From the NCBI RefSeq assembly GCF_014641635.1, contig NZ_BMIC01000002.1, forward strand, positions 1 to 64,000: 64,000 nucleotides of DNA, read 5' to 3'. Shown here in pieces: positions 1 to 64,000 of this stretch; the stretch's first letter is position 1; the number at the start of each line of letters is the position of its first letter. Source of the stretch: Aquaticitalea lipolytica (GTDB lineage Bacteria; Bacteroidota; Bacteroidia; Flavobacteriales; Flavobacteriaceae). The position numbers were made by a program, and so were the translations under genes. The notes below the pieces were generated by a model, which was given only the letters and a program-made list of their open reading frames with translations, made no database searches and was not told the DNA's origin.

Positions 1-278
1 TTGTTTATTATTTCTTTAAATCTAAATTTTACATTAAAAAGAAATAGAATACTAATACTAAATAAAAGAATTATTAAAGTAGCAATTACAACTTTTATGC
101 TTATAACTTGATTAGCTTCAATTTTTCCTTCTAAATCAACATATTGTTCACCAATATAAATAAAGAATTCTATACAATTAGAATAAAAAAACAATAGAAA
201 CAGCGATACTAATATGCCAATTATTCCCAAATATTTTGAGGCTGAATTTGGTTTCTGAATTGTATATATATTATCCAT
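1..278 (-). CDS. Partial unknown membrane protein, N-terminal 92 residues
   Basis: The reading frame opens with ATG at 278 on the minus strand and stays open to the left window edge, so the gene is cut by the window. The visible part has a short polar N-terminus, a hydrophobic segment at about residues 18-36 containing LVSLFLLFFY, a polar loop with an acidic patch, and a second hydrophobic segment at about residues 66-85 (IATLIILLFS). Two membrane spans are therefore likely. I do not recognise the family and no function is offered. It starts about 200 nt from the end of the next minus-strand gene. Confidence 0.5.
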   Translation of the reverse strand, partial: MDNIYTIQKPNSASKYLGIIGILVSLFLLFFYSNCIEFFIYIGEQYVDLEGKIEANQVISIKVVIATLIILLFSISILFLFNVKFRFKEIIN

Positions 279-427
279 AATTCATCAATTATAAGTTATT
301 ACAATTATAAGCATAAGCCAAATTTGTAAGGTAATATTCACGACAAGAAGTTATTAAACTCTATAAGGTGTTGAAATTCATACATTTCTAATATTATTCC
401 TCATTGCGTTTTGGATTTTTTTTCATA

Positions 428-456
428 AAAAAAGAGGACTAATTGTCCTCTTAAAA
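428..456 (-). terminator. Rho-independent terminator of the YebC gene
   Basis: Read on the minus strand, an 8-bp stem AAGAGGAC / GTCCTCTT with a 5-nt loop is followed by a run of T. It lies about 25-50 nt past the stop of the YebC gene (479) and ends that transcript. Confidence 0.75.
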
Positions 457-478
457 TGTATTTAAATACTAAAAACTA

Positions 479-1201
479 TTATTCTTCTGTATTTTCTTCC
501 ATGGTATGATATACGTTTTGTACATCATCGTCTTCTTCAATTTTTTCTAAAAGCTTCTCAACATCTGCAGCTTGTTCTGGTGTAAGCGCTTTAGTAACTT
601 GTGGAATGCGTTCAAAGCCAGAGGACAAAATTTCTATACCTCTGGTCTCTAATTCAGATTGGATAGCTCCAAAGCTCTCAAAAGGCGCATATATTAAAAT
701 GCCATCATCATCTGCAAAAACTTCTTCTGCACCATAATCAATAAATTCCAATTCAAGCTCTTCAGGGTCTAAACCTTCTGCATTAATTCTGAAATTACAA
801 GTATGATCAAACATAAATACAACAGAACCTGATGTACCTAAACTACCATCACATTTATTAAAATAGCTTCTAATATTTGCTACAGTTCTTGTATTATTAT
901 CTGTTGCTGTTTCAACTAAAATTGCAATACCATGAGGTGCATAACCTTCAAATAAAACTTCTTTAAAGTCACCAAGGTTTTTATCTGAAGCTCTTTTTAT
1001 AGCACGCTCTACATTATCTTTTGGCATGTTTACTGCCTTTGCATTTTGTATTACTGCTCTTAATCGTGCATTACTATCTGGATCTGGACCTCCTTCTTTT
1101 ACAGCCATTACAATGTCTTTACCTATACGTGTAAAGGCTTTGCTCATTGCAGACCAACGTTTCATTTTACGTGCTTTACGAAATTCAAAAGCTCTTCCCA
1201 T
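479..1201 (-). CDS. YebC/PmpR family DNA-binding regulator
   Basis: 240 residues, the usual family length. The opening residues MGRAFEFRKARKMKRWSAMS, the GGPDPDSNARLR and NMPKDNVERAIKRA blocks, and the FEGYAPHGIAILVE segment are the conserved core of YebC/PmpR proteins. These are three-domain cytoplasmic proteins known as transcriptional regulators in some bacteria and, for some members, as ribosome-associated factors that relieve stalling. The C-terminus is acidic, as is common in the family. It is transcribed alone: its own terminator lies downstream, and a 52-nt gap separates it from the upstream minus-strand gene. Which of the two reported roles applies cannot be told from sequence. Confidence 0.93.
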   Translation of the reverse strand: MGRAFEFRKARKMKRWSAMSKAFTRIGKDIVMAVKEGGPDPDSNARLRAVIQNAKAVNMPKDNVERAIKRASDKNLGDFKEVLFEGYAPHGIAILVETATDNNTRTVANIRSYFNKCDGSLGTSGSVVFMFDHTCNFRINAEGLDPEELELEFIDYGAEEVFADDDGILIYAPFESFGAIQSELETRGIEILSSGFERIPQVTKALTPEQAADVEKLLEKIEEDDDVQNVYHTMEENTEE

Positions 1202-1253
1202 TTCTTTACTATTTATGTGTTTTAATAACCGATGGCAAATTTAAAAAAATCTG

Positions 1254-2288
1254 TTAATCGTTAGGTATGTGTTTTGCCAAAAAGTTTTCATTTGTTGTAT
1301 TAAGTTTATTAATGATGTTTTGGCGGTCTTTGTTTAGCTTAGTATTTACCTTATTATAGTTATCTACTGCCTTATTTATGTCTTTCACTTTTTTATTATA
1401 AGTGTCTATTTGCTCTTTAGTTCGTTTACGTTCTGGAGTTTTTTCTAATGTATTTCTTATTGTTTCAAAATCTTCGTTTAAAATTAAAAACTCTGTAAGT
1501 TGTGGCACTTGGTTGTCGGCTTCATCTATAAAAAACTCAAACGCATCTTTTGTAACTTCTGCTATAGATTTGTCATTTTTGTACAGCTCAACAGTTTTTA
1601 ATATTTCTAAACCTTCTTTTGCAGTCTGACTTAATGCATTTGCATTTTGTTGAATTGCTCCAACATCGTTTTTTGATAAAGCGTCTATAAGATACATTTC
1701 ATTAATGCTTACCTTAAAATAAATAAGATATAACTCGTTATAGTGGTTAAAAACCTGATTTGAAATTTTCATTTTATTTCCTAAATCGGTCTCACTCTCA
1801 ACTATACTAATGTTGTGTTTGGCAGCAAATAGTCTGAAATTTGTGTCATATTCATTATAAGCATCTTCCATTTTTTGATCAGCCAATTCACGAGCTAAAA
1901 CATAGGCTTCCATTGCATCGTAAGATTGTTCTGCAACTTCTTTCATATCTATAATTTTAGCATAATCTTGGTTTAATAAACTCTCGTTTAATCTCATATA
2001 AGTTAACACTTGTTTTTTATAATCTTCGCCATCATAACCATCAGCATTTTCAATTTTTGCAATTGCTTTTTCAACAGTTTTTAAAAGTACATTTCGTTTT
2101 GCATTTATAGTTCGGTCATTTTTGCTATGAGCAATAGCTTTGGTGTACTTCCACATATTCTTTGTGACAGATTCTTGCTCTGTGGCTATAAAATCTAAAT
2201 ATTCAGAGGCATTTTTAAAACTTTGTGAATGTGTTGTGTAAGCTATTAGTAAGATAAAAACAGTAAGTAAGGGTTTTAAAAAATTCAT
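1254..2288 (-). CDS. LIC11966-type secreted surface protein
   Basis: 344 residues with a clear Sec signal peptide (hydrophobic core FLKPLLTVFILLIAYTTHSQ, cleavage near residue 22). The rest is polar and mostly helical. The features YLDFIATEQ, MWKYTKAIAHSK, MKEVAEQSYDAMEAYVLA and the C-terminal Asn/Lys-rich helix with TYNKKVKDINKAVDNYN match what I recall of the LIC11966 family of surface proteins found in Leptospira and flavobacteria. The function is unknown. Its ATG directly follows the TAA of the S41 protease gene (TAAATG), so the two are translationally coupled, which suggests the protein works in the envelope with that protease. Family assignment is from memory of conserved blocks. Confidence 0.6.
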   Translation of the reverse strand: MNFLKPLLTVFILLIAYTTHSQSFKNASEYLDFIATEQESVTKNMWKYTKAIAHSKNDRTINAKRNVLLKTVEKAIAKIENADGYDGEDYKKQVLTYMRLNESLLNQDYAKIIDMKEVAEQSYDAMEAYVLARELADQKMEDAYNEYDTNFRLFAAKHNISIVESETDLGNKMKISNQVFNHYNELYLIYFKVSINEMYLIDALSKNDVGAIQQNANALSQTAKEGLEILKTVELYKNDKSIAEVTKDAFEFFIDEADNQVPQLTEFLILNEDFETIRNTLEKTPERKRTKEQIDTYNKKVKDINKAVDNYNKVNTKLNKDRQNIINKLNTTNENFLAKHIPND

Positions 2289-4346
2289 TTAATTAGTAGT
2301 TTTTGAATTAATATAATCTAATAGAATTGAGCATGCTTCATCAATGTAAATATCGTTAGCTATATTGTCTAGAATAATTGCATTTGCTTTTGCATCATCA
2401 GTATTATACTCAATAACTTCTGCTGTTGATAATGTGTTTCTAGCCGAAATTGATAAAGGTGCTTTGTTTATGTTGGAATAAAATTCATTCCAAAGATTGT
2501 TGTAGTTTTCAATATCTGTATATATACCATCAATAGTTATTGGGTATTGATAGGTTTTATTAATAAAATCGTTTAATAGTCTTTCGTTGGTTAATTTTAT
2601 GGTTTTAAAATTATCATCGTTAGCTATGCGATTTTCACTATTTGTTTTAATCGATTTTAGAGCAATAGGTCTTAGGGGAATATGTCTTAATGACACTTCT
2701 ATTGAATCATTTTTTAAAGCAAATCTTTCATATTGCTCACTGGTTTTTAAGTTATCGTAAATTGATGGAAATTTTATATCTGGAATAACACCAATAGATT
2801 GATGACTTTTACCATTCACGCGATAAAACTTTTCTACTGTGAGTTTACAAAATCCTAAATCGTTAGTTTCGCTTAGTGGTAATATAACTTGAGCTGAAGA
2901 TTTACCATGACTTGGCGAACCGACAATTATAGCTCTATTATAATCTTGTAAAGCAGCTGCAAAAAATTCTGATGCTGAAGCACTATAATTATTTATAAGT
3001 ACTATTATTGGCTTATTAAACAGTGAACCTCTATTAGCGTCTTTTATTGTAAAAGTGTCTCCATTATTATATTTTAAAACAGATAAAGGGCCTCTATTAA
3101 TAAACATTCCTGATAAATCTGCAGCCTCTTTCATTGAGCCTCCACCATTAAATCTTAAGTCTAATATTAAACCTTTAATGTCTTCTTTTTCAAGTTTATA
3201 TAGTTCTTTAGCAACATCGTTAGCTAAACCTAAACCGTTAGGTGAATCTAAATCTGTATAAAAACCAGGAATTTCTATATATCCAAAGTTTGAGCCATTT
3301 TCAACAACGTAACCTCTTACAGTATTTTCTTCAACTTTTGTTACTGTTTTGGTAAGTTCTATATTATGAATTGAGCCGTTTTGCTTTTTAATTTTAAAGG
3401 TTATGGTATTGTGCTTTTCATCATTTGTAAACGCAGTTATGTCTTCATTAGACACGCAATATGTTTCTAAAATTTCATCACCAGAAGTAAGTGTTTTTAA
3501 AACATCATTTTCTTCAAAATTACCATCTTTAAACGCTGCGCTTCCAGGAGTAATGTATGCTATTATAATTTCACCTTCATTGTTTTTTGCAGTTGTGATA
3601 CCAAATGTTAACTGATTATTTGATACTGAGGTTTCAAATAGAACTTTATCAGAATCATTAAAAAATGAAGAATTCGGATCTTGATAAGCAACCAAAGCAT
3701 TTAAAAATAATTCTTTAACATAAGTGTCTATATTTCCGTTTTTATGTAAGATTTCATCTAATTCACAAATTTGATTTTGTATTAGTTTTGGTTTTAAAGT
3801 AGCCTCTAAAGATTTAAAGTTTCTTTTTACATTATCAAAAACGCTATCTTCTTCAATTAGTTTTTCTACTATTTGGTAGCGCATACGCTTACTCCAATAA
3901 CGCTTTGCAGAGTCTATATTTTTAAAATAACCAGAACTATTTCCTGGTTTAAAATATAACGTGTCTTTGCCTGTGTAATCAAAGTTTTCATTATTTAATG
4001 CTTCAACATATTGTTTTGAATCTTCAATACGTTTTTGAAGTATAGTAATATATTTATCAATAAAACTGCAATCGTTTGTCGCAATGTAGTCGTCTATTTT
4101 TAATACATCTTCTTTAAACGTTTCTATATCACTTTCTAGAAAAAAGCGGTTGTAATTATCTAAACCACTTAAAAACAAATGGTAAACACCTTTAGATAAG
4201 CTATCATTAACTGGTTTAGGACTATAGTGTGAGTCTTTTATAAGTGTTTGTAATGCAGATACCTGCTTGCAAAATAAAGTATCATCTTGGCTATAGGCTT
4301 GCAGGCTTAAAAAGCATAGTGTAAATACGAATAATCGTTTAATCAT
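2289..4346 (-). CDS. S41 family C-terminal processing peptidase, secreted
   Basis: 685 residues with a signal peptide (MIKRLFVFTLCFLSLQAYSQ). The N-terminal helical part (about 20-230) resembles the tail-specific protease N-terminal domain, a PDZ domain follows (about 235-330), then the S41 protease core. The core carries LILDLRFNGGGS and the Ser-Lys dyad: the middle Ser of SASASE (about residue 456) and Lys of HGKSSAQ 25 residues later, the same spacing as E. coli Prc. The conserved FYRVNGKSHQSIGVIPDI segment is also present. It acts in the periplasm, trimming proteins from their C-terminal ends. It is coupled to the LIC11966-type gene downstream. Confidence 0.9.
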   Translation of the reverse strand: MIKRLFVFTLCFLSLQAYSQDDTLFCKQVSALQTLIKDSHYSPKPVNDSLSKGVYHLFLSGLDNYNRFFLESDIETFKEDVLKIDDYIATNDCSFIDKYITILQKRIEDSKQYVEALNNENFDYTGKDTLYFKPGNSSGYFKNIDSAKRYWSKRMRYQIVEKLIEEDSVFDNVKRNFKSLEATLKPKLIQNQICELDEILHKNGNIDTYVKELFLNALVAYQDPNSSFFNDSDKVLFETSVSNNQLTFGITTAKNNEGEIIIAYITPGSAAFKDGNFEENDVLKTLTSGDEILETYCVSNEDITAFTNDEKHNTITFKIKKQNGSIHNIELTKTVTKVEENTVRGYVVENGSNFGYIEIPGFYTDLDSPNGLGLANDVAKELYKLEKEDIKGLILDLRFNGGGSMKEAADLSGMFINRGPLSVLKYNNGDTFTIKDANRGSLFNKPIIVLINNYSASASEFFAAALQDYNRAIIVGSPSHGKSSAQVILPLSETNDLGFCKLTVEKFYRVNGKSHQSIGVIPDIKFPSIYDNLKTSEQYERFALKNDSIEVSLRHIPLRPIALKSIKTNSENRIANDDNFKTIKLTNERLLNDFINKTYQYPITIDGIYTDIENYNNLWNEFYSNINKAPLSISARNTLSTAEVIEYNTDDAKANAIILDNIANDIYIDEACSILLDYINSKTTN

Positions 4347-4393
4347 AAAGTAAGTCTAATTCGGAAATATAATAAATTTGGCGATATAACACA

Positions 4394-4684
4394 TTATTCT
4401 TGTACTTCAACAATAAATTCGATTGCTTCAGCGAGTTTAAAGTCTTTTTCAGTGACACCATTTGCGCTATGTGTAGATAAAGAAATGGTTAAAACGTTAT
4501 AAACATTTGTCCAATCGGGATGGTGATTTAAAGCTTCACATTCAAAGGCTATTCTGCTCATAGCACTAAAGCAGTCTTTAAAATTATCAAATTCAAACTC
4601 AGCATGTATAGCATTATCGTAGTATTCCCAATCTGGAAATCTTAATAATTTTTTTTCTATGTCTTCTTTAGATAGTGGTGTCAT
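4394..4684 (-). CDS. 4a-hydroxytetrahydrobiopterin dehydratase (pterin carbinolamine dehydratase)
   Basis: 96 residues from the ATG at 4684. An in-frame ATG at 4732 would add 16 non-conserved residues and overlap the upstream gene, so I prefer the internal start, whose product MTPLSKEDIEKKL has normal family length. The PCD signature EALNHHPDWTNVYN holds the paired histidines, and THSANGVTEKDFKLA holds the third active-site histidine. The enzyme dehydrates 4a-carbinolamine pterin formed by aromatic amino acid hydroxylases; in bacteria it can also act in pterin recycling. No phenylalanine hydroxylase gene is in the window. It lies 37 nt after the RmlD-like gene on the same strand. Confidence 0.9.
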   Translation of the reverse strand: MTPLSKEDIEKKLLRFPDWEYYDNAIHAEFEFDNFKDCFSAMSRIAFECEALNHHPDWTNVYNVLTISLSTHSANGVTEKDFKLAEAIEFIVEVQE

Positions 4685-4721
4685 GTAGATTATATTTCTT
4701 TTAAAAGTAAAGAAATATAAT

Positions 4722-5552
4722 CTATTTATCAAGCTCGCTTAAAACTTCTGCACTCGTAATTTGTAAATGTTTTGGAAGTTTATTGAATTTAGGCAAGACA
4801 GCAAGATATCTATCTTCATTTGTAGTGAAAACGTGCTTAAAGCTTACTTTGTTATCTGTGAGAAGTTTAGTAATATCTGTGAAAAATTCATCATGATGAA
4901 CCAGATCTGTGCTTCCTAAGTGAAAAATACCAGTTTTATTCTGATTTATAATGTAATGTATTTGTTGTGTCACTTTTGAATCTGTAGTAACATTCATTAT
5001 TAAATTCGGGAAAATTTCTACTGCAGTTTTGTCTTGGATGTGTTGTTTGATCTCTTTTATTCTAGGCGATTGAGAGCCTAAAACCATTGGTAAGCGCACT
5101 ACTACAACTTTCTTTTTAGTTAAGCGTAGCAACATATTTTCAATTTTTATTTTAAAATGACCATAAATACTTTCGCTTAAGGTTTTGTCTAACTCGTAAC
5201 TTGGATATTTGCTATAAGCATCAAAAGCATTTGCTGAAGAAAAGAAAATAATCTTACAATCATGAGAATGTAAATATTCTGCAATATGTTGATGAGCTAT
5301 AATTTGCGCGTGAAAATCACCTCGTAATGTAGATATAATGATTGATGGCTTAACTGCTTCTAAAATTTCAAATACATCATCTTCTTCGATGTTATATTGA
5401 AAAAAATGTTTGTTGTTTTCTAACCCGTTATTTGGTGTGCAATAGGTTCCGAAAGTCTTAAAGTAGGAGCATAGCTCTTTGTATAGTGCATTCCCTAAAA
5501 AACCACTAGCACCTAAAATTAAGATTTTATGTTTGCTTTCAAACTTTTGCAT
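4722..5552 (-). CDS. NAD(P)-dependent sugar-nucleotide reductase, RmlD-like
   Basis: 276 residues, a single short-chain dehydrogenase/reductase fold of the extended type. The dinucleotide motif GASGFLG is at residues 14-20. An IISTLRGDFHAQ segment resembles the RmlD-type cofactor loop, and a catalytic YxxxK pair sits in YPSYELDKTLSE. It is shorter than most epimerases and best fits the RmlD/dTDP-4-dehydrorhamnose-reductase-like group. No other sugar-nucleotide genes are adjacent, so the substrate cannot be named. It sits between glsA (20 nt away) and the pterin dehydratase in a same-strand run. Confidence 0.7.
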   Translation of the reverse strand: MQKFESKHKILILGASGFLGNALYKELCSYFKTFGTYCTPNNGLENNKHFFQYNIEEDDVFEILEAVKPSIIISTLRGDFHAQIIAHQHIAEYLHSHDCKIIFFSSANAFDAYSKYPSYELDKTLSESIYGHFKIKIENMLLRLTKKKVVVVRLPMVLGSQSPRIKEIKQHIQDKTAVEIFPNLIMNVTTDSKVTQQIHYIINQNKTGIFHLGSTDLVHHDEFFTDITKLLTDNKVSFKHVFTTNEDRYLAVLPKFNKLPKHLQITSAEVLSELDK

Positions 5553-5572
5553 AAATGAGTTGTGAGCACTAA

Positions 5573-6487
5573 TTAAAAAATAGAGAGTTTTGTTTTAGTA
5601 GTAAACTGCTCTAATGCTTGCATACCTAAGAGAGAATTTCCTTTTTCATTAAGTCCTGGAGACCATACAGCTATTGTAAAATGGTTGGGTAATAATGAAA
5701 CTATACCACCACCAACACCACTTTTTCCTGGTAAGCCAACCTCAAATGCAAATTCACCAGCTTCATCGTAAAAACCACAAGTAAGCATTATTGCATTAAT
5801 ACGTTTTGCTCTGCTAGGTGTTAAATATTGTTTTTGTTGTAAACTTATTCCATGATTTGCAAAAAGATAGAATGCATTAGACAATTGCTGACAATTCATT
5901 TCAAGTGAACATTGATGGAAGTAAAAATCTAATACTTCATCTACATCATTATCTAAATTATTATAAGCTTTAAGCAAATTAGCAGCTGCATAGTTTGTGT
6001 ATCCTGTTAGCTTTTCAGATGCTGCAACCTTGTAGTTATAATCTATACTTTGATCGTTTGCTAAGTCTCTAACATAATTTAAAAAATCTTGTTTTGGATT
6101 TTTTAAATGACTAACAAGAACATCTGCAATAACAATGGCTCCAGCATTAATTAGTGGATTTCTTGGTATACCATTTTCAAGTTCTAAAAGTGATAAATGA
6201 TTAAACGGATTCCCTGAAGGTTCTACATCTACACGTTTCCAGATAGCTTCAGAATATAATGGCAATGCCATTGATAGTGATAATACTTTAGAAATACTTT
6301 GAATAGAAAACTTATGATTCCAATCTCCTACAGAATATGACTGTCCATTACAGTGTTTTAAATAAATTCCAAAGTGTTGTGCATCGATATTTGATAATTC
6401 AGGAATGTATGATGCTACTAAACCTCTATTAACTTCATCTTTTAAGTTAGTATAAATATCATCTAAAACACTCTGAAAATCTACCAT
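5573..6487 (-). CDS. glsA: Glutaminase A
   Basis: 304 residues, normal for bacterial glutaminase, which hydrolyses L-glutamine to glutamate and ammonia in the cytoplasm. The serine-beta-lactamase-like SxxK motif is seen as S64-I-S-K67 in FSIQSISKVLSL. Also present are EPSGNPFNHL, RNPLINAGAI and the C-terminal LPGKSGVGGGIV glycine-rich segment, all family hallmarks. The ATG is 3 nt from the stop of gcvT, so the two are co-transcribed, putting amide nitrogen release next to one-carbon and glycine metabolism. Confidence 0.95.
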   Translation of the reverse strand: MVDFQSVLDDIYTNLKDEVNRGLVASYIPELSNIDAQHFGIYLKHCNGQSYSVGDWNHKFSIQSISKVLSLSMALPLYSEAIWKRVDVEPSGNPFNHLSLLELENGIPRNPLINAGAIVIADVLVSHLKNPKQDFLNYVRDLANDQSIDYNYKVAASEKLTGYTNYAAANLLKAYNNLDNDVDEVLDFYFHQCSLEMNCQQLSNAFYLFANHGISLQQKQYLTPSRAKRINAIMLTCGFYDEAGEFAFEVGLPGKSGVGGGIVSLLPNHFTIAVWSPGLNEKGNSLLGMQALEQFTTKTKLSIF

Positions 6488-6490
6488 GTA

Positions 6491-7573
6491 TTATTTTTTA
6501 TAAAAAGGGAGTTTTACAACTGTTGCAGGAATAGCGTTTTTACGTATTTGGATGTTAATTTTGCTACCAACTTCAGAAAGAATTGTTGGCACATAACCTA
6601 AACCAATTCCTTTATTCATCGATGGTGACATAGTACCAGAAGTAACAACACCAATCGTTTTCCCGTTACCATCAACAATATCATAACCATGACGAGGAAT
6701 ACCACGTTCATCTAACTCAAAAGCCACTAGTTTGCGTTCTGGTCCACGTAATTTTTCGGCTTCAAGAGCTTCAGAATTAGTAAACTTTTTAGTAAATTTT
6801 GTTACCCAACCTAAACCAGCTTCAATAGGAGAGGTAGTGTCATCAATATCATTTCCGTAAAGACAATAACCCATTTCTAAACGTAAAGTATCGCGAGCAG
6901 CAAGACCAATTGGTTTAATTCCAAAATCCTTTCCTGCTACAAAAACCTTGTCCCAAACTTGTTTTACTTCAGAGTTTTTGCAATAAATTTCAAATCCACC
7001 ACTTCCTGTATAACCTGTTGCCGAAATAATTACATTCTCAATACCTGCAAAATCACCAACAATAAAGTTGTAAAACGCAATTGACGATAAATCATGACTC
7101 GTTAAACTTTGCATAGCTTCAACAGCCTTTGGACCTTGAATAGCTAATAGCGAATAGTCATCACTTAAATCGCGCATTTCTGCACCAACATCATTTTTCG
7201 ATTTAATCCAATTCCAATCTTTCTCAATATTACTAGCATTAACAACCAATAAATAGGTTTGTTCTTTAACTTTATAAATAATTAAATCGTCAACAATTCC
7301 TCCATTATCATTTGGCAAACAGCTGTATTGTGCTTTACCAATAGTTAGTTTAGAAGCATCATTACTACTTACTTTTTGTATTAAATCTAAAGCATGCTCA
7401 CCTTCAATTAAAAATTCTCCCATGTGAGATACATCAAATACACCAACGCTGTTTCTAACAGTTTCATGTTCTGCTGTTACACCTTCATACTGAACAGGCA
7501 TATTAAATCCTGCAAAAGGCACCATTTTTGCTCCAAGGGCTTCGTGAGTTGATGTTAATGCTGTATTTTTCAT
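6491..7573 (-). CDS. gcvT: Glycine cleavage system T protein (aminomethyltransferase)
   Basis: 360 residues, the standard length. It transfers the aminomethyl carbon from the H protein to tetrahydrofolate, releasing ammonia. Visible landmarks are [44 protein letters not shown], the folate-site segment [15 protein letters not shown], and [18 protein letters not shown]. The C-terminal barrel domain has [15 protein letters not shown] and [19 protein letters not shown]. gcvH and gcvP are not in the window. No glycine riboswitch is visible in the 32 nt upstream. The gene is followed closely by glsA. Confidence 0.96.
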
Positions 7574-7605
7574 ATATACTATAATTGGTTATTATTTGAG
7601 TAAAC

Positions 7606-8178
7606 TTATTTTTGTTTGTCTTTTAATGGGATGGTAACACCAAGTGTAAATGCTCCAGAATATTGTTCAACAGTTGGATGAAAAAAATATGTAAATCCTA
7701 AATCAAAATTATTTTTTTTCCCTAATTCTAATCCAAAAGACACAGGAATGTGATAAATAACTCCGCTTTTTTTAATATTAGTAAATGCTGTAAAAGTTTC
7801 AAATTTACCAGCTGAAATTCCAAAACCAGCTTCAATATATGGAGCAACCCAACGAATTGGAGCTCTAAGTCTTGTTTTTCCTCCAATTAAAAATGCTTTT
7901 GATTCAGCTTTTTCATTTGTTGGATTACCATCAATATCTTTTCCGTTTGAATTAACTAAAATTAGTCCTGCATATGGTCTTATTTCTAACCAAGAATAAG
8001 CTTCTAAAACTAATTCGCCTTGCATAAAAAAACCATCATCAGTAGTTTCATCTACACTATCATATGGTAAACTTATACCATATCCAATTTGAGCATTAAT
8101 CGATTTTTCTTTTATGAATTGTGCTTCAATAAAGTTTGAAGTTAAAATCGCAATTAAAATTATCAGCTTTTTTTTCAC
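7606..8178 (-). CDS. Small outer-membrane beta-barrel protein
   Basis: 190 residues starting at GTG (8178), four nt after the stop of the upstream small gene. The GTG choice keeps a normal signal peptide, KKKLIILIAILTSNFIEAQ. The mature part alternates polar and hydrophobic residues and is rich in Gly and aromatic residues (ARPYAGLI-like strands, APYIEAGFGISAG, PVSFGLELG, FDLGFTYFFHPTVEQYSGAF), ending with a terminal strand LGVTIPLKD. This is the pattern of an 8-strand outer-membrane barrel of the flavobacterial OmpA/OmpW-like size class. No specific substrate can be inferred. It is translationally linked to the upstream membrane peptide. Confidence 0.7.
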   Translation of the reverse strand: MKKKLIILIAILTSNFIEAQFIKEKSINAQIGYGISLPYDSVDETTDDGFFMQGELVLEAYSWLEIRPYAGLILVNSNGKDIDGNPTNEKAESKAFLIGGKTRLRAPIRWVAPYIEAGFGISAGKFETFTAFTNIKKSGVIYHIPVSFGLELGKKNNFDLGFTYFFHPTVEQYSGAFTLGVTIPLKDKQK

Positions 8179-8182
8179 AGTG

Positions 8183-8335
8183 CTAATTGTCTTTGGTTAA
8201 ATAATATAATATTAAAATACATATAGAAAGTATTGCAAATGAATAAATTATAGCTTTTTTTAAATTTGAATGAGCTGCAACATCTTCTATGATGTGTGCA
8301 AAAAACTTAATAATTCCTACAAGTATATTTTCCAT
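8183..8335 (-). CDS. Small single-span membrane protein, unknown
   Basis: 50 residues from ATG 8335 (MENILVGIIKFFAHIIED), with one clear membrane span near the C-terminus (IIYSFAILSICILILYYL). An upstream in-frame ATG at 8380 would add 15 residues, but that codon falls in the region of a putative promoter whose -7 box is at 8346-8353, so translation from 8335 is more likely. It is four nt ahead of the GTG of the outer-membrane barrel gene, and the two probably form an operon. I do not recognise the family. Confidence 0.5.
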   Translation of the reverse strand: MENILVGIIKFFAHIIEDVAAHSNLKKAIIYSFAILSICILILYYLTKDN

Positions 8336-8345
8336 AATTGTTGCA

Positions 8346-8380
8346 CAAAAGTATTGAAAATAATCTGTTTTTATAAGCAA
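8346..8380 (-). promoter_or_regulatory. Putative Bacteroidota promoter for the small membrane protein/OMP operon
   Basis: Minus strand reads TACTTTTG at 8353-8346, a match to the TAnnTTTG -7 box, with a TTG at 8380-8378. The 24-nt spacer is longer than usual, so the upstream box is uncertain. The expected start of transcription lies a few nt before the ATG at 8335. Confidence 0.35.
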
Positions 8381-8471
8381 CTTTTCGGTTTAAAAATTTG
8401 TTAATATTCATGACATAATTCACTATAAATATTATTATCATTATTTTTCGGAATAATTAATTAAACACTAA

Positions 8472-9953
8472 ATGAAATCACTAATTACTTTACTTTGTTT
8501 CTTAACATTTTCAAGCTCAATTATAGCTCAAAAAGGAACACCAGAAGATTATTTATCATCTCAATTTCATAAAGAAAGACGAGAAGCTTTAAGAGCAAAA
8601 ATGCCAAAAAATACAGTTGCTGTCTTTTTTGCAAATGCAGAGCGTAATCGTTCTAATGATGTAGATTATGTATATCATCAAGATCCAGATTTTTATTATC
8701 TAACAGGTTATAAAGAGCCAAATTCTGTTCTTGTAATTTTTTCTGAGAAGCAAACAAATGCTGAAGGCAAAACTTATAACGAGTTACTTTATGTACAAGA
8801 AAAAAATCCTCAAGCAGAGCAGTGGACAGGCTACAGATTGGGAGTTGAAGGCGCAAAAAGTCAATTAGGTTTTGATATGGCTTTTAACGGAAAAGAGTTT
8901 TTAAACTCTGGTATAGACTACACTAAATTTGATAAAGTGTTATTTGATAGTTTTAAAGATGATTATAGAGATTCTCCACGTGATGAAGCCGATTTGTTTG
9001 ATTTGGTAAAATCATTTAGAAGTCAGCTTGAAGCTACTCAAACGGCAATAAATTCAGAAAACACTATGACTGTAGAGTTAAATCAATCTACAAACATAGA
9101 AGAGAAAAAAGCTACTGTAGATAACAGAACATTATCTCAATTAATGGCTGGATTACGACAAGTTAAAACACCAGAAGAAATGGTATTGCTTACTAAAGCT
9201 GTGCGAATATCTGCAATGGGACAACGCGAAATTATGAAAGCAATGCATCCAGGAATGTCTGAAACAGAAATTCAAGGTGTGCATGAGTATGTTTACAAAA
9301 AATATGGTAGCGAGTATGAAGGCTATCCAAGTATTGTTGGCGCTGGAAACAATGGTTGCGTGTTACATTACATTGAAAACAGCAAGATGAAAGTAGAAAA
9401 CGATTTGGTACTTATGGATTTAGGTGCTGAATATCATGGTTATACTGCGGATGTTACACGTACAATTCCAGCAAATGGTAAGTTTTCACCAGAGCAAAAA
9501 GCAATTTACGATCTTGTTTATAATGCGCAAGAAGCAGGTATAGCAGCTTCGATAATTGGGAATAATTTACGATCTCCAGATACAGCTGCTCGTAAAGTAA
9601 TTGCTGAAGGCTTAATAAAGCTAGGCATTGTTAAAACAGAAGCTGATGCTTGGAAATATTTTCCTCACGGAACATCACATCATATTGGCTTAGATGTACA
9701 CGACCCAAGTTTAAGAGGCGATTTTGAAGCAAATATGGTTATTACTGTAGAACCTGGAATTTATATTCCTGAAGGAAGTGATTGTGATAAAAAATGGTGG
9801 GGAATTGCTGTGCGTATTGAAGACGATATTTTAATTACTGAAAATGGACCAGTTAATTTATCTGCTGAAGCACCTCGTAAAGCTGAAGAAATTGAAGCAT
9901 TAATGAAAGAAAGCAGTGTGCTTGATAATTTTAAACTTCCAAAGTTAGACTAG
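8472..9953 (+). CDS. Secreted aminopeptidase P family metallopeptidase (M24B)
   Basis: 493 residues with a signal peptide ending near SSSIIAQ (residues 1-19), so it is exported rather than cytoplasmic as in E. coli PepP. The N-terminal domain (about 25-190) carries the YLTGYKEPNSVLVI segment of creatinase-type domains. The C-terminal pita-bread fold shows the dinuclear metal ligands: Asp in LMDLGAEYHGY, Asp in ADVTRTIPA, His in HGTSHHIGLDVHD, Glu in VEPGIYIPEG and Glu in VRIEDDIL. It should release N-terminal residues that precede proline. It is transcribed alone; a palindromic repeat follows it. Confidence 0.92.
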   Translation: MKSLITLLCFLTFSSSIIAQKGTPEDYLSSQFHKERREALRAKMPKNTVAVFFANAERNRSNDVDYVYHQDPDFYYLTGYKEPNSVLVIFSEKQTNAEGKTYNELLYVQEKNPQAEQWTGYRLGVEGAKSQLGFDMAFNGKEFLNSGIDYTKFDKVLFDSFKDDYRDSPRDEADLFDLVKSFRSQLEATQTAINSENTMTVELNQSTNIEEKKATVDNRTLSQLMAGLRQVKTPEEMVLLTKAVRISAMGQREIMKAMHPGMSETEIQGVHEYVYKKYGSEYEGYPSIVGAGNNGCVLHYIENSKMKVENDLVLMDLGAEYHGYTADVTRTIPANGKFSPEQKAIYDLVYNAQEAGIAASIIGNNLRSPDTAARKVIAEGLIKLGIVKTEADAWKYFPHGTSHHIGLDVHDPSLRGDFEANMVITVEPGIYIPEGSDCDKKWWGIAVRIEDDILITENGPVNLSAEAPRKAEEIEALMKESSVLDNFKLPKLD

Positions 9954-9971
9954 TCTAAAAAAATAAATATA

Positions 9972-10113
9972 AAAAAGAGGCTGTCTGAAAAGTTTAAAAA
10001 ATCTGTCATTCTGAATTTATTTTAGAATCTTAATTATTTGATTTTAAACTTGTTATAGAATCTGAAACAAGTTCAGATTGACAAAATATTGTCTTTTTAG
10101 ACAACCTCTTTTT
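9972..10113. repeat. Nested palindromic repeat element (MITE/REP-like)
   Basis: The outer arms 9972-9991 (AAAAAGAGGCTGTCTGAAAA) and 10094-10113 are near-perfect inverted repeats of 20 bp. Inside lie a second inverted pair, GTCATTCTGAA (10005-10015) with TTCAGATTGAC (10072-10082), and a third, AACTTGTT/AACAAGTT (10047-10054/10066-10073). The element fills the gap between two convergent genes and could also end both transcripts. GTCATTCTGAA-type palindromes are, as I recall, dispersed repeats in flavobacterial genomes, and GAGGCTGTCT resembles insertion-sequence termini. No transposase is present. Confidence 0.65.
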
Positions 10114-10132
10114 AGTTGTTATAAATTTATTT

Positions 10133-10813
10133 TTATTCTGGAGTATTTTCATTTTCACCCAAAGCTCTCTTTTCGCATGTTTTACAAAGTTCAGAAATAC
10201 CTCTTTGCTCAAACGATTGCTTTACAGTTCCAGTAGTTTTATTGTCTCTGTTAGCTATATGATAACAATCTTCATAAATATGATATTTGTTTCCTGCACT
10301 TGTCCAATGTACATTGTCAGGCACATTCATATCTTTTAAAACAGACGTTTGCTTATTAATTTCTTCGGTATATTGTTCTACTGAAGGCGGATTAAAATCA
10401 ACGCCAGATATTCCAGCAACTAGCATAGCTACTACAGCAATAGAACCAGCAATGCCTTTAGTTTTTCCGCTTAAATCTTTGTTAGTAAAAATTAAAATCA
10501 CCAAAGGTAAAAAGGCTAAAACACCCATTATTGCACCTAGCTGACTTTGTACAAAGAATTTTACTTTATCCTTTTCTGAAGCAGGATCTAGCTTGTTTGC
10601 TTTTTTCCATAGCATTGAAGCTACTATAGCTAAAGCCAAAATAACAACGATAACAACAATTAACCATACCATTGTTTCGTCGCTAATTAATTTAAAAATT
10701 GCAAAAAACTGAAGCGCAATGGCTACAATCCAAGCCAAGAATGCAAATACTCTAAACTGTTTTGCTTTAGCCTTGCTTTCGTCGCTTGCTACAAATACTT
10801 TTTGATCTGACAT
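10133..10813 (-). CDS. Multi-span membrane protein with C-terminal Ada-like zinc ribbon
   Basis: 226 residues. The N-terminal half has four likely membrane spans (about residues 22-43, 47-69, 90-110 and 118-136). The C-terminal 60 residues are soluble and carry VHWTSAGNKYHIYEDCYHI followed by GISELCKTCEKRA. The pattern YHxxxxC ... G...CxxC resembles the Ada-type zinc-binding motif found as a C-terminal appendage in ComEC- and nuclease-related proteins (YHxxxCxxl ... PCxxC). Zinc binding is an inference from that spacing. The biological role is unknown. It stands alone on the minus strand between the palindromic repeat and the ACT protein. Confidence 0.55.
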   Translation of the reverse strand: MSDQKVFVASDESKAKAKQFRVFAFLAWIVAIALQFFAIFKLISDETMVWLIVVIVVILALAIVASMLWKKANKLDPASEKDKVKFFVQSQLGAIMGVLAFLPLVILIFTNKDLSGKTKGIAGSIAVVAMLVAGISGVDFNPPSVEQYTEEINKQTSVLKDMNVPDNVHWTSAGNKYHIYEDCYHIANRDNKTTGTVKQSFEQRGISELCKTCEKRALGENENTPE

Positions 10814-10947
10814 ATATTTTCTTCTTTAATATTGTTTTGATAATTCATCAAAAACAATTCGTTTTTTTAAGTGGTATCTGACCTCCACAAATTAGTTAGT
10901 TATTGTTACTAATTTCGTTTTTTTTATTGAAAACGACAAAACTAATT

Positions 10948-11358
10948 TTATTTATAGTTTTTAGACAATGCAGTTAATACTTCAACTGCCTTGCTAGCAT
11001 CTTTTTTATCTACAAAAATATGATCGTGATAATAGCCAGCAATTACGTTACAACTTATATTATATTTAGTTAGTTCGGCTGAAAACACAGCTGTTAATCC
11101 CACAGCATCTAATGAGGAGTGTACTGTTAGCGTAATCCATGATGCTATATAGTTATAAGGCAATTTAAGCACATCTGCTTTATGTTTTTCAATAACTATG
11201 GTAATGCCTTCTTTTTCTTTAAACTCACAAATGGTAATGTCTCTGCCTATGTGTTTATAGTCTTTAACAGTTACAAACACATAATCTCCATCATTTAGTT
11301 TGGGTGTCATGCCTTTTACTAATTGTGCTAAATTGGTTTCTCCAGTTGTGTGATTCAT
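10948..11358 (-). CDS. ACT domain-containing protein
   Basis: 136 residues. The N-terminal part (about 1-60, with [23 protein letters not shown]) matches the short lead domain found in a bacterial family of stand-alone ACT proteins. The C-terminal part (about 65-135) has [24 protein letters not shown] and [13 protein letters not shown], typical of an ACT regulatory fold. Such proteins bind amino acids or similar small ligands; the ligand here is unknown. It is downstream of the threonine operon on the same strand, but a cassette-like unit (11382-12510) now lies between them. Confidence 0.8.
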
Positions 11359-11381
11359 GTATTGTAAGTGATTTTTTGGAG

Positions 11382-11515
11382 GTTCGTTTAACGGTTTAGG
11401 CTAGGAAAAGTTGCGGTTTTGAAAACGCAATTTTCCGATGTTTAAATTTAGTGTTTTTGTGTTTTAGAAACATTCTATTTTATTGAATTAAGCAATTTTT
11501 TTAGCCATTGTTAGC
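11382..11515 (-). repeat. Unit A 3' element, attC-like fold
   Basis: Outer arms TAAC (11389-11392) and GTTA (11510-11513) pair. Inner arms GGCTA (11399-11403) and TAGCC (11502-11506) pair. A strong hairpin lies between them: GGAAAA/TTTTCC (11404-11409/11431-11436) enclosing TTGCG/CGCAA. On the gene strand the element starts AGCTAACAATG and ends GTTAAACGAAC, where GTTAAAC fits the integron core GTTRRRY. The TAA stop of the gene lies inside the outer arm. A 65-nt asymmetric segment on the gene side is larger than in classical attC sites. Confidence 0.5.
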
Positions 11516-12440
11516 TGTAGCCTTTTTTTATCAATTCTGTTGTAAATTCTATATTTTGAATTTCAATATTATATTCTCTGCATTTATCAATAGACTCTTT
11601 GTCAAAAATTTTTATTGCAATTTTTTCATTTTCTTCTCGTTTTTTTGAATTATTACAGAATACAATTTCTCTAAATGAAATTATGTTATAAATCATATTA
11701 CTGCAAAAATGAGTCATTCTAAAATCTCGTTCCGAGTCGAACAGTTTTGTCTTGATACTAGTCTTATTCTTTTTTTCATCATAAGTCTGAAAAGAGAGTG
11801 AATTTGAAATATCCCATTTCATTCCAACTTCTTTCGTTTCTGCATCTAAAAGATATATTGCTTCAAAAGAAGGGAAAATTCTTAATGCATGTTTATATGC
11901 GTTGTATTCATCTCTATTTGAAAAGTCTTTAGCGATTTCAATAATTCCATATTTTACGGCGTCAATACTTTTCTCAATTGACTTAAAAATTTCTTCTGGA
12001 AACTTTTCTTTGGAAAATACTCCTAAATAAAACATGTAATGCCCGATAGAAATCTTATTACCATTAAATTCAATAATTCTGTCAAGAAAATTTAATTTTA
12101 GTTTTTCACTTGCAATGTCTTCAATTCTTTTGTAATTTTTTCTCCAATCGGATTTGACTAATTTTTTCAGTATGAGAGTATTGTCAGGAATATTATCATT
12201 GTTAGGAAGGAAGGCGAAAAAGAACTCAAAAAATGTTTCTATTGAATGAAAATAATTTTGCCTTAAATCTGCTTGTAAAATGAATTTTGTGTTTTTAGTT
12301 AAATTATTATATAATTCAAACTTTTTAATTTCAATATCCAATTGGTCACTTTCAGCTATAGCTTTCTTGAGATTAATTGCTTTTACTAAATGGAACTCTT
12401 TTAAGTAACTTGTATAAAATAATTTGTAATCAGTTTCCAT
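11511..12440 (-). CDS. Unknown protein, cargo of cassette-like unit A
   Basis: 309 residues, soluble, helix-rich, with no signal peptide or membrane span. I do not recognise the family. The segment SNRDEYNAYKHALRIFPSFE (about residues 172-191) is a compact Arg/Asn/His-containing motif reminiscent of the R...H active-site motif of HEPN-type helical nucleases, but this is a weak resemblance. Conserved-looking aromatic patches (YFHSIETFFEFFFAFLP; MTHFCSNMIYNIISFREIVF) surround it. The ATG (12440) sits 10 nt after the shared 5' element, and the TAA is embedded in the 3' attC-like element, so gene and ends form one compact unit. Confidence 0.7.
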   Translation of the reverse strand: METDYKLFYTSYLKEFHLVKAINLKKAIAESDQLDIEIKKFELYNNLTKNTKFILQADLRQNYFHSIETFFEFFFAFLPNNDNIPDNTLILKKLVKSDWRKNYKRIEDIASEKLKLNFLDRIIEFNGNKISIGHYMFYLGVFSKEKFPEEIFKSIEKSIDAVKYGIIEIAKDFSNRDEYNAYKHALRIFPSFEAIYLLDAETKEVGMKWDISNSLSFQTYDEKKNKTSIKTKLFDSERDFRMTHFCSNMIYNIISFREIVFCNNSKKREENEKIAIKIFDKESIDKCREYNIEIQNIEFTTELIKKGYS

Positions 12441-12450
12441 TTTTTTTCAG

Positions 12451-12510
12451 GTTACAGCTAATGCGACGATATGGATTGTTTCAATTATCTATATCGACAG
12501 TTAAACGAAG
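12451..12510 (-). repeat. Unit A 5' element shared with unit B
   Basis: On the gene strand it begins AACTTCGTTTAACT, has a hairpin CGATATAGAT / ATCCATATCG, and ends GCATTAGCTGTAA just before the gene start. It matches 61450-61510 at about 52 of 61 positions. Read in the opposite direction it starts AGCTAAT and ends GTTAAACGAAG, so it is an inverted relative of the 3' element. Confidence 0.6.
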
Positions 12511-12539
12511 TTCGCCTTTTTTTCTGACAAAATCAAGCT

Positions 12540-12785
12540 CTAAATTCTAGGTTTAGAAAGATAGTTTATAAACGAGTATAATGACACTAAAGCCCAAACA
12601 CCTTCTAACACAATAAATGGCCAATATTTTAAAAGTACAGATGCAAAACACGCCATTGAAGCTCCTATTAAGTTGAGTAATATAAAAGCGAGGCTTTTGC
12701 TAGATACTTTTCCAATAACATTTAAAAAATAGGCGAGGAGTATTTGTAATACTCCAATAGTGCCAAGCCAGTCTGTTAAATTCAT
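12540..12785 (-). CDS. CBU_0592-type small membrane protein
   Basis: 81 residues with three hydrophobic segments (LGTIGVLQILLAYFL, LAFILLNLIGASMACFASVLL, WPFIVLEGVWALVSLYSFI). The layout IGVLQILLAYFLN ... LLNLIGA ... LEGVWALVSLYSFINY is that of the CBU_0592-type integral membrane domain, which occurs in small bacterial membrane proteins of unknown role. It starts two nt after the stop of the GNAT gene, so it is the last gene of the threonine operon before cassette unit A. Confidence 0.75.
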   Translation of the reverse strand: MNLTDWLGTIGVLQILLAYFLNVIGKVSSKSLAFILLNLIGASMACFASVLLKYWPFIVLEGVWALVSLYSFINYLSKPRI

Positions 12786-12787
12786 AA

Positions 12788-13303
12788 TTAGTACGTTAAA
12801 AGCATTTGATGATTAGGATTGGAATGTGTTTTGGAAATCTCAAAATCATGGCTTCCGATAATCTTAAAACCAAAATTATTATAAAATTTAATGGCTTTAG
12901 TATTTTCAATCCAAACAAATAACCACATACCAGCTTGTTGGTGTTTCTTTGATATTTGCACATTAAAATTGAAAAGTTCCAAACCAAGTTTTAAATGATG
13001 GTAGTCTGAAAGCAAATAAAGACGCTCTAATTTGGTAACATTTTTATAGTCAATATTTTTGTGAGGAACATCAAAAATAATCTTTGAATAGCCTATTGCT
13101 GTTTCATTATGATAAATGATATAAAAATGATTTTTGGAGTCTTGTAATTCTTCTGTAAACGTAGTTTCATTAAACTTTAAACTTACGTAGGCATCAATAT
13201 CTTCTTTAGAAGCGCTCATGCCATGAGATTCAATAAATGAGGTTTTTCCAATGTTTACAAGTAACTTGGCATCTTTGACTGTGGCGCGAATTATTGTATT
13301 CAT
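12788..13303 (-). CDS. GNAT family N-acetyltransferase
   Basis: 171 residues with the GNAT fold order: an N-terminal RATVKDAKLLVNIGKTSF strand-helix, a central acceptor region, and the acetyl-CoA-binding motif A region KLERLYLLSDYHHLKLGLEL (a variant of the R/Q-x-x-G-x-G/A loop with fewer glycines). It ends with the C-terminal WIENTKAIKFYNNFGFKIIGSHDF motif B. Substrate unknown. The start is three nt after the thrC stop, so it is co-transcribed with the threonine genes; a role in amino-acid-related acetylation is possible but unproven. Confidence 0.85.
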   Translation of the reverse strand: MNTIIRATVKDAKLLVNIGKTSFIESHGMSASKEDIDAYVSLKFNETTFTEELQDSKNHFYIIYHNETAIGYSKIIFDVPHKNIDYKNVTKLERLYLLSDYHHLKLGLELFNFNVQISKKHQQAGMWLFVWIENTKAIKFYNNFGFKIIGSHDFEISKTHSNPNHQMLLTY

Positions 13304-13306
13304 AGA

Positions 13307-14605
13307 TTAGTTACGACTTAATAAAAAGCTTTTCAATTCATCATAGGTTGAAATCTCAATAGACTTTTTCTTCTTGTCCATAACCGCTTCAATCTGTGCT
13401 GGTAACTCAACAGTTTTAGAAATAACATCTTCAACAACATCTAAAAATTTGGTTGGATGAGCTGTTTCTAAAAACACACAATGTGCATTAGAATTGTTCT
13501 TTAAATATGCTTTTGCACCAAGATAGCCAACAGCTCCATGAGGATCTGCTATATAACCATAATCATCATAAATTTCTTTTAATGCTTTGCGTGTTTCATC
13601 ATCTGTAAAACTATAAGACGATAAGTTGTTTTTAAGTGCTTTAAAATTGTTGTTATAGATTTCTTGAATACGAATAAAATTACTCGGATTTCCAACATCC
13701 ATTGCATTACTAATAGTTTGTACTGATGGTTTTGGGTTATAGTGTTCTGTAGCTAAAAACTCTGTGACTACATTATTTTCATTATTAGCAGCAATAAAAT
13801 GTTTAATAGGCAAGCCTAATTGTTGTGCCATCATACCAGCACAAATATTTCCGAAGTTTCCACTTGGCACAGAAAAGACAATCTCTTTATGTTTATTGTG
13901 TAATTGCTTGTAAGCAAACATAAAGTAAAAGAGTTGTGGTAACCAACGTGCAACATTTATTGAGTTTGCAGATGTAAGTTGCATTTTGCTTGTTAACTCT
14001 TCATCTAAAAAAGCACGTTTTACCATGTCTTGGCAATCGTCAAAAACACCATCAACTTCTAAAGCTGATATGTTTTGACCTAGTGTTGTGAGTTGTTTTT
14101 CCTGTATATCGCTCACTTTTCCACTAGGATAAAGTATAACAACGTTTACACCTTTAACACCAAGAAAACCGTTTGCAACTGCGCCTCCAGTATCGCCAGA
14201 AGTTGCTACTAAAACTGTAACTTCGTTAGTGTTGTTTGTATTAAAATAACCTAAACAACGTGCCATAAATCGTGCGCCAACATCTTTAAAAGCCATTGTT
14301 GGACCATGAAAAAGTTCTAATGTAGAAATATTTTCATTAAGCTTTACAATTGGAAAATCGAACGATAGTGTTTCTTCAATAATAGTTTTTAAAACATCTT
14401 CAGGAATATCTGGACTTACAAATTGTTTAATGGCTGTAAAAGCAATTTCTGAATGCGATAAGTTATCAATAGTTTCAAAAAAAGATTTTGGCAATGGCGT
14501 TATAGATTCAGGAAAATACAATCCCTTATCAGGTGCTAATCCTTTTATAACAGCATCTTTAAATGATGTGTTTGGTGCTTTTTTATTTAGTGAGTAGTAG
14601 TTCAT
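13307..14605 (-). CDS. thrC: Threonine synthase
   Basis: 432 residues. A PLP-dependent beta/gamma-replacement enzyme turning O-phosphohomoserine into threonine. The N-terminal MNYYSLNKKAPNTSFKDAV is typical of the class with a short N-terminal lid. The PLP-binding Lys107 lies in GPTMAFKDVGARF. The phosphate-binding loop ATSGDTGGAVANGF and the SVPSGNFGNICAGMMA segment are present. It lies downstream of thrB with a 125-nt palindromic repeat in between, and upstream of a GNAT gene with only 3 nt spacing. Confidence 0.96.
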   Translation of the reverse strand: MNYYSLNKKAPNTSFKDAVIKGLAPDKGLYFPESITPLPKSFFETIDNLSHSEIAFTAIKQFVSPDIPEDVLKTIIEETLSFDFPIVKLNENISTLELFHGPTMAFKDVGARFMARCLGYFNTNNTNEVTVLVATSGDTGGAVANGFLGVKGVNVVILYPSGKVSDIQEKQLTTLGQNISALEVDGVFDDCQDMVKRAFLDEELTSKMQLTSANSINVARWLPQLFYFMFAYKQLHNKHKEIVFSVPSGNFGNICAGMMAQQLGLPIKHFIAANNENNVVTEFLATEHYNPKPSVQTISNAMDVGNPSNFIRIQEIYNNNFKALKNNLSSYSFTDDETRKALKEIYDDYGYIADPHGAVGYLGAKAYLKNNSNAHCVFLETAHPTKFLDVVEDVISKTVELPAQIEAVMDKKKKSIEISTYDELKSFLLSRN

Positions 14606-14646
14606 TAATGATAGTGTCTAATTCGTTTTTTGTTGATTTGTTTATG

Positions 14647-14729
14647 GTCATTGCGAAGCAAATTTATTTGCTGTGGTAATCTGTTTCTTTTTTATAAGAT
14701 TACCACGTCACATTGTTCCTCATAATGAC
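14647..14729. repeat. Palindromic repeat inside the threonine operon
   Basis: Outer arms GTCATTGCGA (14647-14656) and TCATAATGAC (14720-14729) are inverted with two mismatches. Inner arms GTGGTAATCT (14673-14682) and AGATTACCAC (14697-14706) are perfectly inverted. It occupies the gap between thrB and thrC. GTCATTGCGA-type palindromes recur in many bacterial genomes as I recall. It could partly terminate or protect the operon mRNA. Confidence 0.7.
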
Positions 14730-14730
14730 A

Positions 14731-15651
14731 TCAACTTAATATTTTCATTCCTTGCACATTAATCTTAGATACATAAGTTTCGAAAGCAATATCAGTTTTT
14801 GAATATACATTTCTAATAGCTTGTTCTACTTTCTTTGCATTTTCAATACCTTCACTAAGTGCAAATATTGATGGTCCAGAGCCAGAAATTCCAGTTCCTA
14901 ACGCGTATGTATTTGCAGCTAATTTAACATCATTAAAAAACGGAATTAGCTTACTTCTATGTGGTTCAACTATAACATCTTCTAACGAACGTTTTATTAA
15001 CTGATAATCATTGGTGTGTAACGCATGAACCAAACTACCAACGTTAGCCCATTGCGTAATTGCTTTTTTTAGTTCTACTTCTTTTGGTAGTATAGCTCTA
15101 GCTTCAGACGTTTTTATTTCAATTTGCGGATGAATAACAGTTACATACAAATTACTTGGCGTTGGAATTTGCAATACTTCAATTGGAGTAACACTCTTTA
15201 CAAGCGTAAATCCACCAAAAAGGGCAGGAGCAATATTGTCGGCATGTTCACTACCACTTGCTAAAGCTTCACCTTTCATAGCAAAGTAAGTAAGTTGTGT
15301 TTTGTTATATGGCTTGCCTAAAAGTTCATTGATTGCAAATACGCTTCCTGCTGCACTTGCCGAACTACTACCAACACCACTTCCTGGTTTAATTTTTTTA
15401 TATATTTCTATTTCAAAGCCAAAATTAGGTTGTGCATCTTCATATAATGCTAAGGCTGATACTCCAGCAACGTTTTTCTCAACTTCAAACGGTAAATCGT
15501 GACCTTCAATTTTGCTAATATAAATGCCTTTTTTATCCGTTTTACGAATAATCATTTCGTCGCCAATAGTATCTAAACAAAATCCGAGAACATCGAATCC
15601 GCAAGATACATTTGCAACCGTTGCAGGTGAGAATATTTTTATTTCATTCAT
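14731..15651 (-). CDS. thrB: Homoserine kinase
   Basis: 306 residues, a GHMP-family kinase phosphorylating homoserine with ATP. The glycine-rich ATP loop PGSGVGSSSASAAG is at about residues 89-102. The N-terminal FSPATVANVSCGFDVLGFCL and the C-terminal GTGISGSGPSIFAL loops are both intact. The ATG is one nt after the thrA stop, so the two are tightly coupled. The stop directly borders the palindromic repeat at 14647-14729. Confidence 0.96.
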   Translation of the reverse strand: MNEIKIFSPATVANVSCGFDVLGFCLDTIGDEMIIRKTDKKGIYISKIEGHDLPFEVEKNVAGVSALALYEDAQPNFGFEIEIYKKIKPGSGVGSSSASAAGSVFAINELLGKPYNKTQLTYFAMKGEALASGSEHADNIAPALFGGFTLVKSVTPIEVLQIPTPSNLYVTVIHPQIEIKTSEARAILPKEVELKKAITQWANVGSLVHALHTNDYQLIKRSLEDVIVEPHRSKLIPFFNDVKLAANTYALGTGISGSGPSIFALSEGIENAKKVEQAIRNVYSKTDIAFETYVSKINVQGMKILS

Positions 15652-15652
15652 A

Positions 15653-18100
15653 TTACTTATTTCCTATTCTAATAATATCAGCAAATAAACCTGAAGCAGT
15701 AACATCTGCTCCAGCTCCTGCGCCTTTTATAATCATTGGTTGTTCTGGATAACGTTGTGTGTAAAACATGACAATATTATCTTTTCCTTTTAGATTGTAA
15801 AAAGGATGTCCTTGCGGAATTTCCTTTAAACCAACTTTTGCTTTTCCATTATTAAATTCTGCAACATATTTAAGCTGACAATTATTTGCTTTTGCTGAAG
15901 CGTATAAATTTTGAAAATGAGCTTCATCACTTATCAAAGTTTTATAAAAATCATCAACCGAAGTGCTTTTCAAATTAGAGGTAGTTAAAAAAGATTCGTT
16001 TTCTATATCTTCAAGATTCATTTGTGTACCACTTTCGCGCGCTAGAATTAAAATCTTTCTTGCAACATCAACACCGCTTAAATCAATTCGAGGATCAGGT
16101 TCTGTATAGCCTTCAGCTTGTGCTTGTTTTACAACATCATGAAACTTGGTGTTGTCATCAAAGTTATTAAAAACAAAGTTTAAACTACCAGATAACACAG
16201 CCTGAATTGATGTGATTTTATCACCTGAAGCAATTAAATTATTAAGTGTATCTATAATTGGTAAACCAGCACCAACATTGGTTTCAAACAAAAAAGGCGC
16301 ATTATATTTTCTTGATAAATACTTTAGCTTATTATAATTTTCATAATCACTAGAGCACGCAATTTTATTACAAGCTACAATAGCAATATTCTCTTTTAGA
16401 TAGTCGGCATAAATATTTGAAACCTGCTCGTTGGCAGTGACATCCACAAAAATACTGTTTCTTAAATTGAATTTTTTAATACGCTCTAAAAAACCTTCTA
16501 ATGTTGCTTTTTCTCCAGTTGCTAAATCGTCTTTCCAAGTTTTTAATGATAATCCAGAATCGTTAAAAATCATTGTTTTGGAGTTAGACAAACCAATAAC
16601 GCGAAGATTGATTTTAAGTTGGTCTTTTAAGAATTTCTTCTGCTGTTTTATTTGCTCTACTAGTCGCTCTCCAACATTTCCAACACCAGTAATAAATACA
16701 TTAAGTTGTTTTGATTGATCTTCAAAAAAGCGTTCGTGTATAGTATTTAAAGCTTTTTTGACATCTTTTTGAGCAATAACAGTAGATATGTTTTTTTCGG
16801 AAGCACCTTGTGCAATGGCTCTAATATTAATATTGTTTTTACCCAACGCACTAAACATTCGTCCGCTAATACCTTGATGGTTTTTCATGTTATCACCAAT
16901 AAGTGCCACAATTGACAAGTCTTTTTCTACAATAATTGGATCTATTTTATGCAATGAAATTTCATTTTCAAAAGATACATTTATAGCTTTTTCGGCTTTC
17001 TCTGCATCTTTTTCATCAATCCCAAAACATATAGAATGTTCTGATGAAGCTTGAGTTATTAAAATGACATTTATTTTTTCTTGAGCCAGTGTTTCAAACA
17101 AACGTTTAGAAAACCCAGGAATACCAACCATTCCGTTGCCTTGAAGCGTTAACAAAGCAATATCACTAATGTTACTAATCCCTTTTGCAGTTGTAGAATT
17201 CCCGTTGGTGTTTTCATTAGTTATAATGGTTCCAGAAGCTTCAGGTTGCATGGTGTTTTTAATATGAATAGGAATACCTAAATCTAAAACTGGCTGCACA
17301 GTAGGAGGATATAATACTTTAGCACCAAAGTGCGACAGTTCCATAGCTTCTTGGTACGATAGTCGCTCAATTGGAAAGGCTTGTTTTACTAGTTTCGGAT
17401 TTGCAGTGTACATGCCACTAACGTCTGTCCAAATTTCTAGTCGATTTACTTGTAAAGCTGCTGCAACAATTGCTGCAGTAAAATCTGATCCACCACGACC
17501 TAAGGTTGTAACTTCACCAGATTCGGAAGTTGAAATAAATCCTGGCAGAATCGTAATACGTTGATTCGCCTTTTTAAAATAATCTCTAATATTATGATTT
17601 GTAAGTGTGTAATTTACTTCAGCTTTACTAAAATTAGAGTTTGTAATAATTAACTCTTGGCTATTTTTTCTAACAGCATTTAAACCATAACTTTTCATGG
17701 TTTCTGCAATTATAAATGAAGAAAGTTGTTCGCCAAAACTTACCAATTTATCAGATGTTTTAGGAGACAGTTCATTAATTAAATAAATACCGTCAAGCAG
17801 ACTTTTTAAAGCGTGTAATTTACTTTCTAAATACTCTTTTGAGGCTTCGTTTTGGTTTGGAATTAATTCAGATAATATATCTAAATGAATTTGCTTAATT
17901 AATTTGTATTCAGCTAAATAACTCTCATTTTTATTTTGAGCTAATTCGCCAGCCTTTAATAATTTATCTGTGATACCTCCAACTGCAGAAACAACACAGA
18001 TTAGCGAATCTTCTTTTGAATAATTATCAAGAATTTGTATAACTTTCTTTATGTTTTCTGTAGAGCCAACTGAGGTTCCTCCAAATTTTAATACGTTCAT
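15653..18100 (-). CDS. thrA: Bifunctional aspartate kinase / homoserine dehydrogenase
   Basis: 815 residues with the standard fused layout. Aspartate kinase: about residues 1-290 (KFGGTSVGS at the start, FGEQLSSFI, LGRGGSDFTAAI). Two ACT units: about 310-460 (VALIGDNMKNHQGISGRMF). Homoserine dehydrogenase: about 465-815 with the NAD(P) loop ITGVGNVGERL, CNKIACSSDYENYNKL, FLFETNVGAGLPIIDTL, and FTEPDPR-like GYTEPDPRIDLSGVDVARK. It catalyses the first and third steps from aspartate to homoserine and is usually inhibited by threonine through the ACT units. A Thr/Ile-rich leader peptide 77 nt upstream suggests attenuation control. Confidence 0.97.
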   Translation of the reverse strand: MNVLKFGGTSVGSTENIKKVIQILDNYSKEDSLICVVSAVGGITDKLLKAGELAQNKNESYLAEYKLIKQIHLDILSELIPNQNEASKEYLESKLHALKSLLDGIYLINELSPKTSDKLVSFGEQLSSFIIAETMKSYGLNAVRKNSQELIITNSNFSKAEVNYTLTNHNIRDYFKKANQRITILPGFISTSESGEVTTLGRGGSDFTAAIVAAALQVNRLEIWTDVSGMYTANPKLVKQAFPIERLSYQEAMELSHFGAKVLYPPTVQPVLDLGIPIHIKNTMQPEASGTIITNENTNGNSTTAKGISNISDIALLTLQGNGMVGIPGFSKRLFETLAQEKINVILITQASSEHSICFGIDEKDAEKAEKAINVSFENEISLHKIDPIIVEKDLSIVALIGDNMKNHQGISGRMFSALGKNNINIRAIAQGASEKNISTVIAQKDVKKALNTIHERFFEDQSKQLNVFITGVGNVGERLVEQIKQQKKFLKDQLKINLRVIGLSNSKTMIFNDSGLSLKTWKDDLATGEKATLEGFLERIKKFNLRNSIFVDVTANEQVSNIYADYLKENIAIVACNKIACSSDYENYNKLKYLSRKYNAPFLFETNVGAGLPIIDTLNNLIASGDKITSIQAVLSGSLNFVFNNFDDNTKFHDVVKQAQAEGYTEPDPRIDLSGVDVARKILILARESGTQMNLEDIENESFLTTSNLKSTSVDDFYKTLISDEAHFQNLYASAKANNCQLKYVAEFNNGKAKVGLKEIPQGHPFYNLKGKDNIVMFYTQRYPEQPMIIKGAGAGADVTASGLFADIIRIGNK

Positions 18101-18177
18101 AGTTAATCGTTTGAATGATTAATGTAAATTTTTTAAATGTATGTAAATACAATATGTGCTGAAGAAATATATAGTGA

Positions 18178-18276
18178 TTAACCCCAAAGGGTTGTAGTAA
18201 ATGTAAAAATAGTCGTAGTGCCTTCAAAAGAAATGAAGGAAGAAAAGTTGTTTTTTATGTGACTAGATTGAATCAT
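18178..18276 (-). CDS. Threonine operon leader peptide (attenuator)
   Basis: A 32-codon frame from ATG 18276 to TAA 18178, preceded in frame by TAA. Its C-terminal third reads TTTIFTFTTTLWG: six threonines and one isoleucine in eleven residues ahead of LWG. It lies 77 nt before thrA, with a TAnnTTTG promoter box at 18295-18302 just upstream of the ATG. Thr plus Ile codons are the regulatory codons of known thr leaders, because threonine is also the isoleucine precursor. A short stem AACCC/GGGTT overlaps the end of the peptide. I do not see a classical T-tract terminator before thrA, so the termination step is unclear. Confidence 0.75.
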   Translation of the reverse strand: MIQSSHIKNNFSSFISFEGTTTIFTFTTTLWG

Positions 18277-18294
18277 TTATTATTCTATACTTAC

Positions 18295-18302
18295 CAAAAG
18301 TA
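18295..18302 (-). promoter_or_regulatory. Putative -7 box of the threonine operon promoter
   Basis: The minus strand reads TACTTTTG, fitting TAnnTTTG, about 19 nt before the leader ATG. The upstream -33 position is T-rich but lacks a clear TTG. Confidence 0.5.
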
Positions 18303-18391
18303 TTATTTTTACTGAAATAAAAAAATTAATTCGCATTTATTGGAGCTAACATCCAATTTATTCGACAAAAGTATAATCAGAGGCAAAACAT

Positions 18392-19954
18392 ATGAAGATA
18401 TTTTCAAATGAACAGATCTACGAAGGCGATAGACTTACTGCACAAAAGCAAGGTATTTCATCAGCCGAATTAATGGAACGTGCTGGAATTCAAATTTTTA
18501 ATTGGTTGCACTTACGTATGCAAGGTGCGCAAGTACCAATTCATGTGTTTTGTGGAATTGGTAATAATGGAGGAGATGGTTTGGTTGTTGCAAGACATTT
18601 AATAACTCATGGTTATAATGTTAAAACATATATAGTTAACTATAGTGATAAACGGTCTAAAGATTTTCTGATTAACTACGATAGAATTAAGCAAACTACT
18701 AAAGATTGGCCAACATTATTAGAATGTAAAGAAGATTTTCCACAAATTGGAGTTGACGATATAATTATTGATGCTGTTTTTGGTATTGGTTTAAACAGAC
18801 CAACAGACGAATGGGTAAAACAACTATTTCAACTTTTTAGGGCATCTAAAGCATTTACACTATCTGTTGATATTCCTTCAGGGTTGCATACAGATAAAGT
18901 TCCTGAAAATGAAAATGATGTGGTTTGGGCAATGCATACCTTGAGTTTTCAAACACCTAAGTTAATTTTCTTTTTGCCTGATACAGCAAAATATACTGTA
19001 CAATGGGAAGTTTTAGATATTGGTATAGATCCAGAATATTTATATACAACCCAAACAGAAGTTGATCTTATAGGAAAATTTGAAGTATTACCATTATATA
19101 AACCTCGTGATAAGTTTTCACATAAAGGACAGTTTGGTCATGCATTAATAATAGGAGGAAGCTATGGAAAAATTGGAGCTGTAACTTTAGCAAGTAAAGC
19201 TGCATTATCTTCTGGTGTTGGATTAGTTACAGCATTTGTACCTAAATGTGGATATATTCCACTACAAACATCATTTCCTGAAGCAATGGTAATTTCAGAT
19301 GCTGAAGACGAGTTTATTTCTAATATAAAATTTGATACTGAACCAACAGCAATTGGAATAGGAGTAGGACTAGGAACCGAAGCAAAAACTATTAAAGCCT
19401 TTGAAGATTTTTTAAAAGCAAATAAGAAGCCTTTGGTTATTGATGCTGATGGAATTAATATTTTATCAAAGAAAAAAACACTTTTAAAATTACTACCACA
19501 AAACACAGTTTTAACACCTCATCCAAAAGAATTAGAACGATTAATTGGAAGTTGGAAAAATGATTTTGATAAGCTGAAAAAAGTAAAAGCATTCTCTAAA
19601 AAGTATAATGTTATTGTGCTTATAAAAGGCGCTAATACTATTACAGTTATAGGTGATAAAATGTATGTAAACTCAACAGGTAATCCAGGACTTTCTACAG
19701 CAGGAACAGGAGACGTGTTAACAGGTATAATTACTGGATTGTTAACACAAGGCTACGATCCTTTGGCTGCTACTGTTTTTGGAGTTTATCTACATGGTAG
19801 AGCTGCTGATATAACTGTTGAAGACTATGGTTATCAGAGCTTAATTGCAACTCATGTTATTGAAGCTTTAGGAAAAGCATACATAGATTTGTTTACGCAA
19901 CCCGAACAGCCAAAAATTGAAAATGAAGAGGAAGAAAACCAAACAGAAAAATAA
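18392..19954 (+). CDS. nnr: Bifunctional NAD(P)H-hydrate epimerase / ADP-dependent NAD(P)H-hydrate dehydratase
   Basis: 520 residues. The N-terminal YjeF_N epimerase domain (about 1-215) has FCGIGNNGGDGLVVARHL and a DAVFGIGLNRP motif. The C-terminal ribokinase-like dehydratase (about 230-505) has HKGQFGHALIIGGSYGKIGA, KPLVIDADGINIL, VLTPHPKELERL and the NPGLSTAGTGDVLTGIITGL nucleotide loop. The fused enzyme repairs damaged hydrated NADH and NADPH. It is divergent from the threonine operon. A strong bidirectional terminator follows 15 nt after the stop. Confidence 0.96.
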   Translation: MKIFSNEQIYEGDRLTAQKQGISSAELMERAGIQIFNWLHLRMQGAQVPIHVFCGIGNNGGDGLVVARHLITHGYNVKTYIVNYSDKRSKDFLINYDRIKQTTKDWPTLLECKEDFPQIGVDDIIIDAVFGIGLNRPTDEWVKQLFQLFRASKAFTLSVDIPSGLHTDKVPENENDVVWAMHTLSFQTPKLIFFLPDTAKYTVQWEVLDIGIDPEYLYTTQTEVDLIGKFEVLPLYKPRDKFSHKGQFGHALIIGGSYGKIGAVTLASKAALSSGVGLVTAFVPKCGYIPLQTSFPEAMVISDAEDEFISNIKFDTEPTAIGIGVGLGTEAKTIKAFEDFLKANKKPLVIDADGINILSKKKTLLKLLPQNTVLTPHPKELERLIGSWKNDFDKLKKVKAFSKKYNVIVLIKGANTITVIGDKMYVNSTGNPGLSTAGTGDVLTGIITGLLTQGYDPLAATVFGVYLHGRAADITVEDYGYQSLIATHVIEALGKAYIDLFTQPEQPKIENEEEENQTEK

Positions 19955-19969
19955 CAAATTAAATACAAT

Positions 19970-20001
19970 AAAAAAGCCACTTCAATAGAAGTGGCTTTTT
20001 T
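19970..20001. terminator. Bidirectional terminator between nnr and the TlpA-like gene
   Basis: AAAAAGCCACTTC (19971-19983) pairs perfectly with GAAGTGGCTTTTT (19988-20000), with a 4-nt loop and T-runs on both strands, between two convergent genes. Confidence 0.9.
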
Positions 20002-20017
20002 AATTTCAGAAACTAAA

Positions 20018-21394
20018 TTATATTTTTAATTCAGTAAATAGCTCAACAAGTTTTGGGTCTGATGGTCTTGGTGCATCAGCACTAACGATATTACCATTTG
20101 GATCAATCAAAATAAATCTTGGAATTCCTTCAATTCCATAATCAGTTACAAATTTAGATTTCCAATTATTATCAGCAAAAAGTTGTATACCACCTAATTG
20201 CATTTCTTTAACCATTTCTACCCAAGTACTATGGTCATTTGCAACATCAATAGAAGTACTTACAAACTCAATGTTCTTGCCATGGTATTGCTTTTCTATC
20301 TCTTTTAAGAAAGGGATTTCACGCTTACAAGGTCCACACCAAGTAGCCCAAACATCTACATAAACATATTTCCCTTTTAAATCAGACAGAGAAGTTTCTC
20401 CACCTTTATGGTTTTCATAGTTTGTAAACTGTGGCGAAGGCATTCCTTTAACTAAAGCTTTTCCTTTATTATAAGTAGTACTTAATTCTGTTTTAAACTT
20501 TTCATCAGTTGAATTAGCCGATAAAAATTCATAAATACTTTTCATATTAGGATTTGCAGGAGATACCATAAATTTTCCCAAATATGATACAACATCATTT
20601 TTAAGAGCAGGTATTTTAATCTCACTTACACTTTTTAAATCTTCTCCTGATGCATTGTTATAGTCATCACCCAACTTGTCAAATAAGGTATTCATAGTAT
20701 AACTATATGCAAGTTGTTTGTAAGAACTAGAATTTTTATATGCAGTTGCATCATCATAAGACATATTTTTCAATGCTTCTGGTAAAAAACTATCAGATAC
20801 TTTAAAAGCTTCATTTTTTGTGTAATATGCATGAGCTTGCTCGTACGAATTTAATGACATGTAAGTATCGTACTCTAAGTTTTTTAATTCTGATGTTATA
20901 AAATCCTCATCAGCATCTTTTAAATTATTTAAAGCAGTTTTATTACTGTTAAATATTTCATCCAATTTGTTTTTAAATGCAGCTTCATCTAAAGAATAAA
21001 ACACTGGACTTTCACCCATCATTGTTTCATTGTTCATGTATTTTGAAGCTAGGTAATTATTTTCAACCGAGCCAACTCCAGTATATTTAACAGATTCATC
21101 AAACATTAGAGTATTTAAAGTAAGACTCAATGCATCACCATTTTTCAGATATATACTAGAGCTTTCTCGTCCAACACTAAAGGAATAAAATCCTGCTTCT
21201 GTAAATCTTAAAGTATCAGCAAAAGTACCATCATTGTTTATGCTAATTTCTTTTTCAAATTCAAAACCTTTAACAGTCAATTTATCAGCGTTAGCGTTTT
21301 CTATTTTACCAGAAAATAATGCATAATCTACTTTTGGTTCTTGTTTACATCCAACAATTGATATTGCTAGTAGAAGTATTAATAATTGTTTCAT
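20018..21394 (-). CDS. TlpA-like thiol-disulfide oxidoreductase lipoprotein
   Basis: 458 residues. The lipobox LLAISIVGC puts the acylated Cys at residue 16, so it is a periplasm-facing lipoprotein. The N-terminal part (about 25-110: FSGKIENANADKLTVKG, SIYLKNGDALSLTL) resembles the DUF4369 domain that precedes thioredoxin folds in Bacteroidota. A helical middle follows. The C-terminal thioredoxin/AhpC-TSA domain (about 320-458) has the active site WATWCGPCKREIPFL and a cis-proline region EGIPRFILID. It probably reduces or exchanges periplasmic disulfides. It has its own putative promoter and a strong shared terminator. Confidence 0.9.
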   Translation of the reverse strand: MKQLLILLLAISIVGCKQEPKVDYALFSGKIENANADKLTVKGFEFEKEISINNDGTFADTLRFTEAGFYSFSVGRESSSIYLKNGDALSLTLNTLMFDESVKYTGVGSVENNYLASKYMNNETMMGESPVFYSLDEAAFKNKLDEIFNSNKTALNNLKDADEDFITSELKNLEYDTYMSLNSYEQAHAYYTKNEAFKVSDSFLPEALKNMSYDDATAYKNSSSYKQLAYSYTMNTLFDKLGDDYNNASGEDLKSVSEIKIPALKNDVVSYLGKFMVSPANPNMKSIYEFLSANSTDEKFKTELSTTYNKGKALVKGMPSPQFTNYENHKGGETSLSDLKGKYVYVDVWATWCGPCKREIPFLKEIEKQYHGKNIEFVSTSIDVANDHSTWVEMVKEMQLGGIQLFADNNWKSKFVTDYGIEGIPRFILIDPNGNIVSADAPRPSDPKLVELFTELKI

Positions 21395-21415
21395 TGTTAA
21401 ATTTTAATTGTTTCT

Positions 21416-21448
21416 CAAAAATAACAGTTTGTCAGTACAAAGCTCCAA
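21416..21448 (-). promoter_or_regulatory. Putative promoter of the TlpA-like gene
   Basis: The minus strand has TATTTTTG at 21423-21416 (TAnnTTTG) and TTGG near 21448. The spacer is about 22 nt, and the box ends about 20 nt before the ATG. Confidence 0.4.
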
Positions 21449-21520
21449 TTTTTATTAATTATTAACATTTGTTGCATAATATATATGTAATGTTGAATTT
21501 TGAAAAACTAAATTTTTAAA

Positions 21521-23032
21521 ATGTCAAATATCCATTATATATCATCTGAAATACTTGAGTTAACAACTATAAATGATATTATTTTTCAAAATAAAAAGTT
21601 ACAATTATCTGAATCTTCAATTGAAAAGATAACAAATTGTAGAAATTATCTTGATGCAAAAATGCAAAGTCAGGATGATCCCATTTATGGGATTAATACT
21701 GGTTTCGGATCATTATATAATGTAAAAATATCTAAAGACAAATTAACTCAACTTCAAGAAAATTTAGTAATGTCTCATGCTTGTGGCATTGGAGATACAG
21801 TGCCCAATGAAATTGTAAAACTTATGTTACTGCTAAAAGTGCAGTCATTAAGTTATGGTCATAGCGGAGTACAATTATCAACAGTATTAAGACTAATCGA
21901 TTTTTATAATAACGATATTTTACCAGTTGTTTATACACAAGGATCATTAGGAGCTTCTGGAGATTTAGCGCCTTTAGCACATTTATCATTACCATTATTA
22001 GGTAAAGGCGAAGTATTTTATAAAAACAAGGTAGTATCTTCAGAAGTAATATTAGAGAAATTTAAGTGGGAACCTTTACAGTTGAAATCAAAAGAAGGTT
22101 TAGCATTATTAAATGGCACTCAATTTATGAGTGCTTATGGTGTTTTTCTGATTTTAAAATCATACAAACTCTCATATTTTGCAGATTTAATAGGAAGTAT
22201 TTCATTAGATGCTTTTGATGGCAGAATAGAACCATTTGACGAATTAGTACATTTAGTACGTTCTCATAAAGGGCAATTAAAAACAGCTGAAAGATTCAGG
22301 GAGTTTTTAGAAGGTAGTGAGCTTATTAAACAAGCAAAGCAACATGTACAAGATCCATATTCATTTAGATGTATCCCACAAGTTCATGGAGCAACAAAGG
22401 ATACCTTAGAATTTGTTTATAAAACTTTTAAAACCGAAATTAATTCGGTTACAGACAACCCAAATATATTTATTGGAGAAGATAAAATTATATCTGGAGG
22501 AAATTTTCATGGACAACCACTAGCTTTAGCATTAGATTATCTTAAAATAGCAATGGCTGAACTTGGTAATATTTCTGAACGCAGAATTTTTCAACTTGTT
22601 TCAGGGTTACGAGGGTTACCAACTTTTTTAGTAGATAATCCAGGCTTAAACTCAGGTTTTATGATTCCTCAATATACTGCTGCAAGTATTGTAAGTGCAA
22701 ACAAACAATTAGCAACACCAGCCAGTATTGATTCTATTGTTTCATCAAATGGGCAAGAAGACCATGTGAGTATGGGAGCTAATGCCGCAACCCAAGCTTT
22801 AAGTCTTATTAATAATGTAGAGAAAATTTTAGCAATTGAATTATTTAACGCTTCTCAAGCCTTACATTTTAGAAAGCCAAAAGTATCTTCACCATTGTTA
22901 GAATCATTCTTAAACGCTTATAGACAAGAAGTTAAATTCGTAACTGAAGATAAAATATTACATAATTTAATTATCGCTTCAATACACTTTATCGATGATT
23001 TTAGCATTGAAAACGAGATACTTTTCGATTAA
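21521..23032 (+). CDS. hutH: Histidine ammonia-lyase
   Basis: 503 residues, normal length. The MIO cofactor tripeptide Ala-Ser-Gly is at residues 145-147 in TQGSLGASGDLAPLAHL. The catalytic tyrosine loop is in IYGINTGFG, and QEDHVSMGANA is the conserved C-terminal active-site strand. The substrate-selecting pair is Ser-His in NLVMSHACGIGD, the HAL type rather than the His-Leu of tyrosine lyases. It deaminates histidine to urocanate. The other hut genes are not beside it, so urocanate must be used by enzymes encoded elsewhere or serve another purpose. It is a single-gene unit. Confidence 0.92.
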   Translation: MSNIHYISSEILELTTINDIIFQNKKLQLSESSIEKITNCRNYLDAKMQSQDDPIYGINTGFGSLYNVKISKDKLTQLQENLVMSHACGIGDTVPNEIVKLMLLLKVQSLSYGHSGVQLSTVLRLIDFYNNDILPVVYTQGSLGASGDLAPLAHLSLPLLGKGEVFYKNKVVSSEVILEKFKWEPLQLKSKEGLALLNGTQFMSAYGVFLILKSYKLSYFADLIGSISLDAFDGRIEPFDELVHLVRSHKGQLKTAERFREFLEGSELIKQAKQHVQDPYSFRCIPQVHGATKDTLEFVYKTFKTEINSVTDNPNIFIGEDKIISGGNFHGQPLALALDYLKIAMAELGNISERRIFQLVSGLRGLPTFLVDNPGLNSGFMIPQYTAASIVSANKQLATPASIDSIVSSNGQEDHVSMGANAATQALSLINNVEKILAIELFNASQALHFRKPKVSSPLLESFLNAYRQEVKFVTEDKILHNLIIASIHFIDDFSIENEILFD

Positions 23033-23409
23033 AAGCAAAAAAAAAAGCCTAAGTGGATTTTACATAAAAAAAAGTTAAAATTATTTGGTGTTAACTGTAT
23101 TAAAGTCTATTTTTGAATTAATTAGGTGTAATTCTATTTACATCATATAAGCAAAATTTAAGGCTGATTACCATATATTTTGCTTCTTACCAAAAATTGT
23201 TTGATAGCACAACAATTGATTATTAGCACATTTATTATTTTTTGAATATTTAATATTCAAGCAACAAATTGCCCACAATGTTTTAATTGTATTATGGCTA
23301 TTTGTTATGGTCCCAAACCTGCACATACATAACACCAGCTTATGTTTATGTGGCAACTTATATAGTTGTCAAATAAATGTTAAGATAATTTTAATTTAAA
23401 CCAAATGTT
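23033..23409. other. 377-nt gap before the giant adhesin gene
   Basis: No convincing gene is present. The gap holds three inverted repeats. AATTGTT/AACAATT is at 23195-23201/23211-23217. A perfect 19-nt palindrome TTGAATATTTAATATTCAA is at 23242-23260. GGCAACT/AGTTGTC is at 23352-23358/23364-23370, just before a TAATTTTA box that could be a weak -7 element. These may be operator or leader structures controlling the adhesin. An A-rich tract follows the hutH stop but no strong terminator is visible. Confidence 0.4.
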
Positions 23410-26400
23410 ATGTTTATGAGCAATTTTACCCGAAGTGGTGGACGAGCCAAATTTTGGCAGTCTGCGACTAATTTATCGTGTTGTAGCATTGATTCTCTTA
23501 CAAAGCAATTTAAAAGCATAAAGGCATTAGCTTTTATTGCTCTTTTCTTGTTTAGTATGGGCTCTATGCTTGGACAATCAACGGAAAGAACAGTGTTCTT
23601 TAACCGATGTTTTAATGACATCCCACCTGCACCTTTTACATTAGAAGAGGTTGCTGGTCTTTTTCAAAATGATTGTGAGGCAGGTACCTTAACAGTAGAT
23701 CTAGAGGAAAATATTTCTGGAGATGACTGTGATTGGACTGCAACATATACTTATTTTGTTAAGTGTGATGGTGTTGAAATCAATGATTTAAAACTTATTT
23801 ATTATGGAGGAGATAGAACTGCTCCAGCTTTGATTGATGGATTTCCTGAAGATCAAAGTAATCTCAATTTATGTTTTAATGAAATTCCAGCAGGTCCAAC
23901 TGAAGCAGAAATAGCTGCATATTATGCAGATAACTGTGGTGGAGCAGTTACTGTTATTAAATCAGGACAACCAACAGGTGATAACTGTGATTGGAGTGTG
24001 ATTTACACTTATGAGATTTATGATGAATGTGGAAATAGAGCTGAAGATGCAAAAATAGAATATAGCGGAGGAGATACTGAAGCTCCTGAGCTTGTTAAGG
24101 ATGCTGAAATTCCAACTGGTGACCTTAACATGAACACGTGTTTTGCTAATAAAGCTCAAGGTCCAACAGAAGAAGAAATTGCTGCTTTGTTTGAAGACAA
24201 TTGTAGCAGTGTAATTACTGTTACTAAAACAGAATATTCTAAAGGAACCGATTGCAAATGGATGGCAATATATGATTACACAATTCAAGACGAATGTGGT
24301 AATTTTGCTACACCAATAAAAATAACTTACCAAGGTGGTGATACTGAAGCTCCAGTTCTTGCTGGTGTTCCAGATGACATAACGGTAAGTTGTATTGATG
24401 AAATTCCTGATCCTGCTGATGTTACAGCTACAGACAACTGTACTGAAGATTTAGGAAAAATAGATTTATTAGAAGACGATAGTAATTTAGGTATTGCTTG
24501 TTCAGGAGGTACTTTAATTAGAACTTGGACAGCTACAGATGACTGCGGTTATTCAACTTCAGCAACTCAAGTTATTACCGTATTACCAGCACCTCCAGCT
24601 GAATTTGATACTCCACAAGATTTCACAATCGATTGTGGAGCTGTTGCAAATTTTCAAGCACCAACATTATATTATAGTAATGGTGTAGAAGGTGGAGCAT
24701 GTGCAATTTATGGTGAAGCTCAAGGAACTTACACTCCATTTGAAGGAAGTTGTGGTTCTTTTGAAGTTTACTATACTTTTATGGATGAATGCGAAAGAGA
24801 AATCAATGCTAGCTTAACTGTTACAGTTGAAGATAATACTGCTCCAGAAATTACTCCTGGTTCAGATATGACTGTTGAATGTGATGGTGCTGGTAATGCT
24901 GCTCAATTATCGGCTTGGTTAGCTAACAATGGTGGAGCTACAGCTACAGATAATTGTGGAAATGTAACTTGGTCAAATAACTTTACTAGTCTATCAGACT
25001 TATGTGGTGCTACAGGCTCTGCAACAGTAGAGTTTACAGCTACTGATGATTGTGGAAACGATTCAAAAACTACTGCTACATTTACAATAGAAGACACTAC
25101 TAATCCAGATATCACTCAAGCTTCAAATATGACAGTAGAGTGTGATGGAGAAGGTAATGCTGAACAATTAGCGGCTTGGTTAGCTAACAATGGAGGAGCA
25201 ACTGCTTCAGATACTTGTGGCGATGTAACTTGGTCTTATAGTTGTGGTGGAGCTCAAGGTGAACCAGAGTATGTAGGTTCATTCCTTACTAACAGTGGTC
25301 CAAATTGGACAACTAATCCTCCAGTTTACTCTGCACAAGAAGCAGCAGCTTTACTATATGGAGGAAATGCATCTGATTACGTAACGTCAACAGATCCAAA
25401 TTCTATTAATAATTTAGCTTGGGTGTCTACATGGGGAGGTCCATGTGCTCAACATAGCCAAGATTATAAGTTAGATGAAGGTAACCCAGGTTACAATGAC
25501 CCAGATCCAGGAGTTGGATTAGCGGCATCTGCTTATGTTCAAGATCATTGCTATGAAGCAAGCCATATCAATTATGTATGGAGAGTTAATGGTGGAAATG
25601 GACTTTGTGAGTTAAGTGACTTATGTGGAGCAACAGGAGCATTAACTGTAGAATTTACAGCGACTGATTCTTGTGGTAACCATTCTAAAACTACTGCAAC
25701 TTTTACAGTAGAAGATACAACAGATCCAACTATCACAGAGGCGTCAGATATGACTGTTAATTGTGATGGTCAAGGTAATACACAACAATTAAATGCATGG
25801 TTAGCAAATAATGGAGGAGCTACTGCTTCTGATGACTGTTCTGATATTGTATGGTCTAATAACTTTGAAGGTCTTTCAGATTTATGTGGTGCTACAGGTG
25901 CTGCGACAGTAGAATTTACTGCAACAGATGAATGTGGTAATGAGTCTAAAACTACTGCTACGTTCACAATTCAAGATATTAATAGTCCTCCAATTACAAA
26001 TGAGGCTCAAGATATGACTGTTGATTGTGATGGTGAAGGTAATGTTGAAGAATTACAAGCATGGTTAAACTCTAATGGCGGAGCTACGGCTTATGATTTA
26101 TGCTCTGAAGTAACTTGGTCAAATAATTTTGATGGTTTATCAGATTTATGTGGAGCAACTGGTTCAGCTACAGTATTATTTACGGTTACTGATGCTTGTG
26201 GATTAAGTTCTTCAACAGAAGCTACATTTACAATACAAGATGTTACTGACCCGACTATTACTCCTGCTTCAGATATGACTGTGGAATGTGATGGTGAAGG
26301 TAATACAGCAGCTTTACAAGCTTGGTTAACTAACAATGGTGGAGCAACAGCTTCAGACGATTGTTCAGATGTAGTTTGGTCAAATAATTTTGATGGTTTA

Positions 26401-29400
26401 TCAGATTTATGTGGAGCAACTGGTGCTGCAACAGTAGAATTTACTGCTACTGACGATTGTGGTAACGAATCTAAAACAACAGCTACTTTTACTATAGAAG
26501 ATACTACTAACCCGTCTATAGATAATGCAGCTGAAGATATGACTGTAGAATGTGATGGTGCTGGTAATGTAGCACAGTTAGAGGCTTGGTTAGCTAGCAA
26601 TGGTGGAGCTTTGGCTTCTGATGGTTGTTCTGATGTTACTTGGTCTAATGACTTTGATAGTTTGTCAGATTTATGTGGTATGACTGGTTCAGCTTTAGTA
26701 GTATTTACTGCTTCTGATGACTGTGGTAACGCATCTAAAACATCTGCAACATTTACAATAGAAGATACTACTAACCCAGACATAACTCCTGCTTCAGATA
26801 TGACAGTAGAGTGTGATGGTGATGGTAATACAGCAGCTTTACAGGCTTGGTTAGCTAACAATGGAGGAGCAACTGCTTCAGATGTTTGCGGGAATGTAAC
26901 TTGGTCAAATAATTTTGAAGCTCTTTCAGATTTATGTGGAGCTACAGGTGCTGCAACAGTTGAGTTTACAGCTACTGATGATTGCGGAAACGAGTCTAAA
27001 ACGACTGCTACTTTCACAATAGAAGACACTACTAATCCGGATGTTACGGCAGCTTCAGATATGACGGTTGAGTGCGATGGAGAAGGTAATGCTGAACAAT
27101 TATCGGCTTGGTTAGCTAACAATGGTGGAGCAACTGCTTCAGATACTTGTGGCGATGTAACATGGTCTCATAATTATTGTGTTGGAAATAATGGTGAAGG
27201 TTCACTTCAAACATTTATAGAAAATTTTGATGGACAATTTGCAGAGCAATTTTTTGTTAATCAAAATACACCAGTAAATAATTATTTCACTTCACCTTAT
27301 GTGTCATTTACTGCAGGTTCATGGGAGGTATTAGATTTTAGTACATTTAACTGTGCACTATTAACTAATCCAAATGCACTTACTTGGAATACTCAATTAA
27401 CATCTTCTAATGCTACATTATCATTCTCTTTACCAGCTTCTGGTGTTGAATTTGATATTGCAGATAATACTCAATTAGAAGTAACTGTAAACCATGCTGG
27501 TGGATCATCAGTTTATGTTTATAATGGTAATGGTAATGCAGGTAATCATATAGTATTGGCAGAATCTGGAATTACTAGTTTAGATTTTGTTGTACAAAAT
27601 TTTGGAAATAACTACGGTTGTTTAGATAATTTACAATATTCAGTTGGTGCAGACCAAGGCGATTGTGTTTCTTTATCTGATGAATGTGGTGCTACTGGCT
27701 CTGTAACTGTAGAGTTTACAGCTACTGATGCTTGTGGTAATACTTCTAAAACAAATGCTACATTTACTATAGAAGATACAACTAATCCTGAAATTACTCC
27801 AGCTGAAGATATGACTGTTGAGTGTGATGGGCAAGGTAATACTGAAGCTTTACAAGCTTGGTTAGCTAACAATGGTGGAGCAACTGCTTCAGACGATTGT
27901 TCTGACGTAGTTTGGTCTAATAACTTTGATGCTTTATCAGATTTATGCGGGGCTACAGGTTCAGCAACAGTAGAATTTACTGCTACTGATGACTGTGGTA
28001 ATGAATCTAAAACGTCAGCTACTTTCACAATTGAAGATACAACAGCTCCTGAGTTCACTTATGTTCCAGAAGACTTGTTGTTAGAGTGTGATGAAACTGC
28101 ACCAGATGAAAATGCACAAGCAGGAGATACATGTGGCGAAACAACAGTTTCATACACAGATTACTATACTAACACACCATGGGAAGCTTATTCTAATGGA
28201 GGTGATGGTACTGTAGACTTCTCTAACTTACCTAACGGTTTCACTGTTGTAGGTTCAGATACAGGTTCTGGAAATGGATACTATACAGTAGGAGCAACAG
28301 TAGTTAAAAATGTAACTCTTTCTTTTGATTGGGATTATAATAGTGATTTTGATTCAGCGTCATGGGATAATCTTGTTTATTATGTAAACGGAGCACCTAC
28401 AACGTTATTAGGATCAGGATCAACTGGAAGTGGAAGCTTTACAATAGATTTAGCTCCAGGTGATTCATTTGCAGTAGGTATTTATACTGTTGACGATCAA
28501 TTTGGAAATGGTACGGTTGTGATTTCTAACTTATCAATAGTTAATAATCCATTGCCATGCCCATTAACAGATTGCTTTATACGTCAGTTTACTGCAACAG
28601 ATGCATGTGGAAACACATCAACTGCAAATCAAGTAATAAGATTCCAAGATACTACACCACCAGTTATTGAGCCTATGGCTATGGATATGACTGTAGAGTG
28701 TGATGGTCAAGGAAATGTTGAAGCTTTACAAGCATGGTTAGATAGTAACGGAGGAGCTTCTGCAACAGACAACTGTTCAGAAATGACTTGGTCAAATAAC
28801 TTCGAATCGCTATCAGACTTATGCGGAGCTACAGGAGCTGCAACAGTAGAGTTTACTGTAACAGATGCTTGTGGTAATGAGTCTAAAACATCTGCAACAT
28901 TTACAATAGAAGATACTACTAATCCTGATATCACTCAAGCTTCAGATATGACAGTAGAGTGTGATGGAGAAGGTAATGCTGAGCAATTAGCGGCTTGGTT
29001 AGCTAACAATGGTGGAGCAACTGCTTCAGATACTTGTGGCGATGTAACTTGGTCTTATAGTTGTGGTGGAGCTCAAGGTGAACCAGAGTATGTTGGTTCA
29101 TTCCTTACTAACAGTGGTCCAAATTGGACAACTAATCCTCCAGTTTACTCTGCACAAGAAGCAGCAGCTTTACTATATGGAGGAAATGCATCAGATTACG
29201 TAACGTCAACAGATCCAAATTCTATTAATAATTTAGCTTGGGTATCTACATGGGGAGGTCCATGTGCTCAACATAGCCAAGATTATAAGTTAGATGAAGG
29301 TAACCCAGGTTACAATGACCCAGATCCAGGAGTTGGATTAGCGGCATCTGCTTATGTTCAAGATCATTGCTATGAAGCAAGCCATATCAATTATGTATGG

Positions 29401-32400
29401 AGAGTTAATGGTGGAAATGGACTTTGTGAGTTAAGTGACTTATGTGGAGCAACAGGAGCATTAACTGTAGAATTTACAGCGACTGATTCTTGTGGTAACG
29501 AGTCTAAAACTACTGCAACTTTTACAGTAGAAGATACTATAGCACCAACTATTACTGATGCTATGGATGTAACTGTAGAATGTGCTGCTGGTGAAGGCGA
29601 AGGTCAGGTTTCTCCTCAAGCTTGGATTAATGAGTTCCATTATGATAATGATGGTGCTGACACAGGTGAATTTGTTGAGGTAGTAGCTAATTATGATGCT
29701 AGTGCGTTAACAGTTGAACTTTATAATGGAAGTAACGGACAATCATATGGTACACTTGCTTTAACATTAGCAGGTACTAATGGAAGTTATAACATTTATA
29801 CAGCTAGTGGAGCATCTCTTCAAAATGGTGCACCAGATGGTGTGGCATTAGTAAGTGGAAGTTCTGTAATTCAGTTCTTAAGTTATGAAGGAAGTTTCGC
29901 AGCAACTAACGGACCTGCAAATGGAATGAACTCAACTGACATAGGTATCTCTGAACCAGGTAATACTCCTGTTGGTCAGTCATTACAATTAATTGGTAGT
30001 GGTGATGCTTATGCAGACTTTACATGGAGTGGACCATTAGCAAATACGTCAGGAGCAGCTAATACAGGTCAAACATTAGAAGCACCTGCTAATAATGGTG
30101 CAATGACTGTTGAAGAATGGTTAGCAAACAATGGTGGAGCTACAGCTTCAGACGATTGTTCAGATGTGACTTGGTCAAATAACTATACAGGCTTATCAGA
30201 TGGATGTGGTAACACAGGATCTGCAACTGTAGAGTTTACCGCAACAGATGCTTGTGGAAATGAGTCTAAGACTACTGCTACATTTACAATAGTAGATACT
30301 ACAGATCCAGAAATTACTCCAGCAGAAGATATGACTGTTGAGTGTGATGGTGAAGGTAATGTTGCACAATTACAAGCATGGTTAGATAATCATGGTGGAG
30401 CTACAGCTTCAGATACTTGTGGAGATGTAACTTGGTCAAATAACTTTGATGGATTATCAGACTTATGTGGTGCTACAGGTGCTGCTACAGTAGAGTTTAC
30501 TGCTACTGATGAGTGTGGAAACGAGTCAAAAGTGACTGCTACATTTACAATAGAAGATACTGTTGACCCAGAAATAACTCCAGCGTCAGATATGACTGTT
30601 GAGTGTGATGGTGAAGGTAATGTTGCACAATTACAAGCATGGTTAGATAATCATGGTGGAGCTACAGCTTCAGATGATTGTTCTGATGTTACATGGTCTA
30701 ATAACTTTGTAAGTTTATCAGATGAGTGTGGAGCAACAGGTTCAGCAACAGTTGAATTTACAGCAACAGACGATTGTGGTAATCATTCTAAAGTTACAGC
30801 TACATTTACAATTGAAGATACTACGTTACCAGTATTGGTAGGTACAATTCCTCAAGGTCAGTCTAATGTTAATGCTTGTTTTGCAAATATGCCAGCAGGT
30901 CCAACAATAGAAGAAATGGCTGCATTGTATGATGATGGTTGTGGTAATGTTGTTGTTACTAAAGTTTCAACACCATTAGGAAACGATTGTAGTTGGGCAG
31001 TATTACACAGATACGAGATATCTGATGAGTGTGGTAATATGCTACCTCCAGTGAAAATTTACTATAATGGTTCAGATAAAACTGCTCCTACATTAGTAGA
31101 AGGAGCTGTAGTACCTCAAGGTCAATTAGGTATGGAAGCTTGTTATAACGAAATTCCAAATGCTCCTAAAACTGAGGATATTGCATTATTATATACTGAT
31201 AATTGTGGTGGACCAGTAATTGTAACAGGTACTAGCAATATTACAGGTAATGATTGTGCATGGGAAGCTGTTTATACTTTCACTATTAAAGATTCTTGTA
31301 ATAACTATGCACCTAACTTAGTAGTTACATATTCTGGTGGAGATACAACACCTCCAGCATTAGTTGGAACAATCCCAATGGGTCAAAACAGTTTAGACTT
31401 ATGTCTATCTGCAGCACCAGCAGGACCAACTGAAGCTGAAATAGCAGCATTATATACTGATAACTGTGGAGATGTACTAGTTACTAAAACTCCTCAAGTA
31501 TATGGTGATGACTGTAGCTGGATTAAACTATATGTTTACCAAATTATGGATGGTTGTGGTAACTATGCTGATGAAGTTAAAGTTTACTATAACGGAGGCG
31601 ATGCTTCTGGACCTGAGTTTAACTTAGAATGTCAATTTGACGAGCTATTGATTAGTGGATGCTCTGCAACTGCAGATATATCATTAAACATTGGTGATGT
31701 GATTGATCCATTAACAAGTTGGACTGTATCTGGAACGCAGATAGAACCATTAGGATCTTGTGTATCTGATAATTGTACTGCAACTGAAGATATTATCTTA
31801 ACGGTTGTTGACAAAATGGTAGATAATAGTGATGCTTGTGAAGCCTACTTATCTATAACTTTTGAAGCTACAGATGCTTGTGGTAATAAATCACCAGAGT
31901 TGTTTACATGTACTTATGTTGTACGTGATACAGAAGCTCCAGTGCTTAGCTGTCCAGAAGATCAAGATTTCGGATTTAATCCACAACTTGATGCTGAAGG
32001 ATTACCTAATGGTTTAGCTGATAAAGCAAACTTTACAGACAACTGTATAGATGATGGAATGACATTGACTTATACTGATGACTTATCATCAACTCCAGGT
32101 CAAAGTGAAGATTGTAACGAGGTTACAGACCATACTCTTGTTAGAACATTTACTCAAGAAGATGCTTGCGGAAATGTAGGGGAATGTTCAGTTACCTATA
32201 CTTGGAGTACAGGTGATGTTGATGTAGAATTATTCTGTGGTGATGTTATTACAGGAAATACTACTACAGGAGAAGTTAATAACATTAGTTGTGATACTTC
32301 ATTAAACACTGCTAAAGGACTTTGGTATACTATAATGGGTACTGGAGGCGACATAACAGTTAGTACTTGTAGTGCAAACACTACTTACGATACTAAACTT

Positions 32401-33276
32401 GGTGTCTTTACAGATTGTGGCGAAGTATGTGTAACAGGTAATGATGATGCTGGCTCAACAGTTGGTTGTAATCATTCATACTTGCATTCTACATCTACAT
32501 TTGCTTCAGTAGAGGGAGTAGAGTATAGAATCTACGTAACTGGTTGGAGTTCAAACGCTGGTACTTTTGAATTATCAGTAGATTGTGCTTGTCCTAATGA
32601 TTATCCAGAAATTAGTTGTGGTGATGTTGTAAGTGGTAACACAACAACAGGAGCAGTAAACAACATTAGTTGTAATACTTCTTTAAACACTTCTAAAGGA
32701 TTATGGTATACATTAATTGGTACTGGAGACCCTGTAACAGTTAGTACTTGTAGTGCTAATACAAATTATGATACTAAAGTAGGAGTCTTTACAGATTGTG
32801 GAGATGTATGTGTAACAGGAAATGACGATGCTGCTTGTCAACATTCAAGTCTACATTCAACTTCTACATTTAATACTGTGGCAGGACAAGAATACCAAAT
32901 TTATGTAACTGGATGGAGTTCAAGTCAAGGTGCATTTGACCTAACGGTTAATTGTAATGGTGCTCCAGCGCCAGAAGCTAAAATGGCTGATGAAAAAGCT
33001 GAGTTAGACTTTACAGCTTATCCTGTACCATTTGACAATGAGGTATTTATATCTTATACATTTGAATTTGAAACTAACGTAGTTATTGAATTGTATGACA
33101 CTAAAGGATTATTAATCTTAAGTGCAGAAAACAATAATTACAAAGCAGGATCTAAAGGTAAAACTAGATTTGACCTTTCTAGAACTGCTAATCAAATGTT
33201 CTATGTTAAGTTAACTACCAGTCAAGGTACTGTTACTAAGAAAATAGTTTCTTCTTCACCTAATAGAAGACACTAA
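23410..33276 (+). CDS. Giant repeat adhesin-like protein secreted by the type IX system
   Basis: 3288 residues. A 33-residue N-terminal extension precedes a signal peptide (about 34-56, IKALAFIALFLFSMGSMLGQ). Residues about 60-320 hold three modules of the type CFNEIPAGPTEAEIAA ... NCDW ... DECGN. Residues 475-2469 hold about fourteen 87-residue Cys-containing repeats (DMTVECDGEGN, AWLANNGGATASD, LSDLCGATG, VEFTATDDCGN). Five repeats are split by inserted domains at about 610-735, 1256-1415, 1577-1720, 1882-2010 and 2065-2235 (the last lamin-tail-like). Further CxxNxPAGPT modules and two PPC-like modules (about 2941-3190) follow. A T9SS type A sorting domain ends the protein (about 3200-3288, YPVPFDNEVFIS ... 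GKTRFDLS). It is probably a surface adhesin or matrix protein. Confidence 0.9.
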   Translation: MFMSNFTRSGGRAKFWQSATNLSCCSIDSLTKQFKSIKALAFIALFLFSMGSMLGQSTERTVFFNRCFNDIPPAPFTLEEVAGLFQNDCEAGTLTVDLEENISGDDCDWTATYTYFVKCDGVEINDLKLIYYGGDRTAPALIDGFPEDQSNLNLCFNEIPAGPTEAEIAAYYADNCGGAVTVIKSGQPTGDNCDWSVIYTYEIYDECGNRAEDAKIEYSGGDTEAPELVKDAEIPTGDLNMNTCFANKAQGPTEEEIAALFEDNCSSVITVTKTEYSKGTDCKWMAIYDYTIQDECGNFATPIKITYQGGDTEAPVLAGVPDDITVSCIDEIPDPADVTATDNCTEDLGKIDLLEDDSNLGIACSGGTLIRTWTATDDCGYSTSATQVITVLPAPPAEFDTPQDFTIDCGAVANFQAPTLYYSNGVEGGACAIYGEAQGTYTPFEGSCGSFEVYYTFMDECEREINASLTVTVEDNTAPEITPGSDMTVECDGAGNAAQLSAWLANNGGATATDNCGNVTWSNNFTSLSDLCGATGSATVEFTATDDCGNDSKTTATFTIEDTTNPDITQASNMTVECDGEGNAEQLAAWLANNGGATASDTCGDVTWSYSCGGAQGEPEYVGSFLTNSGPNWTTNPPVYSAQEAAALLYGGNASDYVTSTDPNSINNLAWVSTWGGPCAQHSQDYKLDEGNPGYNDPDPGVGLAASAYVQDHCYEASHINYVWRVNGGNGLCELSDLCGATGALTVEFTATDSCGNHSKTTATFTVEDTTDPTITEASDMTVNCDGQGNTQQLNAWLANNGGATASDDCSDIVWSNNFEGLSDLCGATGAATVEFTATDECGNESKTTATFTIQDINSPPITNEAQDMTVDCDGEGNVEELQAWLNSNGGATAYDLCSEVTWSNNFDGLSDLCGATGSATVLFTVTDACGLSSSTEATFTIQDVTDPTITPASDMTVECDGEGNTAALQAWLTNNGGATASDDCSDVVWSNNFDGLSDLCGATGAATVEFTATDDCGNESKTTATFTIEDTTNPSIDNAAEDMTVECDGAGNVAQLEAWLASNGGALASDGCSDVTWSNDFDSLSDLCGMTGSALVVFTASDDCGNASKTSATFTIEDTTNPDITPASDMTVECDGDGNTAALQAWLANNGGATASDVCGNVTWSNNFEALSDLCGATGAATVEFTATDDCGNESKTTATFTIEDTTNPDVTAASDMTVECDGEGNAEQLSAWLANNGGATASDTCGDVTWSHNYCVGNNGEGSLQTFIENFDGQFAEQFFVNQNTPVNNYFTSPYVSFTAGSWEVLDFSTFNCALLTNPNALTWNTQLTSSNATLSFSLPASGVEFDIADNTQLEVTVNHAGGSSVYVYNGNGNAGNHIVLAESGITSLDFVVQNFGNNYGCLDNLQYSVGADQGDCVSLSDECGATGSVTVEFTATDACGNTSKTNATFTIEDTTNPEITPAEDMTVECDGQGNTEALQAWLANNGGATASDDCSDVVWSNNFDALSDLCGATGSATVEFTATDDCGNESKTSATFTIEDTTAPEFTYVPEDLLLECDETAPDENAQAGDTCGETTVSYTDYYTNTPWEAYSNGGDGTVDFSNLPNGFTVVGSDTGSGNGYYTVGATVVKNVTLSFDWDYNSDFDSASWDNLVYYVNGAPTTLLGSGSTGSGSFTIDLAPGDSFAVGIYTVDDQFGNGTVVISNLSIVNNPLPCPLTDCFIRQFTATDACGNTSTANQVIRFQDTTPPVIEPMAMDMTVECDGQGNVEALQAWLDSNGGASATDNCSEMTWSNNFESLSDLCGATGAATVEFTVTDACGNESKTSATFTIEDTTNPDITQASDMTVECDGEGNAEQLAAWLANNGGATASDTCGDVTWSYSCGGAQGEPEYVGSFLTNSGPNWTTNPPVYSAQEAAALLYGGNASDYVTSTDPNSINNLAWVSTWGGPCAQHSQDYKLDEGNPGYNDPDPGVGLAASAYVQDHCYEASHINYVWRVNGGNGLCELSDLCGATGALTVEFTATDSCGNESKTTATFTVEDTIAPTITDAMDVTVECAAGEGEGQVSPQAWINEFHYDNDGADTGEFVEVVANYDASALTVELYNGSNGQSYGTLALTLAGTNGSYNIYTASGASLQNGAPDGVALVSGSSVIQFLSYEGSFAATNGPANGMNSTDIGISEPGNTPVGQSLQLIGSGDAYADFTWSGPLANTSGAANTGQTLEAPANNGAMTVEEWLANNGGATASDDCSDVTWSNNYTGLSDGCGNTGSATVEFTATDACGNESKTTATFTIVDTTDPEITPAEDMTVECDGEGNVAQLQAWLDNHGGATASDTCGDVTWSNNFDGLSDLCGATGAATVEFTATDECGNESKVTATFTIEDTVDPEITPASDMTVECDGEGNVAQLQAWLDNHGGATASDDCSDVTWSNNFVSLSDECGATGSATVEFTATDDCGNHSKVTATFTIEDTTLPVLVGTIPQGQSNVNACFANMPAGPTIEEMAALYDDGCGNVVVTKVSTPLGNDCSWAVLHRYEISDECGNMLPPVKIYYNGSDKTAPTLVEGAVVPQGQLGMEACYNEIPNAPKTEDIALLYTDNCGGPVIVTGTSNITGNDCAWEAVYTFTIKDSCNNYAPNLVVTYSGGDTTPPALVGTIPMGQNSLDLCLSAAPAGPTEAEIAALYTDNCGDVLVTKTPQVYGDDCSWIKLYVYQIMDGCGNYADEVKVYYNGGDASGPEFNLECQFDELLISGCSATADISLNIGDVIDPLTSWTVSGTQIEPLGSCVSDNCTATEDIILTVVDKMVDNSDACEAYLSITFEATDACGNKSPELFTCTYVVRDTEAPVLSCPEDQDFGFNPQLDAEGLPNGLADKANFTDNCIDDGMTLTYTDDLSSTPGQSEDCNEVTDHTLVRTFTQEDACGNVGECSVTYTWSTGDVDVELFCGDVITGNTTTGEVNNISCDTSLNTAKGLWYTIMGTGGDITVSTCSANTTYDTKLGVFTDCGEVCVTGNDDAGSTVGCNHSYLHSTSTFASVEGVEYRIYVTGWSSNAGTFELSVDCACPNDYPEISCGDVVSGNTTTGAVNNISCNTSLNTSKGLWYTLIGTGDPVTVSTCSANTNYDTKVGVFTDCGDVCVTGNDDAACQHSSLHSTSTFNTVAGQEYQIYVTGWSSSQGAFDLTVNCNGAPAPEAKMADEKAELDFTAYPVPFDNEVFISYTFEFETNVVIELYDTKGLLILSAENNNYKAGSKGKTRFDLSRTANQMFYVKLTTSQGTVTKKIVSSSPNRRH
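25108..25680 (+). repeat. Copy 1 of a near-identical 573-bp segment within the adhesin gene
   Basis: Matches 28927-29499 (offset 3819 bp, 1273 codons) with about six single-base differences that I can count. Five are silent third-position changes and one changes Asn to Asp. The segment includes a repeat split by an inserted domain (EPEYVGSFLTNSGPNW ... YVWRVNGGNGLCE). Confidence 0.9.
28927..29499 (+). repeat. Copy 2 of the near-identical 573-bp segment within the adhesin gene
   Basis: Second copy of the segment at 25108-25680. Identity falls off abruptly after GGTAAC at 29499, where the next codon is GAG in this copy and CAT in the other. This indicates a recent internal duplication or gene conversion tract. 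Confidence 0.9.
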
Positions 33277-33296
33277 TTGTATAACCTTTAAAAATG

Positions 33297-33329
33297 AAAA
33301 GGCTGCTATGAAAATAGCAGCCTTTTTTT
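33297..33329 (+). terminator. Terminator of the adhesin gene
   Basis: GGCTGCTAT (33301-33309) pairs with ATAGCAGCC (33314-33322) around a GAAA loop, followed by seven T. It starts about 20 nt past the stop. Confidence 0.92.
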
Positions 33330-33387
33330 ATTTAACTTTTTAAGTTTGTTTTATAACTAAATTATCTGTGATAAAAAATTATAATGA

Positions 33388-33747
33388 TTAATCTAAAACT
33401 GATTTTGCCCAAGCTATAGCATCTTCTATAACATCAAATACTTCTAAAGGTTTATTTAAAAAGAGTTTTTCAATTTCAGCATTGCTTTTTGCGGTATAAT
33501 CTTTAGAAACTATTGCAAAACCAACTAAAGTTTTTATTTTAGAAATGTCAAAATATACAGAAGGATCTACTGAGTAAGAATTAACACGATTAGTTATATA
33601 TACAAATTTAGAAGACCCATAAAATTCTACAGCAGTTTTTGTAATAATACTGCTTTTATCAAAAGTTACAATTTCTCCTTCATTTATGTAGCTAATAACA
33701 TAGCCATCAAAAAAATCTAAAGTGCAAAAATCTAATTCTATTCTCAT
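33388..33747 (-). CDS. SpoIIAA-like (STAS/SEC14-fold) protein, copy 1
   Basis: 119 residues, soluble. It aligns along its whole length with the protein encoded at 33814-34179: both have a central FVYIT-R-NSYSVDP block, a LVGFA-VSKD strand, and a C-terminal KLFLNK-EVF--EDAIAWAK helix. This layout is that of SpoIIAA-like proteins common in flavobacteria, which share a fold with STAS and SEC14-like domains; the function is unknown. The pair is the product of a tandem duplication. It is the downstream member on the minus strand, facing the adhesin gene. Confidence 0.65.
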   Translation of the reverse strand: MRIELDFCTLDFFDGYVISYINEGEIVTFDKSSIITKTAVEFYGSSKFVYITNRVNSYSVDPSVYFDISKIKTLVGFAIVSKDYTAKSNAEIEKLFLNKPLEVFDVIEDAIAWAKSVLD

Positions 33748-33813
33748 TTCGGGGTTAAATAAGCCTGCGAAATTAGTATAAAATTTGTATTTATAATATT
33801 GAAATATAGAAAA

Positions 33814-34179
33814 TCAAACAAGAATTAATTTTGACCAAGCAATAGCCTCTTCTAATGTATTAAAAACTTCAAAAGCTTTATTTAGAAATAATTTTTCAAC
33901 CTCTACATTACTCTTGGCTTTAAAATCTTTTGACACTACAGCAAAACCAACTAGGTTTTCAATTTTTGAAGTTTCAAAATATATGGCAGGATCTACTGAA
34001 TATGAGTTTAATCGGTGAGTGATATAGACAAAGTTCTTTTTGACAAAATATGTTTCAGCAATGTTTATTAATATTTGATTATGCCTAGGTAATATGGTTT
34101 CACCTTCATTTATTATAACAATCATATAATTATCATAAATATGAACTTCACAAAAATCATATTTTAACCTATCTGTCAT
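33814..34179 (-). CDS. SpoIIAA-like (STAS/SEC14-fold) protein, copy 2
   Basis: 121 residues from ATG 34179 (MTDRLKYDFCEVHIYD). An in-frame ATG at 34212 would place the start inside the clpC terminator and add 11 residues absent from the paralogue, so the internal start is preferred. It shares with copy 1 the FVYITHRLNSYSVDPAIYFE block and the EVFNTLEEAIAWSK C-terminus. Function unknown. It probably forms a two-gene unit with copy 1, which starts about 67 nt downstream. Confidence 0.65.
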   Translation of the reverse strand: MTDRLKYDFCEVHIYDNYMIVIINEGETILPRHNQILINIAETYFVKKNFVYITHRLNSYSVDPAIYFETSKIENLVGFAVVSKDFKAKSNVEVEKLFLNKAFEVFNTLEEAIAWSKLILV

Positions 34180-34210
34180 ATCTAAAGTTACTAATTTGTT
34201 ACAAGAAAAC

Positions 34211-34237
34211 AAAAAGCTCCTTTAAATTAAGGAGCCT
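34211..34237 (-). terminator. Terminator of clpC
   Basis: On the minus strand GCTCCTT and AAGGAGC (34216-34222/34229-34235) form a stem followed by a run of T, about 30-55 nt past the clpC stop. Confidence 0.85.
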
Positions 34238-34264
34238 TTAATGTTTTAGTTTAGAGATTAATAA

Positions 34265-36814
34265 TTAAGATTCTGTATGCTTTTCAGATTTTTCAATCTT
34301 AATAGTCAGTTCATTTGTTTTGCTATCAAGATCCATAATTATTTTATCTCCTTCATGAATTTGAGAAGTTACAATTTCTTCTGCTAGTGCATCTTCTATA
34401 TATTTTTGAATTGCTCTTTTTAATGGCCTTGCACCATATTCTTTATCAAAACCTTTATCAGCAATATAATCTTTAGCCTTAGTACTTAACTTAAGTTCAT
34501 AACCTAAATCCTTAATACGGTCAATAAGCTTAACTAACTCAATATCAATAATTTTATTAATATCCTCTTTTTCAAGAGCATTAAATACCATAACATCATC
34601 AATTCTGTTTAAAAACTCTGGTGCAAATGCTTTTTTAAGAGCATTTTCTATAATACTTCTAGAATTATCATCAGCTTGAGCAGATTTAGCAGCAGTGCCA
34701 AAGCCTACACCTTGTCCGAAATCTTTCAGTTTACGAGCTCCAATATTAGAAGTCATTATAATAATTGTATTTCTAAAATCTATTTTTCGCCCAAGACTAT
34801 CTGTTAAAAAACCATCATCTAATACTTGTAATAACATATTAAAAACATCTGGATGTGCTTTTTCAATTTCATCTAATAATAAAACAGCATAAGGTTTGCG
34901 TCTAATCTTTTCAGTTAGCTGACCACCTTCTTCATAACCAACATATCCTGGAGGTGCACCAACTAATCTTGAGATTGCAAATTTTTCCATGTACTCGCTC
35001 ATGTCAATTCTAACTAATGCATCATCACTATCAAATAATTCGCGAGCTAATACTTTGGCTAATTGCGTTTTACCTACTCCTGTTTGCCCTAAAAAGATAA
35101 ATGACCCAATTGGCTTGTTAGGATCTTTAAGTCCAGCACGATTGCGCTGAATAGCTTTTACGACCTTTGCAACTGCCTCATCTTGCCCAATTACTTTTCC
35201 TTTTATAAGTTCTGGCAATTTTGCAAGTTTATTACTTTCGGTTTGAGCAATTTTATTTACAGGAATACCTGTCATCATTGAAACTACATCTGCAACATTA
35301 TCTTCACTTACAATTTCCTTATGAAGTTTTGTTTCTTCTTCCCATTTTTCTTGAGCTATAGCTAGTTCCTTTTCAAGACGCTTTTCATCATCTCTTAATT
35401 TAGCTGCTTCTTCATACTTTTGCTTTTTAACAACCGTATTTTTAGTTTCCTTTACAGCTTCTAATTGCTTTTCTAATTCTAGAATTTGCTTAGGTACATC
35501 TATGTTAGTTATATGAACACGAGAACCCGCTTCATCTAAAGCATCAATAGCTTTGTCTGGTAAGAAACGCTCAGTCATATATCTGTTGGTTAATTTTACA
35601 CAAGCTTCAATTGCTTCATCAGTATACTCAACATTATGATGTTCTTCGTATTTACCTTTAATATTATTTAATATTTGAATTGTTTCTTCAACAGTAGTTG
35701 GCTCAACAATTACCTTTTGAAAACGACGCTCTAAGGCTCCATCTTTTTCGATATATTGTCTATACTCATCTAGTGTTGTAGCGCCAATACATTGTATTTC
35801 GCCTCTTGCTAATGCTGGTTTAAACATATTAGAAGCATCTAAACTCCCTGTTGCTCCACCTGCGCCAACTATGGTATGAATTTCATCAATAAAGAGAATA
35901 ATATCATCATTCTTTTCTAATTCATTCATTACAGCTTTCATACGTTCTTCAAACTGTCCACGATATTTTGTACCAGCTACTAAACTTGCTAAATCTAGAG
36001 TAACAACACGTTTGTTAAATAAAATACGAGAGACTTTTCGCTTTACAATACGTAAAGCTAAACCTTCAGCAATTGCAGATTTACCAACACCTGGTTCTCC
36101 AATTAATAATGGGTTATTCTTTTTACGTCGACTCAAAATTTGAGACACACGTTGTATTTCTTTTTCACGACCTACTACAGGATCTAGTTTTCCTTCTTCA
36201 GCCATTACAGTTAAATCTCTTCCAAAATTATCTAAAACTGGTGTTTTAGATTTTTTAGTAGATTTAGAGGCAGATTGACTAAAAGGATTTTGTTTTGAAT
36301 CGTCTTCATCATTAGTATCGTCATCTGAAAATGACTCAGCTTTCGGCGATTCTATATAATCATCATCACTTGTTATCATAAATTTAAATTGTTCTTTTAC
36401 GTTATCATAATCCACTTTAAGTTTATTCAACAACTTAGTTGTAGGATCATTTTCATTTCTTAAGATACACAATAATAAATGTGCAGTATTTATTGACGTG
36501 CTTTGAAAAAGCTTAGCTTCTAAAAAAGTAGTTTTTAAAGCACGTTCAGCTTGCCTAGTAAGATGTAGGTTCTTTTTTTCGTTAGAAGTAGCCAATAAAG
36601 TTGGGTTAGCAGGACTAAGAATTTCAACTTTACGTCTTAAATGATTTAGATCTACTTCTAAAGCACTTAAAATATCAATTGCTTTGCCACTTCCATCACG
36701 AAGTAAGCCAAGCATTAAATGTTCGGTACCTATAAAGTCATGACCTAAACGTAAAGCTTCTTCTTTGCTATACGCAATAACGTCTTTAACTCTTGGGGAA
36801 AAATTATCATCCAT
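34265..36814 (-). CDS. clpC: ClpC, AAA+ unfoldase of the Clp protease
   Basis: 849 residues. Two N-terminal Clp repeats (about 1-150, beginning [21 protein letters not shown]). First AAA module with Walker [10 protein letters not shown] (about 240) and [24 protein letters not shown]-type coiled segment (about 445-485, [19 protein letters not shown]) distinguishes ClpC from ClpA/ClpB. Second AAA module has Walker [10 protein letters not shown] (about 573) and [20 protein letters not shown]-terminal D2-small domain completes it. It unfolds proteins for ClpP. It is divergent from gyrA. Confidence 0.96.
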
Positions 36815-37073
36815 AGTAAATTCCTTTCTGCATTAAAAATAATAAAAACAAGTGTATAAAGACAAAAACTATACCTTAAATGTTTTATAATCGCTAATAG
36901 ACTAAAAAAACTTCTAAAAATCAAAACATTTAACAGCATACTTATTAAACAAATTCTTGCAAATATTGTTAATAAAAAATTTCAAAAAAGACTAGTTAAA
37001 GTCTTTCATCCACTATCAAAATACTTATCTTAGCACGATTTGAAAACCTACAAAAATCTAATTAAAATTATAT

Positions 37074-39635
37074 ATGGCAGAAGGAGAAAAACTTATTCCA
37101 ATTAACATTGAAGATGAAATGAAATCGGCTTACATTGATTATTCAATGTCAGTCATTGTGTCACGTGCTTTACCAGATGTAAGAGATGGTTTAAAACCAG
37201 TACATAGACGTGTATTATTTGGTATGCATGAGTTAGGTGTTAGATCTAATACGGCACACAAAAAGTCAGCAAGAATTGTTGGTGAGGTTTTAGGTAAGTA
37301 TCATCCTCATGGTGATACTTCAGTTTATGATACAATGGTACGTATGGCTCAAGAGTGGAGTTTACGTTATATGTTAGTAGATGGACAAGGAAACTTTGGT
37401 TCGATAGATGGAGATAGTCCAGCAGCAATGCGTTATACAGAAGCTCGTATGCGTAAAATATCTGAAGACATGTTGGCAGATATTGATAAAGAAACTGTAG
37501 ATCATAAATTAAATTTTGATGATACTTTACAAGAACCAACAGTATTACCAACAAGAATCCCTGGGCTTTTAGTCAATGGAGCATCTGGTATTGCAGTAGG
37601 TATGGCTACAAATATGCCTCCTCATAACCTAAGTGAAGTTGTTGATGGTATTATAGCTTATATTGAAAATAGCGATATAGAAATTGATGAGCTAATTACC
37701 CACGTTAAAGCACCAGATTTTCCAACTGGAGGAACTATTTATGGTTACGATGGTGTTAGAGAAGCGTTTAAAACAGGACGTGGTCGTATAGTTATAAGAG
37801 GAAAAGCTGTTATTGAAGAAGTTGATGGTAAAGAATCTATAATTGTTACTGAAATTCCTTATCAAGTTAACAAAGCAGATATGATTAAAAAGACTGCTGA
37901 CTTGGTAAATGAGAAGAAAATTGAAGGCATTTCTACCATTAGAGATGAGTCTGATAGAAATGGTATGCGAGTTGTTTATGTTTTAAAGCGTGATGCCATT
38001 CCAAATATCGTTTTAAATACCTTATATAAGTATACCGCTTTACAGTCTTCATTTAGTGTTAACAATATTGCTTTAGTGAAGGGTAGACCTCAACTATTGA
38101 ACCTTAAGGAAATGATTCATCATTTTGTTGAGCATAGACATGAGGTGGTTACACGTAGAACTGTTTATGAGTTGCGAAAAGCTGAAGAACGTGCTCATAT
38201 TTTAGAAGGGTTAATAATTGCTTCTGATAATATTGATGAAGTTATTGCAATAATTAGAGCATCTTCAAACGCAGATGAAGCTCGTGAGAAATTAATTGAA
38301 AGATTTAAACTTTCAGAAATTCAAGCAAAAGCTATTGTTGAAATGCGTTTGCGTCAGTTAACAGGTTTAGAACAAGATAAATTGCGTTCTGAGTATGAAG
38401 AGTTGATGAAAACCATAGAAGATTTAAAAGATATTCTTGATAAAAAAGAACGTCGAATGGACATCATTAAAGAAGAGTTAGTTGAAGTTAAAGCTAAATA
38501 TGGTGATGAGCGTCGTTCTAAAATAGAATATGCTGGAGGAGATTTAAGTATTGAAGATATGATTGCAGATGAACAGGTAGTAATTACCATTTCACATGCT
38601 GGATATATAAAACGAACTTCTCTTACGGAATATAAAACTCAAAATAGAGGAGGTGTTGGTCAAAAAGCATCAACAACTCGTAATGAAGATTTCTTAGAAC
38701 ATTTATTTGTTGGAACAAACCATCAATACATGTTGTTCTTTACTCAAAAAGGAAAATGTTTCTGGATGCGTGTTTATGAAATTCCAGAAGGAAGTAAAAC
38801 ATCAAAAGGTAGAGCAATTCAAAACCTTATAAATATTGAGCAAGATGATAAAGTAAAAGCATTTATATGTACTCAAGATTTAAAAGATGAAGATTATATT
38901 AATAGTCATTATGTAATTATGGCTACCAAACAAGGTCAAGTTAAAAAAACATCATTAGAACAATATTCTAGACCTCGTACAAATGGTATTAATGCTATCA
39001 CAATTAAGGATGACGACGAGCTATTAGAAGCTAAATTAACCACAGGGCAAAGTCAGGTAATGTTGGCATTAAAGTCTGGTAAAGCTATCAGATTTGAAGA
39101 AGCAAAAACTAGACCAATGGGACGTAATGCGTCTGGAGTTAGAGGTATTAGACTAGCAAATGATAAAGATGAAGTAATTGGAATGGTTGCTATTGAAAAC
39201 CCAATGGAAGAATCTGTATTAGTAGTTTCAGAAAATGGATATGGTAAACGAAGTTTTATTGACGATCCAGAAGATGGAGAAGCAGTTTACAGAATTACTA
39301 ATAGAGGAGGAAAAGGAGTGAAAACTATCTCAATTACCTCAAAAACAGGCAACTTAGTATCTATTAAAAGCGTAAGCGATGACGACGATTTAATGATTAT
39401 CAATAAATCTGGAATAGCAATACGTATGGCTGTTGCCGATTTACGAGTTATGGGAAGAGCTACACAAGGTGTTAAGCTAATAAACCTTAAGGGAAGTGAT
39501 TCTATTGCAGCTGTTGCAAAAGTAATGAAAGACGAAGACGAAGACTCTGAAAATATTGATGAATTATCTGAAAACCAACCTTCTGCAGAAGATGGCACAA
39601 CTCTTGATAATTCTGAAGATGAAAACAATAATTAA
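37074..39635 (+). CDS. gyrA: DNA gyrase subunit A
   Basis: 853 residues. Catalytic Tyr121 sits in [10 protein letters not shown]. The quinolone-pocket segment reads [10 protein letters not shown], giving Thr82 and Asp86 at the positions equivalent to E. coli Ser83 and Asp87; Thr there looks natural to the lineage rather than acquired. The C-terminal beta-pinwheel begins with a degenerate GyrA box in [12 protein letters not shown], supporting gyrase rather than topoisomerase IV. The tail is acidic ([12 protein letters not shown]). It cuts and passes DNA to introduce negative supercoils together with GyrB. The TPR gene follows after 25 nt. Confidence 0.96.
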
Positions 39636-39660
39636 CATTAAACATTAAATTAACTTAACA

Positions 39661-40938
39661 ATGAAAAAACACGTTATCATAGCTTTGGCACTTTTAGTAA
39701 GTACCTTTTCTTTTTCCCAAAAAGATGAATTAAAAGATGCGGAAAAAGCTATTAAATCTGGAAATTATGCAGATGCTAAAACGGCAATCAAAGCTGCTGA
39801 ATCTCTTATAGGAAATGCTGATGACAAGACAAAAGCAAAGTTTTATTATCTAAAAGGGCAAGCTTATTATGCTAATGGAACTGCAGCGAATAATGATTTG
39901 GATACTGCAATCGAAAGTTTAAATATGGTGGAAAAGGTAGAAGGTGGAAGTGGTAAATATTCTTCTGACGTAGCTGAAATTAAAAAAGGTATGCTATCTA
40001 ATTTCTTAACTAAAGCTAACGATGCTTTAGGAAAGAAAAATTATGCTGTTTCTTCAAATGGTTTTGAAAAAGCTTACAGAATGTCAACAAAAGACACTAT
40101 TTATCTTTATTATGCAGCAGCAACTGCGGTAAATGGACAAGATTATAACAATGCACTTTCTTATTACGAAGAACTTAAAGATTTAGGTTTTAAGGGAGTT
40201 GAGATGGAATATACTGCTGTTAATAAAGAATCAGGTGAGGTTGAGCCATTTGATAGTAAATCACTTAGAGATATTTCTGTTAGAGCAGGTACACATATTA
40301 CTCCTAAAGACACCAAAACAGAATCTAAAAGTGCCGAAATTGTAAAAAACATAGCTTTAATTTATGTTAACAATGGCGAAAATGAAAAGGCAATTTCAGC
40401 TATGAAAGATGCTAGAAAGGCTAACCCAGAAGATTTAGGATTATTATTATCTGAAGCAAATGTGCAGTTAAAAATGGGTAATAAAGATGAGTTTAAAAAA
40501 TTAATTGAAGAGGCTACAACTAAAGATCCAAAAAATGCTGAATTACAATATAATTTGGGTGTTTTAGCTGCAGAAGCAGGAGATATTGCTACTGCTAAAA
40601 AATATTATGACAAAGCAATTGCTATAGACCCTAATTATTCTGATGCGCAAACTAATATGGCTGTACTAATATTAAATGGTGAGCAAAAAATTATTGAAGA
40701 AATGAATTCTTTAGGTAGTTCTGCTGCTGATAATAAAAAGTATGATGCTCTTAAATTAAAAAGAGAAGAAATTTATAAAGAAGCTATCCCATATTTAGAA
40801 GCATCTTTAAGAATTAAACCAAATAATTTACAAGCAGCAAAAACACTAATGAATATCTATAGTGCTATTGATGATAGAGAAAACTTTAAAATATTAAAGG
40901 GTAAAGTTGAAGCATTAGAAGCTGGTGGAGGAAATTAA
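39661..40938 (+). CDS. Secreted TPR-repeat protein
   Basis: 425 residues with a signal peptide (MKKHVIIALALLVSTFSFSQ). The rest is alpha-helical with several tetratricopeptide units, clearest at YYLKGQAYYANG, YYAAATAVNGQDYNNALSYYEEL, NIALIYVNNGENEKAISAMKDA and NLGVLAAEAGDIATAKKYYDKAIAIDPNYSDA. It is likely periplasmic and acts as a protein-interaction scaffold; the partner is unknown. The 25-nt gap to gyrA and the terminator that follows suggest it is the last gene of a gyrA transcript. Confidence 0.85.
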   Translation: MKKHVIIALALLVSTFSFSQKDELKDAEKAIKSGNYADAKTAIKAAESLIGNADDKTKAKFYYLKGQAYYANGTAANNDLDTAIESLNMVEKVEGGSGKYSSDVAEIKKGMLSNFLTKANDALGKKNYAVSSNGFEKAYRMSTKDTIYLYYAAATAVNGQDYNNALSYYEELKDLGFKGVEMEYTAVNKESGEVEPFDSKSLRDISVRAGTHITPKDTKTESKSAEIVKNIALIYVNNGENEKAISAMKDARKANPEDLGLLLSEANVQLKMGNKDEFKKLIEEATTKDPKNAELQYNLGVLAAEAGDIATAKKYYDKAIAIDPNYSDAQTNMAVLILNGEQKIIEEMNSLGSSAADNKKYDALKLKREEIYKEAIPYLEASLRIKPNNLQAAKTLMNIYSAIDDRENFKILKGKVEALEAGGGN

Positions 40939-40960
40939 TTTTTTCACAATCATTTATAAA

Positions 40961-40992
40961 AAAAAGCTACTCAAATATGAGTAGCTTTTTTT
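40961..40992. terminator. Bidirectional terminator after the gyrA-TPR unit
   Basis: AAAAAGCTACTC (40961-40972) pairs with GAGTAGCTTTTT (40979-40990), loop of six nt, with T-runs on both strands. It overlaps by a few nt the end of the convergent NlpC/P60 gene. Confidence 0.9.
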
Positions 40993-41740
40993 ATATAATC
41001 TTTTTTATGACTCTCAGTTTATGAGTATGAACACCTTTGTCTACATTGTAAATTCCTGAGTGATCTAATCTATCAATTCTCACTTTGCCATGAGCATGAA
41101 TAATGTAATTATCTTCCATTATAATTCCTACATGAACAATACTGCCTTCGCTATTATCAAAAAAAGCTAAATCGCCAGGCTCACTTTCTTCAATAAAACT
41201 TAATGCAGTACCTTGAGTTGCTTGTTGTGAAGCATCTCTTAAAAGCTTATAGCCGTTAAGTTTATAAACCATTTGTGTAAATCCTGAACAATCAATGCCA
41301 AAAGGCGTTTTTCCTCCCCAAAGATATGGTGCATTTATATAAGAAAAAGCAGTTTTTATTATATCATCTTTTGGATTAACGGTATTTACAAAATTTCCAT
41401 CAAAAGTATGATTAAGAATTTTTGAACCATTTAAAGAAGATCCTAATGGAATTGTATAAAGTTTATTGTTGGAATCTTGAATAAACTCAACTAAATCTGA
41501 AGAAAGTTTCGGAGCTTCACTTTTTAAAAATTTATAATCTTCTTCAGTGATTTCAAAATACTGTTTATTATCAATCCACCCTTCATATTTGTCAAAAGCA
41601 ATTCGAATTTTACTCCAATTTTTTCGTTGCTCTAAAACTTTAAAAAAATCACCATATAATACTTGAGAAACCATTTCACTAGTATCAGTTGGCTCTAATC
41701 TTAGAGGAACTATGCTTAAATTACAAATACCGTATTGCAT
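40991..41740 (-). CDS. NlpC/P60 family cell-wall hydrolase (C40 peptidase)
   Basis: 249 residues without an obvious signal peptide. The N-terminal half (about 1-115) is SH3b-like (SIVPLRLEPTDTSEMVSQVLYGD, WSKIRIAFDKYEGWID). The C-terminal half is the C40 peptidase with catalytic Cys151 in GIDCSGFTQ, the catalytic His in GSIVHVGI, and the third residue region YIIHAHGKVRID. Such enzymes cleave the D-Glu to diamino-acid bond in peptidoglycan peptides, often during recycling of murein tripeptides. Lack of an export signal supports a cytoplasmic recycling role. It follows the thiolase gene by nine nt on the same strand. Confidence 0.9.
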   Translation of the reverse strand: MQYGICNLSIVPLRLEPTDTSEMVSQVLYGDFFKVLEQRKNWSKIRIAFDKYEGWIDNKQYFEITEEDYKFLKSEAPKLSSDLVEFIQDSNNKLYTIPLGSSLNGSKILNHTFDGNFVNTVNPKDDIIKTAFSYINAPYLWGGKTPFGIDCSGFTQMVYKLNGYKLLRDASQQATQGTALSFIEESEPGDLAFFDNSEGSIVHVGIIMEDNYIIHAHGKVRIDRLDHSGIYNVDKGVHTHKLRVIKKII

Positions 41741-41749
41741 TAATAGGTT

Positions 41750-42928
41750 TTAATTACGTTCTATAACAATTGCTGAAGCGCCTCCACCACCATTACAAAT
41801 AGCAGCAGCACCAATTTTTGCATTATTTTGTTCTAAAACATTAAGTAATGTAATTATAATTCTGACACCAGAACATCCTAGAGGGTGACCAAGTGATACA
41901 GCTCCACCATTTACATTTACGTTACTATCATTTAAACCTAATATTTTCATATTTGCTAAACCAACTACTGAAAATGCTTCATTAAATTCAAAATAATCAA
42001 CATCATCTAATGAAATACCTGCTTTGTCTAAAGCTTTTGGTAATGCTTTTGCAGGAGCAGTAGTAAACCATTCTGGTTCATGAGCAGCATCTGCATAGCT
42101 TTTTATTGTGGCTAGAGGCTTTAAACCTAATTCAATAGCTTTTTCTTTACTCATTAATACCATTGCTCCAGCACCATCATTTATAGTTGAAGCATTAGCA
42201 GCAGTTACAGTACCATCTTTAGTAAATGCAGGGCGAAGTGAAGGAATTTTGTCTAGCAATACATTGGTATATTCCTCATCTTTATTTACAACTATCGCAT
42301 CACCACGACGTTGAGGAACTTCAACAGGTACAATTTCATTATCAAACTTTCCAGAATTCCAAGCATCAGTTGAACGTTTATAAGATTGAATAGCAAAAGC
42401 GTCTTGATCTTCACGAGAAAAATTATATTCAGTGGCGCATGCATCTGCACAAACTCCCATAGCGTTATTATCATAAGCATCAACTAATCCATCACGTTGC
42501 ATACCATCTTCTAATGTTGCGGGTCCAAATTTAGTTGCAGTTCTTGCATGATAGTAATGAGGTATTAAACTCATGTTTTCCATACCTCCAGCAACAACAA
42601 CATCAACATCGCCAAGTGCAATTGCTTGTGCGGCTTGCATTACAGCTTTCATACCAGATGCACAAACTTTATTAACTGTTGTACAAGGTACTGTATTTGG
42701 TATACCAGCATATATTGCAGCTTGCCTTGCAGGCGCTTGACCTGTTCCAGCTTGCACAACGTTACCCATAATTACTTCCTGAACTAATTCTGGTTTTAAG
42801 TTTATTTTATCTAACGCACCTTTTATTGCAATAGCTCCTAATTTAGGTGCAGGAATTGTTGATAAGGCTCCTAAAAAGCTCCCAATAGGTGTTCTAGCTG
42901 CTGATACAATAACTACTTCTTTACTCAT
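41750..42928 (-). CDS. Acetyl-CoA C-acyltransferase (thiolase)
   Basis: 392 residues from ATG 42928 (MSKEVVIVSAARTPIGSF), the length of bacterial acetoacetyl-CoA and 3-ketoacyl-CoA thiolases. An ATG at 42940 adds four residues and is also possible; a TTG at 42958 falls inside the -7 promoter box and can be excluded. The acylated Cys is in NKVCASGMKAVM. The active-site GGAVSLGHPLGCSG (His) and AAICNGGGGASAIVIE (second Cys) motifs are intact. It joins or splits acyl-CoA units. The NlpC/P60 gene follows closely. Confidence 0.92.
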   Translation of the reverse strand: MSKEVVIVSAARTPIGSFLGALSTIPAPKLGAIAIKGALDKINLKPELVQEVIMGNVVQAGTGQAPARQAAIYAGIPNTVPCTTVNKVCASGMKAVMQAAQAIALGDVDVVVAGGMENMSLIPHYYHARTATKFGPATLEDGMQRDGLVDAYDNNAMGVCADACATEYNFSREDQDAFAIQSYKRSTDAWNSGKFDNEIVPVEVPQRRGDAIVVNKDEEYTNVLLDKIPSLRPAFTKDGTVTAANASTINDGAGAMVLMSKEKAIELGLKPLATIKSYADAAHEPEWFTTAPAKALPKALDKAGISLDDVDYFEFNEAFSVVGLANMKILGLNDSNVNVNGGAVSLGHPLGCSGVRIIITLLNVLEQNNAKIGAAAICNGGGGASAIVIERN

Positions 42929-42955
42929 TTCGTGTTGCATTTTATTTAATTGTCG

Positions 42956-42963
42956 CAAAATTA
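42956..42963 (-). promoter_or_regulatory. Putative -7 box of the thiolase promoter
   Basis: The minus strand reads TAATTTTG (TAnnTTTG), 16-28 nt before the two candidate ATGs. No clear TTG is seen at -33. Confidence 0.45.
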
Positions 42964-43058
42964 ATCAATTTTTAATAGAATTTAGAAGGAAAACAAGATT
43001 ATAAAAGCATAAAAACTTCTATATTTTATTACATTTGAAAACCTATTGTAACATATAA

Positions 43059-45104
43059 ATGAACAGGATAATAAATAAATGGTATAAAAATCATGCACTT
43101 ATATATAAGGTTATACTTTTTTTGAGTACAACTTTTTTTATAGTATATCTTTTTCCAAAAAGTGGAAAATTCAAATATAGTTTTGACAAAGGTAAACCAT
43201 GGCAATCTGAGAGCTTATATGCTCCATTTAATTTTGCTGTTAAAAAAACTAAAGAAGAACTAGATACTGAAAGAAGAATTATAATTGAAAACAGTCCTAT
43301 ATACTTTAACGTTAATTCTAATATAAAAGAAGAGGTTTTAGTAAATTATAAGAACAAATTTAACTCTGTGTTTGTTGACTCTTTAACACGAAATAAACTC
43401 CAATTATATGCTATAGGTAAATCTTTATTAGATGATTGTTATAAGTATGGAGTTTTAGATGAAAAATATGATTATTCAAATGACAAAAGAGCAATACTAT
43501 TAGAGAATCAAGTTCAAAAAATAAATATTGTTTTCTCCCAACTTTTTACTCTAGATTCATTTAAATCTAAAACTGAACAAAAATTAATTTCCTCTGGATT
43601 TTCAAATCAGCAAGCTGCTTTTAATACAATCATAAATGATATATTAAAGCCTAATGTTACTCTAAATAAGTCTATAACTCAAAAAGCACTTCAAGAAGAA
43701 CTAGATAAAGTTTCACTAGCAAGAGGCAGTATAGAAAAAGGGGCTTTAATTATCTCTAAAAGAGAGCAAGTTGAAGGCGAAAAATACAATATTTTAAAAT
43801 CGTTAGAGGCAGAATATGAGTCACAAATTTGGAGTGCAACAAATTACAACTGGGTAATTTTTGCCTATACACTATTAGTAGCACTTGCTCTTTTGATGCT
43901 TTTACTTTTTTTAAGAAAATATAGGATGGATGTATTTTTAAATAATACTAAAGTCACATTTATATTTTTTAACATGTTGCTGATGATTTTATTAACAACA
44001 TTAATAATTAATTATGACGCTAAGTTTGTATATGTTGTACCTCTTTGTGTATTGCCTTTGGTTTTAAAAGCATTTTTTGATGCAAGGTTAGGATTGTTTG
44101 CTCACGTACTCACAGTATTGTTATTGGGCTTTATTGTGCCAAATAGCTACGAGTATATGTTTTTGCAAATTATTGCTGGAATTGTAACGATTCTTACTGT
44201 ATCTGAGTTATATAAACGTGCTAACTTGTTTATATCTGTAGGACAAATAACATTAATTTATATTATAGCATATTTCGCGTTTTTTGTAATTCATGAAGGC
44301 AGCATATCCAATATAAGGGTTGAAACTTTTGGAATGTTTATACTTTGCGGACTAGCAACATTATTTGTTCAACCATTAATATATATATATGAAAAACTTT
44401 TTGGCTTAGTTTCAGATGTTTCGCTTTTAGAACTTTCTGATACAAATACTAAACTATTGAAAGAATTATCAGATAAAGCTCCAGGAACTTTTCATCATTC
44501 ATTAAATGTTGCAAACTTAGCTGAAGCTTCTGCAAACGAGATTGGAGCAAATGCAATGTTAGTAAGAGTAGGAGCATTGTATCATGATATTGGGAAAATG
44601 AAGAATCCTACTTATTTTACAGAAAATCAATCAACAGGAATTAATCCACATGATGAATTATCCTCAACAGAAAGTGCAAGAGTTATAATTAATCATGTTA
44701 TTGATGGAGTAGAAATAGCAAAAAAATATAATTTACCAGATAGAGTTATTGATTTTATTAGGACCCATCATGGAACTAGTTTGGTGTATTATTTTTATTC
44801 AAAAGAAAAAGAGTATGATGTAAGTATTAATGATGAAGATTTTAAATATCCTGGACCAAAACCATATAGTAAGGAAACTGCAATTTTAATGATGTGTGAT
44901 AGTGTTGAAGCAGCCTCAAAAAGCTTAAAAGAACCATCATCAACAAAAATTGATGCATTTGTAGAATCGATTATAAACAAACAAATGGAAAATGGGCAGT
45001 TTTTAAATGCTAATATTACCTTTAAAGAAATTGAATCTATAAAGAAAGTATTAAAAAATAAACTAGCTAATATCTTCCATCTCAGGATAGAATATCCAGA
45101 ATAA
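43059..45104 (+). CDS. PgpH-type 7TM-HD phosphohydrolase (cyclic-di-AMP phosphodiesterase family)
   Basis: 681 residues. An N-terminal membrane span (about 16-33) and an extracytoplasmic 7TMR-HDED domain (about 35-265). Then seven or so membrane spans (about 268-470). Then a cytoplasmic HD domain with FHHSLNVANLAEASANEIGAN, YHDIGKMKNP, NPHDELSSTESARVI and the paired HH in IRTHHGTSLVYYFY. This is the architecture of PgpH, which hydrolyses cyclic-di-AMP; the metal-ligand residues His, HD and HH are all present. It likely tunes cyclic-di-AMP in response to an extracellular cue. Divergent from the thiolase. Confidence 0.88.
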   Translation: MNRIINKWYKNHALIYKVILFLSTTFFIVYLFPKSGKFKYSFDKGKPWQSESLYAPFNFAVKKTKEELDTERRIIIENSPIYFNVNSNIKEEVLVNYKNKFNSVFVDSLTRNKLQLYAIGKSLLDDCYKYGVLDEKYDYSNDKRAILLENQVQKINIVFSQLFTLDSFKSKTEQKLISSGFSNQQAAFNTIINDILKPNVTLNKSITQKALQEELDKVSLARGSIEKGALIISKREQVEGEKYNILKSLEAEYESQIWSATNYNWVIFAYTLLVALALLMLLLFLRKYRMDVFLNNTKVTFIFFNMLLMILLTTLIINYDAKFVYVVPLCVLPLVLKAFFDARLGLFAHVLTVLLLGFIVPNSYEYMFLQIIAGIVTILTVSELYKRANLFISVGQITLIYIIAYFAFFVIHEGSISNIRVETFGMFILCGLATLFVQPLIYIYEKLFGLVSDVSLLELSDTNTKLLKELSDKAPGTFHHSLNVANLAEASANEIGANAMLVRVGALYHDIGKMKNPTYFTENQSTGINPHDELSSTESARVIINHVIDGVEIAKKYNLPDRVIDFIRTHHGTSLVYYFYSKEKEYDVSINDEDFKYPGPKPYSKETAILMMCDSVEAASKSLKEPSSTKIDAFVESIINKQMENGQFLNANITFKEIESIKKVLKNKLANIFHLRIEYPE

Positions 45105-45134
45105 AAATTTAAGAACAAAAAGTTTAAAAAATAG

Positions 45135-45165
45135 TTGCGTTCTTTATAATGAAAACTTACATTTG
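45135..45165 (+). promoter_or_regulatory. Promoter of the tRNA-Ser/Pro/Arg cluster
   Basis: TTG at 45135-45137, a 20-nt spacer, and TACATTTG at 45158-45165 make a near-consensus Bacteroidota promoter about 37 nt before the first tRNA. Confidence 0.65.
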
Positions 45166-45201
45166 CATCCGCATTTATAAAGCGTACGTTCATAAAATAT
45201 T

Positions 45202-45286
45202 GGAGAGTTGCCAGAGTGGTTAATGGAGCAGTTTGCTAAACTGTCGACGGGAAACTGTCGCGTGGGTTCGAATCCCACACTCTCCG
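45202..45286 (+). tRNA. tRNA-Ser (anticodon GCT)
   Basis: 85 nt with a long variable arm. Acceptor arms GGAGAGT (45202-45208) and ACTCTCC (45279-45285) pair fully. The anticodon loop is TTGCTAA. The TTCGAAT T-loop is present. The 3' CCA is not encoded in full. Confidence 0.96.
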
Positions 45287-45305
45287 CAATAATAGATAAT
45301 CGATT

Positions 45306-45380
45306 CGGGGTGTAGCGTAGCCCGGTTATCGCGCCGCGTTTGGGACGCGGAGGTCGCAGGTTCGAATCCTGCCACCCCGA
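45306..45380 (+). tRNA. tRNA-Pro (anticodon TGG)
   Basis: 75 nt. Acceptor arms CGGGGTG and CACCCCG pair. The anticodon stem CCGCG/CGCGG carries the loop TTTGGGA. TTCGAAT T-loop present. CCA not encoded. Lies 19 nt after tRNA-Ser. Confidence 0.96.
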
Positions 45381-45395
45381 CAAATTTAGAGTTAC

Positions 45396-45469
45396 GGGCT
45401 CGTAGCTCAGCTGGATAGAGCACCTCCCTTCTAAGGAGGCGGTCATAGGTTCGAATCCTATCGGGCTCA
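45396..45469 (+). tRNA. tRNA-Arg (anticodon TCT)
   Basis: 74 nt. Acceptor arms GGGCTCG and CGGGCTC pair with two G-U wobbles. The anticodon stem CCTCC/GGAGG carries the loop CTTCTAA. TTCGAAT T-loop present. CCA not encoded. Last gene of the cluster. Confidence 0.95.
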
Positions 45470-45471
45470 CA

Positions 45472-45504
45472 AAAAGTCTTAACAGAAATGTTAGGACTTT
45501 TTTG
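45472..45504 (+). terminator. Terminator of the tRNA cluster
   Basis: AAAAGTCTTAAC (45472-45483) pairs with GTTAGGACTTTT (45490-45501) with one G-U, followed by a T-run, directly after tRNA-Arg. Confidence 0.88.
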
Positions 45505-45565
45505 TTTTATAATTCTTTTATAATCAATTAGTTATTTTTTGTTTTCTTACAATTTTAGAGTGCAG

Positions 45566-45603
45566 TTTGTCGATTTTTACTATTAAAAAGTGTATTTCAT
45601 CGA
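45566..45603 (+). promoter_or_regulatory. Candidate regulator-binding direct repeat
   Basis: TTTGTCGA (45566-45573) and TTTCATCGA (45595-45603) place two TCGA cores exactly 30 nt apart, about three helical turns, roughly 65-105 nt upstream of the expected start of the lipoprotein transcript. This resembles paired sites used by activators such as LytTR-type response regulators; that identification is an inference. Confidence 0.35.
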
Positions 45604-45633
45604 ATTTATTGGTTATTTTAACGAGTAATTTGA

Positions 45634-45663
45634 TTGTCTTAAATTTATTTTAACATATATTTG
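45634..45663 (+). promoter_or_regulatory. Promoter of the small lipoprotein gene
   Basis: TTG at 45634-45636, a 19-nt spacer, and TATATTTG at 45656-45663, about 30 nt before the ATG. Confidence 0.65.
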
Positions 45664-45694
45664 CCTACATAATTTCATTTAAACCCCAAATCAA

Positions 45695-46123
45695 ATGAAA
45701 ACCTACTTAAATAAAGCAATTGCTTTTGCAATTTTGCTTACTTCATTTTATAATTGTGCTATTGAATCAATAGACAATTTGCAAGATCAATCAATCGATA
45801 TAATTAATATTGAGGATTCTCAAGCAAACACTTGTACTGGTATTTCTCCAAAAGCAAGAATGACCAACAATGGAACGATTCCATTCGATTTTGAGATTTA
45901 TGACTCTAGTGGTAGTTTAATTATTGGATTCTATAATGTTTTACCAAGTACACAAACTGATTGGTATTCATTTGATGAAGATAATACCATATTTGTTGTA
46001 GAGAATGATTCTGTTGAAGATCAAAAAGTTTCACACCAAATGGAAAACTGTACTGAGATAAATTTAGAAATAGATTCTAATAATCTGTTAACTAACGCTC
46101 AGCCTCAGCAAGCTTCTAACTAA
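45695..46123 (+). CDS. Small putative lipoprotein, unknown
   Basis: 142 residues. The signal sequence AIAFAILLTSFYNC has a plausible lipobox with Cys21. The mature part is acidic and contains two more Cys (TCTGISPKAR and MENCTEINLEI) that could form a disulfide. A beta-rich centre (RMTNNGTIPFDFEIYDSSGSL) looks like a small sandwich domain. I do not recognise the family. A good promoter and a paired TCGA motif lie upstream, suggesting regulated expression. Its last 8 nt overlap the convergent methyltransferase gene. Confidence 0.75.
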   Translation: MKTYLNKAIAFAILLTSFYNCAIESIDNLQDQSIDIINIEDSQANTCTGISPKARMTNNGTIPFDFEIYDSSGSLIIGFYNVLPSTQTDWYSFDEDNTIFVVENDSVEDQKVSHQMENCTEINLEIDSNNLLTNAQPQQASN

Positions 46124-47297
46124 TTTTAGAGCAAACTAATACAATTTTTTCTTCATTAAGATTTGTAGTAAAGAATAGGAATTTATTCCCACCATCTTTA
46201 ATTCTAGTCTTTTTTCGGATTTGTTCAACCGTTTCAGGAAAGTTACGAGTAGTAATATTTGCTTTAGTTATGTTTAAGTCTTTTAGCTGTTTCTTGCTGT
46301 AAGCGATAACAGATTCAATTTTAAAACACCTGCCTGGGAACTCAATAACCTCATCATTTGTGTATAAATGCGAGTGTTTATGAAGCTTTAGGACTTGTAG
46401 TTGTTTTGATACTGAATTAAATGCACCAGCTTTTAGTATTGCTGAATTTGGCTCATAAAGATAGGTGAGTGGTAGGTTACAATTTGAAACTATGTTAGAT
46501 TCATCTTCTAGATAAAAATTGAAGCTTTCTGTAAAATCGTTTTTTAGATTTGTTGTTTGTAATTCAATTTTTGAGTTATAATTCTCTTCTAAAATCCAGA
46601 GTAGTTCTTTAACCTCATTGTTAATTGCTACTATATGAATAGTTTTTACATGTTTTAATTCATTAATTCCAATAGAAATATCTAACAAAGGAGAGGTCTT
46701 TATCATCACATTTTTTGAATGCTGAAATAACAAATCTATATGTTCAGGAATATTAGGTAAACAATCGCTTAGCATAAAAACTTTGCCTTTACTATCATGT
46801 CGTCTAGATGGATCTACATAAATCCAATCGTATTTAGTATTGCAATTTTTTAAGTATTCAATTCCATCAGTTAAGATGGTATTAATATTAGTAGATTTTA
46901 GTTGCTTGTAGTTATGTTTAACAATTTGATGTAGCTCATCATTTATTTCGCAATGAGTAACATTTTTAAATTGTTTTGAGAAATAATAACAATCTACTCC
47001 AAAACCTCCTGTTAAATCAATTATTGAATTACCACTAATTAATGACGATTTGTGCTTAGCAGTAATCTCTGATGATGTTTGCTCTATGTTAAGCTTATTT
47101 GGATAGTATATTCTTTCTGTTGCGTACCAAGTTGGTAGTTTTGTTTCACACTTTTTTTTAGATTCAATTTGCTCAATAATTTCTAAAGTTTCAACAGAAT
47201 TAAATTGTGTTCCTTTTAGAATTAAAGAAGTAATATCAGAATTTAAATTATTATTTATAAACTCCTGAATACTAGTATTTAAAATTGATTCATTCAA
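46116..47297 (-). CDS. SAM-dependent methyltransferase with THUMP-like domain
   Basis: 393 residues. The N-terminal helical part (about 1-60) is followed by ATERIYYPNKLNIEQTSSE. The class I methyltransferase core has the SAM loop SIIDLTGGFGVDCYYFSKQF (about 92-111), an acidic ribose-binding position in THCEIND, and the catalytic region DWIYVDPSRRHDSKGKVF. The C-terminal part (about 280-393) matches the PG_1098-type and THUMP-like domains of Bacteroidota proteins (SNCNLPLTYLYEPNSAILKAG; NITTRNFP). Probably an RNA methyltransferase; the target is unknown. It is the last gene of the operon beginning at PpiC. Confidence 0.85.
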   Translation of the reverse strand: MNESILNTSIQEFINNNLNSDITSLILKGTQFNSVETLEIIEQIESKKKCETKLPTWYATERIYYPNKLNIEQTSSEITAKHKSSLISGNSIIDLTGGFGVDCYYFSKQFKNVTHCEINDELHQIVKHNYKQLKSTNINTILTDGIEYLKNCNTKYDWIYVDPSRRHDSKGKVFMLSDCLPNIPEHIDLLFQHSKNVMIKTSPLLDISIGINELKHVKTIHIVAINNEVKELLWILEENYNSKIELQTTNLKNDFTESFNFYLEDESNIVSNCNLPLTYLYEPNSAILKAGAFNSVSKQLQVLKLHKHSHLYTNDEVIEFPGRCFKIESVIAYSKKQLKDLNITKANITTRNFPETVEQIRKKTRIKDGGNKFLFFTTNLNEEKIVLVCSKIS

Positions 47298-47304
47298 TGT
47301 GATA

Positions 47305-48393
47305 CTATAAATCTTTTGTGAGTCGCTTAACTATTTTATTTTCAGATAAAAACTCTTTTAATATCACTTTAATAGCTGTGTAAGTTGGTACAGCTACAAC
47401 CATACCTATAATCCCAAAAAGAATTCCAGCAATTATTATTATTAAGAAAATTTCTAAAGGATGAGATTTTACACTTTTTGAAAAAATTATTGGCTGACTA
47501 ACAAAATTATCTACTAGTTGAGCAATAATAAAACCAATAAACACATAAATTGTTTTTGGTAGAATTACATCACTAAAACTTTGCCCTAAAAAGCTAGTCA
47601 TTGTTAGTATTATTACTAAAGATGCACTAATTAATGGACCAACATATGGTATAAGGTTAAGTAAGGCACATAAAAAAGCAATAACAATTGCATTATGTAC
47701 ACCAAATATAAGTAGTACAATAGTATATAATATGAATAGAATTAAAATCTGGAAAACGAGTCCAACAAAGTATCTAGATAGTAAATCCTTAATTTTTGTT
47801 GATGAGTTTTTCCAGCGCGATTCTTTATTATCAGGAATAAAAGTCATTATACCACTTTCAAATAACTTACTATCCTTTAAGAAGAAAAACGATATAAATA
47901 TTACTGAAAACAAGCCTATAGTAAAACTACCAAAACCGCTAATTAAACCATTAAGAAGGTCTGGAATTATAGCAAAATCTATTTTTTCTAAGAGATTAGA
48001 TTGCTTTATAGTTTCTTGGACATCTATTTGGTTGACTTCAAAATAGGTTACTATTTGCTGATATAAATCTTGAATATTAGCTTGTAACTCATTCATGTTT
48101 AAAAGAGCCAAATTATGACTCTGCTCTATAATTAAAGGAATGAATAAGCTTACTAAACCAAGTAGTACAAGTACAAGAAGTGTCATTGTAACAATAACAG
48201 CTAATGTATTATTAAACTTTAATTTTCTGCATAAAAATAAAACTACAGGTCTACCAATTAATGATACAACTGCAGCAATGGCTATGTAAATAATTACAGA
48301 TTGAATTTGATATAAAAAATATAAAACCAGAAATATACCTAGTATTATTCCTAGAGCACGTAAAATACCGTTAGCAATTATTTTTGAATTCAT
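47305..48393 (-). CDS. AI-2E family transporter (PerM-like)
   Basis: 362 residues with about eight membrane spans: three near the N-terminus (to about residue 90), a soluble or amphipathic stretch (about 95-150), and the rest from about 155 to 345. The C-terminal set holds the family core IAFLCALLNLIPYVGPLISA and the loop FSKSVKSHPLEIFLIIIIAGILFGIIGMVVAVP. Family members export small molecules such as autoinducer-2 or ions; the substrate here is not predictable. It is seven nt upstream of the THUMP-like methyltransferase. Confidence 0.88.
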   Translation of the reverse strand: MNSKIIANGILRALGIILGIFLVLYFLYQIQSVIIYIAIAAVVSLIGRPVVLFLCRKLKFNNTLAVIVTMTLLVLVLLGLVSLFIPLIIEQSHNLALLNMNELQANIQDLYQQIVTYFEVNQIDVQETIKQSNLLEKIDFAIIPDLLNGLISGFGSFTIGLFSVIFISFFFLKDSKLFESGIMTFIPDNKESRWKNSSTKIKDLLSRYFVGLVFQILILFILYTIVLLIFGVHNAIVIAFLCALLNLIPYVGPLISASLVIILTMTSFLGQSFSDVILPKTIYVFIGFIIAQLVDNFVSQPIIFSKSVKSHPLEIFLIIIIAGILFGIIGMVVAVPTYTAIKVILKEFLSENKIVKRLTKDL

Positions 48394-48420
48394 ATTGTAA
48401 ATATAATTGAATTTTAGGTT

Positions 48421-48936
48421 TTATACTTTTGTATTTTTAGTTAACTGTTTGGTTATTTCGTAGAATGCAATTGTAGTTGCTTGAACAACATTCATACTAC
48501 TGTTTTGTCCAAACATATTAATATGAATTACTACATCAGATAGATTTAATACTTCTTCAGAAATGCCAAAATTTTCGTCACCAACAATTAATGCTATAGG
48601 TTGTTGTATTGGAATTTTATAAGTATTAATAGGCTTACTGTTTGATGTAATTTCTAGAGCAACAATAAAATAACCTTTATCCTTAAGTGTTTTTACTTCA
48701 TTAAGAGTATTAATGCAGATTTTATAGCTAACCACTTTTTCTGTAGCTCTAGAGGTTTTCGTTATTTTTCTTCCAATAGTAATATTGTCTCCACAAAATA
48801 TAATGCCTTCAATACCAAACGCGTCTGCGCTTCTAAATAAGCTACCAATATTAGGAGCATTAGAAACGTTTTCGCAAACCAAAGTAATCGGAAATGTTTC
48901 TTTGTTAAAAGTTGTATTGTAATGGTTTAGTTGCAT
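48421..48936 (-). CDS. TrmH/SpoU family RNA 2'-O-methyltransferase
   Basis: 171 residues, the SPOUT knot domain alone without an N-terminal RNA-binding domain. The motifs are in order: NVSNAPNIGSLFRSADAFGIEGIIF (motif 1, with catalytic-type Asn and Arg), IALIVGDENFGISEEVL (motif 2) and VVIHINMFGQNSSMNVVQATTIAFYE (motif 3, SAM knot). It methylates a ribose in tRNA or rRNA; the site is not predictable. It is part of an RNA-modification-rich operon with RsmE and the THUMP-like enzyme. Confidence 0.9.
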   Translation of the reverse strand: MQLNHYNTTFNKETFPITLVCENVSNAPNIGSLFRSADAFGIEGIIFCGDNITIGRKITKTSRATEKVVSYKICINTLNEVKTLKDKGYFIVALEITSNSKPINTYKIPIQQPIALIVGDENFGISEEVLNLSDVVIHINMFGQNSSMNVVQATTIAFYEITKQLTKNTKV

Positions 48937-48945
48937 CCAAATATT

Positions 48946-49143
48946 TTAGAAAGAATAGCAATTGAAATTTAAACATTTACAAGATAGATGTGAAGGGATT
49001 GTTCCAAAACATGAATAGTAATAATGATAACTATCTATTCCAGTAGAATAAGTATGTTCATTAATTTCTGGCATAGATTGGAAGATAAATGATAAACAAA
49101 TAAAAACGGAAAAGAGTTTTGTAATTATTGAGTGCTTTTTCAT
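48946..49143 (-). CDS. Short secreted Cys-rich peptide, unknown
   Basis: 65 residues filling the gap between the DUF4159 gene (9 nt) and the TrmH gene (9 nt) on the same strand. The first 22 residues look like a signal peptide (KKHSIITKLFSVFICLSFIF). The mature part is about 43 residues with four Cys in SCFGTIPSHLSCKCLNFNC and a Tyr cluster. Not recognised. The tight spacing and signal peptide favour a real gene, but the short length keeps this uncertain. Confidence 0.45.
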   Translation of the reverse strand: MKKHSIITKLFSVFICLSFIFQSMPEINEHTYSTGIDSYHYYYSCFGTIPSHLSCKCLNFNCYSF

Positions 49144-49152
49144 ATATCTAGC

Positions 49153-49794
49153 TTAATGCTCAAAAGCGTATTTCACAATATTAGCTCCCATTTTTAATGC
49201 TTTTTCTCTTACTTCAAATGGGTCATTATGTACTTCTTCATCTTCCCAACCATCACCTAAATCGCTTTCAAAAGTAAATAACAAGACTAATCTGCCTTCA
49301 TGAAAAATTCCAAAAGCTTGAGGACGTTTTCCTTCGTGTTCATGAATTTTCGGTAAACCTTCAGGAAATTTAAAAGCAATGTTAAAAATTTCATGAGTTT
49401 TTGGAAGCTCTATCAGCTCTTTATCAGGAAACACTTTCTTTAACTCTTTTGTTATATATGGTTGCATTCCGTAATTGTCATCAATATGCAAAAACCCACC
49501 AGAAATAAGATAATTTCTTAAATTTTCAGCGTCTGCTTCACTAAAAAATACATTTCCATGACCTGTCATGTGTAACATTGGGTATTGAAAAATATCAATA
49601 CTACTTGGTTCTACAGTTTCTGGTTTTGGATTTATTTTGGTGTTAATATTTGCGTTGCAAAATGCGATTAAATTTGGAACAGAAGTTGGGTTGCCATACC
49701 AATCGCCACCACCTTTATATTTAAGCACAGCTATGTCTTGTGATAACATAACTAACGAGAAGAGTGAAAATAAAATTGAAAAAGTGGTTTTCAT
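49153..49794 (-). CDS. DUF4159 domain protein, secreted
   Basis: 213 residues with a signal peptide (TTFSILFSLFSLVMLSQ). The rest matches the DUF4159 domain: VLKYKGGGDWYGNPTSVPNL, the FQYPMLHMTGHGNVFFSE block, LRNYLISGGFLHIDDNYG, and FPDKELIELPKTHEIF. The domain has a glutamine-amidotransferase-like fold in the wider family and is of unknown function. It lies four nt after RsmE in the same operon and is likely periplasmic. Confidence 0.88.
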   Translation of the reverse strand: MKTTFSILFSLFSLVMLSQDIAVLKYKGGGDWYGNPTSVPNLIAFCNANINTKINPKPETVEPSSIDIFQYPMLHMTGHGNVFFSEADAENLRNYLISGGFLHIDDNYGMQPYITKELKKVFPDKELIELPKTHEIFNIAFKFPEGLPKIHEHEGKRPQAFGIFHEGRLVLLFTFESDLGDGWEDEEVHNDPFEVREKALKMGANIVKYAFEH

Positions 49795-49797
49795 ATA

Positions 49798-50502
49798 TTA
49801 TTCATTAACAAATGCGATACTATGGCAAGCAACAATTGCTGCTGTTTCGGTTCGTAATCTAGTTTCTCCCAAAGTTACAGGAATAAATCCATTTTGAAGC
49901 GCTTGCTTGATTTCTTTAACACTAAAATCGCCTTCAGGACCAATTAGTATTAATACATCTTCATTTGGTTGTAACTCTTTTTTGAAAGACTTTTTATCTG
50001 TTTCTTCACAATGCGCAATAAATTTTTGACCAGTAAATTCTTGTTTTACAAACTCTTTAAATGATATAGTATTATTAAGTTTTGGCATGTAATAATGCAA
50101 AGATTGTTTCATAGCAGATTGTAGAATTTTTTCAAAACGATCTATTTTAATAACTTTTCGTTCGCTATGATCGCAAATAATAGGAGTAATGGTATCTATT
50201 CCTATTTCGGTAGCTTTTTCTAAAAACCATTCATATCTGTCGTTCATTTTTGTTGGAGCAACAGCTATATGAACATTATATTTTCTTTCTGGTTTAAAAG
50301 CTTTAGACGTTATTGTTGCGATGCAGTTTTTAATATCAGCTAATGTTATTTCGGCAATAAAAAGCCAACCTTTACCATTAGTAATATGTAAGTCATCACC
50401 AACCGATTTTCGTAATACTTTTACAATATGTTTGCTTTCTTCACGATCAAAGGTGATTTGAGAAGTATTCTCGTTGACATCTGGATTGAAAAACAATTGC
50501 AT
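49798..50502 (-). CDS. rsmE: 16S rRNA (uracil-1498 N3)-methyltransferase
   Basis: 234 residues. An N-terminal PUA-like domain (about 1-75, HIVKVLRKSVGDDLHITNGKG). A SPOUT domain with EKATEIGIDTITPIICDHSER, LILIGPEGDFSVKEIKQAL and the knot GETRLRTETAAIVACHS. It methylates U1498 in the decoding region of 16S rRNA. The start codon overlaps the PpiC stop by one base (TAATG), giving translational coupling. Confidence 0.94.
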   Translation of the reverse strand: MQLFFNPDVNENTSQITFDREESKHIVKVLRKSVGDDLHITNGKGWLFIAEITLADIKNCIATITSKAFKPERKYNVHIAVAPTKMNDRYEWFLEKATEIGIDTITPIICDHSERKVIKIDRFEKILQSAMKQSLHYYMPKLNNTISFKEFVKQEFTGQKFIAHCEETDKKSFKKELQPNEDVLILIGPEGDFSVKEIKQALQNGFIPVTLGETRLRTETAAIVACHSIAFVNE

Positions 50503-51140
50503 TATTTAATGTTTTCGGTCACTTTTAAAACTTTTATTTCTTCAATAAGTTTTGTGTCGTGCGTTTTTAAAATTACATAATACCATTGACGATCAGGAAT
50601 ATCTACTGTAAAAATATCATCAACTTTATATGAAGAATTAATAACTGCGTCTTCAAACTCAGGCACCATATCACCATGAGTAAACCATCCTAAATCGCCA
50701 CCTCTATTAGCACTATCATCCATTGAGTATAAGCTAGCTAGGTCTTTAAAACGAAAACCATCTTTATACTTTTTAATAATTTTAGCACGCAATTCGGCTA
50801 TTTCTTCAGCTGATTTTTTTGAACCATCTAAATAGATATAACTAATTCTGAAATATGGAATTTCATGTTTATCAATAATCTTGTAATAAGTTTTATCAAT
50901 ATCTGTCTTTATAGTTTTTTTTTCTCCTCTACCTAATGCAAATAAATCATCAGCTAATGGTGTTTTGTGCTTTTCTTTGTTGAATGTGATTATTTGTCCT
51001 TTATAGGATTTATTGGTTTCAATAAATTTTGTGGCTTGAGTTTCATCTTGAATAGAATCTAATTGACTCTCAAAATTGTTTTGTGAAACTGCGATGCAGC
51101 TTAATAAAATTAAAAAAGTGGTTAGTAGGTTTTTAAGCAT
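50502..51140 (-). CDS. Parvulin-type peptidyl-prolyl isomerase, secreted
   Basis: 212 residues with a signal peptide (LTTFLILLSCIAVSQ). The rotamase domain is at about residues 90-200. It contains FRISYIYLDGSKKSAEEIAELRAKI, the FKDLASLYSMDDSANRGGDLGWF core and MVPEFEDAVINSSYKVDDIF, all typical of PpiC/SurA-type folding helpers. It acts in the periplasm on envelope proteins. First gene of the minus-strand operon ending with the THUMP-like methyltransferase; coupled to rsmE. Confidence 0.9.
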   Translation of the reverse strand: MLKNLLTTFLILLSCIAVSQNNFESQLDSIQDETQATKFIETNKSYKGQIITFNKEKHKTPLADDLFALGRGEKKTIKTDIDKTYYKIIDKHEIPYFRISYIYLDGSKKSAEEIAELRAKIIKKYKDGFRFKDLASLYSMDDSANRGGDLGWFTHGDMVPEFEDAVINSSYKVDDIFTVDIPDRQWYYVILKTHDTKLIEEIKVLKVTENIK

Positions 51141-51247
51141 AATTAGGTTTTTAGAATTTAATTCAAATTTAAAAGGAAAGTTTAAGTATTAAACAGGAAT
51201 TAATTTAAGTTTTTAAGAATTGATTGTTTACAACTTGCTTTGGTAAG

Positions 51248-52270
51248 TTATATCTTCAACCTAGCAGAAGCAATAACATTTTGTTCTGCAAAATCACCTT
51301 CTAGATATTTTAAATACCCAACAATGGCAATCATAGCTGCATTATCTGTTGTAAACTCAAATTTAGGCACATAAGTTGTCCATCCAAACTTTGCTTCACC
51401 ATCTTTTAAAGCTTTACGTATTCCAGAATTAGCTGAAACACCTCCACCAATAGCAATATGTTTTATTCCTGTTTGCTTTGATGCTATTTTAAGTTTATCA
51501 ATCAATATTCCAATGATAGTATATTGTATAGAAGCGCAAATATCATTCAAATTATCTTCAATAAAATTTGGATTTTCCTTCGTTTCCTTTTGAATAAAAT
51601 ATAAAATCGCAGTTTTAAGTCCCGAAAAACTAAAATTTAATCCATCAACTTTGGGTTTTGTAAACTTAAAAGCTTTCGGATTACCAATTTGTGCACGTTT
51701 GTCAATTTCTGGTCCAGCAGGATAACCTAAACCAAGTATTTTTCCACTTTTATCAAAAGCTTCACCAACAGCATCATCAATAGTTTCGCCAATAACTTCC
51801 ATATCAAAATAATGATTCACCTTTACAATTTGTGTGTGACCACCAGAAATCGTCATCGCTAAAAACGGAAAAGGAGGCTTATTAAAACCTTCTTCATCAA
51901 TAAAATGAGCCAAAATATGAGCAGACATGTGGTTAACATCTATTAAAGGAATACCTAAACCATAGGCTAATGATTTTGCAAACGATGTACCAACAAGTAA
52001 AGAACCCATTAGTCCAGGACCTCTTGTAAAAGCAATTGCACTTAACTGCGATTTATCTATATTTGCTTTTTTAAGTGCTTGATCTACAACAGGAACAATG
52101 TTTTGCTGATGTGCTCTAGATGCCAATTCTGGCACTACACCACCATATTCAATATGAATTTTTTGACTCGCAACAACATTGCTTAAAATCTTTCCGTTAA
52201 GCATTACAGAAGCCGCTGTATCATCACATGACGACTCAATACCAAGAATATAAATATTTTGTGAAGACAT
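51248..52270 (-). CDS. tsaD: tRNA N6-adenosine threonylcarbamoyltransferase
   Basis: 340 residues. The N-terminal ILGIESSCDDTAASVM ATP-grasp-like loop, VVPELASRAHQQNI, the metal-binding HMSAHILAH (HxxxH) and the C-terminal GGGVSANSGIRKAL and FTTDNAAMIA motifs are all intact. It is the catalytic subunit for t6A37 formation in tRNAs reading ANN codons and essential in most bacteria. It is divergent from tamB across a 105-nt gap with back-to-back promoter boxes. Confidence 0.97.
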   Translation of the reverse strand: MSSQNIYILGIESSCDDTAASVMLNGKILSNVVASQKIHIEYGGVVPELASRAHQQNIVPVVDQALKKANIDKSQLSAIAFTRGPGLMGSLLVGTSFAKSLAYGLGIPLIDVNHMSAHILAHFIDEEGFNKPPFPFLAMTISGGHTQIVKVNHYFDMEVIGETIDDAVGEAFDKSGKILGLGYPAGPEIDKRAQIGNPKAFKFTKPKVDGLNFSFSGLKTAILYFIQKETKENPNFIEDNLNDICASIQYTIIGILIDKLKIASKQTGIKHIAIGGGVSANSGIRKALKDGEAKFGWTTYVPKFEFTTDNAAMIAIVGYLKYLEGDFAEQNVIASARLKI

Positions 52271-52292
52271 TATTAAAATTTAGGCACAATAA

Positions 52293-52324
52293 TTGTTAAT
52301 TTTGACTTCAAAGTTATAACTTTA
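52293..52324. promoter_or_regulatory. Divergent tsaD/tamB promoters sharing a palindrome
   Basis: The perfect 14-bp palindrome AAAGTTATAACTTT (52310-52323) contains a minus-strand TAACTTTG box (52316-52309) for tsaD and a plus-strand TAACTTTA box (52317-52324) for tamB. A TTG at 52293-52295 sits 21 nt before the plus box. Confidence 0.5.
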
Positions 52325-52375
52325 ATACGTATCAAAAAATTCTTCAAAATAATATCAAAAATTGCAGCAATACTT

Positions 52376-55300
52376 TTGCTGCTTTTCATCATTTTGATGT
52401 TGGTGCTTTCTATTTCTTCAGTTCAAACTTTTATAGGTAATAAAGTAACAAAACGTATTAACGACGAGTTTAAAACCAATATTAGTATTGGCCAAGTTGG
52501 TTTACAGTTTAATGGCGATGTAGAATTGAAAAATATTTACATTCAAGATTATAAAAAAGACACGTTAATTAATATTAATGAACTTAATACATCAATTTTA
52601 AGTTTTAAAAAGCTTTACGACGGAAAATTAACCTTTGGTGATATTGATGTTTATGGCTTAACATTTAATATTAAAACCTATAAAGGAGAAGAAGACACGA
52701 ATTTAGATGTGTTTGTTGCTAAGTTTGATGAAGATAACCCTCGAGAAGAAAAAAGCCAGTTTTTATTATCTTCTAGTGATGTGTCTATTTATGAAGGTGT
52801 TTTTAGAATGACAAACGAGAACAAAGAAACACCAAAAATTATCGAGTTTAATGATTTAAACCTTAATGCCACTAATTTTTTAATTAATGGAAGCGATGTA
52901 AGTGCAAGAATTAATACACTAGCGTTTAAAGACAGTAGAGGTTTAGAGGTGAAAAATATGGTTACTAATTTTGAATATACATTAGACCATATGAGTTTTC
53001 AGAATATGAGTATAAAAACTACAAACTCATTTTTAGTAGGCGATGTAAGGTTTAACTATAAAAGAGAGGATTTACAGTTTTTTACAGATAAAGTAGAGGT
53101 TGTTGCAAACTTTAGTGCATCTGATATATTATTGGATGAGTTAAATACTTTTTATAATGAGTTTGGCACTAATCAGCATGCAAAACTTAGTGCAAATATT
53201 ACTGGTACACTAAATAATTTACAAGCCAATAATTTAAAAGTTACTACAAGCTCACAAACAAGAATATATGGAGATATAAACTTTAAAAACCTCTTTAATA
53301 GTCAAGACGATAATTTTGTGTTAGATGGCAGGTTTGATGATTTATCTTCAAATTATTACGATTTAAGAGCTCTTTTGCCAAATCTTTTGGGTGAATCTAT
53401 ACCAACAATATTTAGTAAGCTTGGTAATTTTTCTATTAATGGAACTTCAAATATTTCATCAACAGCAATTAGAGCAAATTTAGATATTCATACAGGTATT
53501 GGTCATATAACCTCTGATATGTATTTATCTCAAATAGATAATATAGATAATGCTAAATATAAAGGTAAAGTTATTTTTAATGAGTTCGACTTAGGAGTTC
53601 TACTAAACGATCCTACTGTTAAACTTACATCATTTGATTTAGATGTGGACGGAAAAGGGTTTACCCTTAAAAATTTAAATACAGATGTAAAAGGACATAT
53701 ATTTTCTTTAGATTATAATAATTATGTCTATAAAAATGCTGAGATTTCTGGAGAACTAGGTAATAATGTTTTTAACGGGTTACTAATCTCTAATGATGAG
53801 AATTTTAAATTTAAGTTTAATGGTTTAGCAGATTTATCAAAAGATATTAAGGCATTAGATTTTACGGCTGATGTTGAATACGCAAATTTAAGTGCACTAA
53901 ATTTTATTCAGAAAGATAGTATTTCAATCTTTAAAGGTAATGTATCTATGTCTATGAAAGGATCTAATATAGATGATGCTTATGGTAACTTATCCTTTAA
54001 AAATACAACATACATAAATCAGAATGATGAATATTATTTTGAAGATTTTGATATAACATCACGATTTGATAATGACAAAAGAATTATACATGTAAATTCT
54101 CCTGATATAATTGAAGGTAGTGTAGTAGGGAATTTTAAATTTAAAGATATTAGTAAGCTTATTGAGAACTCTGTAGGAAGTATATACACAAATTATAAGC
54201 CTTACAAAATTGAACCAAATCAGTATTTAGATTTTAATTTCACAATTTATAATAAAATAGTAGAGGTCTTCTATCATAAATTGGAGCTCGGTAAAAATAC
54301 TTTTGTAAAAGGAAGGGTTGAAAGTGACGAAAGAGGATTTAATTTAACTTTTAAATCTCCACAAATAAAACTCCAAGACTATTTTGCTAATAATATCAGC
54401 TTAAAAATAGATAATAGCAATCCGCTGTTTAACACGTTTGTTGAGATAGATTCTTTAAATACAAACTACTATAACGTATCTAAATTCAACCTCATTAATG
54501 TTACAATGAGAGATACACTCTTTATTAAATCTGAATTTAAAGGAGGCAAAAGAAACAAAGATGATTATAATTTAAGTTTGTTTTACACTATAAATAAAGA
54601 GAACAAATCTGTTGTAGGGTTTAAAAAATCTAACGTAACATTTAAAGATAATACTTGGGAGATTAATGAAAAAAGAGATAGGTTAAACAAGATTACCTTC
54701 GATAGAGATTTTAAGCAATTTGATATTGATAATATTGTAATGAATCATCTTAATGAAGAGATTGAACTCTCAGGAGTTGTTAGAGATTCAACATATAAAA
54801 ACATAAAGCTAAACTTTAAAGATGTCGATTTAACCAAAATTACACCACGACTCGATAGCATATCCTTTGCAGGTAATGTTAATGGTAAATTAGAAGTTTT
54901 ACAACAAAATGGAGTATATGTGCCAAATTCTAATGTGCTTATAAGTAAGTTTAAGTTTAATGAGCATGAATTGGGTAACTTAAAGGCAGATATAATTGGT
55001 AACAAATCACTTACAAATTATACTGTGGATGTATTGTTGCAGAATGATAAGTTAAAATCGCTAATTGCTAAAGGAGATATAGATGTTAGTTCAAAAAACT
55101 CTAGTATAAATTTAGATATAAATTTTGATGAGTTTCAGTTAGAACCACTTAATGTATTTGGCGTTGGTGTCATTGAAAATATTCGAGGAGTTGCTTCTGG
55201 TAGAGCTAAAGTTTCTGGAAGTCTTAAAAAACCACAAATTAATGGAGATTTAATATTAAACAATGCAGGATTAACTATTCCATATTTAAATGTTGATTAT

Positions 55301-56791
55301 GCTTTCGATTTTGACACAGAGGTAAAATTAGAACAACAAAAATTTGTGTTTAACGATGTTACACTAACAGACTCTGAATATTTCTCTAGAGCTAACCTAA
55401 ATGGATATATAAGCCATAATAATTTTTCCGATTGGAAACTCGGACTAGATATAGATACAAACAGATTATTAGTACTTAATACCCAAGATTCTGAAGAGTC
55501 TCTTTATTACGGAACAGGATTTATAAAAGGAACCGCAAGTATTTATGGACCAACAGATCAATTAGTAATCAAAGTAGATGGAAGTACTGAGCCAGGTACT
55601 GTTTTTAAAATTCCGTTAAATGATATGGAGAGTTTTGGTGACAATTCATATTTACATTTTTTAAGTCCTGAAGAAAAAGCAGCTCGTTTGCGAGGTGAAC
55701 AAATTGCCGACACAGAAATTAAAGGGTTAGAACTAGACTTCAATTTAGATGTAAAGCAAAACGCAGATATAGAGATTGTTATTGATAGAAACTCTGGAAG
55801 TACAATTCGTGGTAATGGCGAAGGGAACTTACTTTTTAATATCAATACCAATGGAAAGTTTAAGATGTGGGGAGACTTTTCGATTTATCGAGGAACCTAT
55901 AATTTTAAGTATGGTGGCCTTTTTGAAAAAACGTTTTTTGTTGAACAAGGTGGAAAAATAGAGTGGGAAGGCGATCCTATGAAAGCCCAGTTAAATTTAA
56001 AGGCTATATACACAACTAACGCAAATCCATCGGTATTATTAGATAATCCAATAAATCGAACAATCCCTGTTGAAGTAGAAATTAACCTAACAGGTCAATT
56101 AGAGCAACCAGAGCCAGATTTTACGTTTAATTTCCCTAATGTAAGTTCAACTATAAAATCAGAGTTAGACTATCGTTTAGAATCTAAAGAGAGTAGAGAT
56201 AACCAAGCTATATACTTGTTAGCCACTGGATCTTTTGCTAGTGATATTAGTCTTGGTCAGCAGGCTTATGGTACAATTGCCGATAGAGTAAATGGATTAG
56301 TTAATAGCTTTTTTGATAATGGAGATGGTAAATTTGATATAAATCTTAATTTAAAACCAAGTGAGGTTACTCCAGATTACAGATCAGATACCGAAGTTGG
56401 TTTAACTCTACGTACAAAAATTAGTGAAAGAGTTTTAATTAATGGTAAAGTTGGAGTACCAGTTGGAGGTGTTAATGAGACTGTTATTGCTGGTGATGTT
56501 CAAATTGATGTACTATTAAATGAAGATGGTTCACTTACAGCCAAGTTTTTTAACCGAGAAAACAACATACGTAATTTTGGTGAAGAGATTGGCTATACTC
56601 AAGGAGTAGGATTATCATATAATGTAGAGTTTGATACTTTTAAAGAATTGTTTCAAATCATCTTTTCTGGAAAGAACAAAAAAGAAAAAAAGGATGAAAA
56701 AAAGAAAGATGATCAGGCAACAAAAAGAGACGATGAAAATCTTCCAGATTACATCACTATGAAGCAAAAAACAGATAAAAAAGAAAATTAA
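52376..56791 (+). CDS. tamB: TamB-like translocation and assembly module protein
   Basis: 1471 residues from the TTG at 52376, but coding sequence clearly continues upstream without an ATG. In frame from about 52325 it reads RIKKFFKIISKIAAILLLLF, the basic-hydrophobic membrane anchor usual for TamB, so the real start is probably a rare codon near 52325-52350. The body is long beta-helical repeats (AsmA/DUF490 type). The C-terminal TamB domain has ETEVKLEQQKFVFNDVTL, IKGLELDFNLDVKQNADIEIVID and the GGKIEWEGDPMKAQLNLKAIYT block. It bridges inner and outer membranes and helps insert outer-membrane proteins or move lipids. The C-terminal Lys/Glu tail is long. Confidence 0.88.
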   Translation: MLLFIILMLVLSISSVQTFIGNKVTKRINDEFKTNISIGQVGLQFNGDVELKNIYIQDYKKDTLININELNTSILSFKKLYDGKLTFGDIDVYGLTFNIKTYKGEEDTNLDVFVAKFDEDNPREEKSQFLLSSSDVSIYEGVFRMTNENKETPKIIEFNDLNLNATNFLINGSDVSARINTLAFKDSRGLEVKNMVTNFEYTLDHMSFQNMSIKTTNSFLVGDVRFNYKREDLQFFTDKVEVVANFSASDILLDELNTFYNEFGTNQHAKLSANITGTLNNLQANNLKVTTSSQTRIYGDINFKNLFNSQDDNFVLDGRFDDLSSNYYDLRALLPNLLGESIPTIFSKLGNFSINGTSNISSTAIRANLDIHTGIGHITSDMYLSQIDNIDNAKYKGKVIFNEFDLGVLLNDPTVKLTSFDLDVDGKGFTLKNLNTDVKGHIFSLDYNNYVYKNAEISGELGNNVFNGLLISNDENFKFKFNGLADLSKDIKALDFTADVEYANLSALNFIQKDSISIFKGNVSMSMKGSNIDDAYGNLSFKNTTYINQNDEYYFEDFDITSRFDNDKRIIHVNSPDIIEGSVVGNFKFKDISKLIENSVGSIYTNYKPYKIEPNQYLDFNFTIYNKIVEVFYHKLELGKNTFVKGRVESDERGFNLTFKSPQIKLQDYFANNISLKIDNSNPLFNTFVEIDSLNTNYYNVSKFNLINVTMRDTLFIKSEFKGGKRNKDDYNLSLFYTINKENKSVVGFKKSNVTFKDNTWEINEKRDRLNKITFDRDFKQFDIDNIVMNHLNEEIELSGVVRDSTYKNIKLNFKDVDLTKITPRLDSISFAGNVNGKLEVLQQNGVYVPNSNVLISKFKFNEHELGNLKADIIGNKSLTNYTVDVLLQNDKLKSLIAKGDIDVSSKNSSINLDINFDEFQLEPLNVFGVGVIENIRGVASGRAKVSGSLKKPQINGDLILNNAGLTIPYLNVDYAFDFDTEVKLEQQKFVFNDVTLTDSEYFSRANLNGYISHNNFSDWKLGLDIDTNRLLVLNTQDSEESLYYGTGFIKGTASIYGPTDQLVIKVDGSTEPGTVFKIPLNDMESFGDNSYLHFLSPEEKAARLRGEQIADTEIKGLELDFNLDVKQNADIEIVIDRNSGSTIRGNGEGNLLFNINTNGKFKMWGDFSIYRGTYNFKYGGLFEKTFFVEQGGKIEWEGDPMKAQLNLKAIYTTNANPSVLLDNPINRTIPVEVEINLTGQLEQPEPDFTFNFPNVSSTIKSELDYRLESKESRDNQAIYLLATGSFASDISLGQQAYGTIADRVNGLVNSFFDNGDGKFDINLNLKPSEVTPDYRSDTEVGLTLRTKISERVLINGKVGVPVGGVNETVIAGDVQIDVLLNEDGSLTAKFFNRENNIRNFGEEIGYTQGVGLSYNVEFDTFKELFQIIFSGKNKKEKKDEKKKDDQATKRDDENLPDYITMKQKTDKKEN

Positions 56792-56928
56792 ATCCATTAT
56801 TTTTTAACTTTTTTCCATCTTTTTATTAACGAAAACGTTTGAGTTTTTGAGTGTCTGTTAAATTATCTCAAATAGTACTATATTTCTAATAATTGTTTAC
56901 TAGCTTTACTTTTCAAACGAAAAAATAC

Positions 56929-58945
<2,017 letters not shown>

Positions 58946-58957
58946 TTATAACAATAT

Positions 58958-59012
58958 ATTCCGTGAAAGTTCTGCTATATTTGTTATAGTGATAATTTTT
59001 ACGGAATTTTTT
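58958..59012 (+). terminator. Hairpin after gap with an embedded promoter box
   Basis: ATTCCGTGAA (58958-58967) pairs with TTACGGAAT (about 58999-59007), followed by a T-run. The loop is about 30 nt long and contains TATATTTG (58976-58983), a TAnnTTTG match that could start the next transcript. The terminator strength is uncertain because of the long loop. Confidence 0.45.
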
Positions 59013-59025
59013 ATTCATAAAATAT

Positions 59026-59886
59026 ATGATTTTAATTGTTGATAGTGGTTCTACAAAAGCAGATTGGATTTCTGTAGATAATAATGGAAAACAGCTTTTA
59101 GAAAAAATAAGAACACTTGGTTTAAATCCAGCAATTCTTAAAGAGAAAAAGATTTATAAAATAATTAAATCTAGTGATGAATTAATGCAGCATAGAAAAG
59201 ATGTCACACATATCTTTTTTTATGGAGCAGGCTGTGGTACAGAAAAACCACGTTTACAATTAAAAGCTATACTAGAAGATATTTTTATTAATGCTGAAGT
59301 AGATGTGCAAGAAGATACTTATGCAGCAGTAAGAGCAACGTTAAGTCATGATGATGAAGCTGCAGTAGTTTGTATTTTGGGGACAGGTTCTAATTGTAGT
59401 TATTATGATGGAGAACGTTTACATCAAAAAATAAAGTCGTTGGGTTACACGCTTATGGACGACGCTTCAGGGAATTATTATGGTAAAGAATTAATAAGAG
59501 ATTATTACTTTAATCATATGCCAGAAGTTATTAAAGTATCATTTGCAGATAAGTATAATCTAGATGCAGATTATATTAAATACAACCTTTACAAACAGCC
59601 AAATCCTAATGCGTATTTAGCGAGTTTTGCTGAATTTTTATTTTTGAATAAAGACTCAGAATACATTCAAAACCTTATTAAACAAGGTATAAGACGTTTT
59701 GCAAAAAACATGATTTTACAGTTTAAAAATGAAATTGAAGTTGTTCCTGTACATTTTGCAGGTTCGATTGCATTTTTCTGTAAAGATGAAATACATGAAG
59801 TAGCAAAAGAACTTAATTTTAAAGTCGGTAACATTGTTAGAAGACCAATTGAAGGATTGGTAACTTATCATACAAATCAATTATAA
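59026..59886 (+). CDS. N-acetylglucosamine-kinase-like protein (BadF/BcrA ATPase fold)
   Basis: 286 residues, ASKHA-fold sugar kinase type. The phosphate-1 loop IVDSGSTKADWIS is at the N-terminus. FFYGAGCGTEKPR is the connect region, and the second phosphate loop is in CILGTGSNCSYYDGERL. SLGYTLMDDASGNYYGKELI is typical of the Bacteroidota GlcNAc-kinase-like branch, and VPVHFAGSIAFF is the adenosine motif. It probably phosphorylates an amino sugar such as GlcNAc or muropeptide-derived sugar. Its stop overlaps the mgsA start by one base. Confidence 0.85.
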   Translation: MILIVDSGSTKADWISVDNNGKQLLEKIRTLGLNPAILKEKKIYKIIKSSDELMQHRKDVTHIFFYGAGCGTEKPRLQLKAILEDIFINAEVDVQEDTYAAVRATLSHDDEAAVVCILGTGSNCSYYDGERLHQKIKSLGYTLMDDASGNYYGKELIRDYYFNHMPEVIKVSFADKYNLDADYIKYNLYKQPNPNAYLASFAEFLFLNKDSEYIQNLIKQGIRRFAKNMILQFKNEIEVVPVHFAGSIAFFCKDEIHEVAKELNFKVGNIVRRPIEGLVTYHTNQL

Positions 59887-60248
59887 TGGAAATTGCATTA
59901 ATTGCTCATGATGGAAAAAAAGCCGAAATGGTTCAGTTTTTAAATGAGCATAGAGAGATATTACATCAAAAAGAAATTACACTTGTATCTACTGGTACAA
60001 CAGGTAAAAAGGTAAAAAAAGCAGGTTTTGAGGTTTTAAGATTGTTGTCTGGACCTTTAGGTGGAGATGCTCAAATAGCTGCAAGAGTCGCTGAAGGTAA
60101 ATGCAATATGGTTTTGTTTTTTAGAGACCCTTTAGAAAAGCATCCTCATGAGCCAGATGTTTTAATGCTTATGCGCTTATGTGATGTACACGACGTACCA
60201 TTAGCTACAAATCCTGCTACTGCTGCATTATTAATGAAAGGGCTTTAA
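59886..60248 (+). CDS. mgsA: Methylglyoxal synthase
   Basis: 120 residues, shorter than the 152 of E. coli but containing the whole core. ALIAHDGKKAEMV is at the N-terminus. STGTTGKKV is the phosphate-binding loop. The catalytic Asp is in SGPLGGDAQIAARVAEG. FFRDPLEKHPHEPDVLMLMRLCDV carries the catalytic His region. It diverts dihydroxyacetone phosphate to methylglyoxal, releasing phosphate, as an overflow valve for glycolysis. It overlaps the kinase gene (TAATG), so the two are coupled, next to pfkA and gap. Confidence 0.95.
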   Translation: MEIALIAHDGKKAEMVQFLNEHREILHQKEITLVSTGTTGKKVKKAGFEVLRLLSGPLGGDAQIAARVAEGKCNMVLFFRDPLEKHPHEPDVLMLMRLCDVHDVPLATNPATAALLMKGL

Positions 60249-60254
60249 ACTTAA

Positions 60255-61295
60255 CTATTCATTGTAAACCCTGTTTTCTTGCTCTTCAACTCTTATAAAA
60301 GTTGTACGTTTTGTCAGTTCTTTAAGTCGTTGTGCTCCAACATAAGTACAGGTGCTTCTAACGCCTCCTAAAATATCTTGTAATGTAGTTTCTACTTTAC
60401 CTCTGTAAGGTACTTCAACAGTTTTACCTTCGCTTGCTCTATATTCTGCAACACCACCAACATGCTTATCCATTGCTGTTTCAGAGCTCATGCCATAAAA
60501 TAGCTTATAAGTTTTTCCGTTTTTCTCAACAATGTCACCACCACTTTCATCGTGTCCAGCAAGCATTCCACCAAGCATAACAAAATCTGCTCCAGCACCA
60601 AATGCTTTAGCAACATCACCAGGAGTTGCACAACCACCATCACTAATAATTTGTCCTCCTAATCCATGAGCAGCATCAGCACACTCAATAATAGCAGATA
60701 ATTGCGGATAACCAACACCTGTTTTTACACGTGTTGTACAAACCGAACCTGGACCAATACCAACTTTTACAATATCTGCTCCAGCAAGCAAAAGCTCTTC
60801 AACCATTTCGCCAGTAACTACATTACCAGCAATAATAACTTTATCAGGATATTGGTTTCGAGTTTGTTTTACAAAGTTTACAAAGTGCTCAGAATAGCCA
60901 TTTGCTACATCTATACAAATAAATTTAAGATCGTTTTGCAACTCTAAAATAGCTTTTAGCTTTTCAGCATCATGTTTTCCTGTTCCTGTGCTTATAGCAA
61001 TGTAATCGTGTAAGTACTTAGGAGCGTTAGATAAAAATGCTTCCCATTCTTGTATAGAGTAGTGCTTATGTATTGCAGTAAAAAGTTTGTGTTTTGATAG
61101 CGTTAAAGCCATTTCAAAAGTGCCAACAGTATCCATATTTGCAGCCATAATAGGTATGCCTTTCCAAACAGTTGTACTATGTAAAAACTTAAATTCTCTA
61201 TCTAAATTTACCTGAGCTCTACTTTTTAGGGTAGAACGTTTAGGTCTAATCATAACATCTTTAAAGCCTAGCTTTATATCATATTCTATTCGCAT
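60255..61295 (-). CDS. guaC: GMP reductase
   Basis: 346 residues from ATG 61295, exactly the usual length; a TTG 27 nt upstream is unneeded and lies at the promoter. It begins [20 protein letters not shown]. The catalytic Cys186 is in [12 protein letters not shown], followed by [29 protein letters not shown] and the flap [20 protein letters not shown]. The enzyme deaminates GMP to IMP with NADPH. The short substrate loops and lack of CBS domains separate it from IMP dehydrogenase. It is convergent with mgsA, 6 nt apart. Confidence 0.95.
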
Positions 61296-61319
61296 TGTCG
61301 TGACATATTTGGTTACTAT

Positions 61320-61327
61320 CAAATGTA
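61320..61327 (-). promoter_or_regulatory. Putative -7 box of the guaC promoter
   Basis: The minus strand reads TACATTTG (TAnnTTTG), 24 nt before the ATG at 61295. The -33 region is T-rich without a clear TTG. Confidence 0.45.
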
Positions 61328-61450
61328 CGTACTATGCATAAATTTTAAAGCTATAATTTACTATTTTGAAGAACGATTTATTAACAACTGTTTATATAAT
61401 GGTTAATATCGTAAATGTAAGTTTATTGATTATAAAATTAAAAAAAGCTA

Positions 61451-61510
61451 ACTTCGTTTAACTAGTGATATAGATAATTAAAACAATCTATATTGTTGCA
61501 TTAGCTACAA
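61451..61510 (+). repeat. Unit B 5' element shared with unit A
   Basis: Begins ACTTCGTTTAACT, contains the hairpin TGATATAGAT / ATCTATATTG (61466-61475/61486-61495), and ends GCATTAGCTACAA immediately before the gene. Differences from unit A in the stem mostly keep pairing, which suggests the structure is under selection. Confidence 0.6.
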
Positions 61511-61512
61511 TT

Positions 61513-62286
61513 ATGAGTAAAATCGATAAGAAAGAAATATTAGTTAGTAGTGCAAAATCCATTTTTGGAGTAATTCCATTTGCTGGTACTGCACTTAATG
61601 AACTTTTTTTTGAATATAATGGTTCCATAAAACAAAAGAGGCTAAATAATTTTATTGATATTCTATCAGAATATTTTGCGAAAAATTCAGATGTCAAAAT
61701 TGAGAATATAAAAACAGAAGATTTCAATGATATCTTTGAGTCTGTTTTAAGAAGAGTTGTACAAACAAAATCAGAATTGAAATTAATTCGCTTTAAGGAT
61801 ATATTAATTACTCAACTAAATAATCCAATTCAAGAAATTGAGCTAGTGGAGTTATATTTAGATTTGATAAGTTCTTTGTCTGAAGAAGAAATTTCCATTT
61901 TACATGGCCACAGAAATTTTGACCTTAACTATGAAGAAGAAATAAATAATCTCAACAAACTACGAGACGAGTTGAATCAAATAACTGAAAAACAAAAACG
62001 AGAAACGATAATTATTAATCAATCTAGATACCATGATGATGAAGTTAGAGTGAAATCTGGAATTGAAGAAATTGAAGACAAAATTGAACCACTAAAAAAA
62101 TTAAGAACATCTGAATATTACGAATTATCATATCAAAAATTTGAATTCTATAAACAAAGATTATTTTCAAAAGGTTTACTAGTTGATAATCGTATGAATA
62201 GAAATGGAAGTTTTGCTTTTCAAAATATGGGAATCACTGAATTTGGACTTGAGTTTCTTGATTTTATAATTAATAGTGAAAAATAA
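61513..62286 (+). CDS. Unknown protein, cargo of cassette-like unit B
   Basis: 257 residues, cytoplasmic. An N-terminal hydrophobic hairpin (SIFGVIPFAGTALNELFFEY) is followed by KQKRLNNFIDILSEYF, then helical segments. A strongly charged coiled coil (about 140-200, EEINNLNKLRDELNQITEKQ and following) leads to a C-terminal segment FSKGLLVDNRMNRNGSFAFQ and ITEFGLEFLDFII that looks like a winged-helix end. I have the impression of similar proteins in accessory and defence-rich regions, but I cannot name a family. The ATG follows the shared 5' element by a few nt. Confidence 0.7.
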   Translation: MSKIDKKEILVSSAKSIFGVIPFAGTALNELFFEYNGSIKQKRLNNFIDILSEYFAKNSDVKIENIKTEDFNDIFESVLRRVVQTKSELKLIRFKDILITQLNNPIQEIELVELYLDLISSLSEEEISILHGHRNFDLNYEEEINNLNKLRDELNQITEKQKRETIIINQSRYHDDEVRVKSGIEEIEDKIEPLKKLRTSEYYELSYQKFEFYKQRLFSKGLLVDNRMNRNGSFAFQNMGITEFGLEFLDFIINSEK

Positions 62287-62290
62287 CAGT

Positions 62291-62388
62291 AGCTAACAAC
62301 GTGTATAATTAATTACTACGAATTTTATAGTCGGAAAATGATTCGCGCACTTTTCCGTAACAAGCCATACACAACAGTGTTAAACAAC
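62291..62388 (+). repeat. Unit B 3' element, attC-like fold
   Basis: Outer arms TAACA (62294-62298) and TGTTA (62378-62382) pair. Inner arms GTGTAT (62301-62306) and ATACAC (62367-62372) pair. The spacers are unequal (two versus five nt), and a central hairpin GGAAAA/TTTTCC (62333-62338/62351-62356) lies between. It starts AGCTAACAACG and ends GTTAAACAAC; GTTAAAC fits the integron core GTTRRRY. Confidence 0.55.
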
Positions 62389-62426
62389 TCTCTTAAAAAC
62401 TCTGTTAATAAATCTTAAATTTGGTA

Positions 62427-62457
62427 TTGTGTAACAAATTGGTTTGACTTATCTTTG
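62427..62457 (+). promoter_or_regulatory. Promoter of the small membrane protein
   Basis: TTG at 62427-62429, 20-nt spacer, TATCTTTG at 62450-62457, about 26 nt before the ATG. Confidence 0.65.
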
Positions 62458-62483
62458 CCATAGTTATAAAAAAAGAACACCAC

Positions 62484-62666
62484 ATGTTTGAATTTGATCA
62501 ATATTTAGGATTTTTAGCATTTTTAACCATATTAACTATCGGTTTTTGGTTAATGATATTTTTAATAACTTTTGTAATTCCTTATTGGATTGGTGGTTCA
62601 TTAATTGAGCGCCTTAAAGAAATAAGAGAAGAAAAGAAAGCAAAACGTGATGCTGCAACACATTAA
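62484..62666 (+). CDS. Small membrane protein, unknown
   Basis: 60 residues. One long or two short membrane segments (FLAFLTILTIGFWLMIFLITFVIPYWI) are followed by a charged cytoplasmic tail rich in Lys and Glu (RLKEIREEKKAKRD). A good promoter lies upstream and a strong terminator follows, so it is a complete single-gene transcript. This supports it as real despite the length. Family not recognised. Confidence 0.65.
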   Translation: MFEFDQYLGFLAFLTILTIGFWLMIFLITFVIPYWIGGSLIERLKEIREEKKAKRDAATH

Positions 62667-62686
62667 TTGTGTTTAAATAATATAAA

Positions 62687-62714
62687 AAAAAGGAAGCTAA
62701 ATAGCTTCCTTTTT
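62687..62714. terminator. Bidirectional terminator
   Basis: AAAAAGGAAGCTA (62687-62699) pairs with TAGCTTCCTTTTT (62702-62714) with T-runs on both strands, between two convergent genes. Confidence 0.9.
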
Positions 62715-62734
62715 CTTTTTATAGTGTTTTGGGT

Positions 62735-64000
62735 TTATCCTTCAAATTCAAAATCATCTCCACCACCATTGTTTTGACCTCTGTCTCTTTGTTGTTTCTT
62801 TTGTTGATTAAAACGGTAAGTAAACGATACATTAAAGCTACGTTGTCTCCATTGAAACTCAGAATAGCTATCAAAAGTAGACGTAAATGAATCTGTAACA
62901 CGTTTTCTGGTGTTAAACACATCACTAATATTAAATGCTATTGACGCTTGATCTTTAAAAATATCTTTACTAAACGCTAAATCTGTAGAGAACATTCCTT
63001 TGCTTTTATTTTGTGCATCTTCACGTGGTCCCATATAAAATAAACGTGTTTGCCAATCTATATTTCCAGGTAATGTGTATTTGTTATTTAATCTTACAAA
63101 CCAGCTTAAGTTTTCTGCACCATAATCTACACCATTATAAAAACCTTCTGTAATAGATTGGAATAAGTTGAAATTTCCATTAATATTCCAGTCTTTAGTT
63201 GGTCTGTATGTTAATGTAAACTCAAATCCATAACGATCGTTAGTTGCCAAATTTATTGGAGAACGTCTAATAACTGGTACTTCTGTACCATTAACTGTTG
63301 CTGTTTCACCTGTATCTTCAGTTATAAACGTAAAAGCATCAGTACCTCTTTCATAATAAATAGAAGAGTTTAAAGTTACTTTTCCGAAACGGTTTAAATA
63401 TCCTAAATCTACTTTGTTAGAATAACTTGGGTCTATATCAGGATTTCCTTGAAATAGGTTAGTAGCACTACTTCTTGAAGGGAACGGATTGATAAATCGA
63501 GAACGAGGACGACTAATTCTTCGGTTGTAACCTAATTGTAAACTTTGTTTATCTGAGATTTCATAACCTAAATTAACAGTAGGAAATAAACCTATATAGT
63601 CTTTTTTCTGTAAATCATTAGTAGTTAATTGGTTTATACTAATACGTGTAGATTCCATTCTTAAACCAAGTAAATAAGAGAATTTGGTTTTTATTTTGCT
63701 ACCAAACTGTGAATACACAGCATTTATTTGTTCTTTATAAATTAAGTTATTACTAACATCTGTATCTAAAACAAAGTCTCCATTTTCATTAAACTCTAAA
63801 GTATAATCAGTATCTAACTCATTAAAATTACCTCTATATCCAACTTCAAATTGGCTGTTTTCACCAATTGGTAAAACATAATCTGCCTGTAATAATACCT
63901 CATTTTGTTCTTGTATTGTTTTTACACGCTCTGCATCATTACCATCTTGAGAAATTAAAGATTTTTCAGTTTCATCATTAGTTTCATATTGAAAGTCGAA
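62735..64000 (-). CDS. TonB-dependent receptor-type outer-membrane beta-barrel protein, partial
   Basis: The C-terminal 421 residues are visible; the frame is open to the right window edge, so the N-terminal part is missing. The GTG at 63718 is internal, not the start. Long amphipathic barrel strands alternate with polar loops (LGYEISDKQSLQLGYNRRIS, NPFPSRSSATNLFQGNPDIDPSYSNKVDLGYLN, FGFEFTLTYRPTKDW-like strand, ISDVFNTRKR). This is the pattern of the outer-membrane beta-barrel family related to TonB-dependent receptors common in Flavobacteria. The C-terminus has an unusual Gln/Arg/Gly-rich tail (QQKKQQRDRGQNNGGGDDFE) after the last strand. Substrate unknown. Confidence 0.85.
   Translation of the reverse strand, partial: FDFQYETNDETEKSLISQDGNDAERVKTIQEQNEVLLQADYVLPIGENSQFEVGYRGNFNELDTDYTLEFNENGDFVLDTDVSNNLIYKEQINAVYSQFGSKIKTKFSYLLGLRMESTRISINQLTTNDLQKKDYIGLFPTVNLGYEISDKQSLQLGYNRRISRPRSRFINPFPSRSSATNLFQGNPDIDPSYSNKVDLGYLNRFGKVTLNSSIYYERGTDAFTFITEDTGETATVNGTEVPVIRRSPINLATNDRYGFEFTLTYRPTKDWNINGNFNLFQSITEGFYNGVDYGAENLSWFVRLNNKYTLPGNIDWQTRLFYMGPREDAQNKSKGMFSTDLAFSKDIFKDQASIAFNISDVFNTRKRVTDSFTSTFDSYSEFQWRQRSFNVSFTYRFNQQKKQQRDRGQNNGGGDDFEFEG

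Follow-up and report, generated by a model that had tools for sequence, protein, structure and literature searches.

Two gene loci preceded by the same element

The window, i.e. the whole stretch of 64,000 nt that was analysed, belongs to contig NZ_BMIC01000002.1 of Aquaticitalea lipolytica, whose genome (the own genome hereafter, G000) amounts to 3.14 Mb in 36 contigs. Two of its genes, namely gene 1 on the minus strand (11511-12440; 309 aa) and gene 2 on the plus strand (61513-62286; 257 aa), encode products with no Pfam family above cut-off and no PADLOC match. As stated by the original prediction, these products are unrelated, i.e. they do not match each other, and each gene is preceded in the same orientation by a copy of one element, designated here E. 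Copy 1 (12463-12512, minus strand) and copy 2 (61450-61499, plus strand) match the covariance model of E, R1, at 74.6 and 64.9 bits, respectively. Their likeness is as high as announced, except that the identity put at about 52 of 61 bases is exactly 51 of 61; from AACTTCG to TTAGCT, 50 of 57 bases are identical, and blastn with copy 2 as the query against the own genome retrieves copy 1 at 86% over 65 bp (E 8e-16).

Behind gene 1 lies a structure at 11385-11519 (minus strand) that matches the attC model, R2, at 73.7 bits, the match running into the right half-site described below, and behind gene 2 a shorter one than the usual ~135 bp at 62288-62386 (plus strand; 71.8 bits). Gene and structure together are recognisably, from their sequence, an integron cassette with its attC. 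The junctions can be read at both loci, cassette 1 (11392-12461, minus strand) extending from TTAGCT after CA to ..CCG, with the arms TTAGCTGTAACC and GGCTACAGCTAA, and cassette 2 (61501-62379, plus strand) from TTAGCT after GCA to ..GTG, with arms matching at 6 of 8 positions. Beyond each cassette stands a right half-site, R', which is TTAAACGAA at the first locus (11383-11391, minus strand), complementary at 9/9 to TTCGTTTAA of copy 1, and the partly decayed TTAAACAAC at the second (62380-62388, plus strand; 7/9). Elsewhere in the window, a very long ORF of 3,288 aa occupies 23410-33276. An Rfam scan of the window returned three tRNAs only and no known RNA family at E, and under laxer settings four loci yielded two weak matches, both short of the gathering score and away from E.

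Anatomy and distribution of the element

Read toward the gene, an AT-rich flank, in which TTGA stands at -24, is followed by TAACTTCG, by GTTTAAC as R'' and by a loop enclosed by two hairpin arms; CGTCGCA or a similar sequence comes next, before the cassette. Over 71 copies, the conserved stretches lie at -24 to -17 and at -2 to +12, the AT-rich spacer being less conserved, and TTG is present at -24 in 49 of these 71 related copies. In the window, the promoter-like motif presumably consists of TTG (12534-12536), 20 nt and GAACTTCG (12506-12513) before copy 1 (12506-12536, minus strand), and of TTG (61426-61428), 20 nt and TAACTTCG (61449-61456) before copy 2 (61426-61456, plus strand). The sigmaA promoter of Flavobacterium carries an upstream TTG box. 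As for TAACTTCG, it is one base off TAnnTTTG, the sigmaA box of Flavobacterium as given in a passage of PMC9723704. Altogether, TTG-N20-TAACTTCG suggests a built-in predicted promoter, the conservation of which is suggestive only because the copies share ancestry. From the proposed promoter/translation module, a promoter plus a recombination site fits the data, but nothing was found for a translation module.

The presence of a hairpin whose differences mostly keep pairing is confirmed. On 32 copies, RNAalifold chose the stem unaided, with compensatory changes at 3 of 9 pairs, and 21 cells of the stem are changed on both sides vs. 6.1 in shuffles, none of 500 shuffles reaching 21; the plain count of compensatory pairs (3) is unexceptional (138/500 shuffles). 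The outer pair of the stem is CG in 14 copies, TA in 6, AT in 4, GC in 1, TG in 1 and otherwise in 6. Copies whose loop is long, or whose stem is truncated or deleted, were excluded from this alignment (A2, 32 rows). Many copies (L030, L031, L038, L039, L041) are preceded upstream by the palindrome TACGTAGAACTACGTA, which may be the terminator of the upstream gene.

The two loci originally reported are both real but undercount the element, since R1 finds 22 matches in the own genome at E <= 0.01; blastn gave 26 matches at E <= 1, the lowest of which correspond to chance, and two further copies, both in one array, are devoid of the upper stem. At the level of the family, at least 63 of 299 sampled Flavobacteriaceae genomes match the E model at E <= 0.001, the numbers per genome being lower bounds as the best 20 candidates in each were scored (best 54 for attC). 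The genomes G000, G001 (same genus) and G030 match R1 and R2 by construction, because the models were built from their loci. Close copies in named genomes (35 stretches) include Algibacter, Bizionia, Lacinutrix, Olleya, Wocania, Flaviramulus, Confluentibacter and Mariniflexile. In the R1 set used for site counts, L176 and L177, which repeat L085 and L041, as well as the weak match L033:8243, were left out, and the 71 analysed sites represent 70 distinct ones because L178, which was kept in, repeats L090. The pattern GTTAAACNAANNTC alone says little (8 matches vs. 3.5 expected, 4 of 100 shuffles being as high), and plasmid records searched with the first locus gave no match; the way in which E itself spreads is something we infer rather than observe.

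The cassettes and their attC sites

The cassette attCs, usually 133-140 bp long, read AAC, spacer, L box, TTGC..GCAA stem, L' box and G|TT. Their L boxes vary in paired fashion (GTGTAT/ATACAC, GTATAT/ATATAC, GGCTA/TAGCC) and, in 22 of them, covariation of the family, to which the attC of cassette 1 belongs, is apparent with 88.8% of cells paired and 18 doubly changed cells vs. 5.0 in shuffles (0/500). As in attCs, the order is R''-L''-loop-L'-R' with G|TT and paired boxes, the R'' being complementary to the start of its own cassette. Indeed, the first bases of a cassette after the junction differ from site to site and recur inverted just behind the gene, the cassette start agreeing with R'' of its own attC at a mean of 5.75 of 8 positions vs. 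2.79 with swapped partners (n = 40; 0/601 permutations). Among these arm pairs, 28 of 40 match at 6 or more of 8 positions, 2 of the 40 that could not be anchored being scored 0.

Regarding the cargo, the longest ORF is in sense in 38 of 40 intervals from E to attC, and the longest sense ORF spans a median of 0.94 of the interval; in the two remaining intervals (L201, L097), a sense ORF runs past the interval. All-against-all blastp of 40 cargo proteins yielded one weak pair. With Pfam at E 0.001, no family was found for 10 of the 20 cargo proteins scanned, whereas the families in the others include WG repeats (2), LRR, PIN, an Mrr-like nuclease, a PF00144 serine hydrolase, SnoaL-like, CarboxypepD-regulatory and MORN, with an EpsG match below cut-off; besides, one G030 cassette encodes a type II methyltransferase. 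The expectation of a cassette system, with many copies of the element each beside a different gene, was right: the own genome has 22 copies, matches occur across the family and the cargo is unrelated from site to site. What is conserved from site to site is the folded site and not the cargo, as predicted. A gene-family leader is ruled out by this unrelated cargo.

In the own genome, 46 attCs were found. An attC lies at most 3.3 kb downstream on the same strand for 21 of the 22 E copies (in 3 cases with another E in between), the exception being C7:122497; in the other positions, i.e. downstream on the other strand, upstream on the same strand and upstream on the other strand, the counts are 0, 2 and 0, respectively. 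Half of the attCs (23/46) lie behind E, and the other 23 are located at C1:449.9-455.3 kb (9), C3:166.3-171.1 kb (7), C3:123.5-126.0 kb (3), C5:79.6-81.0 kb (2) and, singly, at two positions on C2. The two largest of these groups, L257 (G000:C1:449-456.5 kb) and L256 (G000:C3:165.5-172 kb), are 9- and 7-attC arrays without E, in which no integrase gene was noted; many attCs of L257 are short, about 75-95 bp. Over the whole set of sites, 26 of 71 E copies have no assigned attC, some being followed by another E and many having had 1.5 kb of flank examined. In the multi-cassette array L031:5580-8580, each gene has its own E and flank-like pieces recur, by eye, between the cassettes, which is reminiscent of a tandem duplication of the docking unit.

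A right half-site split off by the insert, and sites found empty

Behind the last attC of a filled site stands TTAAACGAA or a variant, complementary to R'' of E. At least 8 of 9 bases agree with the complement of the site's own R'' in 31 of 41 filled sites, while 0 of 32 array attCs without E reach 8/9 when compared with TTAAACGAA. The variants pair up, namely TTCACTTAT with ATAAGTGAA at L202, TTCGCTTAA with TTAAGCGAA at L083 and with TTAAGCGCA at L091, and TTCGCTTAT with ATAAGCGCA at L254. The half-sites below 8/9 (10/41) include L041:5458 (6), L093 (4), the L033 sites (5, 6), L089 (6) and copy 2 of the window (7); the count took 41 of the 42 sites with a detected attC, L097 being cut by a contig end. 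Bases that lie beyond whole cassettes thus vary together with R'', as expected if both formed one hairpin before insertion. At the cleavage point, E reads by inspection A|TT in many copies and G|TT in others, the attC consensus having a G there (GTTRRRY).

Empty sites, in which E is joined directly to a TTAAACRAA half-site, account for 5 of the 71 analysed sites (70 distinct), three in G001 and two in other genomes; in the own genome, the pattern used revealed none. The 3 that were folded show the R''/R' and L''/L' stems in one site, and in 3/3 the fold of the bottom strand has the higher stability of the two strands, an indirect hint that the folded bottom strand may be the substrate. At L085 of G001, the empty site reads ..ATATCGTCGCATTAAACAAAACC.., and its orthologue in the own genome, L038, aligned over both flanks, reads ..ATATCGTCGCA|TTACACACAATT..cassette..AACAACG|TTAAACGAAATC.., which gives the exact point of insertion. 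This is the only two-sided pair of an empty and a filled orthologue. For L088/L083, only the right flank aligns besides E. For L087/L037, the alignment is confined to the left flank; on its right side, L037 aligns with another E locus of G001, L089, which suggests rearrangement between E sites. In addition, L087 holds one cassette where the L031 array of the own genome, with both flanks aligned, holds several.

The counterpart of the first window locus in G001 (L084) shares its E, its right half-site and its two flanks, and has a different gene in between, encoding a CarboxypepD-regulatory-domain protein. With one orthologous site empty in G001 and the first window site occupied there by a different gene, the cargo moves and the element stays. 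The original prediction had considered the element as the recombination end of a cassette, which is not borne out, because empty sites join E to TTAAACRAA and the orthologous G001 site carries another cassette: E stays in the chromosome and the cassettes bring their own, different attC at the 3' end. The second window locus yields no empty allele because G001, with the flanks present, carries there about 4 kb of other genes and neither E nor attC; in G030, an E is found near the gene orthologous at this locus, with weak flank similarity only. Around the first locus, window positions 10106-11054 are 98% identical to G001 L084:2552-3500 amid neighbouring stretches at 75-92%, which suggests a recent exchange.

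From all this, E is very probably the left part (R''-L''-loop-L'), of which copy 1 is an example, of a fixed, chromosomal attC-like docking site where an integron-type recombinase inserts cassettes, the scattered sites working like an integron. The right part would be R' (TTAAACGAA), found behind the last inserted cassette, and both parts would form a single hairpin of about 70 bases in an empty site. An integron-type tyrosine recombinase would insert a cassette, in circular form, just ahead of the TT of R'; the gene with its own ~135-bp attC would thereby land in sense orientation behind E and could be expressed from the promoter-like motif 5' of the hairpin. With some two dozen dispersed sites, the genome would function in the manner of an integron whose docking sites are fixed, numerous and scattered. 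The division of the site into two parts, the precise point of insertion, the arms specific to each cassette, the empty sites, the exchange of cargo and its orientation can all be read from the sequence. Counting against this view are the reduction of the own genome's candidate integrase to a fragment, the absence of empty sites there by the pattern used, the half-sites below 8/9, the E copies with no assigned attC, and the second window locus, where G001 has neither E nor attC.

It is unlikely that E is just a dispersed hairpin repeat, i.e. a terminator or leader RNA, struck by cassettes by chance as an attG-type target. Integrases can indeed insert cassettes at genomic attG sites, according to a passage of PMC12901181, and one G001 cassette (L084:3493-4300) sits without E inside an ACT-domain gene, at G|TTGTAAC, the gene being intact in the window (10948-11358); this is likely a secondary-site insertion. 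Chance targeting is nonetheless hard to reconcile with the half of the own-genome attCs lying behind E, with the attC architecture of E and the covariation of its R''/R' pair across the insert, and with TTG and TAACTTCG standing at a fixed position before it.

Candidate recombinase

Pfam detects 10 tyrosine recombinases in the own genome, among which are XerC- and XerD-like proteins (by reading of the sequences) and, as all that is kept of an IntI-like recombinase, a C-terminal fragment ending in ..MIYTHVARKDLLDIKSPLD. This fragment (L082:9990-10400, at G000:C5 ~76.0 kb) is followed by an attI-like sequence and, 3-5 kb downstream, by two attCs; judging by this arrangement, these are the remains of the own genome's integron. 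Full-length relatives of the fragment occur in other genomes. Among 33 integrase loci, attCs are downstream in the same orientation at 14 and divergent at 2, with no other arrangement, which makes 16 of 33 loci with attC; at the other 17, none was seen in the stretch examined, often 1.5 kb. Among the matches listed for the complete genome G015, two long attC runs (C1:2.219-2.263 Mb and 2.733-2.792 Mb), one of which ends beside an integrase gene, are apparently large chromosomal integrons. The attI-like ATATAACNAG|TT stands behind the integrase stop in G015, G025, G029 and G013, as well as behind the own fragment and the G001 gene (opposite strand), the other loci differing there.

Similarity of the G001 protein to Xer and IntI proteins begins at about residue 119, and the protein has 28 residues (290-317) where IntI4 (2a3v) has 71 (177-247), a stretch that we take to be the place of the IntI-specific domain. 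This domain is absent from the G001 protein, and the same break appears in the paired TIGR02249 matches of many genomes; the TIGR02249 cut-off of 265 bits is reached by none of 60 genomes, the G001 protein scoring 185.9 bits. Within NCBIfam, this protein is nearest to NF040815, 'site-specific tyrosine recombinase/integron integrase', at 217.9 vs. a cut-off of 220 bits.

The acting enzyme is likely the Xer/IntI-like recombinase that heads cassette arrays in relatives. XerC/XerD in its place would account for an own genome in which XerC- and XerD-like genes stand next to an IntI-like fragment, but this appears improbable in view of the 16/33 loci (14 downstream in the same orientation, 2 divergent) where arrays of the same attC family lie behind an IntI-like gene. 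A link between the candidate enzyme and the presence of E does not show in the genomes examined, because close relatives of the fragment occur in genomes where no E was detected among the candidates scored (e.g. G003, G008, G009, G013, G015) and the integrase of G030, a genome rich in E, resembles the fragment less. As a separate candidate, E as the attI beside the integrase was rejected: a profile over the integrase loci gave no convincing E (best E-value 0.36), and three integrase/array loci are free of R1 matches; the latter also rejects E as the attC of those arrays.

Leader RNA and transposon end

That E would be an RNA leader regulating the genes that follow, with no role in recombination, is quite improbable. 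It does fold, lies 12-40 nt before many start codons and is preceded by a promoter-like motif; against this, two copies in one array are without the upper stem, a half-site complementary to R'' stands beyond the gene and its attC, and empty sites exist. A leader function could still be an additional role of the docking site. Most improbable of all is the terminus of a transposon or MITE with different passenger genes. In its favour, the unrelated genes are flanked on one side by a conserved repeat and on the opposite one by a short inverted motif, but E is kept in place at empty sites, the insert ends are cassette-specific and pair with each other, and cassettes of the same attC family occur in arrays without E.

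Relation to known integron systems

The docking-site system resembles integrons, sedentary chromosomal ones included, in its cassettes of a gene and an attC, in insertion before TT, in a cassette start complementary to its own R'' and, in relatives, in arrays behind an integrase gene. It differs from them in that half of the attCs here are found at E sites that are dispersed and not near any integrase gene, and in that the integrase of relatives, unlike IntI, is devoid of the IntI-specific domain. As for CALIN or solitary attCs, cassettes occur with no neighbouring integrase gene, and this genome has plain arrays without E too; unlike in CALIN, a conserved, structured and apparently fixed site precedes the cassettes and exists empty. 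Reverse-oriented integrons are known, as in Treponema denticola. The array downstream of the integrase gene in the same orientation, in 14/33 loci, is comparable to these, although the lineage is another one and 2/33 loci are divergent like classical integrons. As for attG sites, E is a chromosomal target for cassettes outside an integron; unlike attG, whose sequence and structure diverge strongly from those of classical att sites (Loot et al. 2024, as reported in a passage of PMC12901181), E is a conserved structured family with attC-like halves.

In the sections consulted, the phylum or group is listed with the carriers of integrons in PMC2426708 and PMC8618304, PMC8352920 names 11 attC models, none of them for Bacteroidetes, and PMC9024848 indicates almost no integrons for the phylum in surveys (see also PMC11023631). 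This near-absence plausibly arises because the usual integron finder, as described in PMC9668308, requires the IntI-specific domain that the recombinase here lacks. The titles and abstracts retrieved on integrons, attC or CALIN in Bacteroidota/Flavobacteriaceae contained no description of such a system, subscription papers and preprints being outside this scope.

We lean slightly towards the broader view of a decentralised integron in part of the Flavobacteriaceae, in which a XerA/IntI-like recombinase without the IntI-specific domain would serve dozens of dispersed, fixed, promoter-bearing attC-like sites, each of them a small platform independent of the others, the whole chromosome acting as the array and all captured genes being expressible at once. 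A defined site, an empty allele and a candidate enzyme are now at hand for testing how cassettes settle outside integrons. In known integrons, the cassettes rely for the most part on a single promoter, which stands at the array head (abstract of PMC11014356); if the view is true, many promoter-bearing docking sites would lift this one-promoter limit and give fast gene gain, and cassette systems would be common in a family for whose phylum surveys report almost none.
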